In this document: in pieces, positions 1 through 36,738 of the stretch | Layout of the letters: each line of letters starts with the position of its first letter | Numbering within the stretch: the first letter of the stretch is position 1 | NCBI GenBank assembly: GCA_026392155.1 | Contig: JAPLCP010000192.1 | Location: 1-36,738 of the forward strand | Direction: 5' to 3' | Source of the DNA: Armatimonadota bacterium | GTDB lineage: Bacteria > Armatimonadota > Armatimonadia > Armatimonadales > Armatimonadaceae | DNA: 36,738 bases | Made by a program: the position numbers and the translations under genes | Notes under the pieces: generated by a model | The model's database searches: none | Seen by the model: only the letters and a program-made list of their open reading frames with translations | What the model was told of the DNA's origin: nothing

Positions 1-2
1 CG

Positions 3-587
3 TTCGACGGCAAGACCTATCTTGGCCTCGTGCCGTTCACGATGCGCAACGTCCGCCCGGTTTGGTTTCCCGCCGTCCCCTGGCTCTCGCACTTTCACGA
101 GACCAATGTCCGAGACTATGTTCGGGACAAATCCGGTCGGCCAGGAGTCTATTTTTTCAGCCTGGAAGCTGCCAATCCTATCGCCGTCGAGCTGGCCCGT
201 GGCCTCTTTAAGCTCCCCTACCACTGGGCTAAGATGGAGCTTGGAGATCACTCCTACGCCTCGGAGCGCCTGAGCCACCCGCCCAAACCCGCCCATAGCC
301 GCATCCGCTACCAAGTGGCGCAAGAGCCGCTACGCACGGCGGCCCCAAGTACCCTGGAGCACTTTCTCATCGAGCGCTACACACTTTTTAGTGTCTCCAG
401 CAAGCAGCTCTTTGCAGGCCGCGTCGCCCACACCCCCTACCAGTTCCAAGATGCCCACAGCCTTCAGATTGACCAGAACCTCACCCACGCCGCTGGATTT
501 CCCCTCGACACGCAGCCCCTCCTGGCGCACTACTCCGGCGGCGTCAATGTTGACATCTTCGGACTGGAGCCTGTGGAGGTAAAATAA
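3..587 (+). CDS. DUF2071 (YqjF-like) family protein, 5' end missing
   Basis: The reading frame is open from the left edge of the window, so the true start lies outside it; only the last 194 residues are seen. The visible part matches what I know of the DUF2071/YqjF family: a run like VPFTMRNVRPVWFPAVPWLS followed by a FHETNVRDYV segment, then a block ending in YHWAKMEL. Family members are small cytosolic proteins, related to the acetoacetate-decarboxylase-like fold, and have no firmly assigned reaction. No signal peptide or membrane segment is visible in what remains. The stop TAA lies 4 bp before the next start codon, so it may share a transcript with the DUF2141 gene, although that gene also has its own -10-like hexamer. 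Family call is fairly sure; function is unknown. Confidence 0.8.
   Translation, partial: FDGKTYLGLVPFTMRNVRPVWFPAVPWLSHFHETNVRDYVRDKSGRPGVYFFSLEAANPIAVELARGLFKLPYHWAKMELGDHSYASERLSHPPKPAHSRIRYQVAQEPLRTAAPSTLEHFLIERYTLFSVSSKQLFAGRVAHTPYQFQDAHSLQIDQNLTHAAGFPLDTQPLLAHYSGGVNVDIFGLEPVEVK
580..585 (+). promoter_or_regulatory. -10-like hexamer TAAAAT, leaderless spacing
   Basis: TAAAAT ends 6 nt before the ATG at 592, the distance at which transcription would start on the start codon itself. A GGAGG at 575-579 is 12 nt from the ATG, which is long for a Shine-Dalgarno site, so both initiation modes are possible. Confidence 0.4.
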
Positions 588-591
588 CGTC

Positions 592-1194
592 ATGCAAAAC
601 GTAGCCCGTCTTGTGGAGCTCAGCGGCGAGGAGCTGACACTAAAGCTCACCTTGCCCGAAAAATTTGATCCCTCGGTTGCCTGGCCCTTGCACACAGAAG
701 GCCCCGAGACAAAAGCGCTTGTGCTCGATGCGGCTCCTGCATTTCGTGAAAAAGCGCTTCTCTGGGTAAAGCAGCACTACCCCGTCGCGCTAACCGAGGG
801 CGAGAAGCCACAAGAAACCACGCTCACAGTTGAGGTTTCGGGAATGCGGAGCACCAAAGGCCAAGTAGTCTACTCGGTCTTCTCCGGCCCCGAAGGCTTC
901 CCAGACAAAGGCGAGAAAGCCGTTGCGAGCGGGCAGTGCATGATCTCGCCAGAGAAAACCGCGCACTTTGCGATCCCCAAGCTCGCACCGGGCGTCTACG
1001 CCGTCACGCTCTTTCACGACGAGAACAACAACGGCAAGCTGGATGCGAAAGCCTTCGGGATTCCCAAAGAGGGCTTCGGGTTCTCACGCGATCCCAAGAT
1101 TCGAATGGGCCCGCCGCGCTTCAAAGATGCAGGGTTTGCTATCACCGGCGCGGGCTCAGAGCGCACGATCACGATCAAGCTGGTGCACCTATGA
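592..1194 (+). CDS. DUF2141 domain protein
   Basis: A 200-residue protein in two parts. Residues about 1-70 (rich in charged and aliphatic residues) are not recognised. Residues about 75-200 look like a DUF2141 domain: a TTLTVEVSG opening strand, a KGQVVYSVF segment, then GVYAVTLFHDENNNGKLD, which is the characteristic acidic, Asn-rich calcium-loop-like stretch, followed by the GIPKEGFGFSRD motif typical of the family. DUF2141 proteins are usually exported beta-sandwich proteins, but this one shows no signal peptide, so its location is unclear. The stop codon overlaps the next gene's start as ATGA, pointing to translational coupling with the glycosidase downstream. Its job there is not known. 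Confidence 0.75.
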   Translation: MQNVARLVELSGEELTLKLTLPEKFDPSVAWPLHTEGPETKALVLDAAPAFREKALLWVKQHYPVALTEGEKPQETTLTVEVSGMRSTKGQVVYSVFSGPEGFPDKGEKAVASGQCMISPEKTAHFAIPKLAPGVYAVTLFHDENNNGKLDAKAFGIPKEGFGFSRDPKIRMGPPRFKDAGFAITGAGSERTITIKLVHL

Positions 1195-3734
1195 GCCCAT
1201 TGACACTGGGTCGCCTCACGGTGGCTTGGACGCCCACCAATGGCCTTAGCATTGCCGCTGATGGCGTGCCGGTCGTCCGCCGCTCGACACTCTATCTGGT
1301 CAAGGCAGGTTGGAGCGGGGTGCTCTTTAACCCAACCACGGTGCGCTGGAGCGAGACGCCTTGGCGGAAAGTCGGCGAGAGCTGGCTGGCGGAGGCGAGC
1401 GCGGAGAACGAGAGCGCCGCCGTGGCGTTTGAGTGGCTGGTCACCAAGACTTCTGTCACCACCACCCTGCGCTACCGCCTCAAGTCCGATATTCCCGCTG
1501 AGATCGAGTGGGCTGCGGGCTACGTCAATGCAAATTTATTAGAAGACGCGTCCGTCAGCGGTGACACGCGCCTTGCTAAAGTCCCGATGGCTCCACTCAC
1601 CGGCTCGCAAGAGGAGCGGCGCCTCGGGCCACCGTTTACCAAGCTCGCGTTTGAGACCAAGCTCGGGCAGGTCGTCTTTGGTTGGCACAGCACCGGAAAT
1701 AACGAAAAACCCGTCTGCTTCGATGCCCGCGCCGAGGCGTTTGACTGGGCACAAGCCGCCCCGATTTTCTGGCTCGGCCTCGGCTCCCCCGCCCGAGCGG
1801 TGCGCTTTGGAGACGGTGAGCAAGCGGTGGTGTTTACGGTGGCCCTCCTCCCGAATTCCGTCCTCCCGAATTCCCTCCTCCCCCAGCCCCTCCTCCCAAT
1901 CCTGGGAGGAGGGGGGAGTGAGGGGAGAGTGGGAAGCCAGAGTCGTCATGATGCGTTTGTGCCGCAGGTGGCACAGACGCCGCTGGTAATTCCTACGCCC
2001 AAGAAGCTCACGGTCACCGGCCCGCCGGTGCGCCTGACCAATAAGACCAAGATCGAAGTCATTGGCCCCGGCGCAGAGCGTGCGATTGCGCTCCTCAAAA
2101 AAGCCATCCCATTCGCGAAGCCGGAGGGGGTCGGCAGCGAGGTACGAGTGCGCCGGGGGGAGCCAGAGTCCTACACCCTCTCCGTGCGCAAAGACCGCAT
2201 CCAGCTTACCGGCAACGATGAAGCCGGGACGCTCTGGGCAGCCCAGACGCTCTTACAGTTAATAGAAAACGATGGCAAAAGTTATTTAATTCATGCTGTT
2301 GAGATTGGGGACTGGCCGACGCTGGGTTTTCGAGGCGTGCATCTGTTTCATGGGCAGAACGCGCTCCCGTTTCAGAAAAAGCTGATCTCCCGACTCTTCT
2401 CGCCCTTTAAGCTCAACCACTTGGTCATTCAGTGCGAGCAGCTCAAGTGGGAGAGCGATCCGTCGGTGGCCCCAAGCTGGGGGGGCACAAAAGCGGCGAT
2501 CCGAGAGCAGGTGGCGTTTGCAAAAGCCAATGGCATCACGATGACGCCGCTGGTGCAGAGCTACGGGCACATGGAGTGGCTCTTCAATAAGCCGCAGAAC
2601 CGGGCCTTTGCCGAGGACCCTGAGCTGCCCTACGCAGTCAATATCTCCAACCCCGCCGCGGTTGGCTATCTGGAGAAACTCGTCGCAGAGGCAGATGATT
2701 TATTTGGTGCGCCTGCGTTCCATGCCGGGCTCGATGAAGTGACAATGCGGGGGCGCTTCCCGTTTCGCTCGGCTCCACGGACATTTGCAGATTTATTTGT
2801 GAGTAATGCCCGGCACTGGCAGGCGTTTCACAAGAGGCGCGGCAAAGAGATGTGGATGTGGGCCGACATGGCGCTCCATCCCTCGGAAGTCGCGCCTTGC
2901 TTTGGCACAGCTCCAAGCGCTACCGATGCCCAGAAGCTCCGCGACGGGCTCCCCAAAGATGTCGTGATGTTTGACTGGCAGTACGGGGCGCACGAGAAGT
3001 TTCCGTCGCTGAAGAAGCTCCGTGATGCGGGTTTCTCGCGGGTTGTGGCGTGCACCTGGTTCAATCCGGGCAACGTGGTGAATTTCTCGAAAGCAGCGGC
3101 GGAAGCGGGCGCATGGGGCGGCTTGCAAACAACGTGGTGTGGCTACGAGTCGAAAGCCGAGGTGCTGGATGGCCCGGAGCGACGGCAGTTCGTGGCGATG
3201 GTGCTGGCGGCGGAGCACTTTTGGAACGGAGGCACCACCAAGCCGTCGTGGGATGCGGGCGAGGTCTTCACGCGCCTCTGGAGCGATCAGAAGGACCAGC
3301 CCCAAAAGCCGCGCTCGGGAGTTCTGGCGCTCTTGCCGGGAAAAGCTCGCGAGGCACGCCTGAGCGATGGCGTTCTCTACCGCCTCACCCCGACTCTGCT
3401 TGCCGGAAAGCTCACCGAGCCCGCGCCGCTCTCGCTCACGCTGGAGCTGCCCCTACGTGAGGAGAGTGAGCTACGGCTGATCGTCGCAGCCACGCACAAG
3501 GCTGAGCGTGGAACGAAAGTGGGCACGGTAACGGTGAATGGCAAAGAGACCGCGCTGGTCTATGGCGTGAATCTCTCAACAAAAGACGATCCCGCGGCGC
3601 TCTCCGACCCGAGTGTACGCACCGTTGCACCCGGTCTGCGGAGCCTGACGATCCCAGGTGGCGGCAAGGTGACGATTGCCAGCACCAACGGAGAGTCGGG
3701 GCTCGTCGTCTCTGCGGTGACGGGGTTGGTATAA
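1191..3734 (+). CDS. GH20-type beta-N-acetylhexosaminidase-like glycosidase with an in-frame repeat insertion
   Basis: The 847-residue product probably hydrolyses terminal N-acetylhexosamine or a related sugar. The start at 1191 is chosen because it overlaps the upstream stop as ATGA; the frame is open further upstream but only antiparallel to known coding sequence. Residues 1-215 form an unrecognised N-terminal region. Residues about 255-365 resemble the GH20 N-terminal (GH20b) domain, with a TLWAAQTLLQL segment. The TIM barrel follows, with FRGVHLFHGQ at its first strand and HAGLDEV at residues 511-517, where D515-E516 correspond to the Asp-Glu pair of GH20 enzymes. The usual HxGGDE is changed to HAGLDE. 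No signal peptide is seen. Residues about 218-249 (LPNS repeats, then a Gly-rich stretch) are encoded by a palindromic repeat. Substrate is unknown. Confidence 0.8.
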   Translation: MSPLTLGRLTVAWTPTNGLSIAADGVPVVRRSTLYLVKAGWSGVLFNPTTVRWSETPWRKVGESWLAEASAENESAAVAFEWLVTKTSVTTTLRYRLKSDIPAEIEWAAGYVNANLLEDASVSGDTRLAKVPMAPLTGSQEERRLGPPFTKLAFETKLGQVVFGWHSTGNNEKPVCFDARAEAFDWAQAAPIFWLGLGSPARAVRFGDGEQAVVFTVALLPNSVLPNSLLPQPLLPILGGGGSEGRVGSQSRHDAFVPQVAQTPLVIPTPKKLTVTGPPVRLTNKTKIEVIGPGAERAIALLKKAIPFAKPEGVGSEVRVRRGEPESYTLSVRKDRIQLTGNDEAGTLWAAQTLLQLIENDGKSYLIHAVEIGDWPTLGFRGVHLFHGQNALPFQKKLISRLFSPFKLNHLVIQCEQLKWESDPSVAPSWGGTKAAIREQVAFAKANGITMTPLVQSYGHMEWLFNKPQNRAFAEDPELPYAVNISNPAAVGYLEKLVAEADDLFGAPAFHAGLDEVTMRGRFPFRSAPRTFADLFVSNARHWQAFHKRRGKEMWMWADMALHPSEVAPCFGTAPSATDAQKLRDGLPKDVVMFDWQYGAHEKFPSLKKLRDAGFSRVVACTWFNPGNVVNFSKAAAEAGAWGGLQTTWCGYESKAEVLDGPERRQFVAMVLAAEHFWNGGTTKPSWDAGEVFTRLWSDQKDQPQKPRSGVLALLPGKAREARLSDGVLYRLTPTLLAGKLTEPAPLSLTLELPLREESELRLIVAATHKAERGTKVGTVTVNGKETALVYGVNLSTKDDPAALSDPSVRTVAPGLRSLTIPGGGKVTIASTNGESGLVVSAVTGLV
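1846..1914 (+). repeat. Palindromic repeat inserted in frame within the GH20 gene
   Basis: Two copies of TCCTCCCGAATTCC (1846-1859 and 1861-1874, period 15) precede a hairpin with perfect 12-bp arms, CCCCTCCTCCCA at 1887-1898 and TGGGAGGAGGGG at 1903-1914, around a 4-nt loop. It encodes a low-complexity Leu-Pro/Gly linker between two domains. The core resembles the hairpin at 35974-36006 (shared CCAATC, TGGGAGG and GGGGGAGT), suggesting a dispersed family. Confidence 0.7.
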
Positions 3735-3735
3735 T
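3730..3735 (+). promoter_or_regulatory. Extended -10 TGGTATAAT for ppk2, leaderless spacing
   Basis: TATAAT, preceded by TGG (extended -10 form), ends 6 nt before the ATG at 3742 and overlaps the TAA stop of the glycosidase gene. No Shine-Dalgarno sequence lies between. No convincing -35 is seen. Confidence 0.55.
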
Positions 3736-3741
3736 CCTCCC

Positions 3742-4572
3742 ATGCTATGCGAGAAGTTTGACAATCCCGGTAAGGTAAGCTTTACCACGATTCCCACCAA
3801 GAGCGATGGTGGCATGACCGAGGCAGAGGCACTGGCGCGCTTTGCCAAGCAGGCCATCGAGCTGGAAAGGCTCCAGGAGCTGCTCTCTGCCGCCGGAACC
3901 CATGCGCTCCTTGTGGTGCTCCAAGGCCGGGATGCCTCGGGGAAAGATGGCGCGATCAAGAGCGTGGCAGGCGCGATGAACCCCAGCGGGACACGTGTGG
4001 CGGCGTTCAAAGTGCCGACTCCCGAGGAGCGTGCCCATGATTTTCTCTGGCGCATCCACAAGCAGACCCCCGGCAAGGGCGAGGTGGTCTTCTTTAACCG
4101 TAGCCACTACGAAGATATTCTGGTGGTGCGGGTGCATAACCTTGCCCCCAAAGAGGTCTGGGAGAAGCGCTATGATGATATCAATAACTTTGAGAATTTA
4201 TTAACGGATAACAATGTAATCGTCGTGAAGTTCTTCCTGCATGTCAGCAAAGACGAGCAAGAGCGGCGGCTTCTGGAGCGCGAGGCCAACTCGGAGAAGT
4301 CTTGGAAGCTCAATCCCAGTGACTGGACGGAGCGCAGCTTCTGGGATGACTATAGCGCCGCCTACGACGATGTGCTGGAGCGCTGCTCCATGCAGAACGC
4401 CCCGTGGTATGTCATCCCAGGCGACAATAAGTGGTTCCGCAATGTCGCCATGGCCGAGGTGCTGATCGAGGCCCTCAAGCCCTACAAAGCGGAGTGGAAG
4501 GCCTCGCTGGCCAAGCTGGGCGCGGAGCAGAAGATCGCGCTGGAGAAGATTCGAGCGGCGTCTACGGCCTAG
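3742..4572 (+). CDS. ppk2: Polyphosphate kinase 2 family protein (PPK2)
   Basis: The 276-residue length and whole sequence fit PPK2, which moves phosphate between polyphosphate and nucleotides in the cytosol. The Walker A loop is GRDASGKDG at residues 62-70 (K68). The Walker B/lid region FFNRSHYEDILVVRVH begins at residue 117. Further hallmarks are NPSGTRVAAF, KFFLHVSKDEQ and APWYVIPGDNKWFRN. The pattern resembles short single-domain PPK2 enzymes, especially class III (Meiothermus-like) members that phosphorylate both AMP and ADP; the class cannot be settled by eye. The ATG at 3742 is preceded by a TATAAT only 6 nt away, implying a leaderless mRNA independent of the upstream gene. The gene ends convergently with the peptidase gene, the two stop codons overlapping in a CTAG. 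Confidence 0.93.
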   Translation: MLCEKFDNPGKVSFTTIPTKSDGGMTEAEALARFAKQAIELERLQELLSAAGTHALLVVLQGRDASGKDGAIKSVAGAMNPSGTRVAAFKVPTPEERAHDFLWRIHKQTPGKGEVVFFNRSHYEDILVVRVHNLAPKEVWEKRYDDINNFENLLTDNNVIVVKFFLHVSKDEQERRLLEREANSEKSWKLNPSDWTERSFWDDYSAAYDDVLERCSMQNAPWYVIPGDNKWFRNVAMAEVLIEALKPYKAEWKASLAKLGAEQKIALEKIRAASTA

Positions 4573-7500
4573 CTTCCCCCCATCCCCAGTGCCCGCATCA
4601 CAAAGGCCCAGATATCGGCCTGCTCCTCAATGATCTTTGCTGTGGGCTTGCCTGCCCCATGGCCCGCCTTGGTCTCAATCCGAATGAGCGTGGGCGGGCC
4701 ACTCGGGTCTTGCGCGGCCTGAAGCCGAGCCGCAAACTTGAAGGAGTGAGCCGGGACGACGCGGTCATCATGATCCGATGTTGTCACCAGAGTCGCGGGG
4801 TAGCGCGTGCCGAGCTTGAGGTTGTGGTAGGGCGAGTAGGCCATCAGTGCCTTGAAATCCGCCTCGCTAGCAGGGTCGCCGTAGTCGCTCTTCCAGGCCC
4901 AGCCAATCGTGAACTTGTCAAAGCGGAGCATGTCTAAGACTCCCACGGCAGGGAGCGCCACGCCAAAGAGCTCAGGTCGCTGGGTCATGCACGCCCCGAC
5001 CAAGAGCCCTCCGTTACTGCCCCCGGCAATCGCAAGCTTCGCTGGGCTGGTGTACTTTTGCGCGATGAGCCACTCGGCACACCCAATAAAGTCGTCAAAG
5101 ACATTTTGCTTGCGCAGCTTGGTTCCAGCCTCGTACCACTCCTTGCCGTACTCACCGCCGCCGCGCAGGTTCGCCACCGCATAGACACCACCTTGCTCCA
5201 GCCAGGGAAGCATCGCCACCGAGAAGCCAGGCGTCAGGGGAATATTAAAGCCACCATAGCCGTAGAGATAGACGGGGTTCTTACCACTCAGCTCCAGCCC
5301 CTTTTTGTGGGTAAGAAACATCGGGACTTTGGTGCCATCTTTGCTGGTTGCAAAGACTTGCTTCGTCTCAAACTGGCGCGAGTCAAAGGCGACTTTCGGA
5401 GCCTTGAAAACCGTGCTAACTCCCTCTTCGATATCATAGCGGTAGATTGTGGTCGGGCTGGTGTAGCTGGAGAACGCAAAGAAGGTCTCAGTGTGCTCGC
5501 GCTTACCATCAAAGCCGCTGGCGGTTCCAATCCCGGGCAGAGCCACATCACGCAAAAGCTCGCCCGTGAGGCTATGGAGCCGTACCTGGGAGCGGGCATC
5601 TTTTAGGTACCCGACAACCAGCCTCTGCCCAAAAAGATTGGCCCACTGGAGGGTGTCTTTGCTCTCTGGGATCACAGTGCGCCACGCGGCAGGACTGGGA
5701 TTGCTACTGTCCACTGCGACGAGCTTCTTGAGCGGAGCACTCTGGTCGGTGATGACATAGAAAGTATTGCCGTCGTTGCCGACCAGGCTATAAGATGCAT
5801 CGCCTGCAACCAAGAGATCACGAACCGGCGCGTTCGGTTCAAGCAGGCTCTTGAGGAAGAGATAGTTACGGCGCTCAGTGCCTTTGTTGGCATAGATCAC
5901 CAGCCACTGACCATCTTCGCTGACCGAGCCTCCCAGGTTCCAGTCCGGGTGATCCGGGCGCTCGTAGACGAGCGCATCGGCGCTCTGGGGCGTCCCGAGC
6001 TTGTGGAAGTAGAGCTTGTGATTGTAGTTAGCCTCTTGCAGTGCGGTTCCCGACTCTGGCGCAGCGTAGCGGCTGTAGTAGAACCCCGAGCCATCTTTGA
6101 GCCACGAGGCACCGCTGAACTTGCTCCACTCGATCTTGTCGGGGAGATCCTGCCCCGTTGCGACGTCGCGGACATGCCACTCCTGCCAGTCGGAGCCTGA
6201 GCGGGCAATGGAGTAGGCTAGCTTACTGCCATCGTCGGAGAGGCTCATGCCCCCGAGTGCCACGGTGCCATCGGTTGAGAGCGTGTTGGGATCAATCAAA
6301 ACGCGGGGCTCCGCATCTAGGCTATCGGCGACGTACTGCACGGCCTGGTTCTGGAGCCCATCGTTGCGGGCAAAGAAGTAGCGACTCCCATAACGGCTTG
6401 GGATTCCATAGCGCTCATAGTCCCAGAGCTCCGTCAGACGCTTCTGAACGGCAGCTCGTGCGGGCATGGGCTTGAGGTAGGCTGCCGTCACCTCGTTCTG
6501 AGCCATCACCCAGGCCTCGGTCTCAGCAGAGTTGGCATCTTCCAGCCAGCGATAAGGATCAGACACAGTGATGCCATGGTAGGTGTCAGCCACCTCAACG
6601 GTCTTGGTTAGGGGGTAAGTTACTTTGGGCATAGGAGTTACAAATACAGTCGCGGACTTGATGGGTGTAGGCTTCAGCGCTCTTTTTACGGGAGGCTTAG
6701 CCGTCGGTTTTGGGGTTGGTTTCATCGGGGCAGGTGCTGGAGTGGGCTTAGGCGCCACCGCCACAACTGCCGTGAGCTGACGGGAGAGAACCAGCGGAAG
6801 CTCGGTGCCAGGGCCAACCCGTGCGGAAAGTGTCGCGGTTCCCGCCCCGAGTGCATACTGAACAAGCGCTTCCCCACTGCCAGGGAGCACCGTCGAGGCC
6901 ACCGTCCTAAGGGGGAGCTTGCCAAAAGACTTTGCGCCGCTTCCCAAGAGAAACCGTCCTCCTGGCAAGGCGCGGCTCTCGCCATTGACCAATAAAATCT
7001 TGGTGCCAGTCCCCTCGGCCTTAGCTTGAAGACGAAGACTCAGAACCGCAGCGCTCACCTCCGAGAGAGCGGTTCGGAGCCGACTAATAGCCGCTCCCGA
7101 CTGTCCCGTGAGATCGGAAAGAGCCTCGTGAATCTTCTCAAGCACTTTATCTGGCTTGCTCCGCCCACAAAACTCCTGCGCCTCGCCAATCCGGGCGCGG
7201 GTGGTCACAAGCCTGCCGGGCATTTGCATCTGCGCTGCACGGCAAGACACATCGGCCTCCCCCAGAGTCTCAATCGCACGGACAAAGAGCGTCTCTCTCG
7301 CTTTGACAAAGATCGTCTTCGTAACCGTGCCGGGCTGGGCGAGAAACGCCCCGCCTGCCTTCCACGCGCGCACGACTCCATCGGCACTCCCTACGGCAAA
7401 CTCAATGCGCCATACGCCACGCTTGAGCTTCAAGCTCACGGCCACCATGGCATTCTCCGTGGTGCTCGGGTTGGTGACAGCAAGACCGAGGTGCGCCCCG

Positions 7501-7736
7501 CTGCGGGCCACCCAGACCGTGGAGTCGCTTCGAGACGCCTGTCCCCTGTAAGGGTTCTCCAGTCCGGCCCACGCCGCGAGAGGCTGCTGCCAACCCTCCA
7601 TCACTGCCGCTCTCGCCTCTAATGGAGCCACGGCGAGCTGATCTGCCGCCACACTAAAGTTCAGAGATACGGAAGGACTCTGAGCCTGCACTGGGGCTGC
7701 CAGTGCCACCAGCGCCGCCATGCCAATCATTCGCAT
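4569..7736 (-). CDS. Prolyl oligopeptidase (S9A) with a large N-terminal extension
   Basis: A 1055-residue secreted serine peptidase. Residues 1-20 (MRMIGMAALVALAAPVQA) form a signal peptide. Residues about 21-325 are an unrecognised region; about 326-366 are a Pro/Lys/Thr-rich linker. From about residue 370 the protein is a complete prolyl oligopeptidase: VADTYHGITVSDPYRWLED opening, a beta-propeller, then the alpha/beta hydrolase with the nucleophile in GGSNGGLLVG (S907), the acid in DHDDRVVPAHS and the histidine in KAGHGAGK. Ordinary family members are about 700 residues and lack the extra part. The ATG at 7736 is preferred over the ATG 9 nt upstream, because the latter overlaps a TACAAT whose spacing suits 7736 and because the signal peptide then starts cleanly. 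Cleaves short proline-containing peptides (family knowledge). Confidence 0.9.
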   Translation of the reverse strand: MRMIGMAALVALAAPVQAQSPSVSLNFSVAADQLAVAPLEARAAVMEGWQQPLAAWAGLENPYRGQASRSDSTVWVARSGAHLGLAVTNPSTTENAMVAVSLKLKRGVWRIEFAVGSADGVVRAWKAGGAFLAQPGTVTKTIFVKARETLFVRAIETLGEADVSCRAAQMQMPGRLVTTRARIGEAQEFCGRSKPDKVLEKIHEALSDLTGQSGAAISRLRTALSEVSAAVLSLRLQAKAEGTGTKILLVNGESRALPGGRFLLGSGAKSFGKLPLRTVASTVLPGSGEALVQYALGAGTATLSARVGPGTELPLVLSRQLTAVVAVAPKPTPAPAPMKPTPKPTAKPPVKRALKPTPIKSATVFVTPMPKVTYPLTKTVEVADTYHGITVSDPYRWLEDANSAETEAWVMAQNEVTAAYLKPMPARAAVQKRLTELWDYERYGIPSRYGSRYFFARNDGLQNQAVQYVADSLDAEPRVLIDPNTLSTDGTVALGGMSLSDDGSKLAYSIARSGSDWQEWHVRDVATGQDLPDKIEWSKFSGASWLKDGSGFYYSRYAAPESGTALQEANYNHKLYFHKLGTPQSADALVYERPDHPDWNLGGSVSEDGQWLVIYANKGTERRNYLFLKSLLEPNAPVRDLLVAGDASYSLVGNDGNTFYVITDQSAPLKKLVAVDSSNPSPAAWRTVIPESKDTLQWANLFGQRLVVGYLKDARSQVRLHSLTGELLRDVALPGIGTASGFDGKREHTETFFAFSSYTSPTTIYRYDIEEGVSTVFKAPKVAFDSRQFETKQVFATSKDGTKVPMFLTHKKGLELSGKNPVYLYGYGGFNIPLTPGFSVAMLPWLEQGGVYAVANLRGGGEYGKEWYEAGTKLRKQNVFDDFIGCAEWLIAQKYTSPAKLAIAGGSNGGLLVGACMTQRPELFGVALPAVGVLDMLRFDKFTIGWAWKSDYGDPASEADFKALMAYSPYHNLKLGTRYPATLVTTSDHDDRVVPAHSFKFAARLQAAQDPSGPPTLIRIETKAGHGAGKPTAKIIEEQADIWAFVMRALGMGGS

Positions 7737-7743
7737 AGCCTGC

Positions 7744-7749
7744 ATTGTA
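7744..7749 (-). promoter_or_regulatory. -10-like TACAAT for the prolyl oligopeptidase gene
   Basis: On the minus strand GGTACAAT ends 7 nt before the ATG at 7736 and overlaps an earlier in-frame ATG. This decides the start: the first ATG would lie inside the promoter. Confidence 0.45.
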
Positions 7750-7846
7750 CCAAATGTGGCTTGTCCGCCTCAGATTCAGGCGATTCAGGACTTTTGACCC
7801 ATGCCTAGCACAGACCTCAAGGGTACGATACGCTCAGAGTAACACC

Positions 7847-8974
7847 ATGAGCGAAGAACAACAGATTGCCGACTATTGCGAGAAGGGCCGTGCCCACTGG
7901 CCCGATGAGCCTGTGACGCCTCTTAAGAGCGCCAGTGTTCAGTGCCAGATGGAAGAGACGTTCTATGAGCACTACCTCCGCTACTTCCAGAATGCTGAAG
8001 AGAAGCGCCGCTGGAACGTGGATACCGACATTCCCTGGGCCGCCGCCGAAGGAAACGCCTCGGAGCTGGTTGTCTCTATTATTGAGTCGTTCTGCGCCGT
8101 GGAGTCGTTTCTCCCCGACTACACCAGTAAGATCATGGCCCTGATTCGCAAGTCCAAAGGCCGCGCACTCTTCCAAGCGAACTGGGGCTACGAAGAGAGC
8201 AAGCACTCACTCGCGCTGGAGCGATGGCTGATCGCCTCGGGCAAGCGCACCGAGGACGAGATGGAGGACTTCGAGCGCTCACTGCTGGGGGCGGAGTGGA
8301 AGCTCCCGTTTGAGACGCCGCGCCAGATGATCTGCTACACCATGATCCAGGAGCTCGCCACGGGCCTCAACTACACCAACTTGCGTAAGCTCGTCCACGA
8401 AAACGGTGAGGGCGACCCGTGTTTAGACAAAGCCCTGCGCTGGCTCTCCTCCGACGAAAGCGCTCACTACAACTTCTTCCGCAAGGGGGTCAAGACCTAC
8501 ATGGCCCTCGACCCCGAAGGCACCATCGCCGATATTAAGTATGTCTTTGATAACTTCGCCATGCCCGCCCACGCCCTCATCCCGGAGTGGGAAAAACGCG
8601 GTGCGGAGATTGAGGCCTCAGGAATCTACGGTCCTAAGATGTATCTCGCCAAGATCCGCAAGCCCGTCCTAGAAGACCTCAATATCAGCCGCACCCAGCT
8701 CAAAGAAGCCGGGCTCCCCAGCCATGAAATAGACGAGGTTGCCGATCGAGCGGAGACGAAAGCCGAGCAAGCAAAGCAAGCACTCTATCCCCGCATTACT
8801 TCCTTGCCTGCTATTCCCGTGGCAGCATCCCGTGTGCAGAAAAATCATGTCGTAAGGCTGTTTTTCGGTTCCCCAATCTCGGGAAATCCAGCGTTCTATA
8901 TAAAGTGGAACATAAAAAACAGTAGGAAGCGGCAAGTGAACTTTATTGTACCACTTATCTTCAAACGCAATTAG
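7847..8974 (+). CDS. Acyl-ACP desaturase (ferritin-like di-iron), C-terminus replaced by read-through
   Basis: The product should introduce a double bond into an acyl chain carried on ACP, using a di-iron centre held by a helical bundle. The metal-ligand motifs are visible: a glutamate in the IESFCAVESF helix, WGYEESKHSLALERW (ExxH) in the middle, and SSDESAHYNFF (second ExxH) further on. The start at 7847 begins a family-like sequence; a TACGAT at 7824-7829 lies 17 nt upstream. The product is 375 residues. Up to about ALYPR (near 8795) it reads like the family, but the last 55-60 residues are the antisense of the convergent methyltransferase gene and look like random translation. The two genes overlap by 306 bp at their 3' ends, suggesting an insertion or deletion removed the original stop. 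Confidence 0.85.
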   Translation: MSEEQQIADYCEKGRAHWPDEPVTPLKSASVQCQMEETFYEHYLRYFQNAEEKRRWNVDTDIPWAAAEGNASELVVSIIESFCAVESFLPDYTSKIMALIRKSKGRALFQANWGYEESKHSLALERWLIASGKRTEDEMEDFERSLLGAEWKLPFETPRQMICYTMIQELATGLNYTNLRKLVHENGEGDPCLDKALRWLSSDESAHYNFFRKGVKTYMALDPEGTIADIKYVFDNFAMPAHALIPEWEKRGAEIEASGIYGPKMYLAKIRKPVLEDLNISRTQLKEAGLPSHEIDEVADRAETKAEQAKQALYPRITSLPAIPVAASRVQKNHVVRLFFGSPISGNPAFYIKWNIKNSRKRQVNFIVPLIFKRN

Positions 8975-9547
8975 TTTCTTACTGAGCCCAAACATACAAT
9001 AACGGCATTTTTCTACTTGAAAACCGGCCTCGTTCAACAGTGATGTCAGCTCTTCGCGAGTATATCCTTCACGAACATGGTTAGGATCGTCAATAGGGGC
9101 AGGAGGATGAGGCACACTGATCACCATGCGCCCCCCTGGCTTACACACGCGGTAGAGTTCTGAGAGAACTTTGCGATCATCCTGGATATGCTCCAGAACC
9201 TCACAGTGCAGAATTAAGTCAAAAGAACTATCTTCCAGAGGGACATCGGTTGCGGATCCCTGGTAGAGATCAAGATGCTTATGGTGGGCCAGGCGGGTGC
9301 GAAGTTTCGCAATGGACTGCTCGGAGTAGTCCAAGGCAGAAACATGTTTCGCCTTAGGCAAGACAATTACTGTGTACATGCCTGTCCCACACCCTTCATC
9401 AAAAACACGCTCAAAGGGTTTCGACATAATGAACTCTTTAATTATAGGGCGCTGGACAATCGGGCGGACATTATCCCCTAACGCAACGAAAAGACGTACA
9501 GCTTTACGCACGAGCGTGATATTTGAAAGAGCAGAACGTAGAGACAT
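8669..9547 (-). CDS. Class I SAM-dependent methyltransferase with an antisense-derived C-terminal tail
   Basis: A 292-residue protein. The SAM-binding motif is VFDEGCGTGMYT (residues about 48-60), followed by an acidic strand end in VSALDYSEQSI, the VPLEDSSFDLILHCEVLEH motif of UbiE/BioC-like methyltransferases, and the post-motif CKPGGRMVISVPHP. The substrate is not evident. The recognisable domain ends near YDMIFLHTG (around 8845); the last 55-60 residues are encoded opposite well-conserved desaturase sequence and are probably not family sequence. The gene has visibly lower GC and more A/T-rich codons than its neighbours, which supports transfer or insertion beside the desaturase. It is divergent from the E1 gene, with a 65-bp shared promoter region. 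Confidence 0.8.
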   Translation of the reverse strand: MSLRSALSNITLVRKAVRLFVALGDNVRPIVQRPIIKEFIMSKPFERVFDEGCGTGMYTVIVLPKAKHVSALDYSEQSIAKLRTRLAHHKHLDLYQGSATDVPLEDSSFDLILHCEVLEHIQDDRKVLSELYRVCKPGGRMVISVPHPPAPIDDPNHVREGYTREELTSLLNEAGFQVEKCRYCMFGLSKKLIAFEDKWYNKVHLPLPTVFYVPLYIERWISRDWGTEKQPYDMIFLHTGCCHGNSRQGSNAGIECLLCLLGFRLRSIGNLVYFMAGEPGFFELGAADIEVF

Positions 9548-9572
9548 ATATTTACCAGAGCGTTATATCGTA

Positions 9573-9587
9573 CCCAAAAGATTTGGG
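9573..9587. promoter_or_regulatory. Inverted repeat CCCAAA-AGA-TTTGGG in divergent promoter region
   Basis: A perfect 6-bp inverted repeat with a 3-nt centre lies where the -35 region of the E1 promoter (TACAAT at 9598-9603) would be, between the divergent methyltransferase and E1 genes. It may be a repressor site; no regulator is identified. Confidence 0.3.
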
Positions 9588-9597
9588 CAAAATAGGC

Positions 9598-9603
9598 TAC
9601 AAT
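9598..9603 (+). promoter_or_regulatory. -10-like TACAAT for the E1 gene
   Basis: GGCTACAAT ends 9 nt before the ATG at 9613, leaving at most a few nucleotides of leader. No clear Shine-Dalgarno sequence is present. Confidence 0.4.
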
Positions 9604-9612
9604 AGAGGCGCT

Positions 9613-12080
<2,468 letters not shown>

Positions 12081-12082
12081 AG

Positions 12083-12388
12083 ATGAAGTGGCTGGGGACC
12101 CTCAAAACGCTGCTCGCCCCGGTGGACACACGGGGTGAGCAGGAGGAGCTTCGTGCAACTCTACAAGAGACACTGCGTCGCGCAAAAGATAGCCCCAAAC
12201 GCTTCGATGATCTGTTGCTGATCGTCTTAAAAGAGCGCACTCCGGAAACCGCCTGGGATCGGCACGGCGCTATTGTCCGGCTCCTCACAGAGCATATGCC
12301 AATGAATAAAGCCAGCGGAGAGATGTGGACAGATGCAGCAGAGAAACTTCTTATCGCACTTCCCAAGCTCTACGGACGCCCCGTATAA
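12083..12388 (+). CDS. Small protein of unknown function, coupled to E1
   Basis: The 101-residue product is not recognised. It is helical in character, charged, and has no signal peptide or membrane segment. Its ATG lies 2 nt after the E1 stop, so it is almost certainly co-transcribed and probably translated by ribosomes that have just ended E1. The codon use resembles E1. It ends 8 bp before the convergent HNH gene. It could be a small helper or stabiliser of the dehydrogenase, but nothing in the sequence shows that. Confidence 0.65.
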   Translation: MKWLGTLKTLLAPVDTRGEQEELRATLQETLRRAKDSPKRFDDLLLIVLKERTPETAWDRHGAIVRLLTEHMPMNKASGEMWTDAAEKLLIALPKLYGRPV

Positions 12389-12395
12389 GGCTGAA

Positions 12396-12797
12396 TCAAG
12401 GAAATAACCCCATCTGTAGCCAAAGCTGACGAGCGCGACACTGGAAATCAGAGTTGAAGCGAAGCCGCTGAACGGTCACTCTGCCTACGGCTGTTTTGCC
12501 TTGAAGCATCCCAATAGAATTATCCCACTCAAAGTGCTCACTCCAAGTATTCTGGCGTGGATGAAAAAGCGAAACTATCTGCTGAGATTCCTCATCCCAG
12601 ACAGTTGTTACGTTACCTTTGTAGAGATTACAAGACTCACAAGCCAGAGCCAAATTCTCCAAAACATCAAGACCACCAAGACTCTGAGGGCAGATATGCT
12701 CCACATCAAAGGCAAAATTAAAGACACGCTCCGGGGCATGTCAGTACTCACAGCGATAACCTGCTCGCAGTGCAACGCGGAGATAGAACTTATTCAC
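12396..12797 (-). pseudogene. HNH endonuclease gene with an in-frame TGA at a conserved Cys codon
   Basis: Read through one TGA, the frame gives a 133-residue HNH nuclease of a common small family. It starts with GTG at 12797 (overlapping the upstream TGA as GTGA). The first residues read NKFYLRVALRAGYRCEY, then TGA at 12741-12743 (codon 19), then HAPERVFNFAFDVEHICPQSLGG and ENLALACESCNLYKG. In the family the first zinc pair is CxxC (CEYC) and the second is the CESC here, so the TGA sits exactly on the second Cys of the first pair. The HNH residues themselves (EH, N, and the later H) are intact, and the rest ends normally at LWLQMGLFP. TGA is used as a normal stop elsewhere in the window. Most likely a recent nonsense mutation (TGC or TGT to TGA); selenocysteine is possible but unsupported. 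Confidence 0.75.
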
Positions 12798-13096
12798 GCT
12801 TTAACACGCTGGAGTGACTGAGCACGAGCAACAGATGCCTCAAATGCACTTGCTACCAATGCTTCAAGCTCCAGAAGTTCGGCAGGCATTAATGTCTCTC
12901 GCCGAGCTTTTAGTTCCTGGAGACGTGTCTGTTGATCCATTGTAAAAAATGCGTCGCTACGGTTGAACGGCCAGATAGTAATAGGCACTGTTGGACCATC
13001 AGGACAGCTCAACATCAACGCTTCAAGCGCTTCAAAAGGAGTCTTTCCAAAGCCCTGCTGCTCGCCCACACAGGCACGAAACTGAGCATCTTCCAT
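12794..13096 (-). CDS. Small protein paired with the HNH nuclease
   Basis: The 100-residue product begins MEDAQFRACVGEQQGFGKTP, has a beta-rich first half and, after FFTMDQQTRLQELKARRETL, a helical second half. I recall similar small proteins with a conserved FFT-x-QQQ-RL-x-EL segment directly upstream of this HNH family in Armatimonadota and Cyanobacteria, so this appears to be a conserved gene pair; this is from memory and unverified. The ATG at 13096 is chosen over an upstream in-frame ATG because a TAAAAT ends 7 nt before it. Its stop codon overlaps the GTG start of the HNH gene. Its role (inhibitor, partner or unrelated) is unknown. Confidence 0.7.
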   Translation of the reverse strand: MEDAQFRACVGEQQGFGKTPFEALEALMLSCPDGPTVPITIWPFNRSDAFFTMDQQTRLQELKARRETLMPAELLELEALVASAFEASVARAQSLQRVKA

Positions 13097-13103
13097 GATG
13101 CAT

Positions 13104-13109
13104 ATTTTA
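13104..13109 (-). promoter_or_regulatory. -10-like TAAAAT for the small protein/HNH pair
   Basis: On the minus strand GGTAAAAT ends 7 nt before the ATG at 13096. It decides that start over the ATG at 13126, which would precede the promoter. Confidence 0.45.
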
Positions 13110-13131
13110 CCACTCCACAAATACAAACAAC

Positions 13132-13167
13132 GAGAGCCACCGGGAACCTAAGTTCCTGGTGGCTCTC
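13132..13167. terminator. Strong 16-bp stem-loop, probable terminator
   Basis: Arms at 13132-13147 and 13152-13167 pair over 16 bp (one G-T wobble) around the loop CTAA. On the minus strand it is followed by a T-rich stretch (TTGTTTGTATTTG) and would end the histidine-kinase transcript just before the small-protein promoter. On the plus strand a T6 run follows only after a further 9 nt. Confidence 0.55.
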
Positions 13168-13217
13168 TATCCGGAGTTTTTTGCTCCCGACCTACTCGAC
13201 TAAAGCAGGCTAGTTGC

Positions 13218-13267
13218 GTCCGACCCCGGAGGCGGACATGAACAAATCGTTCAAAGTTAGCGCCTCC
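13218..13267 (+). other. Two mutually exclusive short stems over a Shine-Dalgarno sequence
   Basis: GTCCG (13218-13222) can pair with CGGAC (13233-13237), leaving GGAGG in a loop; alternatively GGAGGCG (13228-13234) can pair with CGCCTCC (13261-13267), hiding it. A small inner stem GAAC/GTTC (13240-13252) fits inside the second. The GGAGG is 5 nt from an ATG at 13238. The arrangement resembles a translational switch but could be chance; it could equally be structure on the minus strand. Confidence 0.3.
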
Positions 13268-13303
13268 TTTCATCTGAGATGCTTCTTTATCGCGAGGCGT
13301 TAG
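13238..13303 (+). CDS. Possible 21-residue small ORF with good Shine-Dalgarno site
   Basis: ATG at 13238 follows GGAGG with 5-nt spacing and opens a 21-residue basic peptide (starts MNKSFKVSASF) ending in TAG. It lies in the otherwise gene-free stretch between the small protein and the kinase. There is no family match and no promoter I can point to, so this is a candidate only. Confidence 0.2.
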   Translation: MNKSFKVSASFHLRCFFIARR

Positions 13304-13315
13304 AGGTTTGCTAAA

Positions 13316-15079
13316 CTACCCTGCAACACGGCTTGAAAGTGAGGCGTTGCTTCCGTCGTCCTCAGGTTGCTTGATCGGTAGGGTGAAGTAAGCAGTGGTT
13401 CCCTTACCCAGACCTTCCGACTCGGCCCACATGTCACCGTTGTGCACCTCGACAAAGTTCTTCACGAGAAACGCTCCGATTCCCGTTCCGTTGATGGAGC
13501 GGTTGTCGCGGTTGTCCGCGCGGGCGAACTTCTGGCCGAACTTCTGGAGGAACTCCGGGGTCATCCCTAGGCCCTTGTCGGAGATGGCGAACTGCACCGT
13601 GTTCTCGTCTTTCATAGTGACCTGCAGGTGCACCGGGCCACCATCCGGGGAGTACTTAAGCGAGTTACCTACTAGGTTGTGAAGGATCTGCTCGAACTTG
13701 TCACCGTCTGCCTCGATAATCTCAGGGACATCAGAGGCAATGTCGAAGTTCAGGGTGTGGTTGTCCTTCTTGTAGGTCGAGCCATTGTCAATCATGATCG
13801 CTTTTTTGACGAGCTCATGAAGCTCGATATTCTCAAAGTTGGGTAGCATCGAAGCACCCGCCTCGATACGGCTGACATTGAGCAGGTCATCAATCAGGCG
13901 CTTCAGGCGATCACACTCTTTATCTACGATGCCATAAAACTCAAGACGATCCTCGTGGGCGAACATCGTGCCGTCTTCGTCCATGAGAAGGGTGGAGATA
14001 AAGCCCTTGATCGAGGTCATTGGGGTGCGCAGCTCGTGGGAGACGGTGGAGACGAAGGCGGTCTTGAGCTTATCAATGTTCTTCAGTTCCGTGATATCGC
14101 TAAAGATTGCGGCGGTTCCGACCATGTCCCCGTTCTCGTTGCGCACGACGGTGGACTGAATCTGGAAGGTACGGGAGGCATCCTCCGCATCCGTGATGGT
14201 GACTTCTTCCTGAATATCGGTCTCATCGGCGAGAGCCTTCACCAGTACCGAGCGGACGATATCATCTTTAACGAGCTGATCGTAGGTGCGCACACCTAGG
14301 CTCTCAGTGGGAGCCAAGCCAAAGATGCGCCGCGCCGATGAGTTCATCTGCAAAACGCGCCCGTTACGGCCGATCATCACCAGCCCTGCGGTCAGGGCAT
14401 CGGTCATCTCGTGGAGCTGCTCTTTTTCCTCAACAACCTTACGGAACGTTGAGGCAGTGTTGATCACCGCAGCGGCGTTGCGCGACATACGATCCAGAAG
14501 TTGGACGTCTTCGTCAATAAAGACCCCCCCAAACTTCTTATTGAATACCCAGATCACCCCGATGACCTTGCGATCCACGACGGCATTGGTCTCTTCATCG
14601 CGCTTCTCCACGATCAGTGGCACAGAGATCCCGTTGCGAACCCCGATTTTTGCAAAGGCCTTGGAGTCCTCACGAATATCCGTCTCCGTATCATAGAGGA
14701 TCACAGATTTACTGGAGGAGTAGCAGACTCCTGAGGCCCCTTCGCCTTCCCCAAGACGAAAATCGTCCAGCTGCCCGTCTTCAAAACCGAGAGCAGGCTT
14801 ACCTGCATAGAGCTCCCGAGTCTCCGGATCGTGGATCATGAAGAGACACTTGCCTCCTTGCACGATCATTGCAATTCGGATCATCAGGCGCTTGAGGGTC
14901 TCTTCCAGCTCCGAAAGCTCCGCCGTGGGCTGGGCATTCTCGGTGGCAGTCTGAACCTTCTGGTTAAGCTCACGCACATTGCGTTCGAGCTGAACGACGG
15001 CCTGATTTTTCTGATTGAGCTCCGACTCCAAGTTGGCGATCTGAGCTTTGAGGGACTCGACGCTGTCGTCCAGGTTCAT
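13316..15079 (-). CDS. Cytosolic sensor histidine kinase: coiled coil, GAF, PAS, HisKA, HATPase
   Basis: The 587-residue product has no membrane segment, so it senses an internal signal. An N-terminal coiled coil (about 4-65, SLKAQIANLESELNQK) is followed by a GAF domain (about 70-225), a PAS domain (about 232-345, GLVMIGRNGRVLQMNSSARRIFG), a HisKA dimerisation domain with the phosphoacceptor in STVSHELRTPMTS (H348), and an ATPase domain with NLVGNSLKYSPDG, DKGLGM and GTGIGAF motifs. The ATG at 15079 is preferred because AAAGGA lies 11 nt upstream and the earlier in-frame sequence crosses the promoter hairpin. No response regulator is adjacent. It follows pilC on the same strand but has its own strong promoter at 15152-15181; a link to pilus control is an inference from position. 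Confidence 0.92.
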   Translation of the reverse strand: MNLDDSVESLKAQIANLESELNQKNQAVVQLERNVRELNQKVQTATENAQPTAELSELEETLKRLMIRIAMIVQGGKCLFMIHDPETRELYAGKPALGFEDGQLDDFRLGEGEGASGVCYSSSKSVILYDTETDIREDSKAFAKIGVRNGISVPLIVEKRDEETNAVVDRKVIGVIWVFNKKFGGVFIDEDVQLLDRMSRNAAAVINTASTFRKVVEEKEQLHEMTDALTAGLVMIGRNGRVLQMNSSARRIFGLAPTESLGVRTYDQLVKDDIVRSVLVKALADETDIQEEVTITDAEDASRTFQIQSTVVRNENGDMVGTAAIFSDITELKNIDKLKTAFVSTVSHELRTPMTSIKGFISTLLMDEDGTMFAHEDRLEFYGIVDKECDRLKRLIDDLLNVSRIEAGASMLPNFENIELHELVKKAIMIDNGSTYKKDNHTLNFDIASDVPEIIEADGDKFEQILHNLVGNSLKYSPDGGPVHLQVTMKDENTVQFAISDKGLGMTPEFLQKFGQKFARADNRDNRSINGTGIGAFLVKNFVEVHNGDMWAESEGLGKGTTAYFTLPIKQPEDDGSNASLSSRVAG

Positions 15080-15120
15080 CGAGGGCAGGGTCCTTTCATA
15101 CAATACAACAGAATATAGCA

Positions 15121-15144
15121 CGGCGCGGCAGAGCTGCCGCGCCG
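15121..15144 (-). other. GC-rich stem-loop at the predicted 5' end of the kinase mRNA
   Basis: Arms CGGCGCGGCAG (15121-15131) and its complement (15134-15144) form an 11-bp perfect stem with essentially no loop. It begins about where transcription from the promoter at 15152-15157 would start. It may protect the mRNA 5' end or be the terminator of the pilT-pilC transcript; no good T-run follows it. Confidence 0.5.
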
Positions 15145-15151
15145 GGACTAT

Positions 15152-15181
15152 AGTATACAACAACCTCCCCCATGCAGTCAA
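15152..15181 (-). promoter_or_regulatory. Sigma-70-type promoter for the histidine kinase
   Basis: On the minus strand TTGACT (15181-15176), an 18-nt spacer and TATACT (15157-15152). This is the best full -35/-10 pair I see in the window. The predicted 5' leader is about 65 nt and starts with a GC-rich stem-loop. Confidence 0.6.
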
Positions 15182-15226
15182 CGCACCAGGGAGGCTGAGT
15201 GAAGAAAACGACAGATTAAACTTTGA

Positions 15227-16441
15227 TTAGTGGATCTGGTTGATAATCGAGAACATCGGCCCCATGATAGAGATCACGATAAAGCCCACGATCACCCCAA
15301 GGAAAATAATCAAGATTGGCTCGATCAAGCTCGTTAGTGCCTTGACCGTGGCATCCACTTCCTGCTCGTAGAACTCGGCGACTTTGACCAGCATCTCCGA
15401 CATACGCCCTGTCTCTTCACCGATATCAATCATGTGAGTGACCATGGGCGGAAAGAGCCCAGACTTGACCAGCGGGGGCGAGAGGCGACTTCCTTCGCGC
15501 AACGCAGTCTTGGTCTCCTGGATCGCCTTGGTCAGAACCTCGTTACCCGCCGTCTCCGCCACGATCTCAATGGAACGCATCATGGGAACGCCAGAGCTCA
15601 ACAGAGTACCAAAAGTACGACAGAAGCGAGCCACTGAGAGCTTGAGGACGAGCTCTCCCATGATCGGAACCTTGAGCTTGAAGTAGTCTAACTTGTAGCG
15701 GCCCTCAGACGTTTTTGCATACTGCTTCAGGCCAATAAAAGCAAACAGAGGCGCAAAAACAAAGACATACCAGTTGTGCACCATGAAGTCCGAGATGCCA
15801 AAAAGGGCCTCGGTCATCGGGGGCATCTTCGCTTGCATGTCAGAGAACATCTGCTTAAACGTAGGCAAGATGAACATAAACATCGCAAACAAGATGATCA
15901 TCGCAAACACCAAGACGATCACCGGATAGGTCAGGGCAGACTTAACTTTCTGGCGGATCTCCTGCTCTTTCTCCAGAAACTGTGAGAGACGATCCAGAAT
16001 GGTATCAAGAATACCTCCGAGCTCGGCGGCGCGGATCATGTTGACATAGAGCTTCGAGAAACAGTTCGGGTGCTTGGCCAGTGACTCCCCAAGCGAGACA
16101 CCTGTCTGGACATCGCGCTTAATCACTCCTAGCGCCGCCTTGAGTGGTAGGTCTTTGGTCTGCTGCTCCAAAACATCCAGGCACTTGAGAACCGCAAGGC
16201 CCGCGTCTATCATGGTCGCAAACTGGCGTGAGAACACCACAAGCGACTGGAGCTTGGGTATCCCAACAGATTTCTTCGTCCCGATAGACATCAGCGCACT
16301 GGTCTTGTGCTCACTGATTCCCAAGACATGCAGGCGCTGCTCGTGCAGACGGCTCAGGACGGCTCCCTCAGACTCTGCTTCCATCCGACCTTTAACATTG
16401 TTGCCGGAGGTATCTATGACATCGTATACAAAAGTAGGCAT
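15227..16441 (-). CDS. pilC: Type IV pilus inner-membrane platform protein PilC
   Basis: The 404-residue length and sequence fit PilC/GspF, the inner-membrane platform that couples the pilus motor ATPases to pilin assembly and retraction. It opens with PTFVYDVIDTSGNNVKGRMEAES, typical of PilC. Two T2SSF repeats are seen (about 70-195 and 270-395), each followed by hydrophobic segments, the clearest being YPVIVLVFAMIILFAMFMFI; the C-terminus LIEPILIIFLGVIVGFIVIS is the last membrane segment. GEETGRMSEML and AAELGGILDTIL are typical of the repeats. It lies 6 nt after pilT on the same strand, and its start codon is next to a small hairpin that covers the pilT stop. No pilB or pilin genes are in the window. 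Confidence 0.95.
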   Translation of the reverse strand: MPTFVYDVIDTSGNNVKGRMEAESEGAVLSRLHEQRLHVLGISEHKTSALMSIGTKKSVGIPKLQSLVVFSRQFATMIDAGLAVLKCLDVLEQQTKDLPLKAALGVIKRDVQTGVSLGESLAKHPNCFSKLYVNMIRAAELGGILDTILDRLSQFLEKEQEIRQKVKSALTYPVIVLVFAMIILFAMFMFILPTFKQMFSDMQAKMPPMTEALFGISDFMVHNWYVFVFAPLFAFIGLKQYAKTSEGRYKLDYFKLKVPIMGELVLKLSVARFCRTFGTLLSSGVPMMRSIEIVAETAGNEVLTKAIQETKTALREGSRLSPPLVKSGLFPPMVTHMIDIGEETGRMSEMLVKVAEFYEQEVDATVKALTSLIEPILIIFLGVIVGFIVISIMGPMFSIINQIH

Positions 16442-16456
16442 GGAAGTTTAGCTTCC
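16442..16456 (-). promoter_or_regulatory. Hairpin at the pilT-pilC junction
   Basis: On the minus strand GGAAG and CTTCC form a 5-bp stem around CTAAA, spanning the pilT TAA stop and ending directly before the pilC ATG at 16441. Part of the purine-rich Shine-Dalgarno-like GGGAGG overlaps the stem, so ribosomes finishing pilT may be needed to open the pilC start. Confidence 0.35.
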
Positions 16457-17743
16457 TCCCTTCAAGTGGCGCATGAAGTTATCGCGGTCATTACAGCGGC
16501 TAGCTGCCTCCTCCATGGTAACCATGCCAGAGCGGTGAAGCTCCGCGAGGACTTTGTCCATCTGTTGCATTCCAAACTGTGAGCCGGTCTCGATGGAGCT
16601 CATGAGCTGGTGGCTCTTGCCTTCACGGATCAAGTTACGCACCGCAGCAGTGGCGACCATGATCTCAATGGAGGCAACACGTCCCCCCCCAACCATCGGC
16701 AGGAGCTGCTGGGCAATCACGGCCTGAAGGGAGCTGGCAAACTGAACACGGATCTGATCTTGCTGATCGGCAGGGAAGACATCGATCACACGGTCAACGG
16801 TCGCAGGGGCACTTCGGGTGTGGAGCGTCCCAAAGACTAAGTGACCTGTCTCAGCAAGTGTGAGAGCAGCGGCGATCGTTTCTTTGTCTCGCATCTCACC
16901 GACGAGGATAATATCAGGGTCTTCACGGAGAGCGGCGCGGATGGCGTTGCCAAAACTCTCGGAGTCTTGGCCAATCTCACGCTGGTTGACCATGGCGACT
17001 TTGTGATTGTGAATGTACTCAATCGGATCTTCCATCGTCAGGATGTGCAAGGGACGCTCGGAGTTGATCGCATCAATCATCGAGGCAATGGTCGTGGACT
17101 TACCCGATCCCGTTGGCCCCGTCACCAGGATCACCCCCGAGTGCTTCTTGGTGAGCTCTTTTAGGATCGGGGGAAGGCGGAGCGAGTCCAGCGAGGGAAT
17201 CTTGGCAGGGATCGCACGCATGGCGCACCCAACGGAGTGGCGCTGGCGGTAGACATTAAAACGGAAGCGCCCCACCCCGTGAACCCCATAGGAGAAGTCT
17301 AGCTCTTTGGTGCGCTCGTAGCGCTCGATCTGGTCGGAGAGCAAGATATCGTAAATAAGCCGCTGCGCCTCGCGGGGCGTGACCACCTCCCAGGGCGTGG
17401 GCGTGAGCTTGCCGTCAATACGAAGCATCGGGGGCAGGTTGACTGTGATATGGATATCAGAGGCTTTCACCTGCTGGCTGTAGCGCAAGATGTCATCAAT
17501 GTGGGTATCTGCCAAAGGCGTGACACTCGGAGAGGAGCGCACCTCGTCAAAGGTATCCGACCCAAGAGGACCTACTCCTACCATCCCTGGTGGTATCAGT
17601 AGTGCACCATCCTCAAGAAGCCCCTTAAGCATCTGATTGCTATCTAGTGACTGCGGTGCTGTTGGCACAGGCGTTCGCGCTGCCGAGTTCGTCGGCATCA
17701 GAGGTGCCAAGTCATTATCAGGGAGAATCGAGTTCATACTCAC
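16448..17743 (-). CDS. pilT: Type IV pilus retraction ATPase PilT with an N-terminal extension
   Basis: The hexameric ATPase that drives pilus retraction (twitching). The Walker A site is GPTGSGKST; the Asp box is ILTMEDPIEYIH; the Walker B site is ALREDPDIILVGEMRDKETI; the His box is GHLVFGTLHT. The C-terminal AVRNLIREGKSHQ is the PilT-type motif that separates it from PilB. PilT proteins are usually about 350 residues; this one has about 70 extra N-terminal residues rich in Pro, Ser, Thr and Gly before DDILRYSQQVKASDIH. Start: GTG at 17743 or ATG at 17737 (MNSILPD), two codons on; a GAGGAGA is too far upstream to decide. Divergent from the sigma-GGDEF gene and 6 nt ahead of pilC. Confidence 0.95.
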   Translation of the reverse strand: MSMNSILPDNDLAPLMPTNSAARTPVPTAPQSLDSNQMLKGLLEDGALLIPPGMVGVGPLGSDTFDEVRSSPSVTPLADTHIDDILRYSQQVKASDIHITVNLPPMLRIDGKLTPTPWEVVTPREAQRLIYDILLSDQIERYERTKELDFSYGVHGVGRFRFNVYRQRHSVGCAMRAIPAKIPSLDSLRLPPILKELTKKHSGVILVTGPTGSGKSTTIASMIDAINSERPLHILTMEDPIEYIHNHKVAMVNQREIGQDSESFGNAIRAALREDPDIILVGEMRDKETIAAALTLAETGHLVFGTLHTRSAPATVDRVIDVFPADQQDQIRVQFASSLQAVIAQQLLPMVGGGRVASIEIMVATAAVRNLIREGKSHQLMSSIETGSQFGMQQMDKVLAELHRSGMVTMEEAASRCNDRDNFMRHLKGGS

Positions 17744-17831
17744 AATTTTCGGATACGAACCGTATTCTCCTCAGGGAAAATAATTCCTGGAAAAATTAAC
17801 AGTCTCTGCCGACTATCCCAAATGTAAGCCT
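17744..17831. promoter_or_regulatory. Divergent promoter region of pilT and the sigma-GGDEF gene
   Basis: An 88-bp AT-richer region. It contains the inverted repeat ATACG-AAC-CGTAT (17753-17765) close to pilT, which could be an operator. No convincing -35/-10 pair is seen for either gene. Confidence 0.35.
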
Positions 17832-19136
17832 ATGTCTTCTCCTTTAGAAAAAACGGCTGCCATCCCTCAGGAAACCCTGCTGCGCTGGCTCCAAGAATAT
17901 GCCCGTCGGCGCGGCACGGGAGATGGTCGTTCCTCAGGCGACCTCCCCTTGCCTGCTCTCAAAGAGAAAATTGCTCGCGCACATGGTCCCCTCGTCGAGT
18001 CCGTGGCACGTAAGTTTTTGGGAACGGGTGAGCCCCTCGAAGATCTTGCGCAAGAAGGCTCTCTGGGGCTTCTCTCTGCTCTGGAGTACTACGATCCCAG
18101 CAAAGGAGTTCGTTTCTCCACCTACGCCACGCACTTTATCAGCGGTGCCATCCGCCACTTTTTGCGCGACCGCAGCCGGATGATCCGCGAGCCCGCCTGG
18201 CTCCAAGAGACCTCTAGTCGCATCGAACGCGCCATTGAAGCTCTCACCGCTCAGCTTGAGCGTGAGCCCACCCCAAGCGAGATCGCTGCCGCCGCCACCA
18301 TTCCAGTTGAGACAGTCGAGGAGGCCCTAGCATCACGCAATACCTTTCGCGTGCTCTCCTACGACGAAGTCGCGCAAGAGGAGAACAGTGACACTACGCT
18401 GGATCGCCTTGAGCCGGGCGGCGCATCGCTCATGGCCGTCCATGTGGAGAACCGTATTGTCCTTCGCGAGACCATGCAGCGCCTGCGTCCTTTTGAGCAG
18501 CAAGTGATCTATGAGTTCTACTTCCGTAATCTAACCCAGACCGAGATCGCCACGAAGCTAGGCGTGTCGTGCAACTATGTCTCGGTCACCTTGCGTAAAG
18601 CTGTCGAGCGCCTTGGCAAGCTCATGGGCGAGGCAGAAGCCTATGACCGCCACCGCCGTCGTGAGTCCAGCGTCCTTGATCCGCTCACGGGCCTCTACAC
18701 CACCGAGATCCTCCACGCCCGCCTCAATGAGGCCGTCTCACGAACCGTGCGTGCGGGGATGCCTCTCTCCCTGATCCAGTTTCAGCTTCTGGGGCTCCCC
18801 CTGCAAAGCAGGGCACGCGATGAAGTCTTTGAGCAGTGTGGCAATCGCCTACGCTCCTCGATCCGTCGCATGGACATGGCAGGGCGAGGGGAGGGAGACT
18901 ATCTTCTGGCAATTCTCCCCAACACAGGCCCACAGGTTGAGCTCGCCGCAAACCGTCTGATTGGGGTTTTAGAAGACACGAGGCAGAGTGTCCATCGCTC
19001 GCTGCGTGTGGTCGCCGGAACCGCTTGGCACCCCCAGGAGGCACGCACTGCGGAGGATCTCCTGCGAGAGGCTCAGCGCTCCCTTGATGCGGCGCTCCAA
19101 AAAGAGAGCCGTGCAGGCAACGCGAAAGCTGCCTGA
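17832..19136 (+). CDS. Sigma-70 family factor fused to a degenerate GGDEF-like domain
   Basis: A 434-residue protein with two clear parts. Residues 51-118 are sigma region 2 (VARKFLGTGEPLEDLAQEGS, GVRFSTYATHFISGAIRHFLRD), 122-180 region 3, and 212-265 region 4 with a helix-turn-helix (LTQTEIATKLGVSCNYVSVT); this matches a group 3 (SigB/SigF/SigG-like) factor. Residues 281-425 start with DPLTGLY (D283), the standard opening of GGDEF diguanylate-cyclase domains, and keep the overall pattern (RDEVFEQCGNRLRSSIRRMD). In place of GGDEF there is GEGDY (353-357), so it should not make c-di-GMP but might bind a nucleotide or protein. It is divergent from pilT. I infer a sigma factor gated by a second-messenger-like domain, possibly acting on pilus genes. 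Confidence 0.88.
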   Translation: MSSPLEKTAAIPQETLLRWLQEYARRRGTGDGRSSGDLPLPALKEKIARAHGPLVESVARKFLGTGEPLEDLAQEGSLGLLSALEYYDPSKGVRFSTYATHFISGAIRHFLRDRSRMIREPAWLQETSSRIERAIEALTAQLEREPTPSEIAAAATIPVETVEEALASRNTFRVLSYDEVAQEENSDTTLDRLEPGGASLMAVHVENRIVLRETMQRLRPFEQQVIYEFYFRNLTQTEIATKLGVSCNYVSVTLRKAVERLGKLMGEAEAYDRHRRRESSVLDPLTGLYTTEILHARLNEAVSRTVRAGMPLSLIQFQLLGLPLQSRARDEVFEQCGNRLRSSIRRMDMAGRGEGDYLLAILPNTGPQVELAANRLIGVLEDTRQSVHRSLRVVAGTAWHPQEARTAEDLLREAQRSLDAALQKESRAGNAKAA

Positions 19137-19154
19137 AAAGAAAACCTGAGTCGG

Positions 19155-19160
19155 TATAAT
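19155..19160 (+). promoter_or_regulatory. TATAAT for the SprT-like gene
   Basis: TATAAT ends 11 nt before the ATG at 19172. AGGAG touches the ATG directly, too close to act as a normal Shine-Dalgarno sequence. Confidence 0.5.
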
Positions 19161-19171
19161 ACGCCCAGGAG

Positions 19172-19666
19172 ATGACCGAACGACACGAAATTGAAGCGGC
19201 ACTGTGGGAAGAGTTCCACCGGCTAAATGAATTGCACTTTGCGGGGGCACTGCGCCTCAGCGAGCTGCTGGTCTCGACACGCAAGAAATACGGGGGCTAC
19301 TGCCAGCCGCAAAAAAAACGTATCGTGGTCTCCTGGCAGGCGTTTCTAGACCACGGCTGGGACGAGACGCTCATCACGTTCCGGCACGAAGTCGCGCACC
19401 TGGTGCACCCGAACCACTCCGCAGCGTTCTGGGCACTGGCCGAAAAGCTCGGCTGCCCTCCAGATCGTAAGAAAGCGCTCCCACCCAAAGATCGCAGCGC
19501 TGCCTGGTGGCGCTACGCCTACGAGTGCCCTGCTTGTCACGCAAAAATCTACCGCCGCAAGCGCCTCACGCGCAGCTCCTGCGCCCACTGCGATAGAAAG
19601 TTCAACCCGCAGTTTTTGCTCCGCGCCGTCGCCGTAGACTGCCCACCAATTGAAATCGGCGTCTGA
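19172..19666 (+). CDS. SprT-like zinc metalloprotease family protein
   Basis: The 164-residue product has the SprT layout. The zinc-binding HExxH lies in TFRHEVAHLVHPNHSAAFW (H72, E73, H76), with the third-ligand histidine downstream in the same NHSAAFW segment. A C-terminal zinc ribbon follows (YECPACHAKIY and SSCAHCDRKF). SprT/Spartan-type proteins act on DNA-protein crosslinks in eukaryotes; the role of bacterial short forms is not well known. No signal peptide, so cytosolic. It stands 36 nt after the sigma-GGDEF gene but has its own TATAAT. It shares the 12-mer TTGAAATCGGCG at its 3' end with the region after mqnD. Confidence 0.85.
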   Translation: MTERHEIEAALWEEFHRLNELHFAGALRLSELLVSTRKKYGGYCQPQKKRIVVSWQAFLDHGWDETLITFRHEVAHLVHPNHSAAFWALAEKLGCPPDRKKALPPKDRSAAWWRYAYECPACHAKIYRRKRLTRSSCAHCDRKFNPQFLLRAVAVDCPPIEIGV

Positions 19667-19713
19667 AGGCGCAAACGCCACAAAATCGCTCCGCGATTGG
19701 ATTGTTGATTTTT

Positions 19714-20493
19714 ATGACTCTCAGTCTTTGTATCTCGCCGTGCCCCAACGATGTGTATATCTTCGCGGGGATTTTGCTCGGAAAAGTGGCGCACCCCGAG
19801 CTAGCCTTTGAGACGGCCTATCTCGATGTACAGGCTGCCAACGAAGCGGCACAGTCAGGGCAGTTCGATGTGATCAAGATCAGCTACGCCGCCTACCCCA
19901 AGCTCAGCCAGCTCTATGACTTACTTCCCTCGGGTGGAGCGCTCGGTCGAGGCTGCGGGCCGCTACTGCTGAAAAATGGCGATGCAGACTTTGATCCAAG
20001 TGCCGAAGTTCTCGCTCCGGGAGCCCAGACCACCGCAAACTTCCTGCTGGATTTTTGGGCGCACGCCCCACTGGAGAAGTGTTATCTGCCCTTCGATGCG
20101 CTCTATGAGGAGCTGCGGACGGTTCCTGGGACACAGGGCGTGGTGATCCATGAGAAGCGCTTCACCTACGAGGCCGATGGGCTGACTCTCATTCAAGATC
20201 TCGGGGAGCACTGGGAGGCGGAGACGGGCTACGCGATCCCGCTTGGGGCGATCCTCTGCCGCACGTCGCTGGGGCTCTCCGAGACCGTCGCCGACCTGAT
20301 CCGTGAGAGCCTTGCCTGGGCCGATACCCACCGCGATGAAGCTCTGGCCCTCTGCCGCCAGCATGCCCAAGACCTCACCGACGGCGTGATCGAGGCGCAT
20401 ATCGGGCTGTACGTCAACGAGTACTCCCACGACCTCGGCAAAGAAGGCCGCGCCGCCGTCGAGTTTTTCTTCTCGCAGCAGACCGCCGGTTGA
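19714..20493 (+). CDS. mqnD: 1,4-dihydroxy-6-naphthoate synthase (futalosine pathway)
   Basis: MqnD converts cyclic dehypoxanthinylfutalosine to 1,4-dihydroxy-6-naphthoate in the alternative menaquinone route. Hallmarks are the opening LSLCISPCPNDVYIFAG (family: SPCPNDTF), the DVIKISYAAYPKL motif and GCGPLLL. The 259-residue length is normal. The ATG at 19714 is preferred to the TTG at 19702. The final TGA lies in the loop of a small palindromic repeat at 20484-20501. The presence of mqnD implies menaquinone-based respiration by the futalosine route, although no other mqn gene is here. A short stem AATCGC/GCGATT with a T-rich tail lies just upstream (around 19684-19713). Confidence 0.9.
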   Translation: MTLSLCISPCPNDVYIFAGILLGKVAHPELAFETAYLDVQAANEAAQSGQFDVIKISYAAYPKLSQLYDLLPSGGALGRGCGPLLLKNGDADFDPSAEVLAPGAQTTANFLLDFWAHAPLEKCYLPFDALYEELRTVPGTQGVVIHEKRFTYEADGLTLIQDLGEHWEAETGYAIPLGAILCRTSLGLSETVADLIRESLAWADTHRDEALALCRQHAQDLTDGVIEAHIGLYVNEYSHDLGKEGRAAVEFFFSQQTAG

Positions 20494-20501
20494 AATCGGC
20501 G
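20484..20501. repeat. Small palindromic repeat, copy 1 (CGCCGGTT / AATCGGCG)
   Basis: Arms CGCCGGTT (20484-20491) and AATCGGCG (20494-20501) around GA, with one G-T wobble. The same arms, with the same wobble, occur at 27930-27948 with a TCC centre. This copy covers the mqnD stop codon. Confidence 0.6.
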
Positions 20502-20506
20502 GGCAG

Positions 20507-20512
20507 TATAAT
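20507..20512 (+). promoter_or_regulatory. TATAAT for the DUF5722-type glycosidase, leaderless spacing
   Basis: TATAAT ends 5 nt before the ATG at 20518 with no room for a Shine-Dalgarno sequence; the clearest leaderless arrangement in the window. Confidence 0.55.
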
Positions 20513-20517
20513 CAGGC

Positions 20518-22482
20518 ATGGAAACCCCAACGCCGATTGCCCGTATCCGTGCCGATGCGAAGTCCCTAACCTTTACGATTCGCCCCAATCACCAAGTGCC
20601 ACGCCAGCTCTTTGGTCAGGGTGTCGGAGCGGCGGCGTGGGAGTCGCTGACGGTTGAGCGCGTGGCGGGAAAAAGCTTCACTCTGCCTCGGTTTGATAGC
20701 GTCGGACGAGATCGGCTGTTCTGGCGCTTTCGCAGCAGTGAGAGCGAGACCGCGCAGTGGGTGACGGAGCTGGCAGACACGGCGACGCGGACAAACCCGC
20801 TGCCTTGGCCCAAGAGCATCAAAGGCGTCCAGTGTGTCGTGGACCGCGCCGATGCCATGGCGCTGGGCGCTAGGCATGTCGGGATGAATTTAAGTATCCG
20901 CGAGGTGCTTCAGCCCGCCATCGGCGGCCCCTATGGCGGTCCGGTTGAGTTTATGGACGTGGACGGTGAGAAGATTCCGCTGGCCGCAGGAGTGCTCGCC
21001 CGCTACGACGATGAAGTCCGGGCGTTTACCCAGGCGGGGATTCTGGTGACGGTGATCTTTCTCAACTACTTCCCACGCGATGCCGCCGACGGCGACCTGC
21101 TGATCCACCCGCACTGCGACAAGAAAGGCGCGGCCAACCCCCTCTCGGCCTTTAACCTGAGCAACCCCAAGAGCGAGCGGCTCTACCGGGGGCTCTTGCA
21201 GTTTCTTGCCAAGCGCTGGACGGAACATGAGGGGCGCTTCGGACGGATCGGGGGCTTTATTATCGGCAACGAGGTCCAGAGCCACTGGCACTGGTACAAC
21301 CTCGGGAAAGCGTCACCCGAGACCGTGGTGCGCGAGTACGCCGATGCGCTGCGCCTCGCCTGGCTCGCCGTAAAAAGCGTCCACCGTGAGCTGAGGGTCT
21401 ATGTCTCGATGGACTACTACTGGACCGACCGCCACGAAGCGCCAGATCGGACCATGCCTGGACGCCAGCTCGTGGATGGCCTTAACGCGCTCACCAAGGC
21501 CGAGGGGGACTTCGACTGGCACGTCGCGCACCACCCCTACCCACAGGGACTCTTCGATCCGGTATTCTGGGACGACGAAGACGCAGGCATGGGCTTTGAC
21601 ACACCGATTATCACCTTCAAGAACCTCGAAGTGCTCCTCGCCTATCTCAATACGCCCGGCCAAAAAGTCAAAAACGCCGCGCGGCGGGTGATCCTCTCGG
21701 AGCAGGGTTTTAACTGCAAGGGCAGCGGCGAGCAGGCCGAGAGAATCCAAGCCGCGGCCTATGCCTACGCCTTCGAGAAAGTGCGCCACATGCCCGGCAT
21801 CGATGCCTTTATTCTCCACCGCCACCAGGATCACCCCGCAGAAGGCGGCCTCAAGCTGGGCCTGCGCGATCTGGAAGGCCGCCGTCGCCCGATGTGGAGT
21901 GTCTGCCAGAAAGCCGAGACGCCCGAGTGGGCCGCCACCATCGCGCCACTCCTGCCACTCACAGGCCTAAAAAGCTGGGACGACGCCAAGCCCACCACCA
22001 AGCGTATCGGGGAGCGCTCCGGGGTCGGGGTGGAGGCGCTCTATCCGGGGGAAGTGGTCTGGGACGGGATCAAGCAGCTCTGGACCGCCACGCCCACCAA
22101 CTGCCTCGACTGGCGGCAGGCCAAGGAGAAGACCAGCACCGGTAAGCGCGTCCCCGGCCTTTTCCAGCACCCGAAAGCCATCGGAGCCGCCGAGGCTAGT
22201 TTTCCTATCACTCTCCCCGGGGCCGCACGCCTGACGCTCCGTTTCGAGGTACTCAACAGCGCCAAAGAGCCCGCCCCAAGTGGCATCACCTTCGGCGTCC
22301 GCATGGATGGCAAAGAAATCTGGAGCACCAAAGTCACCGACTGCGGCAAGCCCCACCCGCACGCGCTGGACCTCACGCCCTACGCTGGCCGCACGGTTCA
22401 GCTCACCTTCACCACCGATGCCAACGGAAAAGAATCCTACTGCTGGGCCACCTGGCTCGCCCCCGCTATTCTGGCTGGATAG
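20518..22482 (+). CDS. DUF5722-like glycoside hydrolase with a C-terminal carbohydrate-binding-like domain
   Basis: The 654-residue product has three parts. Residues 1-85 form a beta domain. Residues about 95-480 form a clan-A type TIM barrel: GARHVGMNLSIREVL, a likely acid/base Glu in FIIGNEVQSHWHWYN (E252), WHVAHHPYPQGLFDP, and a likely nucleophile Glu in RRVILSEQGFNCKG (E395), then FILHRHQDHPAEGGLKLGL. I recognise this layout as DUF5722; substrate is unknown. Residues about 500-654 resemble a galactose-binding-like fold with a closing ALDLTPYAGRTVQLTFTTD. No signal peptide is visible, which is odd for a polysaccharide hydrolase. The 3' end overlaps the convergent ACT gene by 17 bp. Confidence 0.8.
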   Translation: METPTPIARIRADAKSLTFTIRPNHQVPRQLFGQGVGAAAWESLTVERVAGKSFTLPRFDSVGRDRLFWRFRSSESETAQWVTELADTATRTNPLPWPKSIKGVQCVVDRADAMALGARHVGMNLSIREVLQPAIGGPYGGPVEFMDVDGEKIPLAAGVLARYDDEVRAFTQAGILVTVIFLNYFPRDAADGDLLIHPHCDKKGAANPLSAFNLSNPKSERLYRGLLQFLAKRWTEHEGRFGRIGGFIIGNEVQSHWHWYNLGKASPETVVREYADALRLAWLAVKSVHRELRVYVSMDYYWTDRHEAPDRTMPGRQLVDGLNALTKAEGDFDWHVAHHPYPQGLFDPVFWDDEDAGMGFDTPIITFKNLEVLLAYLNTPGQKVKNAARRVILSEQGFNCKGSGEQAERIQAAAYAYAFEKVRHMPGIDAFILHRHQDHPAEGGLKLGLRDLEGRRRPMWSVCQKAETPEWAATIAPLLPLTGLKSWDDAKPTTKRIGERSGVGVEALYPGEVVWDGIKQLWTATPTNCLDWRQAKEKTSTGKRVPGLFQHPKAIGAAEASFPITLPGAARLTLRFEVLNSAKEPAPSGITFGVRMDGKEIWSTKVTDCGKPHPHALDLTPYAGRTVQLTFTTDANGKESYCWATWLAPAILAG

Positions 22483-22831
22483 TATGCCCCGCAGACTCCA
22501 GCGCAGCAACGGCGGCGGTGAGCTGGGTTTCTTTCGCCAAGATGTAGTCGGTATCAAAGGTGGAGAGTGCGAAGATGGGGATCTTGGCATCGGCGAGGGG
22601 CACGGCCAGCGCGGCGAGGATTCCAGTAAGCGAGAAGTCCAGCGGCCCAGCAACTTTGAGGGCACGCCAGCCGCGCTCACAGGGCACGCCGCTTGGGGCC
22701 AGTGCGTCTTCCGTGACCAGAGAAAGTTCGTCTGCGGTGCGGATCGCGGCGAAGAACGCTACTTGCGGCAGAGGCGCTGTGGCGGGGAGTTTCCAGATCG
22801 CATAGGCTTCGGGGAGCAGTATGAGGTTCAT
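22466..22831 (-). CDS. ACT-domain protein (CASTOR/COG3603-like)
   Basis: A 121-residue stand-alone ACT-domain protein. It opens MNLILLPEAYAIWKL and continues into the second repeat with WRALKVAGPLDFSLTGILAALAVPLADAKIPIFALSTFDTDYILAKE, which matches the ACT_7 family that binds amino acids. No enzyme domain is attached, so it is probably a small-molecule sensor. The ATG at 22831 overlaps the YcxB-like gene's stop as ATGA, so the two are translated together. The extra N-terminal stretch read in frame upstream is the antisense or alternative frame of the neighbouring gene. Confidence 0.85.
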   Translation of the reverse strand: MNLILLPEAYAIWKLPATAPLPQVAFFAAIRTADELSLVTEDALAPSGVPCERGWRALKVAGPLDFSLTGILAALAVPLADAKIPIFALSTFDTDYILAKETQLTAAVAALESAGHTIQPE

Positions 22832-23409
22832 CCGCCGTTCCCCTGACTCTGTCGCCACCAAGGAGCATTCGTCGGTGAGGCCCCCCCTGCCACTTTTGCA
22901 CGCTCGATTGTCTCCAGAAAAGCGGTACGAAGCTCTATATCGGGGAAGGCAGAGGGGGGAAGATACCAGTCTTGACCCTGTATTCGAAACCAAAGAAACT
23001 CCCCATGAACTTTTTCAAGGTGCTCAAGAGTGTTCCATTCATACAGGTGCTGTGATCCCGTGAGCCGGACGCGAATTCCTTCCGGCTCCAAGATCATGGT
23101 GTAGTTCTCGGTAACGGGATACTGTACCAGCCCCTCGCGGATCTGCTGGGCTATGATACGGCGCGTGTAGACTTTAAGATACACACTGGCCACCACAAAC
23201 CCCAGTCCGCCCAGCACCAACAAGACTCCCAACAACTCTAGCCAGCTTATCAACATCCGCATCCCGATGATCAAGCCTAAGATGACACCCACCACAGCTC
23301 CGACAGTCTTAACCTGCCGACACTGGTCTCGATAAGTCGCACTCTCAACATAAGAGCGGTACCAAACCTTCCAGTCTTCTTCTGTCCAGCGCCACGTAAT
23401 GGTATTCAT
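22828..23409 (-). CDS. YcxB-like small membrane protein
   Basis: The 193-residue product has two adjacent membrane helices (about residues 37-52 and 55-75, VGAVVGVILGLIIGM and LLGVLLVLGGLGFVVASVYL), preceded by a cytosolic segment WTEEDWKVWYRSYVESATYRDQ and followed by a soluble beta domain with YTMILEPEGIRVRLTGSQHLYEWNTL and a final LPPSAFP segment. This is the YcxB layout. Function is unknown. A TACACT ends 10 nt before its ATG at 23409. It is translationally coupled to the ACT protein by a 4-bp overlap, suggesting the two act together. Confidence 0.75.
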   Translation of the reverse strand: MNTITWRWTEEDWKVWYRSYVESATYRDQCRQVKTVGAVVGVILGLIIGMRMLISWLELLGVLLVLGGLGFVVASVYLKVYTRRIIAQQIREGLVQYPVTENYTMILEPEGIRVRLTGSQHLYEWNTLEHLEKVHGEFLWFRIQGQDWYLPPSAFPDIELRTAFLETIERAKVAGGASPTNAPWWRQSQGNGG

Positions 23410-23434
23410 TTTCGACTCCAGTGTACACCAGCTT

Positions 23435-24211
23435 TTACTCTAAATTGGCAGCAGGGCGTAGCCAGGCGCTTTGGGTGTCGCCGAGAACGGTGGCAAGCGA
23501 GAGCGCGATGAGCGTCTGTCTTGGGTCGCAGCCATAGAGCCCGCTCGCCCACGCCGGGTTGGCCTCGACCACTGCCCAGCCCTTGCCCTCGATCTTTCCA
23601 ATATCCAAAACGGTGACGGGCGGCAAGAGTGACTCAATCTCCGGGAGCAGCGCCTTGGTGAAGCTCCGTAGCTCGCTGAGCTCCTCGGGTCGCGCCACAA
23701 AGTCTAGCTTGCCCTTGCGAAAGTACGGCGAGCGGGTCACCACTTTCCCCTCACGCACAAACAGCCGCCACTCGACCTCCCAGTGCACGGGCTCCGAGAG
23801 CAAGACGGGCGTGGTTCCCGGCACACTGTCCTCACCGGGAAGCGCCGCGCCGCTGGCATAGACCGTCGCGGGAAACGACTTATCGGCGGCGGGCTTGGCG
23901 AAGACCGGGCCGTCGTTCCAGAGCCGCGCCTCCGTGAGCGTGGTGAGTGAGATGTGACGCTTGCGCCACGCATCCGGCAGGCGCACCAGAAAATCGTCGG
24001 AGGGTTCTAAAAGCCTCACCCCGAGCTGCGCCGCGACAATATCACAGAATAGCGGGTCGCCGTAGAGCACAGGCGCATCGGCTTGGAAGGGCTGGGGAAG
24101 CTGGTAGCGCACGGGAGCAAACTCCCAACCCAGCGCCGATGCTGCAAAATAAAGCGCTTTTATATCGGGGTTACTGGCGCGATCCGGAACAATCAGTGTC
24201 GGCAAATCCAT
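23435..24211 (-). CDS. ATP-grasp family protein (R2K/DUF4343-like)
   Basis: A 258-residue protein. Visible pieces of an ATP-grasp fold are VFAKPAADKSFPATVYASG (ATP-binding lysine and glycine-rich loop), LLSEPVHWEVEWRLFVREGKVV and a C-terminal metal site GKGWAVVEANPAWASGLYGCDP. This matches the R2K clade, whose members are thought to ligate amino-acid-like groups onto proteins or peptides; the exact substrate is unknown. The ATG at 24211 is chosen because AGGAGAG stands 7 nt upstream, one of the few good Shine-Dalgarno sites in the window. It is divergent from the DUF1080-type gene. Confidence 0.75.
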   Translation of the reverse strand: MDLPTLIVPDRASNPDIKALYFAASALGWEFAPVRYQLPQPFQADAPVLYGDPLFCDIVAAQLGVRLLEPSDDFLVRLPDAWRKRHISLTTLTEARLWNDGPVFAKPAADKSFPATVYASGAALPGEDSVPGTTPVLLSEPVHWEVEWRLFVREGKVVTRSPYFRKGKLDFVARPEELSELRSFTKALLPEIESLLPPVTVLDIGKIEGKGWAVVEANPAWASGLYGCDPRQTLIALSLATVLGDTQSAWLRPAANLE

Positions 24212-24280
24212 CACTCTCCTGCCACCAATTAAACCGGCTTGCGTGGCTAGACGCAACCTCGTATACTCCCGCTAACGACG

Positions 24281-25033
24281 ATGCAAACAAACCTATTTCT
24301 TGTCCCTTTTCTCCTTCTGGCCACCGTGACGCTGGCTCAGGAGCTGGCTCCGATCCCCGCTAAAACGCTCGCCAAGAAGAAAGAGCTTCTCTTCACCGAT
24401 GACTTTCAGAGCGCGGAGCACGACAAGCGCTGGCACCGGGTCGTGGATACGTTTGCTTTTGAGAACGGAGCCCTCAAGGGCACACAGACCCGCGAAAAAG
24501 ACATGCCTGCGGCGGACGGCAAGTCGGTGATTAAAGCACATGCCGCGGTCTATGGGCTGGAGCTTCCCACCAAAGATAGCGTCGTCGAGTGCAAGATTCG
24601 CTTCGAGGGCGCCAGCATGATTGATGTCGAGTTCGATGACCGCGCGTTCACCGGCTCCCACTACGGCCATCTCTGCCGCGCCCAAGTGCGCCTCAATAAA
24701 GTGACAATTCTAGACGAGCGCGATGGCACGCAGAGCAATGCTTTAATCGAGCTACGTAAAGATCCCGTCGCCAACAAAGAGGCAATTAGCAAGCTCCTCG
24801 CCACCCACAGCGCCAGCTTCCCCGTAAACCTAGAGGCAGGCAAGTGGTACAAGCTGGTGGTAGAAACCGTCGGCGAGGAAATGCGCGTGACTATCGACGG
24901 CAAGCCCGCAGGCTACCTCAAGTCGCCGGGGATCGGCCATGCTACCAAGTCCAAGATCGAGCTCGGCGTTGGCGGCAAAGACGGCTGGTTCGACGACCTC
25001 AAGGTCTGGAACGCGGAACCTACGCGCAAGTAG
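24281..25033 (+). CDS. Secreted 3-keto-disaccharide hydrolase (DUF1080)-like protein
   Basis: A 250-residue protein with a signal peptide (MQTNLFLVPFLLLATVTLAQ) and a jelly-roll domain. The LLFTDDFQSAEHDKRWHRV opening, KDSVVECKIRFEGASMIDVEFDD core and GKWYKLVVETVGEEMRVTIDGKPAGYL segment are typical of the DUF1080/LamG-like fold, which is common in planctomycete- and Armatimonadota-like genomes. Known relatives hydrolyse 3-keto-glycosides. The substrate here is unknown and the assignment is from overall layout. TATACT at 24262-24267 lies 13 nt before the ATG. Confidence 0.7.
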   Translation: MQTNLFLVPFLLLATVTLAQELAPIPAKTLAKKKELLFTDDFQSAEHDKRWHRVVDTFAFENGALKGTQTREKDMPAADGKSVIKAHAAVYGLELPTKDSVVECKIRFEGASMIDVEFDDRAFTGSHYGHLCRAQVRLNKVTILDERDGTQSNALIELRKDPVANKEAISKLLATHSASFPVNLEAGKWYKLVVETVGEEMRVTIDGKPAGYLKSPGIGHATKSKIELGVGGKDGWFDDLKVWNAEPTRK

Positions 25034-25047
25034 CACCAGAGCCGCTG

Positions 25048-26103
25048 CTAGCCTTCTTCGGGGAAGGGCACGGCATCGGCTCTTAGCTCCAGCTCCTCAA
25101 TCGTCGGTAACTCACTTTGCAAGTGCTCTGGGAGCGAGCGGGTCAGTAGCGCCGTGAGATGCGTCGAGACTCCAATAGGCTTGTTCATGTCCCGAAGTGC
25201 GTACTCCGCGATTGTGGCGTTCTTGGTCTTGCAAAGAACCACCCCAATCGAGGGCGCATCACTCGGATGGCGCAGGAGGTCATCCACGGCGGAGAGATAG
25301 AAATTCATCTTCCCTGCAAACTCTGGCTCGAAGGCACGCATCTTCAGATCAATCACGATAAAGCAGCGCAGCTTCAGGTGGTAGAAGAGCAAGTCAATTC
25401 GGAAGTCTTGATCCCCAATACTCAGCTCATACTGGCTCCCAACAAAGGCAAAGCCCTGCCCCAACTCCAACAGAAACTCCCGGATATGCACCAAAAGTCC
25501 CGCCTCCAGATGCCTCTCCTGCGCATCGGGGGCAAGCGTGAGGAAGTCAAAGTTATAAGGATCCTTGAGCAGCGCCTGCGCCAAGTCCGACTGCGGAGCG
25601 GGAAGCGTACTCGCAAAGTTGGTGACCGCCCTTCCCTGCCGCTCATGCAGCAGTGTCTCGATTTGATGCACCAGCACCGGCTGGCTCCAGCCATTCTCGA
25701 CAGCTTTCTGCGCATACCAGAGCCGCAGCTCCGGGTCTTTGAGCTTGTCCAGTAAGGCGATATTTTGCCGCCATGGCAATTGTGCAACGACCCGTTGCAC
25801 AATTGCGTCATCCGGCCAAGCGGCGGCAAAAGCACGCATGTACTTCAGGTTGCGTGGGGAAAACCCTTGCATCATCGGAAACGATGCTTTTAGGTCGTGG
25901 GAGAGGCGGTCAATGACCTTGCTGCCCCAGCCCTCTGTCTGCTGCTTCTGAAGAATGTCGTTCCCAATGCTCCAGTACAGACGGACCAGCTCGGTGTTGA
26001 CCGCCACCGCAGCGCGAACCTGCGCGGTGCGCACCCGCTCCTTGATGGCCTTCAAAAGCGCATCGTAGCCGGTGGGAAGAAGCTCTACTTGCCTAGCATC
26101 CAT
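25048..26103 (-). CDS. DUF1016 / YhcG-family PD-(D/E)xK nuclease
   Basis: A 351-residue two-domain protein. Residues about 10-160 are the DUF1016 N-terminal helical domain (LVRLYWSIGNDI, GWGSKVIDRLSHDL, FSPRNLKYMR, VVAQLPW). Residues about 180-335 are the restriction-like nuclease: GSQYELSIGDQDFRIDLLFYH carries D237, then IVIDLKM gives D252 and K254 of the PD-DxK pattern, and FAGKMNFYL follows. Members are often found near restriction or defence genes but are of uncertain role. A TACACT ends 6 nt before the ATG at 26103. The coding strand contains a perfect 12-bp inverted repeat at 25777-25805. The gene starts 4 nt after the Thg1-like gene. Confidence 0.88.
   Translation of the reverse strand: MDARQVELLPTGYDALLKAIKERVRTAQVRAAVAVNTELVRLYWSIGNDILQKQQTEGWGSKVIDRLSHDLKASFPMMQGFSPRNLKYMRAFAAAWPDDAIVQRVVAQLPWRQNIALLDKLKDPELRLWYAQKAVENGWSQPVLVHQIETLLHERQGRAVTNFASTLPAPQSDLAQALLKDPYNFDFLTLAPDAQERHLEAGLLVHIREFLLELGQGFAFVGSQYELSIGDQDFRIDLLFYHLKLRCFIVIDLKMRAFEPEFAGKMNFYLSAVDDLLRHPSDAPSIGVVLCKTKNATIAEYALRDMNKPIGVSTHLTALLTRSLPEHLQSELPTIEELELRADAVPFPEEG
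25777..25805. repeat. Perfect inverted repeat within the DUF1016 gene
   Basis: CAATTGTGCAAC (25777-25788) and its exact complement (25794-25805) surround GACCC. It encodes the IVQRVVAQL segment, which in this family is itself sequence-conserved, so the palindrome may be a by-product of coding. Confidence 0.6.
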
Positions 26104-26107
26104 GCGC

Positions 26108-26878
26108 TTAGTGTACCGGAAGACGCCCCTTCAGCCACGGGCGATCCCGCGTGAAAATGGGCGGCTCGACCGATACCCAAGCGCTTCGCAGAGCAAGTGC
26201 TGTCTGCTCCTCACCCGTGCGTTTGTGCGTGTAGGTGACACTCTGCTCGCTCGTCTGGCGCTCGATGACTCGTCCGCGCTTGAAGCCGGCGGGCAGGTCG
26301 TTGAAGTTGATGCCTTTCTCCGCAAAGAGCCGCTCCTGCATCTGATCCGTGGATAAGCCCTGTAGCGACGCGTGCGAGAAATGCGCATGTGCCGTCATCG
26401 AGATCGCGTTCTTGGTCGCGTCCTGCTGCCGCCAGATAAAGTAGTTCTCCACCTCGATGGGCATGGGGATTGTCCAGACCCGCGCATCAAAAACAGCCAG
26501 CTTATCCGTGACACCACGGGCAAAGCGAGCGGCGTTGAAGTGCGCGGTGACAGTGCTCGCCGAGATCGAGGCCAGCTTCTGCAAGTTGCCGTCGAACCAT
26601 GCCTCGGTGCCTGTGTCGCTAAAGTCCGCAAGCAGAATACTAATCTCGTCGCTCTGCACATAGCCAAGCACTGCCCCCTGCGCTTCTTTGCAGAGCGCAG
26701 CGGCGGCAGTGTCCATATCGACCATGAGGCCCAAGTCGTAGGGGCGAGCGCAGCCACGCGTGTAGGTGTGGAACGCCTTACCATCAATACGGAGCAGCGT
26801 GTAGGTGCGGCGCGGGAGCAGAAAGCGCGTGCGGCTCTCATAATCGCGCTTCATGCGGTCGCCTAGATCATCTTTCAT
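26108..26878 (-). CDS. Thg1-like 3'-5' polymerase (tRNA-His guanylyltransferase family)
   Basis: A 256-residue member of the Thg1/TLP family, which adds nucleotides to RNA 5' ends in the reverse (3'-5') direction. The palm-domain metal ligands are visible: D32 in LLRIDGKAFHT and D77-E78 in YVQSDEISILL. Further hallmarks are FNGNLQK-like DGNLQKLASISASTVTAHF, and DARVWTIP and ENYFIWRQQDATKNAISM, which fit the bacterial group. Bacterial TLPs usually repair 5'-truncated tRNAs rather than add G-1. A TAAAGT ends 7 nt before the ATG. The stop lies 4 nt before the DUF1016 start. Confidence 0.9.
   Translation of the reverse strand: MKDDLGDRMKRDYESRTRFLLPRRTYTLLRIDGKAFHTYTRGCARPYDLGLMVDMDTAAAALCKEAQGAVLGYVQSDEISILLADFSDTGTEAWFDGNLQKLASISASTVTAHFNAARFARGVTDKLAVFDARVWTIPMPIEVENYFIWRQQDATKNAISMTAHAHFSHASLQGLSTDQMQERLFAEKGINFNDLPAGFKRGRVIERQTSEQSVTYTHKRTGEEQTALALRSAWVSVEPPIFTRDRPWLKGRLPVH
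26110..26115 (-). promoter_or_regulatory. -10-like TACACT for the DUF1016 gene
   Basis: On the minus strand GGTACACT ends 6 nt before the ATG at 26103 and overlaps the end of the Thg1-like gene. It would allow separate transcription of the nuclease although the genes are 4 bp apart. Confidence 0.4.
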
Positions 26879-26885
26879 CGTGAGG

Positions 26886-26891
26886 ACTTTA
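26886..26891 (-). promoter_or_regulatory. -10-like TAAAGT for the Thg1-like gene
   Basis: On the minus strand GATAAAGT ends 7 nt before the ATG at 26878; no Shine-Dalgarno sequence is present. Confidence 0.35.
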
Positions 26892-26924
26892 TCGGCACGT
26901 AGCGCGTTTCGCTAAACACAACGC

Positions 26925-27878
26925 CTACATAGGCAGGTGCTTCCACTCACGTTTTTCGACATTCAAGTGGCGCTGGAATATCCCACGGGCTAGCTCAATC
27001 CAGACATCGTAGTCCGTCAGCTCGCGGATAAACAGATGGCGATTCACCACAGCAGGAAGGTCGAAGGCCCAGTAGAGCCCCATGAGCGGGTTGATATAGA
27101 GCTCGCTGCCTTCGGTGCGAGTTGTCTCATGCCAGTTGCCAAATCGCCCCTCAATGGCAGCGAGAATGGAGGAGTTGACGATACTATCCTGCATGTGCTT
27201 GCGTGTGTAGGCGTAGGCATCGGCCATCTGGCGCACTTCGGGCTGATGCGGCAGAAGTGACCAGGCCCCCAAGTAGGCATTCTGCGTGGTTAGCTCTGCC
27301 ACTGCCTCTAAGAAATAGTGGTGACAGACCCCATGAAAAACATCTATTCCAAACCCCAAGCAGACTAGAGACTTACTCGGCACCCCGTCCAGCGCCTCTG
27401 CCGCCAAGAGTGATGCCAGGTCTTCTTCCGGCGTCCCTAGCTGTGGCTCATCTCCCCGCATCAGGCTATCGGTACCGCCATCTACCAGCACTACCGCATC
27501 CACACCACCTAGGTGCTCGACGAGCTTTTGGTAGGCTTGGATAATCCCCTTTGAGCCTGTGCGCTGAATGCAGTAGAGAGGGACACTCTTTCCCTCCTGT
27601 TTTGTCAGCCAGCGCGAGAGATGTAGCTCGGGAAAGTACGAAAGCTCTGGCTCCGTTTTCGCGGTCACCCGTACCAGTGCGGGGCTGAGTTTTCGAGCAT
27701 TCGTGGCATGGATCGCTGTGAAAGATAGATTCGCCAGATGCACCGTCTTACCCTGAGCCTTGAGGGCAAAGTAGAGTGGCAGTCCCGCAAAAATATCGTA
27801 GCCTCCACCGGCTCCCGCCAGCAAGATCGTCTGGGCACTTTGGAGGCGCTCAAAGATCGGAAGAGGCAAAAACTCCAT
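26925..27878 (-). CDS. DUF1152 family protein
   Basis: The 317-residue protein has the DUF1152 signature: ILLAGAGGGYDIFAGLPLYFAL near the N-terminus (a nucleotide-binding-like loop) and VVLVDGGTDSLMRGDEPQLGTPEED in the middle, followed by CLGFGIDVFHGVCHHYFLEAVA. The family is Rossmann-like and of unknown function. No signal peptide. The start is preceded by GGAGA 8 nt away. It is separated from trmFO (upstream on the same strand) by 78 bp that contain a small palindromic repeat. Function not inferred. Confidence 0.85.
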   Translation of the reverse strand: MEFLPLPIFERLQSAQTILLAGAGGGYDIFAGLPLYFALKAQGKTVHLANLSFTAIHATNARKLSPALVRVTAKTEPELSYFPELHLSRWLTKQEGKSVPLYCIQRTGSKGIIQAYQKLVEHLGGVDAVVLVDGGTDSLMRGDEPQLGTPEEDLASLLAAEALDGVPSKSLVCLGFGIDVFHGVCHHYFLEAVAELTTQNAYLGAWSLLPHQPEVRQMADAYAYTRKHMQDSIVNSSILAAIEGRFGNWHETTRTEGSELYINPLMGLYWAFDLPAVVNRHLFIRELTDYDVWIELARGIFQRHLNVEKREWKHLPM

Positions 27879-27929
27879 ATATCATTTCTCCAGCCCGGCA
27901 CGGGCTTTGCGGCCAAGGGCCATTGCACA

Positions 27930-27948
27930 CGCCGGTTTCCAATCGGCG
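27930..27948. repeat. Small palindromic repeat, copy 2 (CGCCGGTT / AATCGGCG)
   Basis: Arms CGCCGGTT (27930-27937) and AATCGGCG (27941-27948) around TCC, identical in arms to copy 1 at 20484-20501. Two further short stems lie next to it (AGCCC/GGGCT and GGCC/GGCC, about 27892-27920), making a composite structure between trmFO and the DUF1152 gene that may act as a transcription terminator. Confidence 0.6.
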
Positions 27949-27956
27949 ATCTACAT

Positions 27957-29282
27957 CTACAGTCCTGCGGCAGCCACTGCCTCGGCGAAGTCGCGCTGGC
28001 CGCGTGCGGCCATGGCGCGGCCACGCTCTTTTTTGTCGCGGATTCTATCGCCCTCTAGCACCGGCATCATGCCCCAGTTGGCGTTCATCGGGGCGAAGTC
28101 CTTGCCTTCGTAGTTAGCGACGTAGTGCGTCAGGCAGCCCAGCGACGTGGTCTGCGGGAAGACAATGGGCTCCGTGCGGCTGGAGTTGAGGCCGGCGATC
28201 AGGCCCATCGCGGCGGACTCTAGGTAGCCCTCCACCCCGACAATCTGACCGGCGAAGCGAATGCGTGGGTCGGATTTCAAGGCAAGCGTGGCGTCGAGGA
28301 GGCTCGGGGAGTGGATGTAGGTGTTGCGGTGCATGACGCCAAAGCGCACAAACTCAGCGTTCTCTAGGCCGGGGATGAGCTGGAGCACTTTCTTCTGCGC
28401 CCCCCACTTCATGCGGGTCTGGAAGCCGACCAGGTTGTAGAGCGTCCCCGCCTTGTTCTCCTGCCGCAGCTGCACCACGGCCCAGGGCCGTCGCCCGGTG
28501 CGTGGGTCTTCCAGTCCGACGGGCTTGAGCGGGCCAAAGGAGAGCGTGCGCTCGCCGCGCCGCGCCAGCTCCTCGACGGGGAGACACGCCTCGAAGTACT
28601 TGATGTCCTCAAAGTCATGCACGGGGGCCAGCTCCGCCTCCGTGATGGCCTGCCAGAGCGCAGTGTACTCTTCTTTGTTCATCGGGCAGTTCAGATAGGC
28701 CGCGTCATCCGACGTATCCGCCTCAAGCCCCTTGCCCCGCCGCGATGCCCGAAAGACCTTCGTGTAGTCAATCGTGCTGGCATCCACAATCGGCGCAACG
28801 GCATCGTAGAAGTAGAGATCGTAGCGCCCAGTAAGCTGCCCAATCTGCGCCGCAAGCGCATCGCTGGTGAGCGGGCCGCTGGCGATAATGACTTTTCCCT
28901 CCGCAGGAATCTCCGTGGCTTCATCGCGGACAAACTCGATATTCGGGTGCGCCAGAAGCCGCTCGGTCACCAGCTCCGAGAACGCCTCACGGTCCACGGC
29001 CAGTGCCTCGCCTGCGGGAACCGATGTTGCATCGGCACAGCTCACAATCAGACTATCTAGCTTGCGCATCTCGTCTTTGAGCAAGCCACTCGCGTTCGAA
29101 ATATGGTTGGACTTAAACGAGTTGGAGCAGACAATCTCTGCCGCTTTATCACTCTGGTGCGCCGGAGTCAGCTTCTTAGGCCGCATCTCAATCAGGCGAA
29201 CCTTCGCCCCACGTTGCGCCACCTGCCAGGCCGCCTCGCTACCCGCCATCCCCGCTCCGATTACTGTGACATCAAAAGACAT
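27957..29282 (-). CDS. trmFO: TrmFO, folate/FAD-dependent tRNA U54 methyltransferase
   Basis: A 441-residue flavoprotein that makes 5-methyluridine at position 54 of tRNA using methylenetetrahydrofolate. It opens with the FAD-binding VTVIGAGMAGSEAAWQ, then LIEMRPKKLTPAHQSD and the ELVCSNSFKSN-like EIVCSNSFKSN block. The conserved cysteine motif YLNCPMNKEEY and the late TSLGCLTHYV and MNANWGMMP blocks are all present; length is normal. The ATG at 29282 is preferred over the GTG two codons before, because TAAACT ends 6 nt upstream. Confidence 0.96.
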   Translation of the reverse strand: MSFDVTVIGAGMAGSEAAWQVAQRGAKVRLIEMRPKKLTPAHQSDKAAEIVCSNSFKSNHISNASGLLKDEMRKLDSLIVSCADATSVPAGEALAVDREAFSELVTERLLAHPNIEFVRDEATEIPAEGKVIIASGPLTSDALAAQIGQLTGRYDLYFYDAVAPIVDASTIDYTKVFRASRRGKGLEADTSDDAAYLNCPMNKEEYTALWQAITEAELAPVHDFEDIKYFEACLPVEELARRGERTLSFGPLKPVGLEDPRTGRRPWAVVQLRQENKAGTLYNLVGFQTRMKWGAQKKVLQLIPGLENAEFVRFGVMHRNTYIHSPSLLDATLALKSDPRIRFAGQIVGVEGYLESAAMGLIAGLNSSRTEPIVFPQTTSLGCLTHYVANYEGKDFAPMNANWGMMPVLEGDRIRDKKERGRAMAARGQRDFAEAVAAAGL

Positions 29283-29288
29283 GTCCAC

Positions 29289-29294
29289 AGTTTA
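29289..29294 (-). promoter_or_regulatory. -10-like TAAACT for trmFO
   Basis: On the minus strand GGTAAACT ends 6 nt before the ATG at 29282; no Shine-Dalgarno sequence is present. Confidence 0.4.
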
Positions 29295-29299
29295 CCGGA

Positions 29300-29998
29300 T
29301 CATCGCCGGAGGAGCAGGGTGTCATCGGGGGTGACGCGTTTGATGCGAACGAAGAACTCTTGTTTCTCGGTAAAAGCAGGGGTGCCTTGGAAGCTCATTT
29401 TGGTGTTGACTCCCACAGTAACGGTCTGCGTCCCCAGGGAGATAAGCGAGTCCTTCGGCTTTTGTTTCTGCAACAAGAAATACTCTAGCCGAGCTGTTTT
29501 CTCATCCGGGCTGAAGTGCGGAGTGACCCGTAGGAAGTAGTCAAAACTTACCATGACATAGTTGAAAGGACGCTGGCTTTTTAGATACCCAGCAAGCTGA
29601 TCTGCCGTCCACACCCCAATCTCTGCCGTCGCATCCTTGAGGATCGCAATCGCGGGATAGGGCAGGAGTTCCACTTCCCCCTCGACTTTCGTCTGTATCC
29701 TGACCTCGGAAAAAGCAGGTAGTTTTTTTTCGATTGTGGGCGGTTTGGGTTCAACGTCCACCCGCGCCAGAAGCTTCTTCAGCTCCGCATGCCCTGCCAG
29801 AGTCGCGGTGACAGTGATCGTGCTCTTCGCATCATCGGGCAGGATCGTTTGAACACCTTGTGGACGTAGTATGTTCAGCATAAAGTAGGTGGGCGAGACA
29901 TGGAGCAGCTCGTAGGTGACACGGGTGATGTCTCCGGCTTTTTCGACGGCAGCCTGCTTCAGGAAAATCAGCGCGGGGGGCGTTATCAGTAGCATCAT
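29300..29998 (-). CDS. Unknown protein with a secretin-like N domain remnant
   Basis: The 232-residue product opens with a hydrophobic stretch (MMLLITPPALIFLKQAA), then two segments that resemble secretin/STN-type domains: VTYELLHVSPTYFMLNIL and TITVTATLAGHAELKKLLARVDVEPK. The latter looks like the repeated N1-type domain of outer-membrane secretins, but no secretin pore domain follows; instead there is a beta-rich C-terminal region. The start at 29998 is preferred because GGAG lies 9 nt upstream and the first in-frame ATG (30028) overlaps a TAAAAT. Function unknown; a link to the type IV pilus system is only suggestive. Confidence 0.6.
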   Translation of the reverse strand: MMLLITPPALIFLKQAAVEKAGDITRVTYELLHVSPTYFMLNILRPQGVQTILPDDAKSTITVTATLAGHAELKKLLARVDVEPKPPTIEKKLPAFSEVRIQTKVEGEVELLPYPAIAILKDATAEIGVWTADQLAGYLKSQRPFNYVMVSFDYFLRVTPHFSPDEKTARLEYFLLQKQKPKDSLISLGTQTVTVGVNTKMSFQGTPAFTEKQEFFVRIKRVTPDDTLLLRR

Positions 29999-30130
29999 TT
30001 TTTGTTCTCCGCTCTCTTTGATCTTCATTTTAGCTCAGGCTTCACTTTTGCGCTTTTTACCGTCTGCACGAGAGTCTCTAAAACCTCCCCTGCGGTCATT
30101 CCACGGTTAGGCCAATAATAGCGGGTAGTC

Positions 30131-31192
30131 ATGAAAGCCGCCGTCTACACAGGAATGCCCATACCCGGCCAAAAAAGTACCACGGTCGAGGTGAGAGATG
30201 TCCCCGAACCAGCCCCTAAAGACGGGGAGCTGCTCCTAGAAATCGAGGCGTGTACGGTCTGTGGCACGGACTTACGGACGTTTCGACATGGCGATCCCAA
30301 GATTCAAGCACCGCGCATTCTGGGCCATGAGCTCTGTGCACGGGTGATCGAGAGCCGTGCACCCGAGGCAAATGTGAAGGTCGGGGATCGTGTCGCAATG
30401 TACACCGTGCTGGTGGAGAGTGCGGATCGTGGTACGGAGCGAGGGCGGGAGAACCTGGCGATGAACCGTCCTACACTCAGCTATCACTACGATGGTGCCT
30501 TTGCCCGGCGGATGGTGGTTCCGGCGCTTGGGGTGAGCAACCAATGCCTCTTTCTCGTTACCCGTGAGACGCTCCCCGAGCACCTCGCCCTTGCGGAGCC
30601 ACTGGGAAGCTGCCTCAACGCCCACTCACGCCTCAGGATTGGCCTCAATGACACGGTTGTGGTGATCGGGGCGGGGCCGCTGGGGCTCATGCACGCCTGC
30701 CTCGCACGCCTGCAGGGTGCCCGAAAAGTCTTTGTGGTGGACACGAACCCAGTGCGTCTGGAGCTGGCAGAGCGCTTCAACATAGACGGCGCAATTCTCT
30801 CAGAAAGCACTGCGTCCCACCGTGAGGAGCTACGCCGCCTCACCGAGGGCCACGGAGCCGATGTGGTGATTGTGGCCACCAGCAGCAGTGTCGCACAGAA
30901 CGATGCCCTCGATATTGCCGCCAAAGCGGGGCGCGTGAGCTTCTTTGCCGAGCTTCCCAAAACGGCCCCCACTGCCGCGCTCAATGTCAACCACATTCAC
31001 TACAAAGAGCTGGAGATTACCGGCAGCTACTCTGAGAAGAAAAGTGACTTTCAGGCGGCGTTTGCGCTCCTGCACTCAGGCCGCTTTCCCGCCGAGAAGC
31101 TTATCACCCACCGCCTCCCCCTAGAGAAGCTCCATGATGCCTTCCCACTGATGGAGTCCGGCGAAGCTCTCAAGATCTGCATCACCCCGTAG
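30131..31192 (+). CDS. Zinc-type alcohol/polyol dehydrogenase (MDR family)
   Basis: A 353-residue medium-chain dehydrogenase of the threonine/sorbitol dehydrogenase type. The catalytic zinc ligands are C44 in TVCGTD and H66-E67 in LGHE. The Rossmann motif is VIGAGPLGLMHACLARLQG. The segment between, where most relatives carry four structural-zinc cysteines, reads ESADRGTERGRENLAMNRP and has none, so the structural zinc site is absent. The C-terminal half (LNVNHIHYKELEITGSYS) is typical of sugar-alcohol dehydrogenases. Followed by an SDR and an AKR on the same strand. Substrate is not evident. Confidence 0.88.
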   Translation: MKAAVYTGMPIPGQKSTTVEVRDVPEPAPKDGELLLEIEACTVCGTDLRTFRHGDPKIQAPRILGHELCARVIESRAPEANVKVGDRVAMYTVLVESADRGTERGRENLAMNRPTLSYHYDGAFARRMVVPALGVSNQCLFLVTRETLPEHLALAEPLGSCLNAHSRLRIGLNDTVVVIGAGPLGLMHACLARLQGARKVFVVDTNPVRLELAERFNIDGAILSESTASHREELRRLTEGHGADVVIVATSSSVAQNDALDIAAKAGRVSFFAELPKTAPTAALNVNHIHYKELEITGSYSEKKSDFQAAFALLHSGRFPAEKLITHRLPLEKLHDAFPLMESGEALKICITP

Positions 31193-31246
31193 ACTTTCCC
31201 AGCATCACAGGCAGGAAAACGCCTCACCAAGCGCGAAACGGCTGGT

Positions 31247-32044
31247 ATGGAAACAAATGATTTAACGGGCAAAGTTGCACTGGTAACCGGCTCCGGGCGT
31301 GGTCTCGGCCACACGATGGCGACTCAACTAGCCGCACAGGGAGCAATAGTGGCGATTCACGACATCTCTCGCGAGGCCCCCGCAGAGTTTGGCGAGCACG
31401 CGGACTTAGACGCGTCGGCAGTAGCGGCGGGCGCAAAGCTGGGGGTGATCGGCGATGTCTCCAACCCGGCTGATGTGACACGCTTTATCCGCGAGATCGA
31501 GGACAAGCTCGGCCCGATTGAGATTCTGGTCAACGCGGCGGGCGGCGATATCGCAGCGGCGGGTGGCAAGCCTAAGCCCAACGATGCTCTTGGAGTGAAG
31601 CTGGATGATATTCAGGCGATGCTGAGTCGCAACTTAGTCGGGACGATTCTGCTGTGCCAGGCAGTGGGCAATAAAATGGCTGAGTGCAAGAGCGGCGCGA
31701 TTGTCAATATCGCCTCAATCGCGGCCCATGTGGGCCGCGACGACGGGGTGATCTATGCCGTGGCAAAAGCGGGGATTGTGGAGTACACGCGCTGCCTGGC
31801 CTACCAGCTCCGACCCCACAATGTCCGGGTAAATGCCATCAGCCCTGGCCCCACCCGAACCGCGCGCTTCGATGCCACCCGTCCTTTAGACCCGGCCATG
31901 ACCATCACTGAGGGGACGCTGGATCGCTACGGGCTCCCCGAAGAAGTCGCCGATGGGGTGATCTTTTTGTGCTCCCCGGCAGCGCGCTTTATCTCTGGGC
32001 AAGTGCTCCGCGTGGACGGCGGTCTCCAGCTCTTTGCGGCTTAA
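31247..32044 (+). CDS. Short-chain dehydrogenase/reductase (SDR)
   Basis: A 265-residue classical SDR. The cofactor-binding loop is GSGRGLGHTMA, the structural NAAG is in ILVNAAGGD, and the catalytic Tyr-Lys are in VIYAVAKAG after the NIASIAAH strand that carries the serine. The C-terminus ends in the family pattern FLCSPAARFISGQVLRVDGG. An extra Gly-rich stretch (GGKPKPNDALG) follows NAAG. Substrate unknown; position between an MDR dehydrogenase and an aldo/keto reductase suggests sugar or polyol oxidation (inference). Confidence 0.9.
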   Translation: METNDLTGKVALVTGSGRGLGHTMATQLAAQGAIVAIHDISREAPAEFGEHADLDASAVAAGAKLGVIGDVSNPADVTRFIREIEDKLGPIEILVNAAGGDIAAAGGKPKPNDALGVKLDDIQAMLSRNLVGTILLCQAVGNKMAECKSGAIVNIASIAAHVGRDDGVIYAVAKAGIVEYTRCLAYQLRPHNVRVNAISPGPTRTARFDATRPLDPAMTITEGTLDRYGLPEEVADGVIFLCSPAARFISGQVLRVDGGLQLFAA

Positions 32045-32295
32045 CGACTTCACGGCCCAGCAGGGGTCGCTACCACTTAGTTCACGATCCGTGTTGCGCC
32101 CGACGGTGGGATTTTTCTCTCGCTACCAGCCTGGCGCAACCCGATCTTCTGCCTACTTCCAGGCGACATTGTAGAATCCCGAAAATCCATCCTTGGGACT
32201 TTTAGAGATATGAATCGCCCCGCTCAGGCCATCCCCAATCGAACAAGACAATGTTCTTCGCAGGGATTGTGCCTTCCTGCGTAGAAAGTTCTCCT
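32045..32295 (+). other. Intergenic region with a TAGAAT and a possible 24-residue leader ORF
   Basis: This 251-bp gap contains a TAGAAT (32172-32177) and an ATG at 32210 opening a 24-residue frame (to TAG at 32282-32284) that ends 11 nt before the AKR start. No Shine-Dalgarno sequence or family match was seen, and no clear terminator after the SDR gene. Confidence 0.3.
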
Positions 32296-33231
32296 ATGCA
32301 ATACAACGCACTGGGAAAGATGGGCCTCTCAGTTTCGGCGCTGGGCTTTGGGGCTGCGCCACTTGGGGGGCCATATGGCCAAGTGACACAAGCCGAGGCG
32401 ACGCAGGCTGTTCGGGTGGCACTGGATTTAGGGATCAATTTCTTCGACACCAGCCCCTGGTACCAGGCATCAGAAGAGGTTCTAGGCGAGGCGCTGGTCG
32501 GCGTGGCGAGAGAGAGCTATGTCCTCTGCACCAAGCTAGGCCGCTACCCCAGCACGGAGAAACCCAGCGGCGAGTTCGACTTCTCCGCCGCCCGCGTCCG
32601 CCAGAGCATAGACAACAGCCTCTGCCGCCTCAAGACCGATCAGCTCGATATCGCGCTCTGCCATGATATTGAGTTCGCAGAAGATTTTTCTCAGATTCTC
32701 GACGAGACGCTGCCAACGCTTCGTGAGTGCGTCGCGGCGGGAAAAGTGCGCTTTGTGGGTGTGAGTGGCCTGCCGCTGGCGATCTATCCCAAAGTATTGG
32801 ATCAGACACCATTAGATGTTATTTTAAGCTACTGCCATACATCACTCAATGACAATAGTCTCTGGGATTTAATCCCGTACTTAGACGAAAAATCGGTCGG
32901 AGTGATCGGGGCCTCGCCGCTGGCGATGGGGCTATTTTCAGATACCGGGCCACAGCCCTGGCATCCCGCTCCCGAAGTGCTTCGGCTTGCTTGCCTAGAC
33001 GCGCTGGCTTGGTGCAAAGAGAACGGCTTCTCGCTGGCAGAGCTGGCCGTGGCTTGGACACTGCAAAATGCGCCCGTCGCCACCACGCTGGTCGGGATGA
33101 CAAATGAGGCACAAGTCCGGCAAAATAGCGCCGTTGTGGGAACTCTCCCCGATCCTCAGGCCATTAATGCGATTCAAGCGATCCTTGCCCCCGTCCAGCG
33201 CCTCACCTGGCCCAGTGGAAAGTTTCATTAA
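32296..33231 (+). CDS. Aldo/keto reductase, L-galactose-dehydrogenase-like
   Basis: A 311-residue NADP-type aldo/keto reductase. The tetrad positions are visible: D in NFFDTSPWY with its Tyr, Lys in VLCTKLGR, and His in IALCHDIEF; the C-terminal NAPVATTLVGMTNEAQVRQN is the cofactor-binding segment. The sequence resembles the L-galactose/D-arabinose dehydrogenase branch. The ATG at 32296 begins the family-like MQYNALGKMGLSVSALGFG; the 15 codons upstream in frame do not belong. Its last 17 bp overlap the pseudogene that follows. Confidence 0.88.
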   Translation: MQYNALGKMGLSVSALGFGAAPLGGPYGQVTQAEATQAVRVALDLGINFFDTSPWYQASEEVLGEALVGVARESYVLCTKLGRYPSTEKPSGEFDFSAARVRQSIDNSLCRLKTDQLDIALCHDIEFAEDFSQILDETLPTLRECVAAGKVRFVGVSGLPLAIYPKVLDQTPLDVILSYCHTSLNDNSLWDLIPYLDEKSVGVIGASPLAMGLFSDTGPQPWHPAPEVLRLACLDALAWCKENGFSLAELAVAWTLQNAPVATTLVGMTNEAQVRQNSAVVGTLPDPQAINAIQAILAPVQRLTWPSGKFH

Positions 33232-34701
33232 CGTCAGCGTCACGACCAAAGAGAGCTGGTTCTTCGAGCTCCTGGGGGGCGTGAGTGTGCGTAGCAACTC
33301 GCGCCAGCTTGAGGATCTCGTGGGCAAGAAACCCGGTGCTCTACTGGCGCTACTCGCTCTCTCACCGGGACGCACCCGGCCCCGTGAGGAAGTCATTGAT
33401 CTCATCTGGCCAGAAGTAGACTTCGACAACGCCCGCAACCGCTTCAAGCAGGCTCTCGCCGCCCTCCGAAAACAGCTAGAGCCTGTCGGGGTTGCGCCGG
33501 GAGCAGAGCCTCCGCAGTGCCGCTGTCGCCACCGAGCCGGTTGCCCGTGCCCAGCACCTGCGCACCGCACTGGCGCTCTACAAAGGCGAGTTTGCGTCGG
33601 GTTTCTACCTAGATGTGCTCCTCACCGAGCGAGAGAGGCTCTCCATGCTAGCACAAAGCGCACGTGAGCGTCTCACTGAGCTGGAGGGCACACACCCCAC
33701 CGAGGCCGCTCTTCCCCTTGCAACAGTAGTTCCTGCGGTCTCGCTGCATCCCACCAACGCTTTCTTTGGCAGACGCGCCGAGCGCGATCACTTGGCATTT
33801 CTTCTCATGGAGCACCGCCTCGTGACGCTTCTAGGGCCGGGTGGTACGGGAAAGATACGACGGATACGCTGCTGGTGCTGGATAACTTCGAGCAGCTCGT
33901 TGCCACTGGCGGCCCCGAAGCACTCAGTGCCTTTACCAGGCACTTGAGATAGCGAACCGGAGTGGAATGAATGAGGAGATACTTGCACAACTACACAGAG
34001 TTTTAGGAAATCTACATACCTGGCAGGCTGGGCATGATCTCGCTCTCCGCTTCAGACAGCTCGAATATTCCTACCGTTCCCGGCAGTGGGCACAGTACCA
34101 AGAGTCAGGGCAAAAAAGTGAAGCGACTCTCCAATTTCTCCAGCGTCAGCTTGCAGCATCACTCCATAATCTCGGATTGCAGTTCTGCTATGAACATCGG
34201 CATGACGAGGCAGAGCCTTACTTCCAAGAAGCTCGAAAAATTAATCATATCCCTATCACGGGAAATATAGAATGACTAGCACTAAATTATCATTCATTGT
34301 CAAATATTTACACTCAAATAGGATTAATGCAGAAATACGAAGCAAATATAATACTATTTTTTCGAACAATCACTAATTTATTTATTTAGAATAATTAACG
34401 ATCTATTGCATTTTTTATTGTCTGTTTTCTTTTTTGTTACTATAAGTATGCTCTGTTTGAGGAGCGATATGAAGAAGCTGCCCAGTTTCAGGGAGCAGCA
34501 TATAGTCTTCATGAGCAATGGGAAATCAACCTTGACAAAGATGACAGTCACCTACGGCCTCAGATCAATTTACGGGAAATTCTCGGCGTGGCTCGCTACG
34601 AGCTACTCTACGAAGCGGGGGCACAGGCATCGCTAGAGGCTCTCCAAACCCTCGCGGCGGGTTTCCATACGCCCGCGCTACGGCAGAGGCAAGCCCAGTA
34701 G
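33215..34701 (+). pseudogene. Decayed SARP-type regulator (winged helix, BTAD, NTPase, TPR)
   Basis: Pieces of one regulator remain in original order but in different frames. 33215-33494: OmpR/SARP winged helix (FFELLGGVSVRSNSRQLEDL, REEVIDLIWPEVDFDNARNRFKQALAALRKQL), GTG start overlapping the AKR. About 33500-33690: BTAD domain (VARAQHLRTALALYKGEFASGFY, LLTERERLSMLAQSARERL). About 33760-33853: FFGRRAERDHLAFLLMEHR and Walker A GPGGTGK. About 33858-33950: TLLVLDNFEQL (Walker B), frame-shifted and directly following, so the stretch between A and B is deleted. About 33931-34272: TPR-like LYQALEIANRSGMNEEILAQL. 34450-34701: C-terminal EERYEEAAQFQGAAYSLHE. At least three internal deletions are visible. 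Not functional. Confidence 0.75.
34276..34449. other. AT-rich spacer within the decayed regulator
   Basis: About 20-25% GC by eye, against roughly 60% around it. It holds no ORF with a family match, no clear inverted repeats and no transposase. It splits the TPR part of the regulator from its last fragment. May be an insertion remnant. Confidence 0.5.
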
Positions 34702-34715
34702 AACTCGACTAGTGC

Positions 34716-34721
34716 TACAAT
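34716..34721 (+). promoter_or_regulatory. -10-like TACAAT for the S41 peptidase gene
   Basis: GCTACAAT ends 10 nt before the ATG at 34732; no Shine-Dalgarno sequence is present. Confidence 0.4.
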
Positions 34722-34731
34722 AAGGGCAATC

Positions 34732-35964
34732 ATGCAACACCGCTTTTTTACCGCCTCGCTTCTTGCCCTACTTCCTGCCGCCGCCTTTGCCCAGCCACTC
34801 TCTGCGGAAGCCAAGACAAAAACGCTAGAGACACTCCAGCAAGCGATTGCGCGCCGGGCTTTTGTGCCTGGGGTCGATTTTTCCAAGCTCCCCGCCGCAC
34901 TCGAAAAACGCCGCCCCGAGCTGGATAAGGCCGAGGACATGCGCGCTTTTGCCAATACGGTCAATCTGGCGCTCCGCGACTTTGGCATCAGCCACATACG
35001 CCTCCTCACCCCAGCGGCCGCTCAGCAGCGGCGCACGGGGCAGACGCTAGGCTTTGGCCTCGGCATGCTCCCTAGCACGGAGGGTATCACGGTCTCCGCA
35101 CTCGCTCCGGGAAGCCATGCCGCTGGAATCGGGCTTTCGGTGGGTGATACGATTCTGGAGGTAGAAGGGCAGCCAGTCCGCAGTGCCACAGCCGTGGAGC
35201 AAGATGGGCGAGAGACGAGCTTGCTGACCATCAAGCGCAAGTCAGATGGAGCGCAAAAGCATGTCATGCTGCTCCGCAAGCCCTACTCCACCGACCGCAA
35301 GCCCACTCTCACCTGGCCTGCCCCAGGAGTCGCTCGCTTCATGCTCCCCAGCTTCACCCGTGGCTACAGCCAGCCTGAAGTTGAAGCACTGTTTGCGGAG
35401 GCGGCGAGCAAGAAAGCCAAGGCGCTGATCGTGGACTTGCGCAGCAACGGCGGCGGACTGGTCAACAACTCCTCCCATCTTCTCTCCCTTCTGCTTCCTC
35501 CCGAGACGCCCACCGGTGTCAGTATCACTCGTGAGATCGCGGCGGAGTACAAAGCAAAAACAGGCAAAGAGAGCACCGACCCCGTGGAGATCGCCAAGTG
35601 GAAAGGCCCAACACGTAAGACAAAAGCCACAAAGCAGCCGCCTTTTACCGGGAAAGTGGTCGTGCTCATCAACCGGGGCTCCGCGAGCGCCAGTGAGATT
35701 GTCTCGTCGGTGCTGCGTGAGGAGCGGGGTGCCAAGCTGGTCGGACAGCCCTCAGCGGGGGCAGTGCTCACCTCGATCTTTGCGCCTCTGCCCACCGGCT
35801 TTGATGTCCAGCTCCCCCTGAGCGACTACATCACCCCACGTGGCGTCCGGCTGGAGAAGAACCCTGTCAAGCCCGATGTGACTGTCACCGGAGCGCCCAC
35901 CCGCGACGAAGCCACCGACCCCTATATCCAGGAAGCGATCAAAATCCTCACCGCCAAAAAATAG
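34732..35964 (+). CDS. Secreted S41-family peptidase with a PDZ domain
   Basis: A 410-residue protein with a signal peptide (MQHRFFTASLLALLPAAAFA). A PDZ domain spans about 100-185 (GITVSALAPGSHAAGIGLSVGDTILEVEGQPV). The peptidase core includes ARFMLPSFTRGYSQPEVEAL, ALIVDLRSNGGGLV, and the nucleophile motif INRGSASASEIVSSVLRE. The later segment, VGQPSAGAVLTS, lacks the lysine found in CtpA/Prc enzymes at the GxxTxGK position, so the catalytic dyad may be altered as in interphotoreceptor-type S41 proteins. The gene is followed by a hairpin at 35974-36006. Confidence 0.88.
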   Translation: MQHRFFTASLLALLPAAAFAQPLSAEAKTKTLETLQQAIARRAFVPGVDFSKLPAALEKRRPELDKAEDMRAFANTVNLALRDFGISHIRLLTPAAAQQRRTGQTLGFGLGMLPSTEGITVSALAPGSHAAGIGLSVGDTILEVEGQPVRSATAVEQDGRETSLLTIKRKSDGAQKHVMLLRKPYSTDRKPTLTWPAPGVARFMLPSFTRGYSQPEVEALFAEAASKKAKALIVDLRSNGGGLVNNSSHLLSLLLPPETPTGVSITREIAAEYKAKTGKESTDPVEIAKWKGPTRKTKATKQPPFTGKVVVLINRGSASASEIVSSVLREERGAKLVGQPSAGAVLTSIFAPLPTGFDVQLPLSDYITPRGVRLEKNPVKPDVTVTGAPTRDEATDPYIQEAIKILTAKK

Positions 35965-35973
35965 CTTTCCTAT

Positions 35974-36006
35974 ACCTCCCCTTCCAATCATAATGGGAGG
36001 GGGAGT
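35974..36006. terminator. Hairpin between convergent genes, related to the in-ORF repeat
   Basis: Arms at 35974-35986 and 35994-36006 pair with two G-T wobbles and one mismatch around a 7-nt loop. It lies between the S41 gene and the convergent orphan and may end transcripts from both sides. The core resembles the palindrome at 1887-1914. Confidence 0.5.
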
Positions 36007-36015
36007 CATCCTTAC

Positions 36016-36735
36016 CTATGGTGGAGTAGCACAATAAGGTGGCGTTATCGCCGCTTGACTACTCGTATAAAAGAACCCTGTTCCCGCTAGAAATTTTCCA
36101 TTTTCAGGATAGACAAAAAAGCTAATACGACGATCTTTACGTTCAGTACCGACTTTCTGGTTTTGAATATTATTTACAGAAAAGCCTATCGGTTTAGCAC
36201 TTCCATCGGCAATCTTTACCTTTATTGTTTTTGCCATATTAATATCAAATTTTTCCATCTGTCCCAGAAGACACTCAAATGCGGGATTCATGATACTAAA
36301 AGGCAAACCAGGACTTGTAAGGTTTTCGACTTTAATATTTTGCGCGAAAGTAAAAAAAGGTTGCAGTTCAGCTCCCCATTGAAGACCTCGGAAGTCTTCT
36401 GAGAGACGTTGCAGTTGCCCTGAGCTTAAACGAGGACAATCCCTAAAAAATATACTAGCGGGCAATAAGCCATCTGCATCGCTTGCAACTGCTTTTCTAA
36501 GTCTACGCACCGTTGACCAAGATGGACGCAAGCGGTCTTCATCAAGAAATCGAGAAATATGATTTAACAAAAGTATGTTTTTATGTGTCTTATTTTGGAT
36601 CCCCAATTTTGCATCAAGAAATAGCAGGAATTCTTTTAGTTCTTCACCTTGGTACATTTGTACATTTTGTGGATTCTTCCCAACTTTCAGTCGAGCAATT
36701 ACAGATCCAGAAAAACGATTTATTGTATTAGCCAT
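36016..36735 (-). CDS. Unknown protein, low-GC orphan
   Basis: The 239-residue product is not recognised. It is soluble-looking, with no signal peptide; the C-terminal half is beta-rich (RISFFVYPENGKFLAGTGFFY). The first half is helical (EELKEFLLFLDAKLG, NILLLNHISRFLDEDRLRPSW). GC and codon use are clearly lower than in the rest of the window, which suggests transfer. Its start is only 3 bp from the window edge, so a longer N-terminus or an upstream partner gene could lie outside. Confidence 0.6.
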   Translation of the reverse strand: MANTINRFSGSVIARLKVGKNPQNVQMYQGEELKEFLLFLDAKLGIQNKTHKNILLLNHISRFLDEDRLRPSWSTVRRLRKAVASDADGLLPASIFFRDCPRLSSGQLQRLSEDFRGLQWGAELQPFFTFAQNIKVENLTSPGLPFSIMNPAFECLLGQMEKFDINMAKTIKVKIADGSAKPIGFSVNNIQNQKVGTERKDRRISFFVYPENGKFLAGTGFFYTSSQAAITPPYCATPP

Positions 36736-36738
36736 ATA

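Follow-up and report, generated by a model that had tools for sequence, protein, structure and literature searches.

A sigma factor with a fused degenerate GGDEF domain beside type IV pilus genes: a probable c-di-GMP-gated regulator in Armatimonadota

The window, by which we mean the whole 36,738-nt stretch of DNA analysed (Armatimonadota bacterium, GenBank assembly GCA_026392155.1, contig JAPLCP010000192.1), carries a gene in which a sigma-70 factor is fused to a degenerate GGDEF domain (Table 1). Its divergent neighbour is pilT, which is followed by pilC and by the gene of a GAF-PAS histidine kinase. The preliminary description had placed an 88-bp region between the fusion gene and pilT, and this is correct, with pilT starting at position 17743. 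Histidine kinase homologs also adjoin the pil and sigma genes at two other loci of the phylum (L038 and L067), so the kinase may share a regulatory unit with them. On the far side of the fusion gene, positions 20518-22482 (+) encode a 654-aa protein that consists mainly of DUF5722 (E 1.5e-104).

Table 1. Features of the sigma factor–GGDEF locus, in window coordinates
Feature	Position	Strand	Evidence
Histidine kinase gene (GAF-PAS), after pilC	13316..15181	-	PF02518, PF00512, PF08448, PF13185
pilC, pilus inner-membrane platform gene	15227..16441	-	PF00482, E 1.5e-64
pilT, type IV pilus ATPase gene, divergent neighbour	16448..17743	-	PF00437, E 8e-43
Candidate promoter of the sigma gene, GGAAA-N14-GCCGACTAT (low confidence)	17789..17816	+	Similar element in several family genomes
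Sigma factor–GGDEF fusion gene	17832..19136	+	ORF, 434 aa, ATG start; Pfam; orthologs in the phylum
Sigma-70 region 2, residues 48-116	17973..18179	+	Pfam PF04542, E 5.6e-21
Sigma-70 region 3, residues 126-185	18207..18386	+	Pfam PF04539, E 1.2e-11
Sigma-70 region 4, residues 215-261	18474..18614	+	Pfam PF04545, E 1.7e-9
Single long helix, residues 247-278, from region-4 recognition helix to GGDEF domain	18570..18665	+	AlphaFold2 secondary structure
Degenerate GGDEF domain, residues 281-425	18672..19106	+	PF00990, E 1.2e-12 (whole protein), 9e-14 (domain alone)
R304, equivalent to PleD R313; secondary I-site arginine, as WspR R198	18741..18743	+	111/111 homologs
I-site motif R345-R-M-D348, equivalent to PleD R359xxD362	18864..18875	+	R345 and D348 each 110/110 homologs
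Lost active site EGDYL, residues 354-358, for GG(D/E)EF	18891..18905	+	Gapless alignment to PleD; GGDEF-like motif in 0/111 homologs
R375, equivalent to PleD R390; I-site	18954..18956	+	108/110 homologs

The sigma part of the protein is complete, as had been described, with PF04542, PF04539 and PF04545 (regions 2, 3 and 4) all scoring above their curated Pfam cut-offs; the same holds for the GGDEF profile. The earlier assignment was to group 3. All three regions are present and TIGR02980 (SigBFG) is the top NCBIfam match (E 1.6e-50), yet its 171.9 bits fall below the family cut-off of 234.35, and we therefore describe the protein as a group 3-like sigma factor rather than a standard SigB, SigF or SigG. 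It also falls outside the FliA/WhiG family as defined by TIGR02479, at 112.9 bits versus a cut-off of 189.6. Within the recognition helix of region 4, residues S246, N248, Y249 and S251 are invariant among the homologs.

The protein was modelled with AlphaFold2 using 81 aligned homologs as input. The mean pLDDT is 87, reaching 92-98 in the core of the C-terminal domain, while the pTM of 0.48 means that the model does not fix the placement of the sigma and GGDEF domains with respect to each other. Residues 280-425 match solved GGDEF domains with a Z of 21.3 and an rmsd of 1.7 Å over 145 residues (VIA-align 2), and c-di-GMP-bound PleD is matched at Z > 20 (VIA-align 2). The model and the structural comparison together identify the C-terminal fold as GGDEF and rule out an unrelated fold after residue 280. 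The linker between region 4 and the GGDEF domain groups at 25-26, 30 and 35-36 residues among the homologs; a clean heptad series was considered for it and rejected, as these lengths do not fit one.

The DPLTGLY motif noted earlier at the start of the domain is present at residues 283-289. The active site had been read as GEGDY in place of GGDEF; this reading is shifted by one residue, as gapless alignment to PleD and SiaD sets E354-G355-D356-Y357-L358 on GG(D/E)EF. Q318 occupies the place of PleD D327, and S326 that of PleD N335. Among 111 homologs the positions of PleD D327 (metal), K332, N335 (guanine), E370 and E371 are variable, and none of the 111 non-identical homologs aligned has a GGDEF-like motif. 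Judged by its sequence, the domain lacks what an active diguanylate cyclase requires, that is, GG(D/E)EF and the metal and guanine ligands. GTP binding has precedents among degenerate GGDEF domains, and the window protein still has G355 and D356; the domain might be imagined to sense a guanine nucleotide, GTP or another, at an active site that has been remodelled. The variability of the metal- and guanine-ligand positions and the loss of the motif throughout the homologs speak against this, and we regard it as very improbable; the ligand is likely c-di-GMP, bound at the I-site, rather than GTP at the active site.

The I-site was examined by verifying the PleD residues against the PDB and then aligning them with the 111 non-identical homologs, in which they are conserved almost throughout (Table 1). 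The one case among the 111 in which R345 and D348 are missing is a frameshifted reading (L055): its apparent truncation is a frameshift within the domain, and RxxD is intact in the other frame. R297 is likewise invariant in this set but varies among remoter homologs. The 22 full domains of greatest divergence all keep R304, and 20 of them keep RxxD, the two broken motifs being RxxN (G210) and QxxD (G003). The R375 equivalent (PleD R390) is lost from two homologs (L239 and L244, in G132 and G133) that keep RxxD and R304, a possible sign of relaxed c-di-GMP sensing; both genomes are 1.5 Mb in size and have one canonical GGDEF protein each. As a control, we took 17 canonical GGDEF domains from the genome to which the window belongs, where the active site is present in 16, RxxD in 11 and the full set of four I-site residues in only 4. 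Read from these alignments, the domain is an inverted GGDEF, its active site lost and its I-site kept, whereas canonical cyclases of this genome show the opposite. The sequence signature of a PelD-type I-site receptor, namely R345, D348 and R375 together with a lost active site, is present, and by homology with PelD, which uses the same residue set, these residues are predicted to bind c-di-GMP. Since the catalytic residues are gone and those of the I-site are kept, c-di-GMP is likely read directly by the sigma factor.

The fusion is widespread in the phylum. A whole-genome survey of 291 Armatimonadota genomes at a threshold of E 1e-40 returned a match in 192, a count that includes sigma factors of family f12 that have no GGDEF domain; the fusion is thus present in at most 188 of the 291. 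A genome of the same genus (G008) carries it at 74% identity, so that the fusion does recur in a close relative as well as more widely. Scanning GTDB contigs with the single protein gave no match, while the alignment as query returned 80 loci, for which Armatimonadota is the only phylum named; they include Chthonomonadales, Fimbriimonadales, Armatimonadaceae and others. In family f12, the closest sigma factors (L251, L252 and L253, in G063, G060 and G061) have no GGDEF domain and end in a short basic tail, and their genes are distant from pil genes; they could be a paralog, the unfused ancestor or the product of domain loss. In family f3 (L254 and L246, in G002 and G003), the C-terminal domain lies below Pfam recognition as GGDEF, with QxxD in G003, and both genomes are rich in cyclases.

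An assembly artefact was considered as well, and is ruled out by the presence of the fusion in relatives across the phylum, several of the fusion-bearing genomes being single contigs. The lost active site and the frameshift in L055 are what a functionless, decaying remnant might show, but the L055 domain reads on with its RxxD motif, and the fusion persists over many families at 33-45% identity with its invariant residues. To a remnant or an artefactual fusion we give almost no credence.

The presence of the fusion also tracks the set of cyclases that a genome encodes. Canonical GGDEF proteins were identified with PF00990 at E 1e-20 in the 291 genomes and counted up to 12 per genome, which gave a median of 6 in genomes with a sigma–GGDEF match versus 1 in those without. 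The fusion occurs in none of the 27 genomes, from 13 families, that lack a canonical GGDEF protein. Of 15 families that mix genomes with and without the fusion, 13 have a lower mean GGDEF count in the genomes that lack it and 2 show a tie (sign test p 0.004, with counts that ignore the tree and with noise added by genome incompleteness). There are, on the other hand, 16 genomes at least 90% complete with at least 3 GGDEF proteins in which the fusion was not detected. Degenerate GGDEF domains can work through protein contacts, and a histidine kinase gene adjoins the pil genes; the domain could then be a structural or protein-interaction module that binds no nucleotide and serves in dimerisation or in docking a partner, such as a cyclase or the pathway of the neighbouring histidine kinase. 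The association with the cyclase repertoire argues against such a module, as does the nature of the near-invariant residues, which are the I-site set and form no surface patch of another character; we hold it to be distinctly unlikely, and direct sensing of c-di-GMP remains our preferred reading.

As for the output, the genomic context points to type IV pili. Among 99 non-redundant loci with upstream sequence, pilC lies directly 5' of the sigma gene on the same strand in 67, mostly with a spacing of at most 200 bp and often with pilB/pilT-type ATPase genes further upstream. The divergent arrangement with pilT-pilC, as in the window, occurs at 6 loci, bringing the pil-linked total to 73 of 99, and 26 lie away from pil genes. 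Within g56, a genus-level group, 10 of the 11 genomes with the fusion also have a close PilT homolog, versus 0 of the 9 that lack the fusion. The preliminary proposal of a sensor-domain sigma factor linked to the pilus gains support from the conservation of the I-site and from these 73 pil-linked loci.

We also scanned for a regulon with the pattern GGAAA-N14-GCCGACTAT, which had been derived from the same upstream sites on which it was scored. The window's own genome and seven relatives gave 34 matches versus 10 for a reversed-pattern control, but these had no pil specificity in the eight genomes: apart from the sigma gene, the matches stand before unrelated genes or inside genes. Because of this, and given the circular origin of the pattern, no regulon is claimed. 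A FliA-like element, GGWRA-N14-GCCGACWAT, stands before the sigma gene (17789-17816, +) and also, on another contig (G000 contig C95:27881-27908), before a 217-aa gene of unknown function. The scan, in which no regulon emerged and promoter-like matches preceded unrelated genes, and the 26 loci away from pil genes would both suit a sigma factor that senses c-di-GMP and yet drives an adhesion, matrix or stress programme, its place in the pil cluster serving to couple its own expression. This we consider unlikely, as adjacency to pilC is conserved over much of the phylum, the fusion and PilT are lost together in group g56, and pilA1 of Synechocystis is transcribed by SigF, itself a group 3 sigma factor (PMC8546353). 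The pil linkage, the co-occurrence with PilT, the SigF precedent and the action of RsiG–WhiG at pilus promoters of Rubrobacter make a pilus regulon our best guess for the output.

Taken together, we think it probable that the gene product is a group 3 sigma factor gated by c-di-GMP as a one-component system and serving a type IV pilus programme, with the GGDEF domain as a receptor and not an enzyme. In such a protein, one GGDEF domain would contact an intercalated c-di-GMP dimer through R345xxD348 and R375 and a second one would contact it through R304, so that the ligand bridges two protomers. Helix 247-278, which is continuous, would carry the change on binding to region 4. When c-di-GMP is high, the sigma factor would most likely be kept from core RNA polymerase or from its promoters, and at low c-di-GMP it would be released and the type IV pilus genes turned on. 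We prefer sequestration at high c-di-GMP because I-site bridging locks a cyclase in its inactive form and because c-di-GMP keeps WhiG inactive together with RsiG; the opposite sign, in which c-di-GMP activates the sigma factor, is possible. Whether the whole phylum holds an ancient one-component sigma factor of this kind, which binds c-di-GMP through the I-site of a fused dead cyclase domain, dimerises on a c-di-GMP dimer and so directly switches RNA polymerase onto or off a type IV pilus regulon without an anti-sigma factor, is a broader proposition on which we are evenly divided.

Second messengers are known to reach sigma factors through partner proteins. If our reading is true, no path from messenger to promoter choice would be shorter than a sigma factor that carries a c-di-GMP receptor itself, and the phylum would hold a further c-di-GMP sigma switch linked to type IV pili, the second after RsiG–WhiG of Rubrobacter and built independently of it. 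It would also offer a testable regulator of surface life for the little-studied Armatimonadota. The domain, which has lost its active site and retained its I-site, is a ready test case, within a single polypeptide, for how binding at an I-site can drive an output beyond cyclase inhibition. In the open-access literature we found no report of a sigma–GGDEF fusion or of a sigma factor that binds c-di-GMP by itself, and it appears that the parts are known and their combination is new.

Each part has a counterpart in a described system. In PelD, a degenerate GGDEF domain binds c-di-GMP with a KD near 100 nM, and mutation of R363, D366 or R395 abolishes binding (PMC7112168). The window domain resembles it in the dead active site and in the RxxD motif with a downstream arginine, residues that bind c-di-GMP in PelD, but PelD is a GAF-GGDEF protein without sigma regions that controls polysaccharide synthesis after translation. 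The RxxD motif and second-domain arginine are also shared with the I-site of WspR and PleD, where an intercalated c-di-GMP dimer bridges two GGDEF domains; R242 and R198 of WspR bind c-di-GMP between domains (PMC2270323). Unlike the window domain, however, WspR and PleD are active cyclases and use the I-site for product inhibition. Cyanobacterial SigF shares the group 3 character, regions 2, 3 and 4 and the link to type IV pili, and has no fused GGDEF domain described. The nearest functional relative is RsiG–(c-di-GMP)2–WhiG, in which c-di-GMP controls the pilus sigma factor WhiG of Rubrobacter through RsiG at pilus promoters (PMC8325347). According to its authors, no other sigma/anti-sigma complex is known to be a target of c-di-GMP, and RsiG, with its motif E(X)3S(X)2R(X)3Q(X)3D, is reported only from Actinobacteria (PMC8325347). 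Both there and, as we propose, here, an alternative sigma factor comes under the control of a c-di-GMP dimer, with type IV pilus genes among the targets in Rubrobacter; but whereas in that system a separate coiled-coil anti-sigma factor, RsiG, mainly binds the c-di-GMP, in the window protein a degenerate GGDEF domain is fused to the sigma factor.
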